A DNA stretch of 64,000 bases from Candidatus Hoaglandella endobia. Lineage in GTDB: Bacteria; Pseudomonadota; Gammaproteobacteria; Enterobacterales; Enterobacteriaceae. How positions within the stretch are numbered: position 1 is the first letter of the stretch; each line of letters begins with the position of its first letter. The position numbers and the translations under genes are program-made. This document shows, piece by piece, positions 1 to 64,000 of the stretch. The stretch is taken from NCBI RefSeq assembly GCF_900044015.1, contig NZ_LN999835.1, positions 522,365-586,364 on the forward strand. The letters run 5' to 3'. The notes below the pieces were generated by a model. It saw only the letters and a list, made by a program, of their open reading frames with translations. It did no database searches and was not told where the DNA came from.

Positions 1-1415
1 ATGTACGCTCTAATACGCCGTTAGACCAGGAAGCTAGCCGACGTGCCATGTCTGTTTATTTCCCATCGCAGGTGGTGATACCGATGTTGCCTGAGGTGCT
101 ATCCAACGACTTATGTTCGCTAAATCCGCAGGTTGATAGACTTTGTATGGTTTGCGAGATGACTATCTCTGCCCATGGTAGGCTTTCTTCTTACAAATTT
201 TATGAAGCGGTGATTAATTCCCATGCTCGACTTACTTATAGTCGAGTTTGGGATATTTTGCAGGGCAAAAATGATCTGTGCGCTTATGAAGCTTCAATTG
301 AAGCTTCAATTATTAAAGCGCTAAAGCAACTGCATGAGATGTACAAAATCCTGAAACAGGATAGGCTACGGCGCGGTGGTATCTGTTTTGAAACCGAGGA
401 AGCAAAATTTATTTTCAATACAGAGCGACGCATTGAGCGTATTGAGTCTGTGAAAAGCAATGATGCCCATAGAATAATAGAGGAGTGTATGATTCTCGCA
501 AATATTGCCGCGGCCCGTTTTGTAGAGAAAAAAAGAGAGCCAGCGCTTTATCGCGTGCACGACCGGCCAAGTAACAATCATCTCATGTCATTGCGCACAG
601 TATTGGGCCAATTAGGTCTTTCTTTGGACGGAGGTGACAAACCTGAGCCAAAAGATTATGCAAAGATAATGAATATTATAGCCGGCCGGTCAGATTATGA
701 GATGCTGCAAACCATGCTGCTACGATCGATGAAACAGGCAATTTATGATCCTGAAAATCGCGGCCACTTTGGATTAGCATTACAGGTATATGGGCATTTT
801 ACCTCCCCGATACGTCGGTATCCAGATTTAGTATTGCACCGGGCTATTAAATATCTGCTCTATCGAAAAAATCATAAAAATAATAATGAAGTAGAAGTTC
901 GCGCTACCCCAAATGGAGGCTGGCATTACGAATTAGAAGAGCTATTACAGCTTGGCCAGCAATGTTCTCTTAGTGAGCGCCGTGCAGATGACGCGACCAG
1001 GGATGTATCGGATTGGCTGAAATGCGACTTTATGCAAGATTATCTTGGTAAGATATTTAGCGGTATTATCACTAGCGTCACAAGTTTCGGGTTCTTTGTA
1101 CGCCTCAATAAGCTATTTATCGACGGGCTAGTGCATGTTTCCTCGCTGGATAATGACTATTACCGCTATGACAACATCGGCCAGCGGATCATCGGTGAAT
1201 CTAGTGGAAGAGTTTATCAGCTGGGAGATGCGGTGGTAATCCGTATCGAGGCAGTACATATGGATGAACGCAAAATAGATTTTTTTGTAATTTCAGATCG
1301 CTTTCAGCAACGCTGTTTCGGTAAGACCATACGCCAGCATCAGCAGCAAAATACACACAGCGGCAATAAAGATAAAAAAAATGTCGCGGCGACAACATCA
1401 GCCTACCAACGTTGA
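1..1415 (+). CDS. rnr: Ribonuclease R, 3' part (5' end outside window)
   Basis: Processive 3'-5' exoribonuclease that degrades structured RNA and takes part in RNA quality control. The frame is already open at base 3 and reads YVRSNTPLDQEASRRAMSVY, which continues the RNB catalytic domain, so the ATG at 48 is internal and the true start lies left of the window. The RNB part runs to about codon 335 and contains HFTSPIRRYPDL. It is followed by an S1 RNA-binding domain (GFFVRLNKLFIDGLVHVSSLDNDYYRY). The lysine-rich tail of the roughly 813-residue E. coli enzyme is cut short. An A8 run at 1374-1381 precedes the present stop, and the +1 frame there carries a basic tail to 1440. rlmB follows, as in E. 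coli. Confidence 0.95.
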   Translation, partial: VRSNTPLDQEASRRAMSVYFPSQVVIPMLPEVLSNDLCSLNPQVDRLCMVCEMTISAHGRLSSYKFYEAVINSHARLTYSRVWDILQGKNDLCAYEASIEASIIKALKQLHEMYKILKQDRLRRGGICFETEEAKFIFNTERRIERIESVKSNDAHRIIEECMILANIAAARFVEKKREPALYRVHDRPSNNHLMSLRTVLGQLGLSLDGGDKPEPKDYAKIMNIIAGRSDYEMLQTMLLRSMKQAIYDPENRGHFGLALQVYGHFTSPIRRYPDLVLHRAIKYLLYRKNHKNNNEVEVRATPNGGWHYELEELLQLGQQCSLSERRADDATRDVSDWLKCDFMQDYLGKIFSGIITSVTSFGFFVRLNKLFIDGLVHVSSLDNDYYRYDNIGQRIIGESSGRVYQLGDAVVIRIEAVHMDERKIDFFVISDRFQQRCFGKTIRQHQQQNTHSGNKDKKNVAATTSAYQR

Positions 1416-1584
1416 ATCTGGTCGCAAGCAAAGAAAATGATAAGCTCGTTTTCTCTTTCGGCCAACTTAGCTAGTATGCGGGGCACGGTCAAACTGCTAC
1501 AGCAGTCAAACCTGTTGCCGAGAATTAGTTACTGTTAGTAACATTCGCAAAATAGCCGTTCAGTACTGTTCACAATAAAAAAAT

Positions 1585-2325
1585 ATGAGCGAAATAATTT
1601 ACGGTATTCATGCTATACAGGCTTTGCTGGAACGCGATCAGCAATGTTTTCTAGATATTTATCTTTTAAAAGGGCGTAAAGATCGCCGCCTGCAGCTACT
1701 AATCAAACAATTAGAGCAGTTGGGTATTGTTATCAAAATAACTAGTCGTCAGTGGCTAGATAAGAAGGTTAAGGGTGCAGTTCATCAGGGTATCATAGCC
1801 CGAGTACAGTCAAGGAAGCAGTATCAGGAGAATGATTTACTTCCTCTGCTGATTACGCGACAGGCCGCACCACTACTGCTAGTACTTGACGGCATCACTG
1901 ATCCCCATAACCTAGGCGCATGTTTGCGTTGCGCTGATGCTGCCGGGGTACATGCCGTTATAGTACCCAATGACAGATCAGCTCAATTGAATGCCACCAC
2001 CAAGAAAGTGGCTAGCGGTGCTGCAGAGACTGTACCGCTAATTCGTGTTACAAATTTAGTACGTACTCTGCGCCTATTAAAGCATCATCAAGTATTGATT
2101 GTTGGTACCACCATAGAAGCTGACCAAAATATTTATCAGAGTAACCTAAACGGGCCGCTGGCGCTAGTAATAGGCGCAGAAGGCAAGGGTATGCGTCGCC
2201 TAACCCGTGAACATTGCGATAAGCTTATCAGTATTCCTATGGTTGGGACGGTTTCATCTCTCAATGTGTCTGTTGCTACTGGAGTATGCCTGTTTGAAGC
2301 CATACGGCAACGGAGCCAACAATAG
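1585..2325 (+). CDS. rlmB: 23S rRNA (guanosine-2251-2'-O)-methyltransferase
   Basis: SpoU/TrmH-family (SPOUT, knotted) methyltransferase that 2'-O-methylates G2251 in the peptidyl-transferase region of 23S rRNA using S-adenosylmethionine. The 246 residues match the usual 243. An N-terminal substrate-binding domain (about 1-75) is followed by the SPOUT domain with family motifs [20 protein letters not shown] (about residues 100-119), [14 protein letters not shown] and the C-terminal [10 protein letters not shown]. The ATG at 1585 gives [17 protein letters not shown], as in E. coli; no strong Shine-Dalgarno is visible. It follows rnr as in E. coli, so they are probably co-transcribed. A terminator at 2471-2504 ends the unit. 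Confidence 0.97.
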
Positions 2326-2470
2326 GCAACAAGAAGTTATATGTAAGTAATAATTTAAAGGATGCAAAATTTAAAACCTTCTGGTATTATAGAAGATGAT
2401 TTATTACTAGTTATAAATAGTCTCTCTACTTTGTTAAGGTAGAGAGCAATTGTGGGTAATTAGTAGTCAG

Positions 2471-2504
2471 TTATAACAAATAATTTGTTATAATCTTTTT
2501 TTTT
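2471..2504 (+). terminator. Intrinsic terminator after rlmB, overlapping a possible rpsF promoter
   Basis: TTATAACAAA and TTTGTTATAA form a perfect 10-bp stem with a TAA loop, followed by TC and a run of T. The descending side of the stem also contains TGTTATAAT, an extended -10 promoter motif at 2486-2494. The same bases could therefore end rlmB transcription and start rpsF transcription. The terminator reading is the stronger one. Confidence 0.7.
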
Positions 2505-2542
2505 GACCATAAACTTATTAAGTTTCACGTTCCTTGCTTCCC

Positions 2543-2596
2543 TGCCCAAAGTTGTCCTCTGGACAGGAGGCTGAATAATCCGTAAGGAGCAGTTCT
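2543..2596 (+). promoter_or_regulatory. rpsF leader, possible S6:S18 autoregulatory element
   Basis: The stretch before rpsF has a small hairpin (TTGTCC-TCT-GGACAG), then GGAGGCTGAATAATCCG and the Shine-Dalgarno TAAGGAG. It closely resembles what I recall of the E. coli rpsF leader, where a CCG-containing motif is bound by the S6:S18 complex to repress the operon. The similarity is judged by eye; the fold was not computed. Confidence 0.5.
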
Positions 2597-2998
2597 GTGC
2601 GTCATTATGAAATAGTTTTTATGGTACATCCTGATCAAAGCGAACAAGTTGCTAGCATGATCGAACGCTACATTGCACTTATTACTAGCGCTGCAGGTAA
2701 GATCCATCGCCTAGAAGATTGGAACCGTCGTCAGCTAACTTACCCAATCAATAAACTGCACAAAGCTCACTATGTTCTGTTAAACATAGAAGCTTCACAG
2801 GAATTAATCGACGAGCTAGAGACCTCTTTCCGCTTCAACGATGCAGTAATTCGCAGCATGATTATGCGTGTTAAACACGCAGTGACTGAAGCGTCTCCAA
2901 TGGTAAAATTGAAAGATGAACGCCGTGAGCGCCGTGAAGACTTCGTTACTGAGAGCACTGAAGACTCTGATGCTAGTAGAAATACTAAAGCAGAATAG
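2597..2998 (+). CDS. rpsF: 30S ribosomal protein S6
   Basis: S6 binds the 16S rRNA central domain as a heterodimer with S18. The start is GTG at 2597, giving [18 protein letters not shown] as in E. coli, with TAAGGAG 6 bases upstream. The length of 133 is normal for the family (131-135). The core (1-100, one ferredoxin-like fold) is highly conserved and ends in the charged RRERREDF segment. The acidic tail of the E. coli protein, where glutamates are added by RimK, is shortened and mixed ([16 protein letters not shown]). First gene of rpsF-priB-rpsR-rplI. Confidence 0.97.
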
Positions 2999-3010
2999 AT
3001 ATAATAGATG

Positions 3011-3331
3011 ATGACGGTGAACCGTCTGATGCTGTCAGGCACCGTGTGCATGGTACCAATCCGCACGGTAAGCCCGTTAGGTATTCTCCATTGCCAGTTT
3101 ATGCTTGAGCATCGTTCTGTACAGCAGGAAGCTGGTTTTTCACGACAGGCATGGTGCCGTGTGCCTGTAGTAGTTATTAGTAAACAACAAAATCTCGATA
3201 TTACTAACAGTATAAAGATCGGTGTGCAGATTAGCGTGCAGGGCTTTATGAGTTGCCATCAGGGGCGTAATGGACTCAGTAAGCTTGTTCTGCATGCTGA
3301 GCAGGTAGATTTTATAAAATCTGGAGACTAG
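3011..3331 (+). CDS. priB: Primosomal replication protein N
   Basis: Single OB-fold protein that binds single-stranded DNA and PriA in replication restart. Conserved segments are [34 protein letters not shown] and [19 protein letters not shown]. The start is uncertain: ATG 3008, ATG 3011 and GTG 3017 are all in frame and no Shine-Dalgarno is visible. ATG 3011 gives MTVNRL, closest to the E. coli MTNRL. It lies 12 bases after rpsF and 4 before rpsR, the standard enterobacterial arrangement. Its partner priA is also kept (31042-33240). Confidence 0.93.
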
Positions 3332-3335
3332 CTCT

Positions 3336-3563
3336 ATGGTAAGTTATGTTCGTCGTCGTAAATTCTGCCGCTTCACCGCAGAAGAAGTTGCTGAAATAGA
3401 CTATAAAGATATCACTATGCTGAAAAACTATATAACTGACAGCGGTAAAATTGTCCCGAGCCGGATTACCGGTACTCGCGCCAAATATCAACGGCAGTTA
3501 GCCCGTGCGATTAAGCGGGCACGCTACCTTTCTCTCTTGCCATATACTGATCATCATAATTAA
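3336..3563 (+). CDS. rpsR: 30S ribosomal protein S18
   Basis: S18 pairs with S6 on the platform of the small subunit. The length of 75 residues equals E. coli, and the segment from about residue 31 ([20 protein letters not shown]) to LLPYTDHHN is almost unchanged. The N-terminal [20 protein letters not shown] is also conserved. The start ATG at 3336 has GGAG 8 bases upstream. It is translated immediately after priB. Confidence 0.97.
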
Positions 3564-3621
3564 TTATTAGTATAAATATTAATATTTTATAATTCTTAGA
3601 TTATAGAGGAGATAAGAGGTA

Positions 3622-4080
3622 ATGCAAGTGATTTTACTTGATAAACTTGCTAAGTTGGGTAATTTAGGTGAACAAGTTAATGTTAAAGCTGGTTATGCAC
3701 GTAATTTCTTATTCCCCAATGGGAAAGCCGTATCGGCTACTAAAAAAAACGTAGAATATTTCTTAGCGCGTCGTGCTGAGCTTGAAGCAAAACTAGCTGA
3801 AATTAAGGCGCTGGCTGTAGCTCGCGCTAAAAAAATTACTGAACTGGGCAACGTCACCATTACTTCTAAGGCTGGTAATGAAGGTAAATTATTCGGCTCT
3901 ATAGGTACTAAAAATATTGCCGAGGCGATTACTGCAGCCGGAGTTAATGTTGCTAAAAGTGAAATTCGTCTAACAAATGGTATTTTGCGCACTATTGGAC
4001 ATCATGAAGTGCGCATCCAAGTACATAGCGAAGTTTTCGCTAGCCTAAATGTAATAGTAGTAGCTGATTGTAGTAGCTGA
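3622..4080 (+). CDS. rplI: 50S ribosomal protein L9
   Basis: Two-domain L9 that binds domain V of 23S rRNA near the L1 stalk. The N-terminal domain (1-50) has [30 protein letters not shown] (positions 3622-3711), then a long helix (about 41-75) and the C-terminal domain with GKLFGSIGT. The 152 residues exceed the usual 149. The last residues (VVADCSS) come from a 13-bp tandem duplication at 4057-4080 that moved the stop. Shine-Dalgarno AAGAGG precedes the ATG. Last gene of the rpsF operon. Confidence 0.96.
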
Positions 4081-4133
4081 ATATAGAGATAATAACCAAC
4101 CAGCTGTGATATAATTACTAGGGTTGACCTACC

Positions 4134-4161
4134 CCTTACCAGTTGTAAGGTTATTTATTTT
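4134..4161 (+). terminator. Terminator between rplI and ppa
   Basis: CCTTAC and GTAAGG form a 6-bp stem around CAGTT, followed on the + strand by TTATTTATTTT. It ends the rpsF operon. It overlaps the ppa stop codon (4151-4153), so it may serve both convergent genes. Confidence 0.5.
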
Positions 4162-4681
4162 GAGCACGTTCAAAAGAAGACATAATTATTGCCTTGGCGG
4201 CTTCGGCGTTTTTCCAGCCGTTAACCTTAACCCATTTACCAGCTTCTAGATCTTTGTAGCGCTCAAAAAAGTGAGTAATTTGCGCCCGTAATAATGGCGG
4301 TAGATCATAAATATCTTGAATATGATCATATTCGTTTGATAATTTTGTGTGCGGTACAGCTATAAGCTTAGCGTCTTCACCTGATTCATCAGTCATATTC
4401 AGTACGCCTAACGGGCGGCAGCGGACTACTGAGCTAGGCTGCAGTGGATAACGCGTGGGCACGAGAACATCAACTGGATCGCCATCAGACGACAGCGTCT
4501 GGTTGATATAGCCGTAATTGCAAGGGTAGAACATCGCAGTAGACATGAAACGATCCACAAACAGAGCGCCGCTTTCTTTATTAATTTCATATTTAATGGG
4601 ATTAGCATTAGCCGGAATTTCGGTGATCACATAGATATCTTCTGGTAGATCTTTACCGGCTGGTACCTGATTCAAACTCAT
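4151..4681 (-). CDS. ppa: Inorganic pyrophosphatase
   Basis: Family I soluble pyrophosphatase that hydrolyses PPi to phosphate and pulls nucleic-acid and aminoacyl-tRNA synthesis forward. It has 176 residues, equal to E. coli. The metal-site motif DGDPVDVLV (around residues 66-74) is intact, as are [20 protein letters not shown] and [19 protein letters not shown]. The ATG at 4681 has AAGGAA upstream on the minus strand. It converges on rplI. The divergent gap to minC carries a strong orphan hairpin. Confidence 0.97.
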
Positions 4682-5030
4682 GTTCTTTCCTTAAGAAGCC
4701 AAATTAAGCTGATATGATAACAGCTTGTGCCTATGTATGTGTAGTTATATCTAATTTTTTACTATTTCCGTTGCTTTTTAGTGCAACGTGCAAAAAGTCA
4801 ATTAAGTACTGCGCCTAGCGCTTTACCATGCGCTAGGCGCAGTATTATCCGTTTCCCACCACGATGCATTTTAGATACTTTACTTATCTTAGTTACCTTT
4901 CTTAGTTACCTTTTGTTTTTTTATGCTAATGTCCCTGATAACTAGCACAGTATTCACTATAACGTTACTAGGCTTTTATTAAAAAAAATAATTAGGTTTA
5001 TAATTAATACGTTATTATATTAAAGGAAAT
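4682..5030. other. Gene-free ppa-minC gap with one strong hairpin
   Basis: Divergent spacer between ppa (-) and minC (+). At 4807-4844 two 15-base arms (TACTGCGCCTAGCGC and its exact complement) enclose an 8-base loop. This GC-rich structure stands in an AT-rich spacer and is not followed by a T run. At 4888-4913 a 13-bp unit (CTTAGTTACCTTT) is repeated perfectly in tandem. AAAGGA before 5031 is the minC ribosome binding site. I see no gene relic here. Confidence 0.7.
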
Positions 5031-5702
5031 ATGTTGCAAACGCCAATTAAGTTGAAAGGTGGTAATTTTACTTTATCGGTAATTCATATTTATGATGTGC
5101 AACCAGATGAACTTCGTCGGGCAATAGAGGATAAAGTCGAACAGGTACCCGGCTTTTTAAAAAATGCTCCGGTTGTTATCAACGTTGCCGCTCTTGGCCC
5201 TGAAACGAGCTGGTACGAACTATCTCAAGCAGTGCTGTCCACCGGCATACATGTAGTCGGTATCAGCGGATGTAGTAATAATGTGTTAAAACAGGCGATC
5301 ATTCGTAGTGGCTTTCCGTTATTAAACGAAGGAAAAACAGTTCAATATAGTGTTCCTCAACCTACACAGACGGTTAAGACCAGGCTGATCAATACTCCGA
5401 TACGCTCTGGACAGCAAATTTACGCCCATAACAGCGATCTTATCGTAACCAGTAGCGTGAGTGCCGGCGCTGAGCTTATCGCCGACGGTAATATACATAT
5501 TTATGGTATGATGCGGGGTCGAGCGCTAGCCGGCGCCTCTGGTGATGAGACATGTCAGATATTCTGTACCCACTTTTTCCCTGAGCTCGTATCTATTGCC
5601 GGCCAGTATTGGTTAAGCCAGCAAATTCCGGCTGCGTTTTCAGGTAACGCAGCAAGGTTGTGCTTGCAGGATGGCATGCTTACCATTAATTTTTTAATTT
5701 AG
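5031..5702 (+). CDS. minC: Septum site-determining protein MinC
   Basis: FtsZ assembly inhibitor that blocks septation away from mid-cell when recruited to the membrane by MinD. It has 223 residues (E. coli 231). The N-terminal inhibitory domain (about 1-105) is followed by the C-terminal beta-helix dimerisation and MinD-binding domain (about 118-223) with [38 protein letters not shown] and [15 protein letters not shown]. The linker is short. Shine-Dalgarno AAAGGA. First gene of minCDE. Confidence 0.96.
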
Positions 5703-5722
5703 CCTTAACAAGGAATTTCTTC

Positions 5723-6535
5723 ATGGCACGCATTATAGTAGTTACTTCTGGTAAAGGAGGCGTTGGTAAAACTACATCTAGCGCTGCTATCGCTACTGGA
5801 TTAGCCCGCAAAGGAAAGAAAACCGTCGTGATTGATTTTGATATCGGGCTGCGTAACCTAGACTTGATTATGGGCTGTGAACGCCGGGTTGTCTACGATT
5901 TTATCAATGTTATTCAGGGAGAAGCAACCTTTTATCAGGCGCTGATTAAAGATAAAAGGACCGAAAACTTATATATCCTACCTGCGTCACAAACGCGGGA
6001 TAAAGATGCTTTAACCCGTGAAGGTGTAGAAACAGTACTAAATAATTTAAGCTCGATAAATTTTGATTTTGTGGTCTGTGATTCGCCAGCCGGCATCGAG
6101 ACCGGTGCTCTAATGGCACTTTATTTCGCTGATGAAGCCATCATTACTACCAACCCAGAAGTTTCATCAGTACGTGACTCAGACCGTATTTTGGGCCTAT
6201 TGTCTTCTAAATCACGCCGTGCAGAAAATAACATGGAGCCAATTAAGGAGCATTTATTACTCACCCGATATAATCCACGGCGCGTGAGTATTGGTGATAT
6301 GTTGAGCATGGAGGACGTCATTGAAATTTTGCGTATCCCTCTAGTAGGGGTGATCCCTGAGGATCAATCGGTATTACGGGCTTCTAATCAGGGTGTGTCA
6401 GTAATTCTCGACGAGAAGTCTGATGCCGGCCAGGCCTATTCAGATATGGTTGATCGCTTGTTAGGAGAAGAACGTTCCTTTCGCTTCATTGAAGAAGCGA
6501 AAAAAGGATTACTGAAACGCCTATTTAGGGGATAA
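5723..6535 (+). CDS. minD: Septum site-determining ATPase MinD
   Basis: Deviant-Walker ParA-type ATPase that oscillates with MinE and brings MinC to the membrane. It has 270 residues, equal to E. coli. The Walker A motif GKGGVGKTT (residues 10-18) is followed by [18 protein letters not shown] and [11 protein letters not shown]. The C-terminal amphipathic membrane-targeting helix ([16 protein letters not shown]) is retained, so membrane binding should work. It starts 20 bases after minC with AAGGAA upstream and ends 7 bases before minE. Confidence 0.97.
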
Positions 6536-6542
6536 GAAGTAT

Positions 6543-6812
6543 ATGGTCTTACTACTTGATTTTTTGCTCTTCCGTAAAAAAAATACAGCAAACATAGCTA
6601 AGGAACGGCTACAAATTATCGTTGCAGAGCGTCGCAAAGGATATCACGAACCGCACTATCTGCCACAGCTAAAACTTGATCTGCTTGAGGTCATATGTAA
6701 ATATGTAAAAATTGATTCAAATATGCTTTCTATCCAGCTGGAGCAAAGAGATGACGAAATCTCCATTTTGGAGTTTAACGTTATGCTTCCGGAAGAAGAA
6801 AGCATAAAATAA
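6543..6812 (+). CDS. minE: Cell division topological specificity factor MinE
   Basis: Stimulates the MinD ATPase and drives pole-to-pole oscillation. It has 89 residues (E. coli 88). The N-terminal membrane-binding and anti-MinCD segment ([20 protein letters not shown]) is followed by IIVAERR and the dimerisation domain [19 protein letters not shown] complete Min system is therefore present, in contrast to the severely shortened FtsN further on. It converges on tsaB. Confidence 0.96.
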
Positions 6813-6930
6813 AATCTTTATGCTATTAGCCTCTTGCTACTACACAAAGAGTGACGCTGCCTTAATTTAATTAATATCGATTACTCTATCTCGATCTCTC
6901 TCATGAGATTAGACTGGACAGGGTTACAAC

Positions 6931-7635
6931 TTAGCCCCGACCAGGCAATTTTTTCCACATCACATCATTATGCAGATAGTTTGGTTGCACCAAGGCTGCC
7001 TGTTGGGCACCACCACGACAAAAAAGATACAGAGCCAACGGCAGTATATCGCGCGCACTCGGCAATAGCGTATGACCAGGTATAAGCTGTAACCGATTAT
7101 CGCTGCTCATTAATGTCGGATATATCTGCCAGCCAGTACCAGCGGTGGCCCAGCATCCCGTGATATGAGCATTTAGCACCGCCAAGACAGCTGGTGTTGC
7201 TATCGTCTCGCTTTCTTCTCCGAGCCACTTGCCCTCAGCCTGACGTTGATACTGCGCCCAATAGACCTTGCCCATATGCGCATTAATAGCGGTCAATATC
7301 TGGCTGACGCCGGTCTGGCGCCAGGCGCCCTCGGCTACTGTTGCCAAAGTCGATATGCCGATAAGCGGCAGATCGGCCCCCAGCGCCAGTCCCTGGGCAA
7401 TGCCGATACCAATGCGTACGCCAGTAAAACTGCCGGGGCCGCGGCTGAAAGCCAGCGCATCAAGTTCCTTCAGTTTAATTCCTGCCTCCGCTAGTAAGCT
7501 ATCGACCATTGGTAATATACGTTGTGTGTGTTCGCGTGGGGCAACGACATAACGCTCAAGCAAGAGACAATCTTCCATCAGTGCTGCGGAACAGGCTTCA
7601 GTCGCGGTATCAATGGCTAAAATACGAGTAGACAT
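6931..7635 (-). CDS. tsaB: tRNA t6A synthesis protein TsaB
   Basis: ASKHA-fold partner of TsaD and TsaE, needed for N6-threonylcarbamoyladenosine at position 37 of ANN-decoding tRNAs. The chosen start is ATG at 7635 (MSTRILAIDTATEACSAAL), with TGAGG 7 bases upstream. An in-frame ATG 12 bases earlier lacks such a site. That gives 234 residues against 231. Conserved segments are PREHTQRILPMV, RGPGSFTGVRIGIGIAQGLA and the terminal NDVMWKKLPG. The TsaC, D and E partners are not in this window. Confidence 0.95.
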   Translation of the reverse strand: MSTRILAIDTATEACSAALMEDCLLLERYVVAPREHTQRILPMVDSLLAEAGIKLKELDALAFSRGPGSFTGVRIGIGIAQGLALGADLPLIGISTLATVAEGAWRQTGVSQILTAINAHMGKVYWAQYQRQAEGKWLGEESETIATPAVLAVLNAHITGCWATAGTGWQIYPTLMSSDNRLQLIPGHTLLPSARDILPLALYLFCRGGAQQAALVQPNYLHNDVMWKKLPGRG

Positions 7636-7912
7636 GCTAAACCTCAAATGAAAGTAAGCGGATCTATGCGTAGATCATCTATTATATTAGATATATTATA
7701 ATATAAACAATTAGTTATAAAAAATAATAGAGACCCTACTTAATAGTACAGCTAAGCTTAGGATCCTATAAAAGTTGGTTTTGTTATTTCCTAAAAACTG
7801 ATAACGCATGACGTTTATGCTCAGCAATGCGGCAGATTTTACTCCCATTCATGCAGTCTGGGAGAAAACTCGGTTGAGGCTGGGGATCATTTTGGAAAGA
7901 GTGAGGTTCTTT

Positions 7913-8110
7913 TTACAAAGAAGTATCCGCATCTTCTTTGTGGTTACAGTGCGTGAAGACCATTTCGCCGGTGTGGTTAGCGCGTAGTTCTCTTGCAACC
8001 TGAATAATAGCCTTACTACTACTCATCCCACGGGCCATCAATGCCTGAATACGCTCGACGGCTTTTTGCTGTTGTTCATATGTTAATATATGAGTGATGT
8101 TATTTAACAT
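7913..8110 (-). CDS. yoaH: UPF0181 family small protein YoaH
   Basis: Small conserved protein of unknown function. The core [20 protein letters not shown] and ELRANHTGE match E. coli YoaH (59 residues), while the N-terminus and the C-terminal tail ([12 protein letters not shown]) differ; here it has 65 residues. It lies between tsaB and yoaE as in E. coli, but yoaA, yoaB and pabB, its usual neighbours, are missing. No function can be inferred from sequence. Confidence 0.85.
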
Positions 8111-8409
8111 AAATCTTTCTGGATAACGTAACTTGGTCTAAGTATCTCATAGCGTAACCGGTTATGCCATGAGTTTCTTCCTGTCTTGGAAGATCATTTT
8201 TTCCTGACAGGGGTATATCGATACCATTTAAGATGCTATTTAAATTTATAGTTCAGGCTGACCGCAATCCAGTTAGTGGTCAATTATCAGCAATCAATAC
8301 GCTGAACGCTAAATACCGATAAAACTAGCCCTGATGGCTCTAAGAATAGCTAGCCTAGACGGTCCTTTTCAGGCCGCAGCTCTCTTTCTACTTAATTAGT
8401 ATCTATTAT
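8111..8409. other. yoaH-yoaE gap, no recognisable gene
   Basis: Gap where E. coli carries pabB, nudL, sdaA and pdeD. I read both strands and found no convincing remnant of these or of the missing YoaE C-terminal domain. Confidence 0.55.
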
Positions 8410-9681
8410 CTACTCATCTTGATCGATGAATTCGCTAGTAATCGCTTCTAGTACGTCCGGCGGCGTAATTAGTCCCTGAATAACGCCTAATTTATTAGTA
8501 ACTATCACCATGCTGCCTTTCGCCCGGTGTAATTCTTCTAGCAGTTTTAATACGTCCATTGCTTCAGGAACCACAATAGCAGGATTAGCAGCGGCATAAG
8601 CTTTGACCTGCTCCCCATTGGTCAACTTTATTAGAAGGTCTTTAGCACGCACGATACCGATTAGTTGATCGAGCTCACCGTCGCAAACCGGGAACATATT
8701 ATGCGGCTTCTCTATCAATATCTCACGCAATTCCTCGATGGGACTCTGGGCGTCAAGCCAGTTTATCTCATTACGCGATGTCATTATGCTGCGCAGCGTG
8801 CGCGATGCCAGAGACAGTACCCCAGTTATCATATTATACGCTTCAGTAACTTGTTCTTGTTTAAACTTCTCGGATATTGCATCGTTACAGGTATTGCCTT
8901 GCGTATTGCTGCTTATTAGTTTTATAATGGTTTCAGCTGTACGTTCACGCATTAGCTTGGTAGATTGGTTCTTAATAAAATTGCGGCGCGCGATCTGGTT
9001 GAATAATTCAATTATAATCGAAAAACCGATGGCGGCATACAGATAGCCCTTCGGAAGTTGAAAACCAAAACCTTCAGCGATGAGGCTGAATCCGATCATC
9101 AGCAAGAAGCTCAGAAATAGTACTACCACCGGTTGATTACGCTTGACAAAGCGGGTCAGCGCCCGTGATGCGAAAAGCATAATCGACATGGCGATGATCA
9201 CAGCCATCATCATCACCGGCAAATTATTTACTATCCCCACCGCTGTGATAATCGCATCTAAAGATAATACCGCGTCCAGGATGACTATCTGCACAACTAC
9301 AGCCCAGAAACCGCTGTGGCCGCGGCCAGAATTGCTGTCTTGTTCTTTATTTTCTAGGCGCTCATGCAGTTCGGTAGTAGCCTTGAACAATAAGAAGGTA
9401 CCCCCAAGTATTAAAATAATATCGCGGCCGGAAAAAGAGAATGTGCTGAAGCTAAATAACTGTCTTGTTAGTGTGATCAGCCATGAAATCAATGACAGCA
9501 GCCCAAGACGCATAATCAAGGCTAAGGCTAACCCGATTACTTGTGTGCGATCGCGCTTTCTAGGCGGTAATTTATCCGCCAGGATCGCAATAAAGACCAA
9601 GTTGTCGATACCTAGCACGATCTCTAATACAATCAAGATCAGTAGTCCTAACCACATTGAGGGGTTTAATAAGAGTTCCAT
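8410..9681 (-). CDS. yoaE: TerC-type membrane protein with CBS pair, C-terminally shortened YoaE
   Basis: Inner-membrane TerC-family protein, possibly involved in metal export; its substrate is not established. Residues 1-225 form the TerC domain with [19 protein letters not shown] and the second acidic motif [16 protein letters not shown]. Residues about 285-420 form a CBS pair ([50 protein letters not shown]). E. coli YoaE has 518 residues and adds a CorC/HlyC domain. Here translation stops at SEFIDQDE after 423 residues, so that domain is absent. Start ATG 9681 has GGAG upstream; a GTG one codon earlier is less likely. Divergent from manX. Confidence 0.9.
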
Positions 9682-10219
9682 CACAGACTCCGTAACTTAT
9701 TCAGGCTGAAATTGTTGACAGAATTAATCCGTATCTATTGCAGGCAATAGGCAAACTGTTTTGGGGAGCTAAATCAAAAATTACGAAAAACAAGGCGTCG
9801 GCGTATCTCACCAGTGAGAGGATCATATTGACAGTAATAGTAGAAAAAAAGATTGATTAAATGGCTTCGGTGACAGTCCATTGGATGGCTGCATGCTCCT
9901 TTTTAAAGGAGCTTACTATATCAGTGATTATCAGTCGTGCACAAAAATTTTTTATTTTCAACTATGTTAGTTCTTCTTAACTACACTCTTTATGTGTATA
10001 TATGTAATTATGCCAGTTTCAGTAACTAAAGAAAATAACTGAGCGTCATCAATTTTTTTTATTTTAACATATTAATATATTAAAAAAGTTTAGATTTACC
10101 TATATGATAGACCAAACTGATAATTATTGAAGCATGCAGATTAAGCTGCATGTTATTATTCTACCAAAGAATGATGGCTTTTAGCCCATCACCCATATGA
10201 TCAATAGAGGAGATATCCA
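9682..10219. promoter_or_regulatory. Divergent yoaE-manX regulatory gap with three hairpins
   Basis: This 538-base spacer holds no gene that I recognise. It contains GCTCCTTT-TT-AAAGGAGC at 9895-9912, an inverted repeat CATGCAG-ATTAAG-CTGCATG at 10133-10152, and a small GGC/GCC hairpin near 10173-10190 just before the manX ribosome binding site (AGAGGAGA). In E. coli the man promoter is controlled by Mlc and CRP, but I see no clear match to either consensus. Confidence 0.5.
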
Positions 10220-11179
10220 GTGAGTATTGCTATTATTATTGGCACTCACGGTTCAGCAGCTAAGCAATTGCTAAAAACGGCTGAAATGATTTTAGGCGCA
10301 CAAGAAAACGTTGCCTGGATTGATTTCGTTCCCGGCGAAAATGCTGAAACACTAATTGAAAAATATAACTCCCATCTAGCAGATCTTGATACTACGGCTG
10401 GTGTCTTATTTATGGTTGATACTTGGGGAGGTAGCCCATTTAATGCAGCCAGCCGGATAGTCATTGATAAAGAAAACTATGAAGTTGTGACCGGCGTAAA
10501 TATTCCTATGCTAACTGAAACTTTTATGTCGCGCGACGATAATCCTTCCTTTCAGGAGTTAGTCTGCATTGCAGTGGAAACCGGACGTACTGGGGTAAAA
10601 GCGCTAAAGACACCAGAACCAGAGCAAGCTGAACCGGACATGCGGATAACCGCAGCACCCAAGCCGGTTTTTTCAGGTAAAAGAAGCCATCTGACTATAG
10701 GTCTTGCACGCATTGATGACCGTTTGATTCACGGTCAGGTGGTAACCCGATGGATAAAAGAAACTAATATAAAACGTATCATTGTGGTCAGCGACGAAGT
10801 CGCTAAGGATACCATCCGTAAAACACTGCTTACTCAGGTCGCTCCTCCTGGGGTAACTGCACATGTTGTAGATGTAGCGAAAGCGATTCGCGTTTACGAC
10901 AATCCGCAATATGCCAATGACCGAGTGATGTTATTATTTACTAATCCAACTGATGTGGTTCGATTGGTAGAAGGCGGTGTTAGGATCACCTCAGTAAATA
11001 TTGGCGGTATGGCCTATTACAAAGGGAAAACGCAGGTGAACAATGCGGTATCAGTAGACGATAAAGATATCGAGGCATTTAAAAAACTCAATGACCTTGG
11101 AATTGAACTGGAAGTACGCAAAGTGTCCAGCGATTCCCCGTTGAAGATGATGGATTTAATTAAAAAACTTGGTCACTAA
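10220..11179 (+). CDS. manX: Mannose-family PTS enzyme IIAB
   Basis: Cytoplasmic phosphocarrier of the mannose/glucose/glucosamine PTS. The start is GTG at 10220 with AGAGGAGA upstream. The IIA domain (about 1-130) has the phosphoacceptor His10 in IIIGTHG. A short Pro/Glu linker (about 131-155) follows, then the IIB domain with His171 in IDDRLIHGQ. It has 319 residues (E. coli 323), and both active histidines are present, so it should be functional with HPr and enzyme I encoded elsewhere. First gene of manXYZ. Confidence 0.97.
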   Translation: MSIAIIIGTHGSAAKQLLKTAEMILGAQENVAWIDFVPGENAETLIEKYNSHLADLDTTAGVLFMVDTWGGSPFNAASRIVIDKENYEVVTGVNIPMLTETFMSRDDNPSFQELVCIAVETGRTGVKALKTPEPEQAEPDMRITAAPKPVFSGKRSHLTIGLARIDDRLIHGQVVTRWIKETNIKRIIVVSDEVAKDTIRKTLLTQVAPPGVTAHVVDVAKAIRVYDNPQYANDRVMLLFTNPTDVVRLVEGGVRITSVNIGGMAYYKGKTQVNNAVSVDDKDIEAFKKLNDLGIELEVRKVSSDSPLKMMDLIKKLGH

Positions 11180-11228
11180 TAAGCAGCGCGCTAAATAATT
11201 ACCCTTGCGAGCATGAGGAACAGTATAG

Positions 11229-12029
11229 ATGGAAATTACCACACTTCAAATTGCGCTCATATTTGTCATTGCCTGTATCGCAGGCATGGGGTCTATTCTT
11301 GACGAATTTCAGTTTCATCGTCCGTTGGTAACTTGTACCTTAATTGGCTTAGTCCTGGGCGATATGAAAACCGGAATCATCATTGGGGGGACGTTGGAAA
11401 TGATCGCGCTGGGCTGGATGAATATCGGCGCCGCTGTGGCGCCTGATGCAGCATTGGCTTCTATCATTTCTACCATTTTGGTTATTGCCGGTAATCAGAG
11501 CATCGGTGCTGGTATTGCGCTGGCTATACCGCTAGCCGCTGCCGGTCAGGTGTTGACTATTATTGTACGTACTATTACCGTAGCCTTCCAGCATGCCGCT
11601 GACAGTGCTGCAGAACGCGGTAATCTTACTGCCCTAAGCTGGATTCATATTTCTGCGTTGGTGTTGCAGGCGATGCGTATCGCCATTCCCACAGTAATAG
11701 TTAGCATGTCGGTAGGTACTGAAGCCGTGCACAATATGCTTAGTTCAATTCCAGAAGTTATTACCAATGGTCTGAATATCGCCGGCGGTATGATTGTCGT
11801 CGTTGGTTATGCCATGATCATTAATATGATGCGCGCAGGTTATCTAATGCCGTTCTTTTATTTAGGCTTCGTTACCGCCGCTTTCACTAGCTTCAATTTA
11901 ATCGCGCTGGGCGTCATCGGCGTTGTGATGGCTATCCTTTATATTCAGCTTAGCCCGCGCTATAATCGGTTAGCAGGACAGGCTGTAACGATGCAAAGTG
12001 CCAATAATCTTGATAACGAACTTGATTAA
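11229..12029 (+). CDS. manY: Mannose PTS permease subunit IIC
   Basis: Membrane subunit that forms the sugar channel with IID. It has 266 residues, equal to E. coli, and is strongly hydrophobic. Conserved parts are GMGSILDEFQFHRPLVTCTL, IIIGGTLEMIALGWMNIGAA and PEVITNGLNIAGGMIVVVGYAMI. Shine-Dalgarno GAGGAA before ATG 11229. It lies 49 bases after manX and 15 before manZ. No frame damage. Confidence 0.97.
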   Translation: MEITTLQIALIFVIACIAGMGSILDEFQFHRPLVTCTLIGLVLGDMKTGIIIGGTLEMIALGWMNIGAAVAPDAALASIISTILVIAGNQSIGAGIALAIPLAAAGQVLTIIVRTITVAFQHAADSAAERGNLTALSWIHISALVLQAMRIAIPTVIVSMSVGTEAVHNMLSSIPEVITNGLNIAGGMIVVVGYAMIINMMRAGYLMPFFYLGFVTAAFTSFNLIALGVIGVVMAILYIQLSPRYNRLAGQAVTMQSANNLDNELD

Positions 12030-12044
12030 TAGTAGGTGAGAGAA

Positions 12045-12893
12045 ATGATCGATACTACAGCGATAGGTCAAAAGAAATTAACGCGCGGCGATGTACGCGG
12101 CGTATTCATGCGATCGAACCTTTTCCAAGGATCATGGAACTTTGAACGTATGCAGGCGCTAGGTTTTTGTTTTTCCATGGTGCCGGTGATTCGGCGACTG
12201 TATCCAGAAAATAATGATAATCGTAAACAGGCAATTAAACGCCATCTGGAGTTTTTTAATACTCATCCTTACGTTGCTGCTCCGGTACTGGGCGTAACTA
12301 TGGCGATGGAAGAGCAGCGCGCTAATGGGGCATCAATAGACGATGCTGCCATTAACGGCCTGAAGATCGGGCTGATGGGACCGCTAGCAGGCGTCGGCGA
12401 CCCCATTTTCTGGGGTACCGTACGGCCAGTATTCGCCGCCCTCGGTGCTGGCATCGCTATGAGCGGCAGTTTACTCGGTCCCTTATTATTTTTTGTTCTT
12501 TTCAATTTAGTACGGTTAATAACCCGTTATTATGGTGTGGCGTACGGTTACCGTAAGGGGATTAATATTGTTAACGATATGGGCGGTTGCTTACTGCAAA
12601 AAATGACAGAAGGGGCATCAATTCTCGGGTTATTTGTTATGGGCGCGCTGGTAAATAAATGGACCCACGTAAATATTCCATTTGTTGTATCGCGCATTAC
12701 CAATGCTGAAGGTAAAACTACTATTACCACCATCCAGTCTATTCTGGACCAGTTAATGCCAGGTTTGGTACCACTTGTGCTTACTTTTGGCTGTATGTGG
12801 CTGTTGCGCCATAAAATAAATGCACTATGGATTATTATGGGCTTCTTTATCATCAGTATTTTCGGCTATTGGACCGGTTTGCTTGGTCTTTAA
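12045..12893 (+). CDS. manZ: Mannose PTS permease subunit IID
   Basis: Second membrane subunit of the mannose transporter. ATG 12045 (MIDTTAIGQKKLTRGDVRGV) is chosen over the in-frame GTG at 12036 because it fits the E. coli N-terminus and has GGTGAG just upstream. It has 282 residues (E. coli 283). Conserved parts are FQGSWNFERMQALGFCFSMV, GPLAGVGDPIFWGTVRPVFA and EGASILGLFVMGALVNKWTH. With manX and manY it completes a PTS that delivers mannose-6-P or glucose-6-P to glycolysis. Confidence 0.97.
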   Translation: MIDTTAIGQKKLTRGDVRGVFMRSNLFQGSWNFERMQALGFCFSMVPVIRRLYPENNDNRKQAIKRHLEFFNTHPYVAAPVLGVTMAMEEQRANGASIDDAAINGLKIGLMGPLAGVGDPIFWGTVRPVFAALGAGIAMSGSLLGPLLFFVLFNLVRLITRYYGVAYGYRKGINIVNDMGGCLLQKMTEGASILGLFVMGALVNKWTHVNIPFVVSRITNAEGKTTITTIQSILDQLMPGLVPLVLTFGCMWLLRHKINALWIIMGFFIISIFGYWTGLLGL

Positions 12894-12910
12894 TATCTGT
12901 CATAATGTTA

Positions 12911-12940
12911 AAAATCCGGGGTTAAATTTACCTCGATTTT
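12911..12940 (+). terminator. Probable terminator of manXYZ
   Basis: AAAATC at 12911 pairs with GATTTT at 12935-12940, and an inner GG/CC pairing continues with one mismatch. A T/G-rich stretch follows. It lies 18 bases after the manZ stop. Confidence 0.4.
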
Positions 12941-13022
12941 GATTGTTGTGTTTAATAAAACAGTTTTTTTATTCATAAAAAACTACTACCTTCTTTCTTC
13001 TTTATAGGATTAAAGCAACCCC

Positions 13023-13056
13023 TTTCCCCCGTAGGAGAATGGGCCAACGGGGGAAA
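13023..13056 (-). terminator. Hairpin downstream of cspC
   Basis: TTTCCCCCGT and ACGGGGGAAA form a perfect 10-bp stem around a 14-base loop. It lies 64 bases beyond the cspC stop in the direction of cspC transcription, so it probably terminates cspC. The T run after the stem is weak. Confidence 0.5.
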
Positions 13057-13119
13057 TAATATTAATTACCAGCTGCTAATTATTCTATTTATCCTATTAT
13101 CGCTGTGAACTGAATTTAT

Positions 13120-13329
13120 TCACAGGGCAGTTACATTAACGGCTGAAGGGCCTTTCTGGCCATCTTGGATTTCGAATTCGACATTTTGTCCTTCAATCAG
13201 AGTTTTAAAGCCATTACCTTGAATAGCAGAAAAGTGAACAAACACATCTTTACTACCATCGGCCGGAGTGATAAAACCAAAACCTTTAGACTCATTGAAC
13301 CACTTCACTTGACCTTTGATCTTTGCCAT
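13120..13329 (-). CDS. cspC: Cold shock-like protein CspC
   Basis: Five-stranded OB-fold RNA chaperone and antiterminator. It has 69 residues and differs from E. coli CspC at only a few positions. RNP1 (KGFGFI) and RNP2 (VFVHF) are intact. It begins [20 protein letters not shown], which distinguishes it from CspE (MSKIKGN). AAGGAA lies 10 bases before the ATG. The upstream yobF frame overlaps its first 38 bases. Confidence 0.97.
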
Positions 13330-13474
13330 CTTGCATATTTCCTTTATAGTGTTGAAATCGCTTTTTATCGATACAGAGATAAACTGGAGTCGTTACTGCT
13401 TGAGGCACTACAATGAAGCGGTATGCAACGAATTCGTCTACACGCAAAACTTCTTTACTGAAAATGCTACTCAT
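13292..13474 (-). CDS. yobF: YobF-like small protein upstream of cspC
   Basis: The first 24 residues, [10 protein letters not shown] then VAYRF and P, match the start of E. coli YobF (MCGIFSKEVL, VEYRF, P), a 47-residue stress-related protein encoded just before cspC. The rest does not align. Here the frame is 60 residues long and runs 38 bases into cspC instead of stopping before it, so the 3' part has probably been altered by decay. Position and start support a real or recently real gene. Its function is not known. Confidence 0.6.
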
Positions 13475-14038
13475 ATACAGAACTATACCTAATTTTACCC
13501 AACTGCTTTATCACATACTCTGTAATCAATGGCAAGCCATTTTTAATTATAATCGATGATTATCGTACATGCTGAGTATCTAAACTAGACCAAATATCGT
13601 GGGTTAACCTTTGCTTAGGTTGCCAAAAGAGGGCATAATAGGTTATTTACCCCCTGATTTATAGTTTATTATTTGTTCCTCTCATATCATTCATCAATCT
13701 GTCTGCGCTAACAGTGTAGCGTAATTATAAGCCAACCGGTTTTCAGATTGTACCGCTAGACGAAAATATCAGTATCGATAAAAACTGCATATATAATCAT
13801 GGGTTAAATGATAAAACTACAATGTAAGCGAGGGCAGACATGAGCTTTATTTATAACTTTATTTACATATAGTTAGTTATATAGTATATATAGGTATAAT
13901 ATATAGGTAGATATGCTGCCTCAAGCTACAGCTGCTCCGTGCGGCAGCTGTATTATAGCTTCATGCCAGAAGGTATTATACTACTGGCCTATGATCACTA
14001 AATTTTCTCACTACATTCAATTGTAGTGCTTATTGAAC
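13475..14038. other. yobF-glyQ gap with two strong hairpins
   Basis: No protein relic recognised. At 13927-13952 TACAGCTGC and GCAGCTGTA form a perfect 9-bp stem with an 8-base loop. At 14009-14028 CACTACA-TTCAAT-TGTAGTG forms a 7-bp stem ending 10 bases before the glyQ ATG. No Shine-Dalgarno lies between this hairpin and glyQ. Promoters for yobF-cspC and glyQS must lie here, but I cannot place them firmly. Confidence 0.55.
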
Positions 14039-14953
14039 ATGCAAAAATTAAATTACAAGACATTTCAGAGCTTAATCCTGATACTCCAGGATTACTGGAA
14101 TCAGCATAGCTGCACCATTATACAACCTCTCGATATGGAAGTTGGCGCTGGTACTTTTCATCCTATGACGTGCCTGCGGGCACTTGGTCCTGAGCCGATT
14201 GCCACCGCTTATGTACAGCCTTCACGCCGTCCAACCGACGGCCGTTACGGTGATAATCCTAATCGTTTACAGCACTACTATCAATTTCAGGTCATTATCA
14301 AACCTTCACCGGATAATATTCAAGAATTATATCTAGGTTCTCTAAAGGCAGTCGGACTAGATCCCACTATCCATGATATACGTTTTGTGGAAGATAACTG
14401 GGAAAACCTAACATTAGGCGCATGGGGACTTGGTTGGGAGGTGTGGCTCAACGGCATGGAAGTGACACAGTTTACCTATTTTCAGCAGGTGGGTGGTTTA
14501 GAATGCCGCCCAGTGACCGGCGAAATAACCTACGGGCTTGAACGTTTGGCCATGTATCTGCAGAACGTTGACAGCGTATACGATCTAGTGTGGAACGATG
14601 GTCCTCTAGGCAGCATCACCTATAGAGATGTATTCTACCAAAATGAAGTTGAGCAGTCCACCTACAACTTTGAGTATGCAGACGTAGATTTTCTATTTAC
14701 CTGTTTCAAACAGTATGAAAAAGAAGCCCAACACTTGCTTTCTTTGGATAAGCCGCTGCCATTGCCTGCTTATGAGCTTATCCTTAAAGCAGCGCATAGT
14801 TTCAATCTATTGGATGCTCGTAAAGCTATTTCGATCACTGAACGTCAGAGCTATATTTTACGGATCCGTACCTTGACTAAAACTGTAGCAAAAGCCTATT
14901 ACACTTCGCGTAAAATACTAGGTTTTCCTCTGTGCAAAAAGCAAAGGCAATAA
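14039..14953 (+). CDS. glyQ: Glycyl-tRNA synthetase alpha subunit
   Basis: Catalytic class II subunit of the alpha2beta2 glycyl-tRNA synthetase. ATG 14039 ([10 protein letters not shown]) fits E. coli (MQKFDTRTFQ); a TTG two codons earlier is unlikely. It has 304 residues (E. coli 303). It carries [20 protein letters not shown], the motif 2 region [18 protein letters not shown], and motif 3 [13 protein letters not shown]. The stop overlaps the glyS start in TAATG, implying translational coupling. A hairpin occupies the usual ribosome binding region. Confidence 0.97.
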
Positions 14954-17028
14954 TGAAACAACATACTTTTTTGGTAGAAATCGGTACAGAAGAGTTACCG
15001 CCAAAATTGCTACGCACTTTAGCTGAGTCTTTTGCTACCCAAATAAGTGGCGCACTCAATGCTGCCAGTATAAGCCACGGAGAAGTAACCTGGTTCGCCG
15101 CTCCGAGTCGGTTGGCAGTTAAGGTTGCTACTCTCAACGGCGCGCAGAATGAGAGCAATATTGAAAAGCGCGGTCCTTCTATTGCCCAGGCGTTCGACGC
15201 CAGCGGTAAACCCACTAAGGCCGCTGAAGGATGGGCACGCAGTTGCGGAATTACTGTTGATAAGGCCGAACGCCTGGTTACGGATAGAGGCGAATGGTTA
15301 GCTTATCGAGCGAGGATAAAGGGACAGTCGGTGCAGACTTTACTTTGCAGTATGGTAAGCAACTCGCTAGCTAAGTTACCAATCCCCCAAATGATGCGCT
15401 GGGGTGACAAAGAGACACAATTCATTCGTCCAGTCCACACTGTAACCCTACTGCTTGATGACCAGCTGATTCCGGGCAATGTGCTCGGAATTAACATAGA
15501 TCGAATGTTACGTGGTCATCGCTTTATGGGCGAACGGGAACTCTATCTAGAACACGCCAATCATTATCCCCAAATTCTGTTGGAACGCGGTCGGGTAATG
15601 GCAGACTACTACCAGCGTAAGGAGAAGATTCGCCGTGATGTAAAAGTGGCTGCCGAGCGGATAGGCGGCATTGTCGATCTAAGTGAAGGTTTACTAGAAG
15701 AAGTAACTTCGCTGGTGGATTGGCCAGTGGTGCTTACCGCATGCTTTGAAGAAAAATTTCTTGTAGTTCCGTCGGAAGCACTAGTGTCTACCATGAAAGG
15801 TGACCAAAAATATTTTCCGGTATATAACGCCGTAGGCAAGCTTCTGCCGCATTTTATTTTTGTTGCTAATATTGAATCAAAAGATCCACAGCAAATCATT
15901 GCTGGAAATGAAAAGGTTGTGCGTCCGCGTTTTGCCGATGCAGAGTTTTTCTTTAATACTGATCGTAAAAAAAGGCTCGAGGACCGCTTGCAGTGCCTAG
16001 ATACAGTTTTATTCCAGCAAAAGCTCGGCACCATGCGTGAGAAGAGCGATCGTATTAGCTCATTAGCAGCCTGGATAGCCAGGCAGATTGGCGCAGATGT
16101 GCCGCAAGCGGCGCGTGCTGGCCTACTTTGCAAATGTGATTTAATGACCAATATGGTATTTGAGTTTACTGAGATTCAAGGCGTCATAGGCATGCATTAT
16201 GCCCGACAAGATGGTGAGCCAGAAGCAGTGGCGTTGGCTCAAAAAGAGCAGTATCAGCCACGCTTCTCCGGCGATGTACTGCCTAGTAATATCGTATCTT
16301 GTTCGGTTGCTATCGCCGATAAGATGGATAACCTAGCAGGCATATTTGCTATCGGGCAACATCCGAGTGGGGATAAAGATCCTTTTGCCTTGCGTCGTGC
16401 TGCGCTTGGCGTATTGCGCATCATCGTAGAAAAACAGCTGCCGTTGGACTTGCAAACTCTAACAGAAGAAGCAGTAAGGCTATATGGCGATAACCATATC
16501 AAAAATAAGGTAGTAAATGATATCATCGACTTTATGTTCAGTCGTTTATTTGCCTGGTATCAGGAAAAGGGAAACAGCGTCGATACTATTCAGTCGGTTT
16601 TAGCCAGACGCCCGACCTGCCCATTAGACTGTGACGCCCGTATACGCGCAGTAAGCTACTTTCGTACCCTAGATGAAGCGGCTTTGCTGGCTTCTGCCAA
16701 CAAACGAGTTTTGAATATATTGGCTAAAGCCAACGATAGAGTTCAGAAGAATCTGCTGAATACCTGCCTCCTTAAAGAGCCGGCAGAAATCAAGCTAGCT
16801 ACTCACTTGGTAGTACTGCGAGAAAAACTACAACCATTGTTAGAGGCAAGGCGCTATCAAGAAGCGCTCTTAGAACTGGCGGCGCTGCGCGAGTCGGTAG
16901 ATAACTTTTTTGATAGCGTTATGGTAATGACGGATGATCCTGAGATGCGAATAAATCGTCTAACGCTGCTCGATGAGCTACGTAAGCTATTTTGGCAAGT
17001 GGCGGATATTTCGTTACTGCAGATTTAG
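14953..17028 (+). CDS. glyS: Glycyl-tRNA synthetase beta subunit
   Basis: tRNA-binding beta subunit of glycyl-tRNA synthetase. The ATG at 14953 overlaps the glyQ stop and gives [20 protein letters not shown], as in E. coli; an upstream in-frame ATG (14932) lies inside glyQ. It has 691 residues (E. coli 689). The B3/4-like and HD-like regions ([40 protein letters not shown]) and the C-terminal anticodon-binding part are all present. No frame damage. Confidence 0.97.
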
Positions 17029-17091
17029 GCAGCTCGTCTCTGGCATCCAATCTAAGGAATAGGATGATATATTATCAGGTAATCCGGAATA

Positions 17092-17709
17092 TCAAGCATG
17101 ATTAAAACGGGCAGCTACTTCGTCCCAATTTAATACGTTCCAGAACGATTTGATATAGTCCAGACGTCGGTTCTGATATTTTAGATAGTAAGCATGTTCC
17201 CACACATCTATTCCTAAGATTGGGTAACCTGACACACCAGAAATAGCTTTCCCCATTAATGGGTTATCCTGGTTAGCAGTAGAAACTACTGACAGTTTAC
17301 CGTCTTTTTTTACAAGCCATGCCCAACCTGAACCAAAATGCGTCGCAGCAGCTTTCTCAAATGACTCTCTGAATGATTCAACACTACCAAAATCACGTTT
17401 GATAGCGATTTTTAATTCACCGTTCAAGGTAGTACCTATCTTTAATCCTTTCCAGAACATGCTATGGTTAGCATGGCCACCTGCGTTGTTACGTATCATA
17501 GTGTTTTTCTCTAACGGCACTTGTTCCAGTTTAGTAATGAGTTCTTCGGCTGATAATTTACTGAAATCAGGCAAGTTTTCTAGGGCAACGTTAGCATTGT
17601 TAATATAAGTCTGATGGTGTTTAGTATGATGAATTTCCATTGTTTGTTTGTCAAAATACGGTTCTAGCGCATCATAATTATAAGATAAAGCAGGTAGCGT
17701 AAAGCTCAT
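17092..17709 (-). CDS. sodA: Manganese superoxide dismutase
   Basis: Converts superoxide to oxygen and hydrogen peroxide. It has 205 residues (E. coli SodA 206). Metal ligands are visible in MEIHHTKHH (His27), [10 protein letters not shown] (His81 region) and DVWEHAYY (Asp and His). The overall sequence, including [12 protein letters not shown], is the Mn type rather than the Fe type SodB. ATG 17709 has AGAGAG upstream. It converges with glyS and is divergent from murJ. Confidence 0.96.
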
Positions 17710-18013
17710 AAAATCTCTCTATATTTATTTTTAGTAAATAGCATATATCCAAATATGTTGGATCAACCATAATATAACATATAACTAAATTGAACAATAA
17801 CATATTAACAAGTGCTTTGAACGCTGTAATGCTGGTATTTTTAATGCTAGTATTTTTATTGCAAAAAAGATTGCAATGAATAAATTGGCGCAATATTAAA
17901 CAACCAACCAATGTACAAGAAAATATTTTCCAGATAGCTCTACCGTAGAATAGTAGTGCAAAATACGGCTAAAAATATGCAGGCTCCCTAAGGACAGAAA
18001 TAAAATTAATCAA
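17710..18013. other. sodA-murJ divergent gap
   Basis: AT-rich spacer with no gene recognised. At about 17828-17857 a 15-base unit (AATGCTGGTATTTTT) is repeated in tandem with one change. AAGGA at 17990-17994 is the only Shine-Dalgarno-like site before murJ; it lies 10 bases before an ATT (18005) and 19 before an ATA (18014). Confidence 0.5.
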
Positions 18014-18034
18014 ATAAATTTATTAAAATCACTA

Positions 18035-19555
18035 GTGACAGTAAGCTCTATTACGCTATTTTCCCGAGTATTAGGATTCATTCGCGACACTATTATAGCG
18101 CGGTTATTTGGCGCTGGTATGGCCAGTGATGCCTTTTTTGTTGCCTTCAAGATTCCTAATTTACTACGGCGTATCTTCGCTGAAGGTGCTTTTTCACAGG
18201 CATTTATTCCTATTTTGACGGAATACAAAAATAAAAAGGGACAGAAGGCAACGCAGTTGTTTGTCACTTATATTGTTGGTATCTTGACATTAATACTGGC
18301 GTTAGTGACCCTAACTGGTACTCTAACTGCACCTTGGATCATTATGGTGACTGCCCCAGGTTTTACCGATACGCCTGAAAAATTTGCTCTAACTACTAAG
18401 TTATTACGCGTCACTTTTCCTTATATTTTTCTCATTTCTCTTACCTCAATGGTAAGCGCAGTGCTTAATACCTGGAACCAGTTTTCGGTGCCAGCTTTTG
18501 CGCCAACGCTGCTTAATGTTAGTATAATTACCTTTACGTTACTAGCAGCACCGCTGTTCCAGCCGCCGGTTATGGCGTTGGCCTGGGCCATAGTTGCCGG
18601 TGGCATCTTGCAATTGAGCTATCAACTACCGTATCTAAAAAAAATTGGTATGCTTGTATTACCACGATTAAAGTTACGCGATCCAGGTATTTGGCGTGTA
18701 CTGCAGCATATGGGGCAAGCTATTATCGGGGTATCGGTTAGTCAAATCTCACTCATTATCAATACGATTTTTGCTTCTTTTTTAGAGGCTGGTTCGGTAT
18801 CTTGGATGTATTACGCCGACCGATTGATGGAATTTCCTTCTGGGGTGCTCGGTGTTGCTCTAGGGACTATACTATTACCCTCACTGTCGCACAGTTTTAT
18901 CCGAAGTAATCATGAAGAATACTCCTGTCTGCTGGATTGGGGACTGCGTCTGTGTTTCATGTTGGCACTGCCAAGTTCAGTGGCACTGGGGATCTTGGCG
19001 CATCCGTTGACGATAGCGTTGTTTCAGTATGGAAATTTTTCTTCTTTTGACGCTTTGATGACCCAGCATGCGTTAATAGCCTATGCGGTAGGACTAATTG
19101 GCCTTATTTTGGTCAAAGTTCTAGCACCAAGTTTTTATTCTTGCCAAGATATTAAAACGCCAGTATGCGTCGCCATGTTCACGCTAGTGATGACACAATT
19201 AATGAATTTTACTTTAATTGGACCAATGAAACATGTTGGTTTATCGCTTTCTATCGGCCTAGCTGCCTGCATTAATGCTTTATTACTATATTGGCAACTA
19301 CGTCGAAAAAAGCTTTTTTATCCTCAGCCAGGATGGAGCTATTTTTTTGTGCGTTTATTGCTAGCAGTCGTTGTTATGGCTGCTGTTTTGGTTGGAATGC
19401 TATCGTTAATGCCAGACTGGGCGCAGGGCGGTATGTCCTGGCGTCTAATGCGTTTGATAGCAGTGGTGATGGTAGGTATAATCGTCTATTTTTTGATGCT
19501 ATGGTTAGTAGGATTTCGAACAAAACACTTTATGCGCTCGGTGCAGACTAACTAA
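18035..19555 (+). CDS. murJ: Lipid II flippase MurJ, start codon unclear
   Basis: MOP-superfamily flippase that moves lipid II across the inner membrane for peptidoglycan synthesis. The frame matches E. coli MurJ throughout: [60 protein letters not shown], about 14 membrane segments. GTG 18035 is the first conventional start but would drop seven residues. The frame is open upstream and reads INLLKSL before it, exactly aligned with E. coli MNLLKSL, with ATA (18014) in place of ATG. An ATT at 18005 is better placed relative to AAGGA. The real start is therefore probably 18005 or 18014. Confidence 0.92.
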
Positions 19556-19592
19556 ATTTTTGTTCTTTTGTTCCTTAGATATAAAATATTCT

Positions 19593-19615
19593 AGTGCCTT
19601 TGTATAGGAGGCACT
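19593..19615. terminator. Hairpin between convergent murJ and argS
   Basis: AGTGCCT (19593-19599) and AGGCACT (19609-19615) form a perfect 7-bp stem. It lies between two convergent stops and could act for both strands, although no T run follows. Confidence 0.35.
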
Positions 19616-19676
19616 GCTCTGCCGGAAATTAAGTTTCTTAGCGCTTATTAGCTAACAGTGGTGCTACTTCTCGCAA

Positions 19677-21407
19677 CTACATTCTCTCAACTGTTTCGAT
19701 ACCTAACAACTCTAGACCTTGCTTAAGCGTACGTGCCGTGAGCAGCGCTAACTGAAGACGACTGTAGCGTACTGCCTCGCTTTCAGCATACAAGATAAAG
19801 CAATGTTCATAAAATGAAGAAAATAGTACAGCTAAATCATAAAGATAAGTGCATAATACGTGGGGAGTACCTTCTTGAGCTACGGTAAAAATCGCTTCTT
19901 CTAACTGTAGCAGACGTACTGCTAATTGAGTTTCTTGTTTTTTATCCAAAATGATAGTCCCTATCACATGCTGATTATCCTTTCTGCTGCGTTTTAAGAT
20001 TGAAACAATACGCGTATAAGCATATTGGATATAAGGTGCCGTATTTCCCTCGAAGCTAAGCATTTTATCCCAATCAAAAATATAATTAGTAGTACGATTT
20101 TTTGATAAATCAGCGTATTTTACCGCTCCGATACCAATAATTTGCGCTAGTTTTTCCAATTCTATGGTATCCATATCAGGATTTTTTTTTGCAACCAGAC
20201 GGCGAGCACGTTCTAATGCTTCATCTAGTAGATCTGCCAGCTTAATCGCACTGCCAGAACGTGTTTTTAACGGTTTACCGTCTTTGCCTAACATCATACC
20301 AAACATATGATGTTCCAGCATAACTGATGCTGGAACATAGCCAGCCTTGCGTACTATATTCCATGTCTGTATGAGATGCTGGTGCTGTCGTGAATCAATA
20401 TAATAAATAATACGGTCGGCTTTCAGCTTTTCGTATCGGTATTTCACGCAGGCTATATCAGTAGTAGTATATAGATAGGCGCCATCCTTTTTCTGGATAA
20501 TTACTCCCATCGGTTCTCCTTTCTTATTTTTGAATTCATCAAGAAACACGACGGTGGCGCCCTCACTCTCTACTGCTAAACCCTTAGCTTTAAGATCGGC
20601 GACAATACTAGGAAGCATGTTATTGTACATGCTTTCCCCCATGACATCATTGCGCGTAAGGGTAACGTTGAGACGATCGTAGGTTTTTTGATTCTGTGCG
20701 ATGGTAGCATCAACTAATTTGCGCCACATTTGTATACAATAGTCATCGCCACACTGTAATTTGACCACATAGCTACGGGCACGCTCTGCAAAAACCGGAT
20801 CTTCATCGTAAGATTTTTTAGCGGCGCGATAGAAATTTTCTAGGCTTGATAGTGGCATTGTCGATTTGCGATTATCCTGTATTTTTTCCATGTAAGCTAT
20901 TAACATGCCAAATTGTGTTCCCCAGTCACCAATGTGGTTAACACGAATAACGTGATGACCCAAAAAAGCTAGCGTGCGTACCGAAGCGTCGCCAATAATT
21001 GTCGAGCGCATGTGGCCAATGTGCATCTCCTTGGCGACATTAGGTGCAGAATAATCTACAACAATGGTTTGCGGCTCGACATTAGCCACCCCCAAACGTG
21101 GTGAGGCAAGTGTGTCAATAAGCTGTTGTGCTAACCAATGTGGATCGAGAAAGATATTTATAAAACCAGGACCAGCAATTTCAATTTGCTGGGCGATGCC
21201 AGTTAAATCAAGTGCAGCGACTACCTTGTGCGCTAGTTTATGTGGTGACATACCTAGCTGTTTGGCGATAATCATTACGCCATTAGCCTGATAATCGCCA
21301 AAAGAGGTTTTAGCTGATTGCCGTACCTGCGCTTTACTATGTTCAGGCGCACCGGCTACTATTAGTGCCTGCTGAACTTTTGTTGAAATAAGTGTATGAA
21401 TGTTCAT
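19677..21407 (-). CDS. argS: Arginyl-tRNA synthetase
   Basis: Class I synthetase that charges tRNA-Arg and needs the tRNA for amino acid activation. ATG 21407 ([15 protein letters not shown]) is preferred to a TTG two codons earlier because AAAGG lies 8 bases upstream. It has 576 residues (E. coli 577). The HIGH-type motif is in [55 protein letters not shown] and the C-terminal DALR anticodon-binding domain ending GIETVERM are present. No damage is seen. Confidence 0.97.
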
Positions 21408-21870
21408 TTCCAATACCTTTTATTATAAGCGATATACTAACTTTTAATAACTTAAGAAGTTTTTTAGTTGACTCTACTGTAGATAGTTGTCACAATACCT
21501 ACTTCGGATAGGATTAGTAAAAAATAATCTAATGAACTTTATATTATCCATAATTAGTCATACTTATTTTCTATGTAAATAAGACTTGAAAACAAGAGAT
21601 AATTAATATTTAGTCTACTGCTATTAGACTATTAATTATCTATCTTAGATAGATAATTTGGTTAATTTTAAACCTCTATTTTTTAGATTAGTTAGCCTAA
21701 ATTTAGGTATACTAGTCTAATTTTACCGCTAGTATATTGTTTCTTTTTTTTACGAAGAAAGTTCATGATACATAATCTAGTCTAAAATAAATAGAATGCG
21801 TTTAATAAGTATTAAAATACGTTTGATATTATATTAACAGGCCATCTCAATAAATGGAGTACTGAGCAGT
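21408..21870 (+). promoter_or_regulatory. Structured leader before ilvD, possible attenuator
   Basis: This 463-base spacer has no gene of normal size. TTGACT (21468-21473) and CACAAT (21491-21496) are 17 bases apart, a plausible promoter. A 16-codon frame at 21532-21582 reads MNFILSIISHTYFLCK and contains three isoleucine and two leucine codons. Then GATAATTAAT (21598) can pair with ATTAATTATC (ending 21640), or AATTATCTATC (21634) can pair with GATAGATAATT (ending 21658). The two helices share 21634-21640 and exclude each other. A nested TTAGATTAG/CTAGTCTAA stem follows around 21685-21725. AT-richness makes chance pairing possible. Confidence 0.35.
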
Positions 21871-23721
21871 ATGCCTAAGTACCGTTCATCTACCACTACG
21901 CACGGCCGGAATATGGCTGGAGCACGCGCATTATGGCGTGCTACTGGTATGACCGACGATGATTTTGGTAAGCCTATTATTGCCGTAGTTAATTCTTTTA
22001 CCCAATTTGTACCGGGCCATATGCACCTGCGTGATCTGGGTAGGCTAGTAGCCGAACGGATCGAATCTTGTGGCGGAGTGGCAAAAGAGTTTAACACTAT
22101 CGCGGTAGACGACGGCATTGCCATGGGACACGGCGGCATGCTTTATTCCCTGCCTTCACGTGAGCTTATAGCAGATTCAGTCGAATACATGGTTAATGCC
22201 CACTGCGCTGATGCTATGGTATGTATTTCCAACTGCGATAAAATTACCCCCGGCATGCTCATGGCATCACTACGCCTAAATATTCCTGTTATATTCGTTT
22301 CTGGCGGCCCGATGGAGGCTGGAAAAGTGAGACTATCGTCTTCTGATAAGGTTATTAAACTTGACCTAATTGATGCCATGATCCAAAGCGCTAATCCTTC
22401 GGTATCAGATGAAGATAGTAACCAAATTGAGCGTTCTGCCTGTCCTACCTGTGGCTCATGTTCAGGCATGTTCACCGCCAATTCGATGAATTGTCTGACT
22501 GAGGCGCTTGGTTTATCGCAACCAGGTAATGGCTCACTGCTAGCTACCCATATCGATCGTAAGCAGCTATTTATAAATGCTGGAGAGCGTATTGTAGGCT
22601 TAACTAAGCGCTATTACGAGCAGGACGACGTCTCTCTATTACCGCGTAGTATCGCTAGCAAAGCGGCATTTGAAAATGCAATGATGCTGGATATTGCCAT
22701 GGGTGGCTCCACTAATACCGTACTGCATTTGCTAGCTGCAGCACAGGAAGGTGAAGTAGATTTCACGATGGTTGATATTGATCGCTTGTCGCGTCAGGTG
22801 CCCCATTTGTGTAAAGTGGCGCCAAGTACCCCCAAATATCACATGGAAGACGTACATCGCGCCGGCGGAGTAATAGGAATTTTAGGCGAGCTAGATCGTT
22901 GCGGTCTGCTCAACCACAACGTGCGCAATGTGCTCGATTTATCAATGGCAGAAACTTTAGCACTTTATGACATCATGACTACTGATAACGCAGCAGTAAA
23001 AAGTATGTATGCTGCGCGACCAGCAGGGATTCGTACCACACAAGCTTTTTCCCAAGATTGCCGCTGGTCGTCACTAGATATCGACAGGCGGGAGGGTTGT
23101 ATCCGTTCTCGTGAATACGCCTATAGTCAGGACGGTGGACTAGCGGTACTTTATGGTAACCTTGCCGAAGATGGATGTATCGTAAAAACTGCTAGTGTCG
23201 ATCAAGATAGTTTGCTTTTTCGTGGTCCAGCTAAAGTGTATGAAAGTCAGGAAGCCGCCGCTGAAGCTATCCTAGGCGGAAAAGTAATCGCTGGCGATGT
23301 TGTGGTAATACGCTATGAAGGTCCCAAGGGGGGACCTGGCATGCAGGAAATGCTGTATCCGACTACATTCCTTAAATCTATGGGCTTAGGTAAAAGCTGC
23401 GCGTTGATCACTGACGGCAGATTCTCCGGCGGTACTTCGGGCCTTTCGATCGGTCATATTTCGCCAGAAGCAGCCAACGGCGGTACAATTGGGTTGGTGC
23501 GTAATGGCGATATTATTGCTATCGACATTGCTGGCCGCAGTATTGTACTGGATGTGGCCAATAGCGACTTAGCGGTACGGCGCGATACTGAGCAGGCACG
23601 CGGTAAGGCGGCTTGGACGCCATTACTCCGCGAACGTTCAGTATCATTCGCGCTAAAAGCCTATGCAAGTTTGGCAACTAGCGCAGATAAAGGCGCTGTA
23701 CGCGATAAAGCTAAACTGTAA
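21871..23721 (+). CDS. ilvD: Dihydroxy-acid dehydratase
   Basis: Iron-sulfur enzyme that makes 2-keto acids in valine and isoleucine synthesis. It has 616 residues, equal to E. coli. Cluster and substrate regions are intact: [55 protein letters not shown] and [20 protein letters not shown]. It starts at ATG 21871 ([20 protein letters not shown]) with GGAG upstream. In E. coli it lies inside ilvGMEDA, but here the flanking ilvG, ilvM, ilvE, ilvA and ilvY are absent and ilvC follows directly. Confidence 0.97.
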
Positions 23722-23833
23722 CTAAAGGCATAGCAACTACTATATTCGGGTAGTCGGGGGCAAGCACTTTTGGCATGTTTTACTATTTCTCTAAACTAGA
23801 TTTATCTAATCATGAATGATGGAGTTACAACAT

Positions 23834-25312
23834 ATGGCCAATTATTTTAATACGTTAAACTTACGTCAGCAATTAGCGCAATTAAGTAAATGCCGTTTTA
23901 TGCGCCGAGAGGAATTTGTCGACGAAGTATTTTACCTAAAAGGCAAAAAAGTGGTGATAATCGGCTGTGGCGCTCAAGGATTAAATCAGGGCCTGAATAT
24001 GCGCGACTCTGGTCTAGATATCACCTATGCACTGCGTCAAGAAGCTATTAATGAAAAGCGTCCTTCCTGGCGGCAAGCAACAGAAAACGGTTTTTGCGTT
24101 GGTACGTATGAGGAGTTGTTACCAGAAGCAGATCTAGTCATCAATTTAACTCCTGATAAGCAGCACTCAGTGGTGGTACAGACAGTACAGCCGCTAATGA
24201 AAGATGGTGCCGCTCTGGGCTATTCTCATGGTTTTAATATTGTTGAAGTTGGCGAACAAATTCGTCGCGATATCACTGTTATCATGGTGGCACCGAAATG
24301 TCCTGGTACCGAAGTGCGTGAAGAGTATAAACGAGGTTTCGGTGTACCTACCCTCATCGCTGTACATCCAGAGAATGACCCCAAAGGGGAGGGTATGGCT
24401 TTGGCTAAAGCCTGGGCGGTAGCAATTGGTGGTCATCGTGCAGGGGTTCTTGAATCATCCTTTATTGCCGAGGTGAAGTCTGATTTAATGGGAGAGCAAA
24501 CTATCCTATGCGGCATGTTGCAAGCTGGCTCTTTGTTATGTTTCGATAAATTAGTTTCAGATGGATTTAGTCCAGCTTATGCAGGTAAACTGGTTCAGTA
24601 TGGTTGGGAAACTATTACCGAAGCCTTGAAACAAGGTGGTATTACGCTGATGATGGATCGGCTGTCTAATAGCGCCAAACTACGCGCCTATGCGTTATCA
24701 GAACAACTGAAACAGTTGATGCAGCCTTTATTCGAAAAACATATGGACGATATCATTACAGGCACATTTTCCAGTAAAATGATGGCCGATTGGGCTAATA
24801 ATGATGCCAAGCTATTAGGTTGGCGCAAGGAAACTGGTTGCACATCATTTGAAAATGCGCCGCAGTACGAAGGCAAAATTAGCGAGCAAACCTATTTTGA
24901 TCATGGTGTGCTAATGATTGCCCTGATAAAATCAGGAGTAGAGCTGGCGTTTGAAATCATGACTTGTTCTGGTATTATCGCTGAATCGGCTTATTACGAA
25001 TCATTGCACGAACTTCCTCTCATTGCCAATACAGTTGCCCGCAGACGCCTCTACGAAATGAATCTTATCATCTCAGATACTGCTGAGTATGGGAACTATC
25101 TATTCACCAACGCTGTAGTACCGTTGCTTAAAGACAAGTTTATGAGTAATTTACAGGCAGGTGACTTGGGTACATCTGTAGCCGATGTTAAAATTGATAA
25201 TTCCCTGCTGCTCGAAATCAATGAGGCTATTAGGCAGCATCCAATTGAAATCGTCGGTGCCAAACTGCGCGCTTACATGAAAGATATGAAACGTATTGCA
25301 GTCGCTAACTAA
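23834..25312 (+). CDS. ilvC: Ketol-acid reductoisomerase, class II
   Basis: NADPH-dependent isomerisation and reduction of acetolactate and acetohydroxybutyrate, the step before IlvD. ATG 23834 ([20 protein letters not shown]) fits E. coli and has GGAG 9 bases upstream; an in-frame ATG 18 bases earlier is less likely. It has 492 residues (E. coli 491). It shows the nucleotide motif [19 protein letters not shown] and the duplicated knotted domain of the long class II form. A clear terminator follows. Substrates must come from an acetohydroxyacid synthase encoded elsewhere or from a partner. Confidence 0.97.
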
Positions 25313-25329
25313 TTTGTTAGTAGTTAAAA

Positions 25330-25356
25330 AAAACCTTCGCCATTTGGCGGAGGTTT
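25330..25356 (+). terminator. Intrinsic terminator of ilvC
   Basis: AAAACCTTCGCC and GGCGGAGGTTTT form a 12-bp stem with one G-T pair and an ATTT loop. A TTTT tract forms the 3' end of the stem. It begins 18 bases after the ilvC stop. Confidence 0.8.
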
Positions 25357-25415
25357 TGCTTTTAGCGCTAGACATTAACCTACTGATTGTCTTTTAAAAA
25401 CATTTCTTCCTGACT

Positions 25416-25455
25416 TTTTTTTACCTTTTTTTACCTTTAATGCCGCTAATGCCGC
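25416..25455. repeat. Two adjacent short tandem duplications
   Basis: TTTTTTTACC occurs twice in tandem at 25416-25435. TAATGCCGC occurs twice in tandem at 25438-25455. Both are perfect and lie in the pfkA upstream region, just before a 20-bp palindrome. Confidence 0.9.
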
Positions 25456-25456
25456 A

Positions 25457-25476
25457 TTATTATCACGTGATAATAA
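25457..25476. promoter_or_regulatory. Perfect 20-bp palindrome before pfkA
   Basis: TTATTATCAC followed by its exact complement GTGATAATAA, centred on CACGTG, 50 bases before the pfkA start. It looks like an operator for a dimeric regulator but does not resemble the Cra consensus that controls pfkA in E. coli. It could also fold as a hairpin. No function is assigned. Confidence 0.4.
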
Positions 25477-25526
25477 GCAGTCATCCTACTAGGAAAAAAT
25501 ATTTATTTGAAACTTAGGGGGTAATC

Positions 25527-26489
25527 ATGATTAAAAAAATAGGAGTACTAACAAGTGGTGGTGATTCACCAGGAATGAATGCGGCCATTCGAGGTGTCGT
25601 TCGAGCCGGGCTTTCTGAAGGTCTGGAGGTTTACGGTATTTATGATGGCTATCTGGGACTGTTTCAAGATCGCATTGCGAAACTAAATCGTTATAGCGTC
25701 TCAGATGTGATTAACCGTGGCGGTACTTTTCTTGGTTCCGCGCGCTTTCCAGAATTTCGGGAAGCTAACACTCGCGATATTGCAATTAAAAATATGAATA
25801 AACGCTGTATTGAAGCGTTAGTAATTATCGGAGGAGACGGTTCTTATATGGGTGCTAAACGCTTGACGGAAATGGGTTTTCCCTGTATCTGCTTGCCAGC
25901 TACGATTGATAATGATGTAGCTGGAACTGATTACACTATTGGCTACTTTACCGCACTGGAAACCATAGTGGAAGCAATTGACCGTCTGCGTGATACCTCA
26001 ACATCGCACCAGCGAATTTCTATTGTAGAAGTTATGGGATGTTACTGCGGCGATCTAACCATGGCGGCAGCCATCGCCGGTGGTTGCGAGTTTATCGTAC
26101 TACCTGAAGTAGAATTTAAACCTGTAGATTTAGTCTATGAAATCAAGGCTGGTATCGTTAAAGGAAAAAAGCATGCTATTGTGGCAATAACCGAACATAT
26201 TTGTAATGTATCTGAGCTAGTGCAATACATAGAAAAAGAGACTGGACGTGAAACGCGTGCCACAGTGTTAGGTCATATTCAGCGGGGGGGTAGCCCGGTG
26301 GCCTATGATCGTATTTTAGCATCGCGCATGGGCGCCTACTCTATTGAGCTGCTGTTGCAGGGATACGGCGGTCGTTGTGTTGGCATGCAAAATGAGCAGC
26401 TTAGGCATCATGACATAATCGATGCTATTGAAAATATGAAGCATCTATTCCGGAATGATATACTAGAAACTGCAAAGAAACTATTTTAA
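25527..26489 (+). CDS. pfkA: ATP-dependent 6-phosphofructokinase, altered active site
   Basis: Glycolytic enzyme phosphorylating fructose-6-phosphate. It has 320 residues and aligns end to end with E. coli PfkA. The ATP loop [17 protein letters not shown] and the catalytic TIDND segment are present. The arginine of the conserved substrate motif MGR is replaced: residue 172 (Arg171 in crystal numbering) is Cys, codon TGT at 26040-26042. The Gly of PGTIDND is Ala (residue 125). Other sugar-phosphate arginines ([21 protein letters not shown]) remain. GGGGG precedes the ATG. The frame is intact, so the gene is expressed or only recently relaxed. Confidence 0.95.
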
Positions 26490-26539
26490 TGTTTACCTGT
26501 AAAATACAACGTTAGGCTTATCGCAAATAAGGCTATTAA

Positions 26540-27307
26540 TTAGTCTTGCTTGGCTTGAGCTGCGGCTTTCACAATCAACGCAAAGGAATCAGCTTGTAAA
26601 GAGGCACCACCAACTAGAGCGCCATCGATATCTGGTTGCATAAAGAATTCAGCAGCGTTTCCAGCGTTAACCGAACCACCATACTGAATAATGACCTGCT
26701 GTGCAACTGCATTATCATGTTTGGCGATATGATTACGAATAAATTTATGCACCGCTTGGACCTGTGACGGGATAGCAAATCTACCAGTGCCGATGGCCCA
26801 AATTGGCTCATAAGCAATGACAGCTTTGTTGAAAGCCTTTACACTCAGACGATTGAGCACCACATCAATTTGGCTGGCGCATACCGCTTCGGTCTGCCCA
26901 GCTTTATTTTCCGCTTCACTTTCGCCAATGCACAATACCGGAACAAGCTCAGTTTCTTTCAGCACTGCGAATTTTTCTGCGATATATTCATCACTTTCTT
27001 GATGAAAGGTGCGTCGCTCTGAATGGCCAATAATAATATATTTTGCGCCGATATCTTTGAGCATTTCAGCAGAAACTTCACCAGTATATGCACCAACGAT
27101 ATGTGTATCAACGTCTTGTGCTCCTAATGATATTTGGCTACCAGCTAAATGATATTTGGCAAGATTGAGATAGATCACCGGTGGTGCAATGGCAATATCG
27201 CAGTCAACGACGCTACTAAGTTTATTGCGTAGCATTGCTATTAAGTTGTGGACCATATATTTGCTGCCATTTAGTTTCCAATTGGCCATCACTAACGGAT
27301 ATCTCAT
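26540..27307 (-). CDS. tpiA: Triosephosphate isomerase
   Basis: TIM-barrel enzyme interconverting dihydroxyacetone phosphate and glyceraldehyde-3-phosphate. ATG 27307 ([20 protein letters not shown]) matches E. coli and gives 255 residues, the same length; a GTG nine codons upstream is rejected. Catalytic residues are visible in NWKLNG (Lys), IIIGHSERR (His) and [11 protein letters not shown] (Glu), and the phosphate loop in [10 protein letters not shown] and GALVGGASL. It converges with pfkA, as in the E. coli region. Confidence 0.97.
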
Positions 27308-27335
27308 TTTTATTTTTTTCCATATAGGGAGCACG

Positions 27336-27413
27336 AGAAAGGTTATAGTGTACGCAGGCTACGGCTATGGCCAACACACCTGTCGGCCTCAGGTGATTTA
27401 TTCTAACCTTTCT
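27336..27413 (-). other. Structured spacer between fpr and tpiA
   Basis: A perfect 10-bp outer helix (AGAAAGGTTA at 27336-27345 with TAACCTTTCT at 27404-27413) encloses an inner CACCTG/CAGGTG hairpin (27377-27395) and a GC-rich segment with weak GGC/GCC pairing. It could be an elaborate fpr terminator, a processed leader of tpiA or a small RNA. The strand is inferred from the flanking genes. Confidence 0.4.
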
Positions 27414-27438
27414 TACGGGGTGGTTAGTTAGTAGTATA

Positions 27439-28185
27439 TTACCAATAGTGCTCGCTGGTCATATGGCCTGGCTTGCGCTTAAAGTGTTTTTGCATACCGC
27501 GGCTATCCTTAAGAATTTTCTGCGTATCGCGTACCATCTGTGGGTTACCGCACAGCATAACGTGGCTGTTTGCGGCATCAAGCAGCAAATCAACCGCCGA
27601 TTCTAGCGAACCATCAGCGATTAAGAGAGGAATTCGGCCGGTGAGTGAGCCAGGCGCTTGTTCACGACTGACCACTGTTTGCACACGTAACTTACCTTTA
27701 TATCGAAGTTGTAGATGTAGCATCTGTGGCAAATAGCTCAGGTTCTGAGCAAATTTTACGGCATGCACCAGGACTATGTTATTAAACCGTTCCAATCCTT
27801 CGCCCTGCTCTAAAATAGAGAGATATGGGCCTAAAGCGGTGCCTGTCGCCAACATCCACAGATTGTTACAGGGCGGAATTTCACTCAGTATAAAACAGCC
27901 GACAGCTTCCTTAGTCACCATCAGGCTTTCGCCAGGCTGTAATGTCTGTAGAGACGGGCTTAGTTTCCCTTCAGTTACAGTGCTGAGATAAAATTCTAGT
28001 TTTTCGTTACGCGGCGCGTTGACGTAAGAATAGGCGCGCTGCACCTTTTCACCATTAATTTCTAATCCTAGCTTGGTGAATTGTCCAGCAATAAAAGGAT
28101 CAACAGGGGCATGCACGATCAAACTAAACAGACTTGTTGTCCAGTGTTTTACTTGTACTAAGTTACCTGTTACCCATGTAGCCAT
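27439..28185 (-). CDS. fpr: Ferredoxin/flavodoxin NADP+ reductase
   Basis: FAD enzyme passing electrons between NADPH and flavodoxin or ferredoxin, supporting radical-SAM and other reductive reactions. It has 248 residues, equal to E. coli. The FAD motif RAYSYVN (about residues 50-56), the NADP region MLATGTALGPYLSIL and CGNPQMVRDTQ, and the C-terminal PGHMTSEHYW are conserved. In E. coli glpXKF, zapB, rraA and menA lie between fpr and hslU; all are missing here. Confidence 0.97.
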   Translation of the reverse strand: MATWVTGNLVQVKHWTTSLFSLIVHAPVDPFIAGQFTKLGLEINGEKVQRAYSYVNAPRNEKLEFYLSTVTEGKLSPSLQTLQPGESLMVTKEAVGCFILSEIPPCNNLWMLATGTALGPYLSILEQGEGLERFNNIVLVHAVKFAQNLSYLPQMLHLQLRYKGKLRVQTVVSREQAPGSLTGRIPLLIADGSLESAVDLLLDAANSHVMLCGNPQMVRDTQKILKDSRGMQKHFKRKPGHMTSEHYW

Positions 28186-28415
28186 AGTTGTTAACTCTCA
28201 ATTGTCCTATGTCCTCCTGGACGGCAGGCCTTTCGATAATTTGGCCAGTGTGCTTGCTAACTTACTAATGTCATTAGTATACAAGAAATTTATTTATCGG
28301 CCATGTACAATTACATCAGGCATTATTTATGAGTAATATCGTAATCCAATATACACTTTTTTGTGGTGAGTTGGCTTTAACTGCTATTAAAGAACGGTTT
28401 TTTGTTATCTAATGG

Positions 28416-29750
28416 TTACAGAATAAAGCGACTCAAATCTTCGTCAGATACTAATTCATCTAGATGACTGCGAACGTAATTTACATCAATAGAAATAGTT
28501 TTACCATTCCACTCGCTGGCGTCATAGGAAATCTCTTCCATCAAACGTTCTAGCACAGTGTGCAGACGTCGTGCACCAATATTCTCAGTGCGCTCGTTTA
28601 CTTGCCAGGCAGCTTCAGCAATACGCTTGATACCGTCCTCAGTAAAGTTAATATTCACTCCTTCTGTAGCCATCAGCGCAATATATTGCCTAGTTAGTGA
28701 GGCGCTAGGTTCCGTCAGAATGCGTTCAAAATCTTCGGTCGTCAGCGCCTCCAGCTCAACTCTAATCGGCAAGCGCCCCTGCATTTCAGGTATAAGATCA
28801 GATGGGCTTGACACTTGGAAGGCGCCCGAAGCAATAAACAGAATATGGTCGGTTTTTACCATGCCGTGTTTAGTAGAAATAGTGCAGCCTTCCACTAGAG
28901 GAAGCAGATCCCGCTGTACCCCTTCACGTGAAATATCCGGACCGGATACCTCGCCGCGTTTGCAGATTTTGTCGATTTCATCAATGAAAACGATACCGTG
29001 CTGCTCTACCGCTTCGATTGCTTTTGCTTTAAGTTCTTCGAGATTTACTAGTTTGGCAGCTTCTTCTTCCACTAATAGCTTCATGGCTTCTTTGATCTTT
29101 ATTTTACGTGGCTTTTGTTTATGACCTGCAAGATTTTTAAACATCGATTGTAACTGGTTGGTCATCTCCTCCATACCAGGAGGTGCAGTAATTTCTACCC
29201 CTATTGGCGCCTCAGCAAGATTTATTTCAATCTTTTTATCGTCTAGTTGGCCTTCACGTAATTTCTTACGAAAGTTTTGGCGCGCGTTGGATAGTTCACT
29301 GCTCTCTTCCGGCTGGCCCCAGTTATTTTTAGCTAACGGGATCAATACGTCAAGCACCCGTTCTTCCGCCAGCTCTCCAGCAAGCAAACGATTCTGTTCA
29401 ATAGATTGAAGGCGTATCATTTTAACCGCCGTATCGGTTAAATCGCGGATAATAGAATCAACTTCTTTACCTACATAGCCGACCTCAGTAAATTTAGTAG
29501 CTTCTACTTTGATGAACGGAGCATTAGCTAGTTTTGCTAGGCGACGAGCAATTTCTGTTTTACCGACCCCTGTCGGGCCAATCATAAGAATATTTTTGGG
29601 TGTCACTTCATGGCGCAGTGCTTCATCATCTATTTGCATGCGACGCCAGCGGTTCCGTAACGCGATAGCTACTGCTCTCTTAGCGTTGTGTTGGCCTACG
29701 ATATAACTATTAAGTTCACTAACTATTTTTTTTGGAGTTATTGCAGACAT
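28416..29750 (-). CDS. hslU: HslU ATPase of the HslUV protease
   Basis: AAA+ unfoldase that feeds HslV. ATG 29750 ([20 protein letters not shown]) is preferred over the ATG two codons earlier because TAAGG is then about 6 bases upstream. It has 444 residues (E. coli 443). Walker [10 protein letters not shown], Walker B VFIDEIDK, the I-domain insertion (about 110-240), the pore loop GYVG and the C-terminal RFIL needed to activate HslV are all present. It lies 10 bases after hslV in one operon. Confidence 0.97.
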
Positions 29751-29760
29751 GTTCATAGCC

Positions 29761-30291
29761 TTACTTTTTAGACGTTAATTCTTCAATGGTGTAGCAATGG
29801 TTAGTATATATACAGATATCAGCTGCAATTTCCAACGATTTTTCGACTATCTTGCGAGCGCCAAAATCAGTATTTTCTAACAGAGCTCGCGCCGCAGACT
29901 GCGCATATGGACCGCCAGAACCTATAGCAATAAGATCATTTTCTGGCTGTATAACGTCACCATTACCGCTAATAATAAGTGAGTCTTTTTCATTAGCCAC
30001 CGCTAGCAGCGCTTCTAGACGACGCAGCATACGATCAGTACGCCAGTCTTTAGCTAATTCAACAGCAGCTTTAAGTAAGTAGCCCTGATGAACTTCTAGT
30101 TTCCGTTCAAATAGTTCAAATAGAGTAAAAGCATCTGCAGTGCCGCCGGCGAAACCTGCTATTACTTTTTCATTAGATAGTCGACGGACTTTACGCACGT
30201 TACCCTTCATAACGGTATTACCCAGAGTAGCCTGTCCATCACCACCGATAACAATATGCCCATTGCGGCGTACACTGAGGATTGTTGTCAC
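29761..30291 (-). CDS. hslV: HslV peptidase subunit
   Basis: N-terminal-nucleophile threonine peptidase of the HslUV complex. The start decides the catalytic residue: GTG 30291 followed by ACA ACA places Thr directly after the initiator Met, as required, whereas the TTG two codons upstream would bury it. TAAGGGG lies 7 bases before the GTG. It has 176 residues, equal to E. coli. [20 protein letters not shown] and [16 protein letters not shown] are conserved. A sigma-32 promoter lies upstream (30371-30395). Confidence 0.97.
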
Positions 30292-30370
30292 GATCAACCC
30301 CTTAACTGGGAATAGTAATCATAATAATTAGTGCCCCGCGTAAATAACACTGAGTAACGATGCCTACTAA

Positions 30371-30395
30371 ATAGGGCAACATTATGAAATTTCAA
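30371..30395 (-). promoter_or_regulatory. Sigma-32 heat-shock promoter of hslVU
   Basis: On the minus strand TTGAAA (30395-30390) is followed after 13 bases by CCCTAT (30376-30371), close to the RpoH consensus TTGAAA - CCCCATNT and correctly spaced. Transcription would start about 70 bases before hslV. It sits inside the remains of the ftsN 3' end. Confidence 0.65.
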
Positions 30396-30424
30396 CCCTT
30401 CCTGCAGTAAACGGTAACCTAATA

Positions 30425-30621
30425 ACCTAGTAAAATTTTAGTAGAAGTTTTTCGATGCTGGTATTGTCGGCATAGTGGGTAACTCTAGAGATAATTATGA
30501 ATCGATCGCCTATAACTAGTTATTCTTTTTAACCGCGCCATTCTTAGGGCTTTACCGGATAAAATTAGTCTAACCGGCGGTATTCGGCACAGTAACTAGC
30601 TGTTCGGCTAGTGGTGGTTTA
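30425..30621 (-). pseudogene. Decayed 3' part of ftsN
   Basis: In the same frame as ftsN after its stop, the minus strand reads KPPLAEQLVTVP, resembling QQPTQLVEVP in the periplasmic stalk of E. coli FtsN. Further on, ADNTSIEKLLLK (about 30430-30471) weakly recalls the end of the SPOR domain (ADSTLNRLK). Several stops interrupt the region. The first match is moderate, the second weak. Confidence 0.5.
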
Positions 30622-30644
30622 GTGAGGATCAATTATCAAGCTAC

Positions 30645-30929
30645 TCATCTTTCTAGCTCTTTGAGATAACGCCAGTGTTCTTTTAGTTTGAGCGGCAAAC
30701 TGTTTCTAGCAGCTTGCTTGCTACGGTTTGGCATGACGATTTCCGCCTCTTTTTTACGTATGATGCTACAATAAAAACTACTGATCAAAGTCATCAATAC
30801 GACGGCAACAATTGAGAGCATCAATTTGAACATGCCGAAAAAAAAGGAACATTTTTTTCTATACAAGCTGCTTTTTTTTCGTTTAGTTCTCGAGAACTTA
30901 TCGAGGCTTACATAGTCTTTTTGTGCCAC
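30645..30929 (-). CDS. ftsN: Minimal FtsN, cytoplasmic tail, membrane helix and essential peptide only
   Basis: FtsN triggers septal peptidoglycan synthesis. E. coli FtsN has 319 residues; this one has 94. MAQKDYV keeps the Asp5 region that contacts FtsA, followed by a basic tail, a membrane helix (about 30-54) and LPLKLKEHWRYLKELER. The last segment corresponds to the essential E. coli peptide 75-93, with Trp86, Tyr88 and Leu92 equivalent to Trp83, Tyr85 and Leu89. The stop follows immediately. The long stalk and the SPOR domain are lost. Three homopolymer runs (A8, T7, T8) lie at 30838-30890. Its place between hslV and priA is that of E. coli ftsN; cytR is missing. Confidence 0.88.
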   Translation of the reverse strand: MAQKDYVSLDKFSRTKRKKSSLYRKKCSFFFGMFKLMLSIVAVVLMTLISSFYCSIIRKKEAEIVMPNRSKQAARNSLPLKLKEHWRYLKELER

Positions 30930-31041
30930 TATCGTTTTACGAACATTTAGATATTCTTCAGTTTTATTACTGCAGTTTAAAGTTTAATTAGCCTCATGCA
31001 AGTTAGGGATTGTGGTTGCAAATATTACAACAGCTATTAGC

Positions 31042-33249
<2,208 letters not shown>

Positions 33250-33453
33250 CTATATATGTTGTTTTAAAAACGCTGTTAGCGTATACGTTATTATCTCTAA
33301 TACGGTATTATCTAATAATAGATGTATAGTTTACGTTTGCAAAAAAATATATTGTTTTGTATAGTTAACAACTATAGGTGACATAAAGTTAATTAATTAT
33401 TAATTTATTGCGTTATGTCGATCATAATAAAAATAATTATGCAGGCCTTTTCC

Positions 33454-33669
33454 ATGCAGAAAAATATCCACCCAAAATACGTTAATATTACAGTAACCTG
33501 TTCTTGCTGTAACGTCATTCATACCTACTCTACCGTGGGTCATGATTTAAACATAGACGTGTGTAGTGCATGCCATCCGTTCTACACCGGGAAACAACGC
33601 GTCGTTAATACTGGCGGTCGTGTTAATTTTTTCAAGAGTCGATTCAATATTCCAGTAAGTAAAAAATAA
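33454..33669 (+). CDS. rpmE: 50S ribosomal protein L31, zinc-binding form
   Basis: Bridges the subunits near the central protuberance. ATG 33454 gives [19 protein letters not shown] and 71 residues (E. coli 70); earlier in-frame starts would add 13 unrelated residues. Cys16, Cys18, Cys37 and Cys40 form the zinc site of the C+ type. [18 protein letters not shown] and [15 protein letters not shown] are conserved. The Shine-Dalgarno is weak. It is divergent from priA as in E. coli. Confidence 0.95.
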
Positions 33670-33836
33670 TTGCCCTAACATTACTGCTATTTATCGCATA
33701 GCTACATACAAGCAATTGTAAATTTATTTAGTAAATACCTAACAATGGTAGGTATTGGCATAACTAATCAGTGGTACCAGAAAATTTATACTTGCAACAA
33801 GCGCATTTTTAAATTTAGAAGATAGGAGAATAGTTG

Positions 33837-35213
33837 ATGGCACTTTGGGGAGGAAGATTCAGCCAGATGGTTGATCAAAAGTTTAAATCTTTTAACGATT
33901 CTTTAAGGTTTGATTATCGTTTGGCCGAGCAGGATATCATCGGTTCGGTAGCCTGGTCGCGTGCCTTAGTTACTGTAGGTATTTTGAGTGAGCTGGAGCA
34001 GCAGCAGCTTGCACATGCTCTAAATCTTCTGCTTGAAGAAGTTCGTGCAGCGCCTGAAGCTATTCTTGCAAGCGACGCAGAAGATATTCATAGCTGGGTC
34101 GAGCAACGCCTAATCGAGAAGGTTGGCAATTTAGGTAAGAAATTACACACTGGGCGCAGCCGTAATGATCAAGTTGCGACTGATTTAAAACTGTGGTGTA
34201 AGATACAGATCGCTAACTTGCTTAGCGCGCTGCGGCAATTGCAGCAGGTACTGGTATTGACTGCGCAAGCTAATAAGGATGTAATCATGCCCGGCTATAC
34301 ACATTTGCAGCGTGCGCAGCCGGTAACTTTTGCCCATTGGTGTTTAGCCTATAACGAGATGTTGTCACGTGATGAAAGTCGACTACAGGATACGCTGAAG
34401 CGGCTAGATGTTAGTCCACTAGGCGCTGGCGCGCTAGCCGGTACCGCTTATGCTATTGACCGCGAACAGCTAGCCGGCTGGCTGGGATTTGCCACTACAA
34501 CACGCAATAGCTTAGATAGCGTTTCTGATCGCGATCATGTCCTGGAACTTCTGTCAGACGCTGCTATTGGCATGATACATCTCTCGCGTTTTGCTGAAGA
34601 TTTAATTTTCTTCAACACCGGTGAAGCTGGATTTATCGAATTATCGGATCGTGTTACTTCTGGCTCATCACTTATGCCACAAAAGAAAAACCCCGACGCT
34701 CTGGAACTAATCCGCGGTAAATGCGGCCGGGTTCAAGGGGCTTTAATTGGCATGATGATGACGTTAAAAGGGTTACCGCTAGCCTATAACAAGGATATGC
34801 AAGAAGATAAAGCAGGATTATTTGACGCACTAGACACGTGGCTGGATTGCATGCATATAGCGGCGTTGGTGCTTGATGATATTCAGTTAAAACGGTCACG
34901 CTGCTGTGAAGCAGCGCAACAGGGATATGCCAATGCAACCGAATTAGCAGATTATCTGGTAGCGCGGGGTATTCCTTTCCGGGAGGCTCACCATATTGTT
35001 GGCAAGGCGGTCGTTGAGGCTATCCGCCAGAAACTGCCATTGGAGGCGTTGACTCTGGCACAATTGCAAACCTTTAGCCCTGTTATAGGCGATGATGTAT
35101 ACTCTATACTGACGTTAACATCCTGCTTAGCGCAGCGTAATGTAAAAGGCGGCGTAGCGCCTAATCAGGTATCACAAGCTATCATTGATGCTAAACAGCG
35201 TCTGATGATATAA
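33837..35213 (+). CDS. argH: Argininosuccinate lyase
   Basis: Last step of arginine synthesis, splitting argininosuccinate into arginine and fumarate. ATG 33837 has AGGAGA upstream; a TTG one codon earlier is ignored. It has 458 residues (E. coli 457). [34 protein letters not shown] and the flexible signature loop [15 protein letters not shown] with the catalytic serine are intact. In E. coli it follows argB and argC; neither is here. The 3' end carries a 14-bp tandem duplication (35203-35230). Confidence 0.97.
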
Positions 35214-35266
35214 TTATGATGATATAATAATGCAAGTAAAGTTACTTGGTTACCCGTGCGGCTGAT

Positions 35267-35854
35267 TTAGCGGTAGTTTTTAGTGCCCCTTTTGACTCGG
35301 GATACGTACTCACCAGAGCGGGTATCTACTTTAATTACTTCTCCTATTTGCAAAAATAGTGGTACTCTAACTACCGCACCAGTTATTAGTATAGCTAGTT
35401 TACTGCTATTGCTAACGGTATCACCCTTAATACCTAGGTCAGTATCAATAATTTCTATTTCAACAAAGTTAGGCGGCGTTACGATGATAGGTTGACCGTT
35501 CCATAATGTTAATATACATTCAACTTGTGCTACTAGCCATTTATAATTGGCGCCAATCGCTTTAGCATTAGCAGCCAGCTGTTCAAAATTATTTGGATCA
35601 ATAAAATACCAAATTTTACCATTATTATATAAATAAGTTAGGCTAATATCTATTAGATCAGCAGCTTCCACAGAACTACCAGACTTAAAATTTTTTTCTA
35701 GTACTTTACTGGAAAGTAGTTTCCGCAGTCTAACTCGATTGAATGCATGACCTTTACCTGGCTTTACGAATTCATTATCAATAATCGCGCATGGCTCGCC
35801 ATCTTGCATTATTTTAAGACCTGAACGAAATTCCTTGGTATTATAGACTACCAT
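35267..35854 (-). CDS. efp: Elongation factor P
   Basis: Relieves ribosome stalling at polyproline stretches. It has 195 residues (E. coli 188); the extra residues are a C-terminal tail (RGTKNYR). Three OB-like domains are present. Lys34 in KPGKGHAF, the site beta-lysylated by EpmA/EpmB, is retained, as is [20 protein letters not shown] and SGEYVSRVK. Start ATG 35854 with AGAGGA upstream. In E. coli epmB lies beside efp on the groEL side; that position is empty here. Confidence 0.95.
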
Positions 35855-35899
35855 AGTAGTCCTCTTATTACTCTATGGCTAACTACTAAATATAAGCAC

Positions 35900-35922
35900 T
35901 ACCCCCCTAATTTAGGGGGGTA
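35900..35922 (-). terminator. Perfect palindrome between groL and efp
   Basis: TACCCCCCTAA and its complement meet around a single T (at least 9 bp of stem when a small loop is allowed). It follows groL in the direction of transcription and precedes efp. The following bases are only moderately T-rich, so termination is likely but not certain. Confidence 0.55.
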
Positions 35923-35961
35923 ATATGTTACCAACAAAAACATTATGATAATGCGGAATGA

Positions 35962-37635
<1,674 letters not shown>

Positions 37636-37665
37636 TCATTTAGTTTAAATAAAATTGCTCGCGGA

Positions 37666-38022
<357 letters not shown>

Positions 38023-38045
38023 TTACAACCAGCCTCATGGTAGAT

Positions 38046-38074
38046 ATGGTGGGGACGATTGTCGTAGCTTCAAG
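38046..38074 (-). promoter_or_regulatory. Sigma-32 promoter of groSL
   Basis: On the minus strand CCCCTTGAAG is followed after 13 bases by CCCCACCAT. E. coli groE has CCCCCTTGAAG and CCCCATTT with almost the same spacing. The match to the RpoH consensus is strong, and the position, about 90 bases before groS, is as expected. Confidence 0.8.
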
Positions 38075-38368
38075 GGGTAAGAATATTTTTTTTGTTTAAT
38101 TAAAAATTTTTACTTTTAACTCAATAAGTTTTTTTTAAAACTTTAACTATTTAACTAAAGTAAGTCATGATAATTTTTTGACAGAAGTGAATGGTAATAT
38201 GTTTCAAGACCCTTAGTAAAGAGATATAATTATGCTATTCTCTAATTTTTACTACTGCTGTGCTTGCTGCATAAATTTAGTCTTTTAGCAAGGAGTTAAG
38301 CTAGAATTTATGTCTAACAAAGACAGCAATTAGCGACAATGTCATGTAATACTTTAGAAGTAAATTTA

Positions 38369-38402
38369 TTGACAAAATCGGGCTAATGCGTTTTGATATA
38401 AT
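38369..38402 (+). promoter_or_regulatory. Promoter of tRNA-Phe
   Basis: TTGACA (38369-38374) is followed 17 bases later by TTTGAT (38392-38397), and an extended -10, TGATATAAT, ends at 38402. Either choice puts the start of transcription between about 38404 and 38409, almost on the first base of the tRNA. Confidence 0.6.
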
Positions 38403-38408
38403 CTTGTT

Positions 38409-38484
38409 GCCCAGATAGCTCAGTCGGTAGAGCAGGGGACTGAAAATCCCCGTGTCCTTGGTTCAATTCCGAGTCTGGGCACCA
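38409..38484 (+). tRNA. tRNA-Phe (anticodon GAA)
   Basis: 76 bases including the encoded CCA. The 7-bp acceptor stem is perfect (GCCCAGA with TCTGGGC). The D arm is standard, the anticodon stem GGGGA/TCCCC holds the GAA anticodon at 38442-38444, and the T arm has GGTTCAATTCC. It is nearly identical to E. coli tRNA-Phe. It stands beside groSL, matching the pheU region of E. coli. The only tRNA in the window. Confidence 0.98.
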
Positions 38485-38538
38485 GATTAAACCTGCAACA
38501 AACTGTCAGAAGTTAAAATATATAATTATAATTAATAA

Positions 38539-38562
38539 CTTTCTTTAAGTGAAAGAATTTTT
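38539..38562 (+). terminator. Possible terminator of tRNA-Phe
   Basis: CTTTC and GAAAG form a 5-bp stem with a 7-base loop, followed by AATTTTTT. It lies 54 bases after the tRNA. Confidence 0.4.
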
Positions 38563-38676
38563 TACTCAATCTTATTATCTCTAAGATTCTCCTTCTAGGT
38601 AACATTAGATAACAGAAAAAATTGGTATTGAATTTACTTTTGTTAGTGTCTAAAAAAGTAACCTACTCTTTCTCCT

Positions 38677-41496
38677 ATGAGTTATATGGTCAAAAATAAT
38701 ATCATATTACCTATAATTAAAATTGCAAGAAATACGCTAATTTTGGTAGATGGTTCTTCTTATCTTTACCGTGCATATCATGCTTTTCCAACATTAACTA
38801 ATAGCGTTGGTGAACCCACTGGGGCGATATACGGTATGTTAAATATGCTAAATAGTCTGCTCGTACACTACCGACCAAGCCATGTAGCGGTAGTTTTTGA
38901 CGCTCAAGGTAAGACCTTCCGTGATGAATTGTTTGAATCCTATAAATCTAACCGACCACCTATGCCAAAAAATCTATGCGTCCAGATAACACAGCTGTAT
39001 AAAATAGTTACAGCAATGGGGCTGCCGCTACTGGCCATCAGTGGGGTCGAGGCTGATGACGTTATTGGTACACTGGCACTAGCAGCAGCTCGTGACGGCA
39101 GTGATGTTTTGATAAGTACAAGCGATAAAGATATGGCACAATTGGTATCACCTAAAATTACTCTTATCGACACAATGTCGAATACTATTCTTGGTCCTAA
39201 AGAAGTGCAGATGAAATTCGGCGTGCCGCCAGAGCTTATCATTGACTATCTAGCACTGATGGGCGACAGATCAGATAATATTCCAGGAGTGCCGAATGTA
39301 GGTGTAAAAACCGCCCAGGCTCTTTTGAACGGTCTAGGAGGTCTAACTAGACTATATCAACAACTTGATAATATTAGGAATCTGAGCTTCCGTGGTGCCA
39401 AAAATATGGCTACTAAACTCGAGCAGCACCGCGACGTAGCATTCCTCTCTTATCAGTTGGCAACAATTAAAACTGATGTCGTGCTAGATGTGTCTTACGA
39501 CATTTTGACGGTTAAAGAGCCGGATGTAGAAGCGCTTCTGCTGTTATGCCAACGCTATGAGTTCAAAAGTTGGGTAAGATATCTTGAGTCAGACAATTGG
39601 CTAATGCGTAAAAAAACAGTTGTGCCTCCATCGTCTTTTACCGTTCTACGTGACACTGTTAATGAAGAGTTGGCCGAAACTACGTTAAGAAAAGGTTATC
39701 ATATTATCTACGATATGGCGGCCTTGGAATCTTGGATAACAAATATGCGCAGCGCTTGTCTATTCGCTTTCAATATTGAAACCGACAGGCGAGATCCATT
39801 AACAGCAAATCTAGTAGGAATATGCTTTTCCGTGAATCCAGGAGAAGCAGCTTACCTACCAGTAGGACATGATTATCTGGATGCGCCGGATCAGTTGGAC
39901 CGGGTGCAGGTTCTTACTGCACTAAAACCTTTATTTGAAGATTTATCCATAACTAAAATTGGCCACAATCTAAAATTTGACCAAAGCGTATTGACAAGCT
40001 ACGAGATTGAGTTAGCGGGTAATACATACGACACTATGCTTGAATCCTATGTATTTGATAGCGTTGCCGGTAACCAAACTATAGCTAGTTTGGCGGGTCG
40101 TTTGTTGCAACTTACTACCGTAAGCTTCGAGAAAATCGCTGGTAAAGGGAAAAACCAGCTTACTTTCAATCAAATTGCAATAGAACAGGCCGCTCATTAT
40201 GTAACTAATAAGACAGATATCACACTACGCCTACATCAGAAGTTATGGCCAAATATTGAGCAAGAGCCTTTGCTAAAAAGGGTATTTAAAGAAATTGAAA
40301 TGCCGCTGGTACCGGTTTTATCGCGTATTGAGCGTATCGGAGTGCTCATTGAACAAAGCGTGCTAACTAATCATTCGCTGAAGCTAGCTAGGCGTCTTAA
40401 AGAGCTAGAAGCACAAGTATACATTCTTGCAAACGAATCGTTTAATCTTTCTTCAACTAAACAGCTGCAGACCATTTTGTATGATAGGCAAAAAATGCCT
40501 GTACTGCAAAAAACTCCTGGCGGAGCACCTTCAACCAATGAATTAGTATTGTCTAAACTGGCGCTGGACTATCCTCTACCAAAGCTTATTTTAGAATATC
40601 GAGGCTTGGCTAAGCTTAAATCAAGCTATACTGATAAGCTACCTAAAATGATACACCCGCAGTCAAAGCGAGTGCATACTTCCTATCATCAGGCTATTAC
40701 TACTACCGGGCGTTTGTCTTCAAGTAATCCAAATTTGCAAAATATTCCAGTACGCAATAAAGATGGTAGGCAAATCAGGCGGGCGTTTGTTGCGCCACCA
40801 GATTCTCTTATTGTGGTTGCTGACTATTCACAGATTGAACTGCGTATTATGGCGTATCTATCTCGTGATACGAGTTTGTTAGACGCCTTCGCTACAGGGA
40901 AAGATATTCACTGCGCTACCGCAGCAGAGGTTTTCGGCACACCGCTGGATAAGATCACTACCGAACAGCGCCGTAACGCCAAAACGATTAACTTCGGTCT
41001 GATCTATGGTATAAGCGCTTTTGGCCTAGCACGTCAGCTGCCAGGTAAGCTCTTAGAAGCACAGAAATATATAAATCTATATTTCGAACGCTACCCAGGT
41101 ATTTTAGAGTATATTAAGCGTACCTGTAAGCAGGCTAGCGATCAAGGCTATGTTGCGACTCTTTACGGACGCCGGATCTATTTGCCGGATATTAATTCAA
41201 GTAATATTAAGCGTAAAAGAGCAGCGGAACGTGCTGCCATTAATGCACCGATTCAGGGCACTGCTGCCGATATCATTAAGCGGTCAATGATCGCCATAGA
41301 TGCTTGGCTACAGAAAGAAAAGCAGTCGGTACGTATGATTATGCAAGTGCACGACGAGCTGATATTTCAGGTACAACGCGGTGCTATCGAGAGTACAAAA
41401 AACAAAATTAAGAAATTAATGGAAGGGTGTGTTTCTTTAGATATATCGCTGAGGGTTGATATTAGCGAAGGAGAAAACTGGGATCAAGCTCACTAA
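38677..41496 (+). CDS. polA: DNA polymerase I with impaired proofreading site
   Basis: Repair and Okazaki-fragment polymerase. It has 939 residues (E. coli 928); the N-terminus is about 11 longer and ATG 38686 is an alternative start. The 5' nuclease domain (VEADDVIGT, STSDKDMAQLV, MGDRSDNIPGV) and polymerase domain (motif A VADYSQIELRIMA, motif B RRNAKTINFGLIYG, motif C QVHDEL) look intact. In the 3'-5' exonuclease domain the acidic FAFDTE is FAFNIE: E. coli Asp355 is Asn366 (39772-39774) and Asp501 is Lys512 (40210-40212). Glu357 and Asp424 equivalents remain. Proofreading is therefore probably lost. spf (Spot 42) is absent downstream. Confidence 0.95.
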   Translation: MSYMVKNNIILPIIKIARNTLILVDGSSYLYRAYHAFPTLTNSVGEPTGAIYGMLNMLNSLLVHYRPSHVAVVFDAQGKTFRDELFESYKSNRPPMPKNLCVQITQLYKIVTAMGLPLLAISGVEADDVIGTLALAAARDGSDVLISTSDKDMAQLVSPKITLIDTMSNTILGPKEVQMKFGVPPELIIDYLALMGDRSDNIPGVPNVGVKTAQALLNGLGGLTRLYQQLDNIRNLSFRGAKNMATKLEQHRDVAFLSYQLATIKTDVVLDVSYDILTVKEPDVEALLLLCQRYEFKSWVRYLESDNWLMRKKTVVPPSSFTVLRDTVNEELAETTLRKGYHIIYDMAALESWITNMRSACLFAFNIETDRRDPLTANLVGICFSVNPGEAAYLPVGHDYLDAPDQLDRVQVLTALKPLFEDLSITKIGHNLKFDQSVLTSYEIELAGNTYDTMLESYVFDSVAGNQTIASLAGRLLQLTTVSFEKIAGKGKNQLTFNQIAIEQAAHYVTNKTDITLRLHQKLWPNIEQEPLLKRVFKEIEMPLVPVLSRIERIGVLIEQSVLTNHSLKLARRLKELEAQVYILANESFNLSSTKQLQTILYDRQKMPVLQKTPGGAPSTNELVLSKLALDYPLPKLILEYRGLAKLKSSYTDKLPKMIHPQSKRVHTSYHQAITTTGRLSSSNPNLQNIPVRNKDGRQIRRAFVAPPDSLIVVADYSQIELRIMAYLSRDTSLLDAFATGKDIHCATAAEVFGTPLDKITTEQRRNAKTINFGLIYGISAFGLARQLPGKLLEAQKYINLYFERYPGILEYIKRTCKQASDQGYVATLYGRRIYLPDINSSNIKRKRAAERAAINAPIQGTAADIIKRSMIAIDAWLQKEKQSVRMIMQVHDELIFQVQRGAIESTKNKIKKLMEGCVSLDISLRVDISEGENWDQAH

Positions 41497-41499
41497 GTA

Positions 41500-41518
41500 C
41501 TGCTTTTTTTAAAAGCAG
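41500..41518 (+). terminator. Hairpin after polA
   Basis: CTGCTTTT and AAAAGCAG form a perfect 8-bp stem with a TTT loop, directly after the polA stop and before the convergent engB. No T run follows on the plus strand. Confidence 0.4.
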
Positions 41519-41534
41519 GCGTTCATTGGTCTGA

Positions 41535-41554
41535 TTAGGTTGTGTTAGGTTGTG
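41535..41554. repeat. 10-bp tandem duplication
   Basis: TTAGGTTGTG occurs twice in direct tandem, ending 2 bases before the engB stop codon. Confidence 0.9.
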
Positions 41555-41555
41555 T

Positions 41556-42179
41556 TCAGTTATATTGTTTCGGTAGTTTATTATTAAACCAAATATCTAG
41601 TTTTTGCCGTAGTTTATCTACTCCCTGTTTTTTTAGGGAGGAAAACAGCTCTATCTGCATGTCACCCCCGAACGCTAAAGCTGCTTTCCGTACATTGCTC
41701 AATTGGGCTATGCGCGCGCTGGAAGCTAGCTTATCAGATTTAGTTAGTAGAACTAGAACCGGTATCTTCACATCTACTGCCCATTGAATTATTTTTTGAT
41801 CTAAATCTTTCATGGGGTGGCGAATATCCATTAAGACCACCAGTCCTTTCAGACTATCGCGTTTTTGCAGATATTCACCTAGAGCACATTGCCACTTATG
41901 TTTTAGTTCTTCCGGTACTTCTGCATAGCCGTAGCCAGGCAAATCGACCAATCTTATACCTGGCTGAACCTCAAATAGATTTATCAATTGGGTACGTCCG
42001 GGTATTTTACTAGTTCTGGCCAGTGTTTTCTGATTAGTAAGAGTATTTAGAGCACTAGATTTTCCGGCATTAGAACGTCCAGCGAACGCAATTTCGATAC
42101 CTTTATCGATGGGCAGATGACGAATATTAGGCGCGTTTTTAACGAAACGTGTAATATGATAATTATAATTTTTAATCAA
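41556..42179 (-). CDS. engB: Ribosome biogenesis GTPase EngB (YihA/YsxC)
   Basis: TRAFAC GTPase needed for large-subunit assembly. The start is TTG 42179, with AGGGA 9 bases upstream, giving [20 protein letters not shown]; no ATG fits. It has 207 residues (E. coli 210). G1 [10 protein letters not shown]2 [13 protein letters not shown]3 DLPGYGYA and G4 LLTKSDKL are intact, and the C-terminal [18 protein letters not shown] is conserved. It is convergent with polA, as in E. coli. Confidence 0.95.
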
Positions 42180-42676
42180 TGATATTTTTCCCTGGTTATC
42201 GCCTGTTGCCTGCTAGTTATTAATACCGTTTATCTAAACAAATATATAGTTTTTTAGCTTTGCTTACACCTCCACCTCACATCACTAATCAAGAGCATCA
42301 GTTATTACTTTAAAGGTTGTCTAGAGCCACACGGGGTCTAGAAAGCAACTTGCTGAAACGTATTTCGTTGAATAGAAAATTTCGGTTCAAATTAAAAAAA
42401 TCAACTTATAAAAGCTCAAGCTATACTGACATTAGTCAACTGGTGTAAAAATCCAGGCATCAGAGTTTAATGTGGTGTCTAATCCAGCTCTAGATTGATG
42501 AGACTAATTTATATCACTCTGTCAATAAGATGGCATATAGTGACTACACTTGTCAAGTGTAGTCACAGTCTACGGAAACAATATATTTTGTACATTATTA
42601 TAATTAAGCTATATTATAATTAAGCTCTAATAGATAGAGCTATCTTAAATGTAGGAGAAGATTGTGAGGGAAGATT
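42180..42676. other. engB-typA gap with a 27-bp palindrome and tandem repeat
   Basis: hemN and the gln genes of this E. coli region are missing, and no remnant is recognisable. At 42540-42566 GTGACTACACTTG, a central T and its exact complement form a perfect palindrome. At 42595-42626 a 16-bp unit containing ATTATAATTAAGCT is repeated with one change. A TCTAGA pair flanked by GTTG/CAAC near 42316-42346 could form another hairpin. Confidence 0.6.
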
Positions 42677-44494
42677 GTGATTGAAAATCTGCGTAATATC
42701 GCTATCATCGCGCATGTTGACCACGGTAAAACTACCCTGGTTGATAAATTATTGCAACAATCCGGTACTATCGACGACCGGAACGATGTAATTGAACGTG
42801 TGATGGACTCTAATTATTTGGAGAAAGAACGTGGGATTACTATCCTAGCTAAAAATACTGCTATCAACTGGCACAACTACCGTATTAACATTGTTGACAC
42901 CCCGGGACACGCAGACTTTGGCGGAGAAGTTGAACGTGTGATGTCCATGGTTGACTCGGTATTATTGTTGGTCGATGCTATGGATGGTCCAATGCCCCAA
43001 ACCAGGTTCGTGACGCAAAAAGCTTTTGCTTATGGTCTAAAACCCATCGTAGTGATTAACAAAGTTGATCGATCTGGTGCGCGCCCAGATTGGGTAGTTA
43101 ATCAGGTTTTTGATCTATTCGTTAATTTGGGAGCAACCGACGAGCAGCTAGATTTTCCAATCGTCTATACCTCAGCACTAAACGGTATAGCCGGTTTAGC
43201 GCATGAATGCATGGCCGAGGATATGACACCGCTTTTTGAAGCTATTATTAAACATGTCGAGTCGCCAAAGGTCGATGTTAACGGCCCATTTCAGCTGCAA
43301 ATTTCCCAGCTTGATTATAACAGTTATGTCGGTGTGATCGGCATCGGCCGCATTAAACGCGGCTCGATAAAACCAAATCAGAACGTAACCGTGGTTAATA
43401 GAGCAGGCAAACATCGCAACGGTAAAGTAGGGAAAATACTAGTCCATATGGGATTGCAGCGCATCGAGCATAAACTAGCAGAAGCTGGTGATATTATTGC
43501 GATTACTGGTTTAGGCGAGCTTAATATTTCCGATACGCTTTGCGATCCGTCACAGATAGAAGCGCTACCTCCGCTGAACATAGATGAACCAACTGTTTCT
43601 ATGCTATTTGGCGTCAATAACTCACCTTTTTGCGGTAAAGAAGGTAAATTTGTGACTTCGCGTCAGATCCTAGAACGTTTAAATAAAGAGCTAGTGCACA
43701 ATATGGCATTGCGTGTTGAAGAGACCAACGATCCAGATACTTTCCGCGTTTCGGGGCGCGGCGAACTACACCTATCGGTGCTAATTGAGAACATGCGTCG
43801 TGAAGGTTTTGAAATTGCCGTTTCACGTCCAAAAGTTATTTTTCGCACAGTTGATGGCGTCAAGCAAGAGCCGTTTGAATTGGTTACGCTAGATATTGAA
43901 GATCAGCATCAAGGTATGGTTATGGAAGCAATGGGCCTTCGTAAAGGCGAAATGCGCGGTATGATGCTCCCAAACGGGAAAGGACGTATTCGTCTAGATT
44001 ACATTATCCCCAGTAGAGGATTAATTGGTTTCCGTACTAGTTTCTTAACAATGACCTCAGGTACTGGTCTGCTGTACTCTACCTTTAGCCATTATAGCGA
44101 TGTGCGCCCAGGTGAAATTGGCCAACGTCAGAACGGCGTGCTGATCTCTAATGGTCAAGGTAAAGCTGTGGCTTACGCACTTTATAGCCTACAAGATCGT
44201 GGCCGTCTTTTTTTGGGACACGGCGCGGAAGTTTACGAAGGTCAGATCATTGGCATTCATACCCGTTCTAATGATCTAACGGTAAACTGTTTAACTGGTA
44301 AGAAACTGACTAACATGCGTGCCTCAGGAACTGACGAAGCAACTACCTTAGTGCCGGCAATAAAAATGTCGCTGGAGCAGGCGTTGGAATTTATCGATGA
44401 TGACGAGTTAGTTGAAGTTACACCACAGTCGTTACGGCTACGCAAGCGCTATTTGACCGAAAACGAGCGTAAACGCGCCAGCCGTAACTACTAG
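42677..44494 (+). CDS. typA: Ribosome-associated GTPase TypA/BipA
   Basis: Translational GTPase that aids 50S assembly and stress adaptation. The start is GTG 42677 ([20 protein letters not shown]). It has 605 residues (E. coli 607). G1 [10 protein letters not shown]3 [11 protein letters not shown] and G4 [12 protein letters not shown] are present, followed by beta-barrel, EF-G III/V-like and C-terminal domains ([40 protein letters not shown]). A 13-bp near-repeat (42657-42682) has duplicated the start region; the copy nearer the gene keeps GAGGGA 5 bases before the GTG. Confidence 0.97.
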
Positions 44495-44653
44495 GACTAC
44501 CGCGAATTTATGCAATAAGACTTAGAAAGTGACTTTCTACTTTCTTGTGTAGCTTACTGACTGACTACTACAGATTAGGCTAATACACCAGAAGCTAAAT
44601 CAAAAAAGGCAGCGTAAAATAAAACAATCTATAGTTTACCTCAAGTTTACTTG

Positions 44654-44722
44654 ACCGATATTTATACCGCGGCTGTCTATTTGCCGATAGATGGGCCGGT
44701 AAATTTTTGGCTACCGATTTAG
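44654..44722 (+). pseudogene. dtd: Remnant of the 3' end of dtd
   Basis: The frame reads TDIYTAAVYLPIDGPVNFWL and stops at 44722. It matches the C-terminus of D-aminoacyl-tRNA deacylase of E. coli (VSLVNDGPVTFWLQV). Only about 22 codons survive. dtd precedes yiiD in E. coli, and yiiD follows here, which supports the identification. Confidence 0.7.
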
Positions 44723-44757
44723 TTTAACCAGCTGGCTTACACCTTAACTAAGGGAGG

Positions 44758-45021
44758 ATGAGCATGTATTATGTGCGTGTTCCGGAGACTGAACAAAAAC
44801 TTCAGCAATGTTTCCAGTGTTGCTGGAAACTATTACGCAAGCCTTTGCATCAGCCGCCCGGATCAGAACGGGAGGCATACGATACTATCGCGTATCACAA
44901 GATGGTGATAGACGAGCAAGAAGAACCGGTAGCAGCAGTGGTAAGCCTTTATGTTAAGACCAATGAAGTATCAATACATTTTCTGGTATTGCATCAACTT
45001 TTGATGATCAAGCAATCATGA
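44758..45021 (+). pseudogene. yiiD: 5' part of yiiD/fabY, acetyltransferase domain with internal deletion
   Basis: The 87-residue frame starts MSMYYVRVPETEQ and keeps LLRKPLHQPPGSEREAYDTI of the GNAT domain of E. coli YiiD. At about 44993 it jumps from SIHFLVLHQ to LLMIK, which corresponds to the end of the GNAT domain. The acetyl-CoA-binding segment (about 70 residues) is therefore deleted. The frame then stops at 45021, overlapping the next ATG by 4 bases (ATGA). The product cannot be an active acetyltransferase. GGGAGG lies just before the start, so translation may still occur and couple to the second frame. Confidence 0.8.
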
Positions 45022-45539
45022 TTATGGACGATATTATTCATCGACCAGATTGGTGCAGCCAGTTACAACAGGCTTGGTATCAGCATATTTCGCTTAGTAA
45101 AAAAATGGGCATACGTATCAGTCAGTATACCGGCAAAAAGTTTATGACTACCATGCCGGAAATCGGTAACCAGAATCCACACCATACGCTATTCGCCGGT
45201 AGTTTATTTACGTTAGCAACCTTAACAGGTTGGGGATTAATTTGGTTGCTGCTGCGTGAGCGCCAACTTAGCGGAACTATAATTTTAGCAGATGCGCATA
45301 TTCGCTATATCAAACCGGTGATTGGCCAACCAGGAGCGGTTGCTGATTTAAGCTCGCTAGCTGGCGATTTAGACCGGCTAGCGCAGGGTAGTAAAGCGCG
45401 AATGCAGCTTGAAGTTGAATTATTTGGCAATAATACTAAAGGCGCTATTTTTAAAGGTGTCTACCTGGTTCTGCCGTCCTCTTTAAATATATCTCTCACA
45501 AGTAAACACACATGGTGCATGAGCCAACCGAAGCGGTAA
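45018..45539 (+). CDS. fabY: Thioesterase-like (hotdog) domain of YiiD/FabY as a separate frame
   Basis: In E. coli YiiD (329 residues) this is the C-terminal domain of FabY type, able to support initiation of fatty acid synthesis. Here it is a free-standing 173-residue frame starting [12 protein letters not shown], from ATG 45018 inside the stop of the upstream fragment. The core is well kept: [77 protein letters not shown]. The last 20 residues differ from E. coli. The conserved, undamaged core suggests selection on this half only. Confidence 0.8.
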
Positions 45540-45635
45540 GACACTTAATCTATCTCCTATAACAACAAACAGATAAATTGCCATCGCTGCTTTGATCTTT
45601 CACAGTATAGGTACGCGACCGTGGGAGACATGTTT

Positions 45636-47720
45636 TTAGATAAAAGTATAACGCATATTTTTAGGTCTCCAGCGCTCAATTAATGCTTGCTCCAAGGCAG
45701 GATAATGTTGATGGATATGTCGCGATAATCGCTGCACCTCAGGAATCATCTCATGATCGCGCGACAAATCAGCTACTTTAAATTCAAAGTTGCCGGTTTG
45801 ACGAGTGCCTAGTAGCTCGCCAGGGCCGCGGAGCTCTAAATCTTGTTGGGCAATAATAAAGCCATCGTTACTATCGCGCAGCACCTTTAGACGCAAATAT
45901 GCTATTTTGCTAAGTGGAGATTGATATAGCAAAACACAGTGTGAGGATACTGCGCCGCGGCCAACACGACCACGTAGCTGATGCAACTGAGCGAGCCCTA
46001 GACGCTCAGGATTTTCGATAATTATCAGGCTAGCATTGGGCACATCGATGCCAACTTCTATAACTGTAGTAGCTACCAAGAGATGCACTTTACCGGCCTT
46101 AAAAGTTTGCATTAGCTGCTGTTTATCCTCTTCCTTGAGGCGGCCGTGCACCAGCCCAATTTGCAGTTCGGGCAGAGCATGTACTAATTTTTTCCAGGTA
46201 TGCTCTGCTGCTTGCACTTCCAGCAATTCTGATTCCTCAATCAAAGTGCAAACCCAATAAGCCTGACGTTGTTCCTTCAGGCAGGCTTGGCGAACGCGCT
46301 GAATAACCTCCTCACGTCGTGTATTAGGAATAACTACCGTGGTTACTGGCGTTCTTCCCGGCAGTATCTCATCTATTACCGAGGTATCTAGGTTGGCGTA
46401 AGTTGTCATTGCGAGGGTACGCGGAATTGGCGTTGCGGTCATGATTAGCTGATGTGGATAAAATCCCTGAGTAAAACCTTTTTTCCAAAAAGCCAGTCGC
46501 TGATGAACACCAAAACGATGTTGTTCGTCGATAATCACTAGCGCCAACCCAGCAAAATGTACCTGAGCCTGAAAAATTGCGTGCGTGCCGACCACCAGCG
46601 CCACTAGGCCATTGGCGATAGCCTCCTGCTGGGCTTGTCGCGCTTTTCTTTTCTGTTTACCGGCTAACCAACCTACTTCGATCCCAAGCGGCGCAAACCA
46701 GTTGCGAAAATTATGTGCATGTTGTTCAGCCAGTAGTTCGGTGGGCGCCATTAGCGCTACCTGTTTACCCTCACTAATGGCGCATAGCGCAGCTAATGCT
46801 GCTACCAGGGTTTTGCCTGCGCCGACATCGCCCTGTACCAACCGCATCATTGGAACCTCTCTTGCCAGATCTTGATTGATTTCTTCAACCACGCGGCTCT
46901 GTGCCCTAGTCGGAGCAAAGGGCAGCGCGGCAATAAAACGCTTTGTAAGGTCGGAATCTGCCTGCAACGGTAGGGCGCGATCTTTTTTCCTCCCAGCACG
47001 GACTGCTAACATACTTAGATTATATGCTAATAGTTCTTCGAAAATTAGTCTGCGTTGTGCTGGGTGATATCCAAGAACCAGATTATCCAAAGTTATTTCT
47101 GGTGGCGGACGGTGCAGTAGACGTAAAGCATCAGATAGACTCATTATTTTATAACGACATTCCTGTGGTAATAGTTCAGGAACTAGCATGTCTACTAGTT
47201 TCAATGCCTGATCGATAGTATTACGCAGTGTTGCCTGCCTGAGCCCATCGGTGGTAGGATAAACTGGAGTCAGCGAGGCGGCAAGCTTATTATTACTCTG
47301 GCTACTCTCGTTGATAATATGATACTCGGGGTGGATTATTTCGCTGCCTTGCTTGCCGTGGCGGATTTCGCCATAGACAGTTACCAACTTTCCGTTAGCA
47401 AAGTTCTTTTTCATGGCCGCGTTAAAATTGAAGAAACGCAAAGTCAAGATACCGCTATCGTCGCACAGACGGCATGTAAGCATGCGTTTGCGGCTAAAAC
47501 TAATCTCGCTGTTGAGTACCTTTCCCTGTATAGTAACCGTCATACCAGGCAAGGCCTCATCTATGGGATAAAGTTTAGTCCGATCTTCATAGCGGATTGG
47601 AAGATAAAAGAGAAGATCTTGCAAATTTTTCAGCCCAATTCGTGCAAATTTGCTGACTATACTCGGCCCAACCCCTGATAATGTATTCAGCGGAATTGAG
47701 TTTAACAAGCGGCCTTTCAT
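45636..47720 (-). CDS. recG: ATP-dependent DNA helicase RecG
   Basis: Fork-remodelling and branch-migration helicase. It has 694 residues (E. coli 693). The N-terminal wedge/OB domain (about 1-150) is followed by helicase motifs: Walker A GDVGAGKTLVAALAA, IIDEQHRFGVHQR, TATPIPRTLA, and VIEVGIDVPNAS with QLRGRVGRG. The C-terminal AELSRDHE-like region is kept. In E. coli trmH and spoT follow; here trmH has vanished and spoT is a ruin. Confidence 0.97.
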   Translation of the reverse strand: MKGRLLNSIPLNTLSGVGPSIVSKFARIGLKNLQDLLFYLPIRYEDRTKLYPIDEALPGMTVTIQGKVLNSEISFSRKRMLTCRLCDDSGILTLRFFNFNAAMKKNFANGKLVTVYGEIRHGKQGSEIIHPEYHIINESSQSNNKLAASLTPVYPTTDGLRQATLRNTIDQALKLVDMLVPELLPQECRYKIMSLSDALRLLHRPPPEITLDNLVLGYHPAQRRLIFEELLAYNLSMLAVRAGRKKDRALPLQADSDLTKRFIAALPFAPTRAQSRVVEEINQDLAREVPMMRLVQGDVGAGKTLVAALAALCAISEGKQVALMAPTELLAEQHAHNFRNWFAPLGIEVGWLAGKQKRKARQAQQEAIANGLVALVVGTHAIFQAQVHFAGLALVIIDEQHRFGVHQRLAFWKKGFTQGFYPHQLIMTATPIPRTLAMTTYANLDTSVIDEILPGRTPVTTVVIPNTRREEVIQRVRQACLKEQRQAYWVCTLIEESELLEVQAAEHTWKKLVHALPELQIGLVHGRLKEEDKQQLMQTFKAGKVHLLVATTVIEVGIDVPNASLIIIENPERLGLAQLHQLRGRVGRGAVSSHCVLLYQSPLSKIAYLRLKVLRDSNDGFIIAQQDLELRGPGELLGTRQTGNFEFKVADLSRDHEMIPEVQRLSRHIHQHYPALEQALIERWRPKNMRYTFI

Positions 47721-47770
47721 AACTTATAAAGTATAATTTATGCGGTATAAATGCGGTTTTTGGTTGTTAG

Positions 47771-49207
47771 TCAAATAAATTTACCACAACAAATAATGTA
47801 CCATAAACTATAGATCCTATCTATATTTCGACTTTGAATATTGGCATTAGCAGCGTTAATCAACGTGTTGAGGTTAGACCTTATTTCCTGGCAGTTGAAC
47901 ATATTAACCTTTATCTTTGCAAAAAAAATTCCTGATAGCTTATTACTTTCCACTTATTTATTGACATAAACATATCCGGTTCTTTTGTATAGCCTAAGAT
48001 ATTGCAGGCTGATCTAGGGTGCATTAATACCCTAGTAAATGATTCAGATAATTGGGTGAACAGGAATTAGACGGCAATATTTAGCAAATATAATTATACC
48101 TTCGACACCTTTAATCGGTAGGTTATAAGTACCTGCGATTTTTAAAAAAATTAACCAATATTCATGTATATTTTTTCTTGATTACCACGCTCATGGAGTT
48201 ACGAAAATCGATCTCCTCCACTAGGAGATACTCAAAAGTGCCCAATTTTATTTTATCTAGCTGGCATTGTATATTCTTTGTCTGGAGCGCTGCTATTTTG
48301 CAGCGGATTTGAGTGCGTGCTTTAGCAATAACGACAAAATTTAACCAATTGGCATCTGGCCTAGTACCCGATAGCAGGTATCTCACTGACGATTACCTGA
48401 AAAAATAAATATCCATAATGGAGTGGAAACGCCGTTCTCTCAAGTGCATCTTGCTAGTAGATGGAATATGATGGAATATGGATGCTTTTCCAGCCCACTG
48501 ACGCGGCAGGAGATACCAGCTTCGATTAAGCTAATTTTTATTTCATCAATGATTGTTTTGATTATTTCTTTGCGGTTACCGCGCTCCACTTTGACAATTT
48601 CTTTAATTACTCGATACCTAGTAGGGTACAGCGCCTCAAATCCTAACTCTTCCAGCTCGGTTTAAATGATGAATACCAAGCCGGTGGGCTAACAGACTGT
48701 AGATTTCGAGTGTTTCGCCGTGCTATGCGGCGCCGTTTATCCGGCCTTAGTGCCCTAACGTACGCATATTATGTATGGGTTCGGTCGGCCAGTTTAATAA
48801 GCACAACGCGGATATCTTGTACCATCGCCATGAACATTTTACGAAAGTTTTCTGTTTGTGCTTCTTTTTTTATCGCGAAACTTAAGCTTATCAAGTTTTG
48901 ACACACCTTCCACCAATGCTGCGACGCTCTTACCAAACAGCTGTACAGCTGTTCCATATCCTGATAAGTTATGGGGGTATCTTCGATGACGTCATGCAGC
49001 AGCGCTGCTATCAATGTCTTATGATCACGTATCTTGGCTAGAATACAGGCTACCGCTACAGGATGGGGTTATATAAGGCTCACCACTAAACCTAGTCTGG
49101 CCTTCGTGCTTATCATGGGCGACAATATACGCCTTTTGGAGGAGTTTTATTTGATCCTCTGGCAGATAGCGTTGGATCAGAAAATGTAGATTTTTTAGGA
49201 AGTAACC
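47771..49207 (-). pseudogene. spoT: Decayed spoT ((p)ppGpp synthetase/hydrolase)
   Basis: Pieces of all SpoT domains are recognisable in order but in different frames: YLPEDQIKLLQKAYIVAHDK and HEGQTRFSGEPYIT (49100-49190), ALLHDVIEDTPITYQDMEQL with MVQDIRVVLIKLADRTH of the hydrolase (48769-49014), LEELGFEALYPTRYRVIKEI (near 48650), RPDANWLNFVV of TGS (near 48340), NLPIKGVEGIIIFAKYC (near 48110) and an ACT fragment (47840-47930). The initiator is GGT instead of ATG (49205-49207), an extra C in the run at 49065-49068 shifts the frame, and a large part of the synthetase is missing. It lies between rpoZ and recG as in E. coli. Confidence 0.93.
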
Positions 49208-49282
49208 TGATGATGTTAACGGCCGCCTGCAGCGGGTTTTTTTTATTGCTGCTCTTAGCGAGCTAAATAGTACACAACTTAA

Positions 49283-49489
49283 TTAGTAATCAAGCCTTAC
49301 TTGATGATTAGTAATCAAGCCTTCTTCGATTTCTCGTAGGGCTAGAACAGTACATTTATCATTTTCTTCTGTAATTAATAGATCTTTGTTGCTAATCTGT
49401 ATCTGCCGCGCGCGCCGCGCAGCAACTAACACCAAATCAAAACGGTTGCCAATTTTTTCGACGGCATTTTGTACAGTTATACGTGCCAT
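49283..49489 (-). CDS. rpoZ: RNA polymerase omega subunit, shortened
   Basis: Assists assembly of the beta' subunit. It has 68 residues against 91 in E. coli. The structured part [28 protein letters not shown] and [19 protein letters not shown] is complete, including the N-terminal residues that contribute to the ppGpp site. The flexible Glu/Gln-rich tail is lost and replaced by TNHQVRLDY. It lies between gmk and the spoT remnant, the usual gmk-rpoZ-spoT order. Confidence 0.93.
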
Positions 49490-49554
49490 ATGTGAGCTAC
49501 TCCCAAAATAAATAATTAAATTTTATGCTCCAAAATATTATACTAAGAACTATA

Positions 49555-50181
49555 TTAGTCTACCATCAATTTATTGATTAATACTTTATAGTATATTTTT
49601 TGACACTCCAGGCGCAGTCTTTCTGCCTGAATAATGGTCTTTAAATCAAGCAAGGCAGTATTAAAGTCGTCATTAATGATTAAATAATCATACTCCGTAA
49701 GGTGGGTCATTTCGTTAACCGCTTGCGCCATGCGCCGAGCGATAACTTCCTCGCTATCTTGACCGCGTCTGCGCAGACGGCAATTTAGTTCTTTTTTAGA
49801 CGGTGGCAAAATAAATATACTATACGTTTTAGGTATTTTACGACGGATCTGCTGCGCGCCTTGCCAATCTATATCGAGCAATACATCAACACCAGTAGCT
49901 AGTATTTGCTCAATAGTTTTCCGTGCTGTACCGTAATAATTGCCAAATACTTTGGCATATTCGAGAAAGGCATTTACACTTATCATACGTTCGAATTCGG
50001 CTACCGACACGAAAAAATAGTGTTGACCATTAGTTTCTTCTGGCCGCATGGTTCGGGTAGTATGGGAAATAGATAATTGTATATTATACAGTTGTTGATT
50101 ATTAAGTAATGCTTTGATCAGGCTGGACTTTCCCGCGCCACTCGGGGCTGAAACAATATATAGATTACTTGGAATTATCAT
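49555..50181 (-). CDS. gmk: Guanylate kinase
   Basis: Converts GMP and ATP to GDP and ADP. It has 208 residues (E. coli 207). The P-loop is [34 protein letters not shown], the [17 protein letters not shown]-binding part and [11 protein letters not shown] are conserved. ATG 50181 has no clear Shine-Dalgarno. It is the last gene of the gmk-rpoZ-spoT-recG block; the next gene on the right belongs to a different E. coli region. Confidence 0.96.
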
Positions 50182-50238
50182 GAAATAATCAGTTGATTTT
50201 AACAGTTAGATAATAAAATAATAACAATTTATACTAAA

Positions 50239-50668
50239 TTTAGTTTAACTGTTTTCTTAAAATAAAAGTGATCATTTTCAGCGTTATTTATGCTGCAGTA
50301 CAGAAAATATTGGTCCAGCCGAGTTAACACTAGTGATCGTACGTGAAGATTTATTAGGTCGAGCATGTAAGTCGCTGCTATCGACACTTGAATATCATAA
50401 TTAACGAAAGATATGTTTTGCAACACCATCGCCACTTCTAACCGTTTACGTATGAATGTGCTGTATCAATTGGCTGATAGCAAAATGAATGCATTATTTT
50501 TGCAAATATACTTGTCTTTAGTCGCCGGTTTGCTCTAAAAGGGCATCAAGAAGTGGTAGGTGTGGTATGTGGGCCTCGACACAACGCGTCCTTCCTACCT
50601 TACCTTTGGTAGGCATGCAGGCATTAGTCGATTTGATGAAACTCCCCCTTAACTCATCCTGTCGGTAG
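50239..50668 (+). pseudogene. serC: Decayed 3' half of serC (phosphoserine aminotransferase)
   Basis: Fragments in order over several frames: FSLTVFLK, VIYAAVQK, then NIGPAELTLVIVREDLLGRA (about 50311-50370), SNRLRMNVLYQLADSKMNAL (about 50433-50495), ALKGHQEVVG and GMQALVDLMK near 50620. They match E. coli SerC from FSSTILSR to the C-terminus. Stops and frameshifts abound and the 5' half is missing. It sits directly upstream of aroA, as in the serC-aroA operon. The enzyme is needed for serine and pyridoxal phosphate synthesis. Confidence 0.9.
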
Positions 50669-50757
50669 CTTCGAGTTGGCCGTTTATAATCTTTTCTGGA
50701 TTGTATTATAATTACCTAATACTCTCTCTAATTTAGAGAATTTATTTACTGGAGAAA

Positions 50758-52056
50758 ATGTTTCATATGCAGGAGTTCCTGACTATCAATCCCATCAAAC
50801 ACGTTGATGGTACCCTCAATCTGCCGGGTTCCAAGAGCATTTCCAACCGCGCCCTCTTGCTAGCAGCGCAGGCATCTGGCACTACGCGGTTAACCAATTT
50901 ACTCGATAGCGATGATGTACGCCATATGCTAACAGCCCTAGGCCAACTAGGCGTTACCTACCGACTCTCGGCTGATCACCATAGCTGTGAAATCGACGGT
51001 CTCGGTGGTCCGTTACGCGCAGAAGAAGCACTAACACTCTTTCTCGGCAACGCTGGCACAGCTATGCGCCCGCTGACCGCCGCGCTATGCCTGCAGGCGC
51101 GCGATGTAACTGTTACTGGTGAACCGCGTATGAAAGAGCGTCCTATTGGACATCTAGTGGATGCGCTACGTCAAGGCGGGGCGCAAATCGATTACTTAGG
51201 TAAAGATCATTATCCCCCGTTGAGGTTGCACGGTGGATTCCAGGGCGGCGACATCACCGTAGATTGCAGTGTCTCTAGTCAGTTTCTAACCTCTATATTA
51301 ATGATGGCGCCGCTGGCACCTCAAGATAGCCGTATTATTATAAAAGGTGCACTGGTGTCCCAGCCGTATATTGCTATTACTTTAGCGCTTATGAAAAGTT
51401 TCGGTATTGAAATCCATCACGATAATTACCGCGTGTTTTATATCACTAGCGGCAGAGTCTATTGCTCCCCAGGGGACTATCTAGTAGAAGGAGATGCATC
51501 AAGCGCTTCATACTTTTTGGCGGCAGCAGCAATTCGTGGAGGTACCGTGCGCGTAACAGGAATCAGTCGCCATAGTGTACAGGGTGATATAAATTTTGCC
51601 GATGTCTTAGAAAAAATGGGTGCTACCATTAACTGGGGCGATAATTTTATTGAATGCACGCGATGCACGCTACACGCTATCGATATGGATATGAACTCTA
51701 TACCAGATGCTGCGATGACTATTGCCACTACCGCGTTATTCACTAACGGTGGTACTACCACGTTACGCAATATTTATAACTGGCGGGTTAAGGAAACAGA
51801 TCGACTGGCAGCAATGTCTACCGAACTACGTAAAGTTGGTGCTACTGTCATCGAGGGAAAAGATTATCTATCAATTACACCACCATCGAAACTGATCGAT
51901 GCACGCATTGATACCTATAATGACCATCGTATGGCGATGTGCTTCGCACTGGTAGCACTATCTGATACGCCAGTGACGATTAAAAATCCGCAGTGTACCC
52001 ATAAAACTTTTCCGGACTTTTTTATAAGGCTGGCGTCGTTAAGTCAGTCCGCCTAA
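50758..52056 (+). CDS. aroA: EPSP synthase (3-phosphoshikimate 1-carboxyvinyltransferase)
   Basis: Sixth step of the shikimate pathway. It has 432 residues from ATG 50758, or 429 from ATG 50767 ([15 protein letters not shown]), which fits E. coli better; GGAG is 3 and 12 bases away, so the start is open. [73 protein letters not shown] and [12 protein letters not shown] are intact, giving both substrate-binding lobes. A short TCTCT/AGAGA hairpin and TATAAT (about 50705) upstream suggest a promoter inside the serC remnant. Confidence 0.96.
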
Positions 52057-52113
52057 GCAAAATTAATTAACGTTTTAATTAAGTAAAAGTAGGTAAAGAA
52101 TAAGGATAAGGCA

Positions 52114-52797
52114 TTGACAGTTCTAGCCCCAGTAATAACCATCGACGGACCAAGTGGTGCCGGTAAGGGAACGCTCTGCCAAGCGTTAGCAGAAACATTA
52201 CAATGGCATTTACTAGATTCCGGCGCGATTTACCGGGTGTTAGCACTGGGAGCTTTGTTACATCAGGTAGCTATCGACAGTGAAGAAGCATTAGTTTCTC
52301 TCGCCATCCATCTTGATGTGCACTTTGCGGTTAAGTTAGGCCAGCTAAACGTTTTGTGGGAAGGAAAAGATGTCAGCCAGGTTATTCGCAATGAGACCGT
52401 TGGTAATACTGCGTCGCAACTTGCCTCGTTTTCTTATATACGTGAGGCGTTGCTGCAGCGTCAGTACGCATTTCGTACTTCTCCTGGCCTTATCGCCGAT
52501 GGCCGCGATATGGGTACTTTAGTTTTTCCCGACGCTCCAGTAAAGATTTTTCTTGACGCTTCGTCTGAAGCAAGGGCGCATCGCCGCATGCTGCAGTTGC
52601 AGGAACAGGGTTTTAGTGTTAACTTTGAGCATCTCTTATCTAAAATAAAAGAACGAGACGATCGCGACCGTAATCGTGCAGTAGCACCTTTAGTACCAGC
52701 AGCTGATGCGCTGGTGCTAGATTCTAGCTGCCTAACTATTAATGAAGTGATGGTCCAAGTACTGATGCACGCTAGGCAAATTTTGGGTTTATCTTAA
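52114..52797 (+). CDS. cmk: Cytidylate kinase
   Basis: Phosphorylates CMP and dCMP. The start is TTG 52114, with AAGGATAAGG just upstream, giving [20 protein letters not shown]. It has 227 residues, equal to E. coli. The P-loop [29 protein letters not shown] and [20 protein letters not shown] are conserved. It lies between aroA and rpsA, as in E. coli apart from the missing ycaL. Confidence 0.96.
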
Positions 52798-52993
52798 AAG
52801 TATTTGCCAAGCAAGCAGAGAGTTGGCATTACCATAATAAATTTATTGTTAGAATCTATTATTAATTTTATTACTTTATGTCTTACCAGGTGGGGGATAA
52901 AAGTTGTAAAGATATACTGCAGAACATAGTATATTATAACAGCCCCATAGATGCCTAATGGAAGTTAATTTAAAAATCTGAAGATTATCAAAT

Positions 52994-54685
52994 ATGACAA
53001 AATCTTTTGCTCAACTCTTTGAAGAATCCCTGAAAAAAATAAAAACCCGTCCGGGTTCCATCGTTCGCGGTACCGTTGTGTCGATCGCTAAAGATATGGT
53101 TTTAGTTGATGCTGGCTTGAAGTCAGAATCAGCTATTTCCGTCGAGCAATTTCGCAATGTCCAGGGAGAACTAGAACTTAAAGTAGGCGATCAAGTGGAT
53201 GTTGCGCTTGATGCTATCGAAGATGGTTTCGGAGAAACGTTGCTATCCCGTGAAAAAGCCAAGCGTCATGAATCCTGGCTGACGTTAGAAAAATCGTACG
53301 AAAAAGCAGCCACAGTATTAGGCATTATTAATGGGAAAGTAAAAGGTGGCTTTACCGTAGAGTTAAACGGTATCCGTGCATTCTTGCCTGGATCACTAGT
53401 CGATATTCGTCCGTTGCGCGACACGCTTCATCTGGAAGGAAAAGAACTTGAGTTTAAAGTTATCAAGCTCGATCAGAAACGCAACAACGTTGTAGTTTCT
53501 CGCCGTGCCGTTATCGAGTGCGAAAACAGTGCCGAGCGCGATCAGCTGCTTGAAAAACTGCAGGAAGGCATGAAAGTTAAGGGTATCGTCAAGAACCTGA
53601 CCGACTACGGTGCCTTCGTTGATCTAGGTGGTGTAGATGGACTCCTGCACATTACCGATATGGCTTGGAAACGCGTTAAGCATCCGATCGAAATCGTTAA
53701 TGTTGGTGATGAAATCAACGTTAAGATTCTAAAATTTGATCGCGAACGTATCCGCGTTTCCCTGGGCCTAAAACAGTTGGGAGAAGATCCGTGGATTGCT
53801 ATAACAAAACGTTATCCAGAAGGCACCCAACTGATCGGTCGCGTTACCAATCTTACAGATTACGGTTGTTTCGTTGAAATTGAAGAGGGTGTTGAAGGCC
53901 TGGTACACATTTCCGAAATGGATTGGACTAATAAGAACATTCACCCTTCTAAAGTGGTGAATATGGGAGATATGGTAGAAGTCATGGTGCTGGACATTGA
54001 TGAAGAACGCCGTCGTATCTCTTTAGGCCTGAAGCAGTGCAAAGCCAATCCATGGCAGCAGTTCGCTGAAACCCATAACAAAGCTGACCGCGTTGAAGGC
54101 AAAATCAAATCGATCACCGATTTTGGTATCTTTATCGGTCTAGAAGGCGGCATCGACGGTCTAGTACATCTGTCTGACATCTCTTGGAACGTGACCGGGG
54201 AAGAAGCAGTGCGCGAATACAAAAAAGGTGACGAAATTGCCGCTGTGGTACTTCAGGTTGACGCCGAACGCGAGCGTATTTCTTTGGGCGTGAAACAACT
54301 AACTGAAAATCAGTTTAATAACTATCTTTCTTTGAATAAAAAAGGTGCAATTGTTACCGGTAAAATCACAGCTATTGACGCGCAAGGTGCTACAGTTGAA
54401 TTAGCAACTGGCGTGGAAGGTTATCTGTGCGCATCTGAAGCTTCTAGTGACTGTATTGAAGCCCTAAGTGTCGGCGACAATGTAGAAGCAAAATTCACAG
54501 GTTTTGATCGCAAAAACCACATCGTAAGCCTATCTTTCTGTGCTAAAGACGAGGCAAATGAGACTAAAAATATTAGCACTGTTAGTAATAAGCAGGAAGA
54601 AAGCAATTTCTCTAATGCTATGACTGAAGCCTTCAAAGCTGCTACTAAAGCGAATGATAATAATGATGGAGTGCAGGAGACGTAA
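52994..54685 (+). CDS. rpsA: 30S ribosomal protein S1
   Basis: Binds mRNA and helps recruit it to the 30S subunit. It has 563 residues (E. coli 557). Six S1 repeats are visible, starting about residues 20, 105, 190, 277, 364 and 450, with repeats such as [20 protein letters not shown] and [20 protein letters not shown]. The first repeats bind the ribosome. No Shine-Dalgarno precedes the ATG, which also holds for E. coli rpsA, where translation is autoregulated by a folded leader. The last repeat and tail are less conserved. Confidence 0.97.
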
Positions 54686-54689
54686 GTTA

Positions 54690-54730
54690 TTACGCGGTTC
54701 TTATTAAGAAGTTATGTAATAGCCGCGTAA
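54690..54730 (+). terminator. Branched stem between rpsA and ihfB
   Basis: TTACGCGG (54690-54697) pairs with CCGCGTAA (54723-54730) and encloses an inner TTCTTA/TAAGAA stem. It may partially terminate rpsA transcription or protect its 3' end. Confidence 0.4.
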
Positions 54731-54746
54731 ACTTCTTGGAGAAATT

Positions 54747-55031
54747 ATGACCAAATCTGAGCTCATCGAAAAAATAGCTGAAAAGCACACTCATATCCAA
54801 GCCAAAGTATTTGAAGATGCGGTAAAAGAAATGCTTGAGTATATGGTAACGGTCCTCGCCAGTGGCAAGCGTATCGAAATTCGTGGTTTTGGCAGTTTTT
54901 CTCTGCACTACCGTGCACCGCGTATTGGCCGTAATCCGAAAAATGGCGATAAAGTGCAACTTAAAGGCAGGTATGTTCCTTACTTTAAACCGGGTAAGGA
55001 GCTGCGTAACCGCGCCAATATCTACGGTTAA
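54747..55031 (+). CDS. ihfB: Integration host factor beta subunit
   Basis: Histone-like DNA-bending protein that pairs with IhfA. It has 94 residues, equal to E. coli. [20 protein letters not shown] with the DNA-intercalating proline arm is intact, and the end [12 protein letters not shown] is conserved. GGAG precedes the ATG. It follows rpsA as in E. coli. The presence of ihfA cannot be seen here. Confidence 0.96.
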
Positions 55032-55227
55032 TTTCACGGCTTCGCTTAATAACTGATATATGATTAATAATCATACTTATTATTTAGTCTTATATAACTT
55101 GCATTTATTAGCCGCTCCTATGCAAATTAAGCAGGCAATGTTTTACCTTAGTTATTTGGCGTCGCTGTAATAAATTAATTAGAATAGGCAAGGCGGCAAC
55201 TAGCTATTTAGTACAAGTTTTGGTTTA

Positions 55228-55259
55228 ATGGATGCTAAACGATATGGATGCTAAACGAT
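55228..55259. repeat. Perfect 16-bp tandem duplication over the msbA start
   Basis: ATGGATGCTAAACGAT occurs twice in tandem (55228-55243 and 55244-55259). The msbA ATG (55248) is in the second copy. The first copy opens two short frames that stop inside the msbA start region. Confidence 0.95.
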
Positions 55260-56996
55260 AAAGATATTTTTACTTGGCAGACTTTCCAACGACTTTGGCC
55301 AATGATATCGCCCTTTAAGGCGGGCCTGATAGTGGCTGCGTTTGCCTTAATAATTAACGCAGCTAGCGACACATTTATGATATCGCTGCTTAAGCCCTTG
55401 CTTGATAAGGGTTTCGGCGAGGCTAATAGCCATGTTTTTATATGGATGCCCATGACTATTATGGCTATAATAATCGTGCGTGGTATCAGCGGATTTATAT
55501 CAACCTATTGTGTTTTCTGGGTTTCCGGAAAAGTAGTCATGAATATGCGTCGCCGTTTGTTTAAACATATCATGGATATGCCGGTAGCTTTTTTTGATCA
55601 GCAATCTACCGGCACGCTATTATCGCGCATTACCTATGACTCCGAACAAGTAGCGTTGTCTTCTTCTAGCGCGCTGATTACCCTAATTCGTGAAGGGGCT
55701 TCAATCATCGTAATGTTCGCGATGATGTTTTATTATAGTTGGCAACTGTCGCTTATTTTAGTGATTACTGCTCCAATAGTTTCTGGAGTCATCCGTTTGG
55801 TTTCCAAACGGTTTCGCAACATCAGCAAGCGCATGCAAAACACAATGGGGCAGCTAACCACTAGTGCTGAGCAAATGCTTAAAGGACATAAAGAAGTACG
55901 TATTTTTGGGGGGAAAAAAGTAGAAAACGAACGATTCAACAGCGTCAGCAACCGCATGCGTCAACAAGGTATGAAAATGGTGGCCGCCTCTTCGGTTTCC
56001 GATCCGCTAGTTCAGCTTATTGCTTCATTAGCTCTTGCCTTTGTCTTGTATGCTACAAGCTTTCCCGGGGTGATGGAAACACTGACCGCTGGCACCATTA
56101 CTGTAGTATTTTCATTAATGATTGCCCTGATGAGACCACTAAAATCCCTTACCAACGTCAACGTACAGTTCCAGCGTGGAATGGCTGCCTGCCAGACGCT
56201 ATTTGCAATTCTTGATATGAAAACCGAAAATGATGAGGGCACGGTGGAAGTAGATCGCCTCAAAGGAGATATAGTTTTTGACTGTGTGACATTCTCTTAT
56301 CCTGGTAAAGAGGAGCCATCACTGCATGATATCAGTCTCTCTATCCCGGCCGGCCATACGGTAGCTCTGGTGGGCCGTTCAGGCTCCGGTAAATCTACTA
56401 TAGCTAATCTACTTACACGTTTCTACGATATACAACAAGGACATATTTTCCTCGACGGTACCGATCTACGCGCATATAAACTTGCCTCGCTACGTAATAA
56501 AGTTGCACTGATTTCTCAAAACGTGCATTTGTTTAACGATACCATCGCCAACAACATTGTATATGCTCGTAATGAATTTTACTCGATTGATCAGGTAGAA
56601 AATGCAGCTCGCATGGCCTATGCCATGGATTTCATAGAAAAAATGGATCAAGGTTTAGATACGGTTATTGGTGAAAATGGTGTCTTGCTTTCTGGTGGTC
56701 AGCGTCAGCGTATCGCTATCGCGCGGGCACTGCTGCGTAATTGCCCGATTCTTATCCTTGATGAAGCTACCTCAGCGCTTGATACGGAATCCGAACGGGC
56801 TATTCAGAAAGCCCTCAACGTATTGCAGAAAAACCGGACATCCCTGGTTATCGCCCATCGTTTATCCACTATCGAGCAAGCTGATGAAATTTTAGTAGTA
56901 GAAGATGGGAGAATTGTTGAACGCGGCAACCATGTAGAACTGATGTCGTATCGGGGCATTTACGCACAACTTCACCGGTGGCAATGCGGCCAATGA
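55248..56996 (+). CDS. msbA: Lipid A/phospholipid flippase MsbA
   Basis: Homodimeric ABC exporter that flips core lipid A across the inner membrane. It has 582 residues, equal to E. coli. Six membrane helices (about 1-320) precede the ATPase: Walker [10 protein letters not shown] (about 376-384), signature [15 protein letters not shown], Walker [14 protein letters not shown]-loop [13 protein letters not shown] 55248 gives [18 protein letters not shown], matching E. coli. No clear Shine-Dalgarno. comEC, which precedes it in E. coli, is absent. Its stop overlaps lpxK. Confidence 0.97.
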
Positions 56997-58000
56997 TGAC
57001 TAGCATTTGGTCCGGGGTCTCACCGATTTATATTTTGCTGCTACCGTTTTCATGGCTATATGGCTTGATTACGGCCTTGATTAGGTTTAGTTATCGCTGT
57101 GGCTGGATCAAAGTGCATCGCTTTAGGCTGCCGATTGTCGTGATAGGTAATCTGAGTGTTGGAGGTAACGGCAAAACACCTCTGGTAGTATGGTTAGTAA
57201 GCAAGCTTCAACAGCGCGGCTGGCGGGTAGGAGTGGTATCACGCGGTTACGGTGGACGGGCAGATCATTACCCGCTGGTACTGAACGACGCGACAGACAG
57301 CAAGCAGTGTGGCGATGAGCCGCTACTGATTCGTCAGCGAACAGGAGCTCCGGTTGCAGTAGCTCCGCGGCGTGCTGATGCGGTGGCGGCGTTGTTGCAC
57401 GCACAGCCATTGGATGTAGTGGTGACCGATGATGGTCTGCAACATTATGCGTTAGGGCGAAATATTGAGTGGGTGGTCATCAACGGAGAACGACGTTTCG
57501 GTAATGGTTGGTGGTTACCTGCTGGCCCCATGCGCGAACGGGCCGACCGTCTGCGGTCGGTACAGTGTATTATTGTCAACGGCGGTAAAACGTACAGCGG
57601 CGAGGTGCCGATGCAACTTAATGCTAGCGCGGTAGTTAACGTTCTTAGCGGAAAACAACAAGCATTGACTAGTTTGACATCAATAGTAGCAATTGCTGGC
57701 ATTGCACATCCGCAGAGTTTTTTTGCCACAGTACGCGCAGGTGGCGTACACCCGATACTTGAGATATCTTTCGCCGATCATCAGGTCTACCAGCAGCATA
57801 TGCTTGAAGTGCTGGCCACGCCGAATGAACAATTGCTTATGACAGAAAAGGATGCTGTCAAATGTCGTGCATTCGCACGCGCTAACTGGTGGTATTTACC
57901 GGTTGATGTGCAGCTACCAGCCAGCGCCGAGCCGGTATTATTAGCCCCAATTGAACAGGCAATAATGGGCTATAGACAGACCAATGGTGCCGGGGCCTAG
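56993..58000 (+). CDS. lpxK: Tetraacyldisaccharide 4'-kinase
   Basis: Adds the 4'-phosphate to the lipid A disaccharide at the inner membrane. ATG 56993 overlaps the msbA stop (ATGA), as in E. coli, and gives [13 protein letters not shown]. It has 335 residues (E. coli 328). An N-terminal membrane-associated helix is followed by the P-loop [30 protein letters not shown] and [12 protein letters not shown] with the catalytic Asp. With msbA and kdsB it indicates that lipopolysaccharide inner-core synthesis is retained. Confidence 0.96.
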
Positions 58001-58046
58001 CCGAAATATACCTGGTGTACCTACTACTTAACCTAATGGAGGTATG

Positions 58047-58229
58047 ATGGATCGCCATCTATTAAAAATAGTTGTTTGTCCGGTATGCAATGGTAAGCTT
58101 CTTTATAAGAAAGAACGGCAAGAGTTAATCTGTAAATTAGATGCTCTGGCTTATCCATTGCGGGACGGTGTTCCTGTGCTATTGGAGAGTGAAGCACGCG
58201 CTATTACGCTGAATGAGATCACTTTATGA
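58047..58229 (+). CDS. ycaR: Small Trm112-like protein YcaR
   Basis: It has 60 residues, equal to E. coli YcaR. The zinc-ribbon-like CPVCNGKL and the conserved [20 protein letters not shown] are present, but the second cysteine pair of true zinc ribbons is reduced to a single Cys. ATG 58047 is chosen because GGAGG is then 4 bases upstream; ATG 58044 overlaps that site too closely. Function unknown, possibly a methyltransferase partner. ycaQ, its E. coli neighbour, is missing. Confidence 0.9.
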
Positions 58230-58242
58230 ATATTTATGAATA
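58223..58242. repeat. Perfect 10-bp tandem duplication over the kdsB start
   Basis: TTTATGAATA occurs twice. The first copy holds the ycaR stop and the second the kdsB ATG (58236). The original stop-start overlap of ycaR and kdsB has been separated by this duplication. Confidence 0.95.
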
Positions 58243-59018
58243 GTTTTATCATTATTATACCTGCCCGCTTCGCCTCCAGCCGTCTGCCTGGCAAGCCACT
58301 GGCTGATATTAACGGTAAACCCATGGTAGTGCGCGTGATGGAGCAAGCGCAAGCTTCAGGAGCCAATAGAGTCATCGTTGCCACCGATCATCCCGATGTT
58401 GTCGATGCGGTAGAGCTTGCAGGTGGCGAAGTATGTCTGACTAGCCCTAATCACCAGTCGGGCACCGAGCGACTGGTGGAAGTAATTAATTGCTACGGTT
58501 TTAGTGATAGCCAAATAGTAGTAAACGTACAGGGCGACGAGCCACTTATTCCTCCGCAAATTATCCGGCAGGTAGCAGATAATCTGGCGGTTACTGACGC
58601 TAGTATGGCAACGCTGGCCATTCCACTTACCAGCGCACAAGATGCTTTTAATCCTAATATAGTAAAGGTGGTGATCGATAGCCACGGGTATGCGCTGTAT
58701 TTTTCTCGTGCTTCGATTCCTTGGAATCGAGATAATTTCATGCACAGCCCCAAACAGGTTGTACCCCTATTACGTCATATCGGTATTTATGCATATCGTG
58801 CTAATTTTATACAACGTTATGTAAATTGGGCTCCTAGCCCGCTGGAGAAAATAGAAATTCTTGAGCAATTACGCGTCCTGTGGTACGGCGAAAAAATTCA
58901 TGTAGCCCAAGCCCATACGGACTCAGGTATGGGAGTAGATATGCCAGAAGAACTGGCTCGGGTGCGTATCTTGCAACAAAACCAAAAAGATATATCAAAT
59001 TTAACTTTAATCAGGTAG
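58236..59018 (+). CDS. kdsB: CMP-KDO synthetase (3-deoxy-manno-octulosonate cytidylyltransferase)
   Basis: Activates KDO for lipopolysaccharide synthesis. It has 260 residues (E. coli 248); the extra part is at the C-terminus ([16 protein letters not shown]). [16 protein letters not shown] (CTP loop), DHQSGTERL-like NHQSGTERL and [11 protein letters not shown] are conserved, as is [20 protein letters not shown]. The start ATG lies in the second copy of a tandem repeat and has no Shine-Dalgarno. Confidence 0.96.
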
Positions 59019-59084
59019 TTATTTTTTAGTTAAGGGTTAGCTTTCTAGCTAATAGAAAAAATTAACTTATTTTTCTACTCCCAT

Positions 59085-60488
59085 CTAAAAATTAGCGTTG
59101 CGTGGACTTCTTGGGAATGGTATGACATCACGAATATTTTGTATTCCTGTAATATAAGCTATTAGTCTTTCGAAACCTAATCCAAAACCAGAGTGTGGCA
59201 CTGTTCCATATCGGCGTAAGTCTCTGTACCACCAGTAATCTTCTTTATTTAGACCCATTTCTGTTAAATGGCTATCTAGCTGCAACAAACGCTCTTCTCT
59301 CTGAGAGCCACCGATAATTTCCCCAATACCAGGGACCAGTAAATCCATGGCAGCTACCGTTTTTCCATCGTCGTTCATACGCATGTAAAATGCTTTTATT
59401 TCTTTAGGGTAATTTTTAATAATTACTGGAGCTTTGAAATATTTTTCAGCTAAATAACGCTCATGTTCAGAGGAAAAATCTAGACCCCAGTTTATCGGAT
59501 GCTTGAACAAATGACCACATTTTTGCAAAATACTAACTGCTTCAGTGTAGTCTACCTGAAAAAAATCTGCACTGATAAAGTTTTTAAGACGATTTATCGC
59601 CTCTTTATCGACGTGCTCTGCAAAAAATTGCATATCATCGGCTCGTTCATTCAATACTGCCTGAATGATATATTTGAGTAATATTTCCGCAAGATTAACT
59701 ATATCTTCTAAAGAAGCGAATGCTACTTCTGGCTCTACCATCCAAAACTCGGCAAGATGGCGCGTGGTGTTTGAGTTTTCCGCCCGAAAAGTCGGGCCGA
59801 ACGTATAAACTTTTGATAAAGCACAGGCATAGCTTTCACCATTTAACTGACCAGATACTGTCAAAAAAGCCTCTTTGCCAAAGAAATCTTCAGCAAAATT
59901 AACTTTACCATCAGTAGGCGTGCGCGGTAGATTCTCAAAATCTAGTGTAGATACTCGAAACATTTTGCCGGCTCCTTCAGTATCTGAGGCGGTAATCAGC
60001 GGCGTTGAGATCCACAAGAATCCTTGTTCATTCATAAAACGATGAATGGCTTGCGCCAGGGTATGACGCACGCGTGCTACAGCGCCGATTAATTTAGTGC
60101 GCGGGCGTAAATGTGCGAATTCGCGTAAATACTCGACATTATGGTGTTTAGCAGCCATAGGATAGGTATCTGGATCATCAACCCAGCCCAGCACCTTTAA
60201 AATTTGTACCTGTATTTCATAATATTGACCTCCACCTAACGATTTTACAATGCGGCCAGTTACCTCAACGGAGCATCCGGTGGTTAGACGTAAGATATCA
60301 TTTTGATAATTATGTAATGTATTATTAATAATAGCCTGTACAGGATCAAAACAGGAACCGTCATAGACAGTAAGAAAAGAAATGCCAGCTTTAGAATCTC
60401 GACGGGTACGCACCCAACCCTGTACAGTAACTTCACTATCAGCCGGAACGCGCCCATGTAGTACATCAATTATAGGCACTTCTCTCAT
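59085..60488 (-). CDS. asnS: Asparaginyl-tRNA synthetase
   Basis: Class IIb synthetase. It has 467 residues (E. coli 466). An N-terminal OB-fold anticodon domain (about 1-105) is followed by motif 1 ([20 protein letters not shown]), motif 2 ([20 protein letters not shown]) and motif 3 ([16 protein letters not shown]). The C-terminus [16 protein letters not shown] is intact. AGGA lies upstream of ATG 60488. pncB and pepN, which separate asnS from pyrD in E. coli, are missing. Confidence 0.97.
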
Positions 60489-60941
60489 AAATAAATCCTA
60501 ATATTTGGTTAATAGTAACAGGCTTATTATCTGCTCATAGACCCTATTATTTTTATAATAATAGCGGCAAAATCACAAGGTTAATCCCTTATATTTCCAG
60601 CATAAACTAATTTTTTAACAAAAAATGAGAAAAGCTAATACGCCGCAACTGAATTGACGACAATATCACAGGCTAACTACGAATACCAATAATAAATATT
60701 AATTGAATACGTTAATAGAAATAGAACTAAATTAGTACCACTATGGTCTAGCTTAGAATTAGTTCTATGGATAAGCCTTTTATATATTTTTAAAACGTTT
60801 AATTTTAGTTAATTAAAATGGTTAGACAATAGTAACCTGCTACTCATAAAAATAGCTTGATACTGTCATGATTATTAGTTGCTAATGGTTATTTTATTAC
60901 TAATAATTAATATTATCCCAGTTTTAATAGAAGGAGATTAC
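60489..60941. other. asnS-pyrD divergent gap
   Basis: AT-rich spacer, no pncB or pepN remnant recognised. TAGAACTAA (60722-60730) and TTAGTTCTA (60759-60767) form a 9-bp stem around a 28-base loop. AAGGAG at 60931 serves pyrD. A hydrophobic in-frame extension of pyrD upstream of 60942 (from 60879) lies in this gap and is probably not translated. Confidence 0.5.
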
Positions 60942-61952
60942 ATGTTGTACTCACTTATTAAGACAGTACTATTTCAGCTAGAACCAGAACTAGCCCAAAA
61001 ACTAACCTTGCAACAGTTGAAACACATTTCTGGTACTCCACTAGAATGGCTGATACGCCAATCTTTACCAACAAAATCTGTCAACTGCATGGGCATAAAT
61101 TTTAAAAATCCGCTTGGGCTGGCCGCAGGATTAGATAAAGACGGTGACTGCATCGATGTACTAGGTGCTATGGGTTTTGGCTTTATCGAAGTGGGGACAG
61201 TAACCCCACGCGCACAACCAGGTAATGACAAACCGCGTCTATTTCATTTAGTAAAAGCTAGTGGTCTTATAAACCGTATGGGTTTTAATAATCGTGGAGT
61301 TGATAATTTAGTAAAAAATATTAAAAAAGCTAATTTTGGCGGTGTCCTGGGTATTAATATCGGTATAAATAAAGATACGGCGGTGGAGCAGAGGAAAGAG
61401 GATTATTTGATATGTATGGAAAAGGTTTATGCCTATGCGGGTTATATCGCCATAAATATATCATCACCTAATACTCCTGGGCTACGCACTCTCCAATTTG
61501 GAGAAGCGCTGGATGATCTATTACAATCGATAAAAAATAAACAACGGGCATTGCAGGTCTGTCACCAAAAATACGTGCCTGTTGCTATAAAAATAGCACC
61601 TGATATGAACGAAGCAGAATTAATACAAGTTGCCGATAGCTTAGTTCGTTATAATATTGACGGCGTCATCGCAACTAACACAACTATAGGGCGCGAGCTA
61701 GTCCATGGTTTGGATCACTGTAGCCAAAGTGGCGGATTGAGCGGACGTCCATTACAATTACGCAGTACAAATTTAATCCAGCGATTATTTAGTGAGTTAC
61801 AAGATAAGTTACCCATTATCGGGGTGGGAGGTATCGATTCACTTATTGCAGCTAGAGAAAAAATGGCGGCAGGCGCTGCGCTTATTCAAATTTATTCGGG
61901 TTTTATTTTTCATGGACCGCGTTTAATAAAAGATATTATCAGTGATATTTAA
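60942..61952 (+). CDS. pyrD: Dihydroorotate dehydrogenase, class 2
   Basis: Membrane-associated FMN enzyme coupled to quinones; the fourth step of pyrimidine synthesis. ATG 60942 ([20 protein letters not shown]) has AAGGAG 5 bases upstream and gives 336 residues, equal to E. coli. The N-terminal amphipathic helices, [27 protein letters not shown] with the catalytic serine, and GVGGIDS are present. A 10-bp near-tandem repeat (61970-61989) follows the gene. Confidence 0.97.
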
Positions 61953-62091
61953 ACCAAATTATATAAAACACTAGCTAATACTAGCTAAATAACCACATCA
62001 AAAATAGCGAATTAATAGTAGCAAAAGTGATATTTTTGTAGTTTTTTATCTAGCTGTTATGCTGATTATTGAACTGTTGTTCGTTCCCGTA

Positions 62092-62111
62092 TACTGTTAA
62101 TACTAACAGTA
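62092..62111. terminator. Hairpin between pyrD and tldD
   Basis: TACTGTTA and TAACAGTA form a perfect 8-bp stem with a 4-base loop, between two convergent genes. It is not followed by a T run on either strand. Confidence 0.35.
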
Positions 62112-62139
62112 GTTCTTGCGATAATGACGCAAAGCGATT

Positions 62140-63585
62140 TTAGTCTGTACCGCCAACGGTTATTTTGTCAAGTTTCAACGTCGGCTGGCCAACGCCAACT
62201 GGAAGATTTTGACCTTCCTTGCCACAAATGCCTATCCCTTTATCTAGCGCTAAATCATTACCGACCATAGAAATCTGCTGCATAGCTTCAATTCCTGATC
62301 CAATGAGCGTGACCCCCTTAACCGGAGTAGTGATGCGTCCATTTTCAATTAAATAAGCCTCAGAGGTAGAAAACACAAATTTACCTGACGTGATGTCTAC
62401 CTGCCCACCACCAAAATTCGGCGCATAGATACCCCGCGCTACGCTAGCAATAATTTCTTCCGGAGTTGACTGCCCTGCCAGCATATAAGTATTGGTCATA
62501 CGGGGCATTGGAAGATGTGCATAAGATTCTCTCCGGCCGTTGCCAGTAGGCGCCATCCCCATCAGACGAGCGCTAAGCTTATCTTGCATATAACCACGCA
62601 ACTGGCCGTTTTCAATAAGCACGTTAAACTGACCAGGCACGCCTTCGTCGTCGATAGCTAACGAGCCGCGCAAGCCAGCCAGCGTACTGTCATCAACAAC
62701 GGTACATAGCTTAGAAGCTACCAAATTACCTATTTTGCCGCTGAATACTGAGCTACCACGGCGATTGAAATCACCTTCTAGTCCATGGCCCACTGCTTCA
62801 TGCAGCAGCACCCCTGGCCAGCCAGCACCTAGCACTACCGGCATATGGCCTGCAGGCGCCGCGATAGCGTAAAGGTTCACTAGCGCCATGCGCACCGCTT
62901 CCCTTGCCCAGCTATCGGCACGCACCTCTCCGTCAACAATCTGTAGAAAAAAATCATAGCCAAAACGGCCACCTCCTCCGCTGGAGGCACGCTCCCGTTT
63001 ACCTTCTTGCTCTACCTGCACGCTAATAGACAAACGCACCAGCGGACGCACGTCCGCCGCCAGTGTACCGTCGGTGGCTGCTACTAAAATCTGTTCGTAG
63101 ACCCCTGAAAGGCTAGCCGTAACCTCTTGCACCCGCGCATCGGCGGCGCGCGCAACTTTATCTACTCGATGTAGCAGCGCTATTTTTTCTTCGCGCGGCA
63201 GGCTGGTAAGGGGATCTAATGAGGGATATATGGAGCGGAAGGCTATCGGGCTAAAGTTTTTTATCTGGATCTCTCCAGCTTCGTTCACTATGCTGCGCGC
63301 GGTCATGGCACTTTGAGTAAGTGTATCTAGCGTTATCTGATCGGCATAGGCAAAACCGGTTTTTTCTCCGCTTATGGCTCTCACACCTATGCCCTGATCA
63401 ATATTATATAAGCCATCCTTGATAAGAGAATGTTCAAGGATCCACATCTCATGATAACTTGACTGAAAATAAAAATCGGCATAGTCAAGACGTCGTCTGC
63501 TCATCTTTTCAAGCAGATCATAAAGATGATCATGCTGTAGATGATTAGTTGAAAGTAAATGTTCACTGACAAGTGTCAGGTTCAT
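62140..63585 (-). CDS. tldD: Metalloprotease TldD
   Basis: Catalytic subunit of the TldD/TldE protease that trims leader-type peptides (microcin B17, CcdA in E. coli). ATG 63585 ([11 protein letters not shown]) has AAAGGTG 6 bases upstream; the GTG three codons earlier lies within that site. It has 481 residues, equal to E. coli. The zinc motif [11 protein letters not shown] is present, with GASGGGG-like [14 protein letters not shown] and [20 protein letters not shown]. The partner tldE (pmbA) is not in the window. Confidence 0.96.
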
Positions 63586-63657
63586 AGTTTTCACCTTTAA
63601 AGAAAAAATAGAATTTTTATTTATTAAAAGCCCAATTGCCCAATCGACGTCAAAGAA

Positions 63658-64000
63658 CTAGTGTTCTTTAGCACAGTTTTTAACTGGAAGCGTTTGATGC
63701 ATGATATCTGTAATTTTAGGCACATCTAAATTACCTGAAATATGGTAACGAATAAGCGATAATTTATTCCAAAGGGGCTGCAGCACTTTGCTAGCAGCAA
63801 ACACTGCTGCTCCTAGCAGCGGATTAATTATTATAGCCGTAGCTACACCGACGGTGGCCAAAATTTCTGGTACGATCACTGCTTCAATATTGATTTGCTG
63901 GCGGTTGAGATCTATATCTCCGGATATGGCAACATTAGCCTCTAGCCCATCAAGCCAAAGATCGTTAGTATGTAACGTACCGTCTTTTAACCAGGAGGTA
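63658..64000 (-). CDS. yhdP: AsmA-like envelope protein YhdP, C-terminal end (5' part outside window)
   Basis: The frame is open to the right edge and reads TSWLKDGTLHTNDLWLDGLE and GDIDLNRQQINIEAVIVPEI before ATVGVATAIIINPLLGAAVF and LIRYHISGNLDVPKITDIM. This matches the end of E. coli YhdP (1266 residues), an AsmA-family inner-membrane protein implicated in phospholipid transport to the outer membrane. A GTG at 63879 is internal. The last residues (MHQTLPVKNCAKEH) differ. It precedes tldD as in E. coli. Confidence 0.88.
   Translation of the reverse strand, partial: TSWLKDGTLHTNDLWLDGLEANVAISGDIDLNRQQINIEAVIVPEILATVGVATAIIINPLLGAAVFAASKVLQPLWNKLSLIRYHISGNLDVPKITDIMHQTLPVKNCAKEH

Follow-up and report, generated by a model that had tools for sequence, protein, structure and literature searches.

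The 94-codon ftsN gene of Candidatus Hoaglandella endobia is most likely a working minimal version of this division gene and not a dead one, because many symbionts carry a similarly cut ftsN with the same three residues. Its product is very probably a functional FtsN that has been reduced to the parts essential in Escherichia coli, with expression, binding and activation deduced from sequence comparisons. H. endobia (genome code G000) is a symbiont of mealybugs with a chromosome of 628,221 bp and two further small contigs of 3,244 and 5,248 bp. The window, the whole stretch of DNA that was analysed, comprises 64,000 nucleotides of contig NZ_LN999835.1 (positions 522,365 to 586,364 of the forward strand), and all positions in Table 1 refer to it.

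Table 1. Features of the ftsN region of Ca. H. endobia (window coordinates)
Feature	Position	Strand	Remarks
Minimal ftsN	30645..30929	-	94 codons, GTG start, TGA stop
Lys4-Asp5-Tyr6 codons (cytoplasmic KDY start)	30912..30920	-	
Membrane helix core, residues 31-49	30783..30839	-	Mean Kyte-Doolittle hydropathy 2.32
Essential septal-activation peptide LPLKLKEHWRYLKELER, residues 78-94	30648..30698	-	Trp86, Tyr88, Leu92; modelled helix 80-93
Spacer from ftsN stop to hslV	30298..30644	-	347 bp; stalk/SPOR remnant undetectable
hslV, downstream neighbour of ftsN	29761..30297	-	
hslU, next to hslV	28416..29756	-	
priA, upstream neighbour of ftsN	31042..33240	-	
Terminator-like hairpin at the priA end	31028..31051	-	Weak: one found versus a mean of 0.7 in shuffles

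The gene order priA-ftsN-hslVU is the neighbourhood characteristic of ftsN, and the same order of priA, ftsN and hslV occurs at another locus with a truncated ftsN (L026). GTG serves as the ftsN start in all 30 compared loci that were read, the present one among them. The NCBIfam model NF008179 for FtsN matched the protein with an E-value of 4.4e-14 over residues 1-93 and profile positions 1-90 of 319; a Pfam search with the 94 residues retrieved no match at E ≤ 1. The curated whole-protein cut-offs of the FtsN models were not reached (52.7 bits versus 525, and 24.6 versus 107.65). As these profiles span 299-319 positions, the gene was filed as a truncated orthologue and not as a full FtsN, an assignment that rests on gene neighbourhood and the N-terminal match. 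A search of the ftsN strand between positions 30250 and 31300 turned up nothing that resembles a promoter, which counts against a functional gene.

The original prediction of a frame that consists of the FtsN membrane anchor plus the septal-activation peptide was borne out in these respects and also by the anatomy of the protein. Hydropathy and a structure model agree on a short cytoplasmic start and a single membrane helix with the positive side inside; ten lysine or arginine residues lie in the 30 residues preceding the helix core and eight between the core and the peptide tryptophan. The model, computed from one sequence, places helices at residues 3-65, 69-75, and 80-93, and with a pTM of 0.38 it supports helix boundaries only. 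The KDY start of FtsN presumably is the part that contacts FtsA. The tryptophan of the peptide sits 37 residues past the hydrophobic core, and the predicted equivalence of Trp86, Tyr88, and Leu92 to W83, Y85, and L89 of the E. coli protein was confirmed by alignment. According to the available text of the respective studies, these three residues are crucial in E. coli FtsN, whose essential segment was mapped to L75-Q93 (PMC6325244), and they are the ones most sensitive to alanine scanning (PMC10390529). The stop codon had been described as following directly on the essential peptide. It does lie right at the end of this peptide, but it cuts two residues into the mapped segment. In the PPxP stretch, two of three prolines are replaced by leucine, so that the equivalent of E. 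coli L75-P79 reads LPLKL, a departure that counts against the functional reading; in the E. coli protein, L75-P79 was modelled as binding the FtsI head (PMC10390529, in the part available).

What remains of FtsN would thus be a brief cytoplasmic beginning and a single membrane anchor, joined to the septal-activation peptide by a linker whose length is conserved. In the proposed mechanism, the KDY start would communicate with FtsA, and the peptide would bind where FtsI and FtsL meet in the FtsQLBWI complex and thereby trigger the building of septal peptidoglycan by FtsWI. The FtsI-FtsL contact is proposed on the basis of the peptide binding site reported for E. coli FtsN in the available text of PMC10390529. 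The SPOR domain, which binds denuded septal glycan in free-living bacteria, would have been given up, and the stalk would have eroded passively until the erosion reached the peptide protected by selection.

The loss of stalk and SPOR domain, which had been predicted as well, is complete. The C-terminal SPOR domain is missing from the protein, and the whole genome yielded no SPOR match at E ≤ 0.01. Faint in-frame remnants of the tail had been suspected downstream of the gene, but this suspicion was not substantiated: against seven full-length tails, the best score within the spacer was 29, and 134 of 200 dinucleotide shuffles equalled or exceeded it. A SPOR match elsewhere in the genome was found in 11 of 24 genomes with truncated ftsN (defined below) and in none of the other 13, which include the present one. 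One of these 24 (G110, locus L067) retains a SPOR stretch with a stop past its ftsN stop (G110:C1:82919-83110); this broken stretch is an intermediate stage of tail erosion.

A survey of relatives delineated the extent of this reduction. An N-terminal FtsN profile matched 306 of 392 genomes from the same family. A second search of 35 small genomes produced 34 matches, for 30 of which the loci were read, and the loci of G000, G038, G029, and G356 were added separately. For comparative purposes, a set of 80 genomes was composed of the 39 matching genomes of at most 2.4 Mb and of 41 of the 86 genomes without a match. Among the 39, two matches (G033, G254) were excluded as spurious or unreadable and three (G018, G084, G299) as dead, whereas G221 was retained among the SPOR-bearing genomes despite a broken start, with a stop near the beginning of the match. 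The peptide is kept in 34 of the 80 genomes. In ten of these the ftsN frame includes a SPOR domain (based on coordinates only for G082 and G086), and in 24, which represent 17 genus codes, it does not.

In the alignment of the 24 truncated proteins, no column is invariant except those of tryptophan, tyrosine, and leucine; Asp5 is present in 21, and the distance between the hydrophobic core and the peptide tryptophan is 26-37 residues in 23 (36 in G125, where the tryptophan is residue 86). The comparison with related symbionts, which had been proposed as a check, thus supports the prediction: in all 24 genes the frame is open, and none stops before the equivalent of residue 91. Stops at random upstream positions, which would speak against selection, are absent from these genes; the three genomes set aside as dead, however, have stops within the matched ftsN stretch. 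In one of them (G084), the FtsQ and FtsB stretches are interrupted by stops, too. In G044 and G208, which share the genus code of G289 and G356, the stretch upstream of hslV showed no frame with an FtsN-like WxYxxxL.

That the gene is a decaying pseudogene whose N-terminal part is still open by chance is an unlikely explanation. The completely lost tail would fit decay, as would the internal stops in the three relatives and the long A and T runs within the gene (four runs of 6-8 bases). Compared with a full-length relative (G004), however, the conserved part has a dN of 0.39, a dS of 1.47, and a Nei-Gojobori pN/pS of 0.47 (bootstrap 0.35-0.64), and against five other full-length relatives pN/pS ranges from 0.49 to 0.66. 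A ratio near one, which would have argued against the original prediction, was therefore not observed; part of the measured constraint may predate the truncation, because the relatives compared are full-length and none is close. Seven pairs of truncated genes within genera extend the picture: pN/pS is 0.40, 0.43, 0.54, 0.67, and 0.49 with an upper bound below one in five of them, and 0.76 and 0.78, indistinguishable from one, in the remaining two. In a neutral simulation that started from the G004 gene (20,000 trials), a stop-free frame with the three residues survived in a fraction of 5e-5 at the observed third-position divergence of 0.51, of 0.0019 at a divergence of 0.35, and of 0 at 0.65. 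The retention of tryptophan, tyrosine, and leucine in all truncated genes counted and the continued presence of the genes for the partner proteins further oppose decay.

The reading as a minimised activator instead of a product of decay is supported by these data, except that the position of the stop, which had been taken as a hint of selection, is no such sign. The mean tail past residue 91 is 23.5 codons over the genus codes, compared with 11.3 codons expected if stops were placed at random, and 99.96% of neutral geometric simulations gave a mean tail as small as or smaller than the observed one. As the tails are no shorter than random in-frame stops would leave them, selection for the stop position itself need not be assumed; the stop records how far passive erosion went before it met a boundary protected by selection. 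This also makes it improbable that selection favoured the stop itself, with a smaller FtsN being superior through either lower cost or freedom from SPOR control. Selection for shortness would agree with mean tails of at most four codons past the peptide in six of the 17 genus codes, and with a single stop position in the 30 Buchnera loci read (see below), although the latter perhaps reflects one inherited event. Passive erosion suffices, however, to account for tails that exceed the neutral expectation.

Frames for FtsZ, FtsA, FtsQ, FtsL, FtsB, FtsW, FtsI, and AmiB are present in the genome of H. endobia; the AmiB frame, which is cut at the locus start, scored 523.9 bits versus a cut-off of 532. 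In the 80-genome set, FtsQ without internal stops occurs in 31 of the 34 genomes with the peptide and in four of the 46 without it. The corresponding numbers are 33 and six for FtsB, 34 and eight for an amidase match, and 34 and 26 for FtsA. For these counts, FtsQ matches with stops (G084, G097) were scored as absent, as was FtsB with stops or below the cut-off (G084, G114, G299, G104), whereas FtsB of G356, with one stop, and the partial matches of G224 and G421 were scored as present. The exceptions are FtsQ without a detected live peptide in G018, G080, G116, and G208, and the peptide without an unbroken FtsQ in G097, G224, and G421. The Fisher p-value for FtsQ (1.7e-14) overstates the evidence, because the genera are related and short, diverged proteins may jointly escape detection in AT-rich genomes.

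The co-occurrence of the peptide with FtsQ and FtsB also bears on the possibility that the peptide now mainly serves another partner, such as the bifunctional synthase PBP1b, instead of FtsQLBWI. This alternative has a low probability. It is favoured by the failure to detect FtsQ in two genomes with truncated ftsN and by in vitro results on the E. coli proteins, as given in the available part of PMC6325244, according to which the exchange W83L weakens the binding and activation of PBP1b; the joint occurrence with FtsQ and FtsB, however, points to the FtsQLBWI complex. Finally, it is very improbable that the SPOR domain was lost because its ligand had vanished after the disappearance of the amidases that make denuded glycan: SPOR domains do bind denuded glycan (PMC10390529 and PMC9116674, in the parts available), but H. 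endobia has kept AmiB and every peptide-bearing genome has an amidase match, so that ligand loss is contradicted at the level of gene presence and does not explain the loss of the domain.

Genome reduction probably has led more than once to an FtsN that consists of anchor plus peptide, as a recurrent end point. In this reading, natural deletions set the C-terminal limit of the essential peptide at about residues 91-92 and single out the equivalents of W83, Y85, and L89, and Buchnera would possess a cryptic version with a selected peptide. In a phylogenetic tree based on FtsA, H. endobia is placed among genomes with full-length FtsN (G004, G026, G082, G142; support 90/74), the distribution of full and truncated ftsN requires at least 11 changes, and a single clade of all truncated rows is rejected (p-AU 0.0009). 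Well-supported branches alone force only two changes for the full-length group; the number is five for the truncated one when it is opposed to the five rows that lack a live peptide. The number of truncation origins is uncertain, since few changes are forced by supported branches and several rows of the tree have an odd composition or long branches.

Cryptic forms were found under genus code g102. This code was taken to be Buchnera, because, in a comparison of 6,000 bases, the 7.6-kb plasmid of one member (G421) shows 100% identity with the Buchnera aphidicola (Aphis helianthi) leucine plasmid. Matches at E ≤ 1 were obtained in 32 of 36 genomes (all except G426, G365, G104, and G447), a search in which Buchnera genomes that had lost the peptide would go unseen because the query profile includes it. 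The survey covers the 30 loci that were read (L161-L190); G299, which has an internal stop, and G425, with an E-value of 0.07, were not counted. In each of the 30, WxYxxxL is found in the gap between rpmE and hslV, upstream of the hslV motif, and the stop follows exactly one residue past position 91. The last 19 codons, which encode the peptide, have a pN/pS of 0.32 versus 0.87 in the preceding codons. For the whole stretch, the pairwise median is 0.73 (432 pairs), and 0.87 in the 96 least diverged pairs. A frame of at least 65 codons with an ATG, GTG, or TTG start exists in only 15 of the 30 loci (70-90 codons); in the others, either no such start is present or the frame is broken within the A-rich part that encodes the cytoplasmic segment. 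For the G421 protein, FtsN was the best NCBIfam match (3.5e-6), with 26.7 bits versus a cut-off of 525. The 80-genome set includes four Buchnera genomes, none of which has a match to FtsQ. Two of these genomes, G421 (L161) and G224 (L162), keep the FtsN peptide while FtsQ is undetectable and the FtsB match is partial.

The cryptic FtsN of Buchnera is possibly a new finding. In the available text of a review on obligate intracellular bacteria, ftsN is tabulated in 0% of 38 and of 15 Buchnera genomes, and no described member of these bacteria, Buchnera included, is said to encode FtsN (PMC10591338). Scores far below the curated cut-offs could explain why the Buchnera genes were missed. In the literature searched, with subscription journals and preprints outside its scope, FtsN was not found described for either Buchnera or the lineage of H. 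endobia.

As a kind, the minimal ftsN is already in print. The shrinkage of ftsN was reported in 2016 for Serratia symbiotica (SCc and STs) with the same functional argument, and most such diminutions are described as common in small and tiny genomes (PMC5013485, available part). There as here, dispensable domains were lost and the remainder is conserved. H. endobia belongs to another lineage, and its stop comes directly after the peptide; invariant residues, stop positions, pN/pS, and partner co-occurrence, as measured here, go beyond that report. In a Pantoea symbiont, ftsN was called degraded, as far as the available text of PMC5091035 goes. With the full-length FtsN of Enterobacterales (NF008179 / TIGR02223), the protein shares the KDY start, the membrane helix, and a peptide of the LPPKPEERWRYIKELE type, but the full-length proteins have 273-339 residues in the loci compared and include a SPOR domain, whereas that of H. 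endobia has 94 and lacks it. It also resembles the E. coli FtsN truncations, in that the same parts are retained, and can be regarded as the natural counterpart of these laboratory constructs; residues 1-119 are cited as sufficient for division in the available part of PMC5013485. The genome of H. endobia is devoid of any SPOR match, in contrast to the setting of these laboratory-made truncations. The E. coli strains that carry FtsN truncations still have other SPOR proteins.

If minimal FtsN is widespread, the triggering step of septation would have been pared back to one peptide, and the symbiont genes would constitute a natural mutagenesis set for the interface between FtsN and FtsQLBWI, including genomes without a SPOR match and, in the four Buchnera genomes, without an FtsQ match. 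The results also suggest a blind spot in genome annotation, as the cut-offs of full-length profiles are far beyond the reach of a minimal ftsN.

Some further observations concern the genomes analysed. The only proS of H. endobia that scored above the family cut-off is encoded on the 3,244-bp contig (G000:C2, L159; positions 214-1944), which probably is a plasmid. Beside it, a frame of 199 codons (position 2169 onward) resembles phosphoheptose isomerase, as judged by eye. At locus L092 (9241-10606, reverse strand), murD is read in two overlapping frames, which indicates a frameshift near its 3' end or an assembly error; the gap between ftsQ and murC at this locus has only 44 bases, and ddlB thus is absent from that place. 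Two structured RNA elements that scored above the gathering threshold have been retained in this symbiont genome of 0.63 Mb, namely a cspA thermoregulator (window positions 13056-13480, reverse strand) and an RpsF leader (2513-2599, forward strand).
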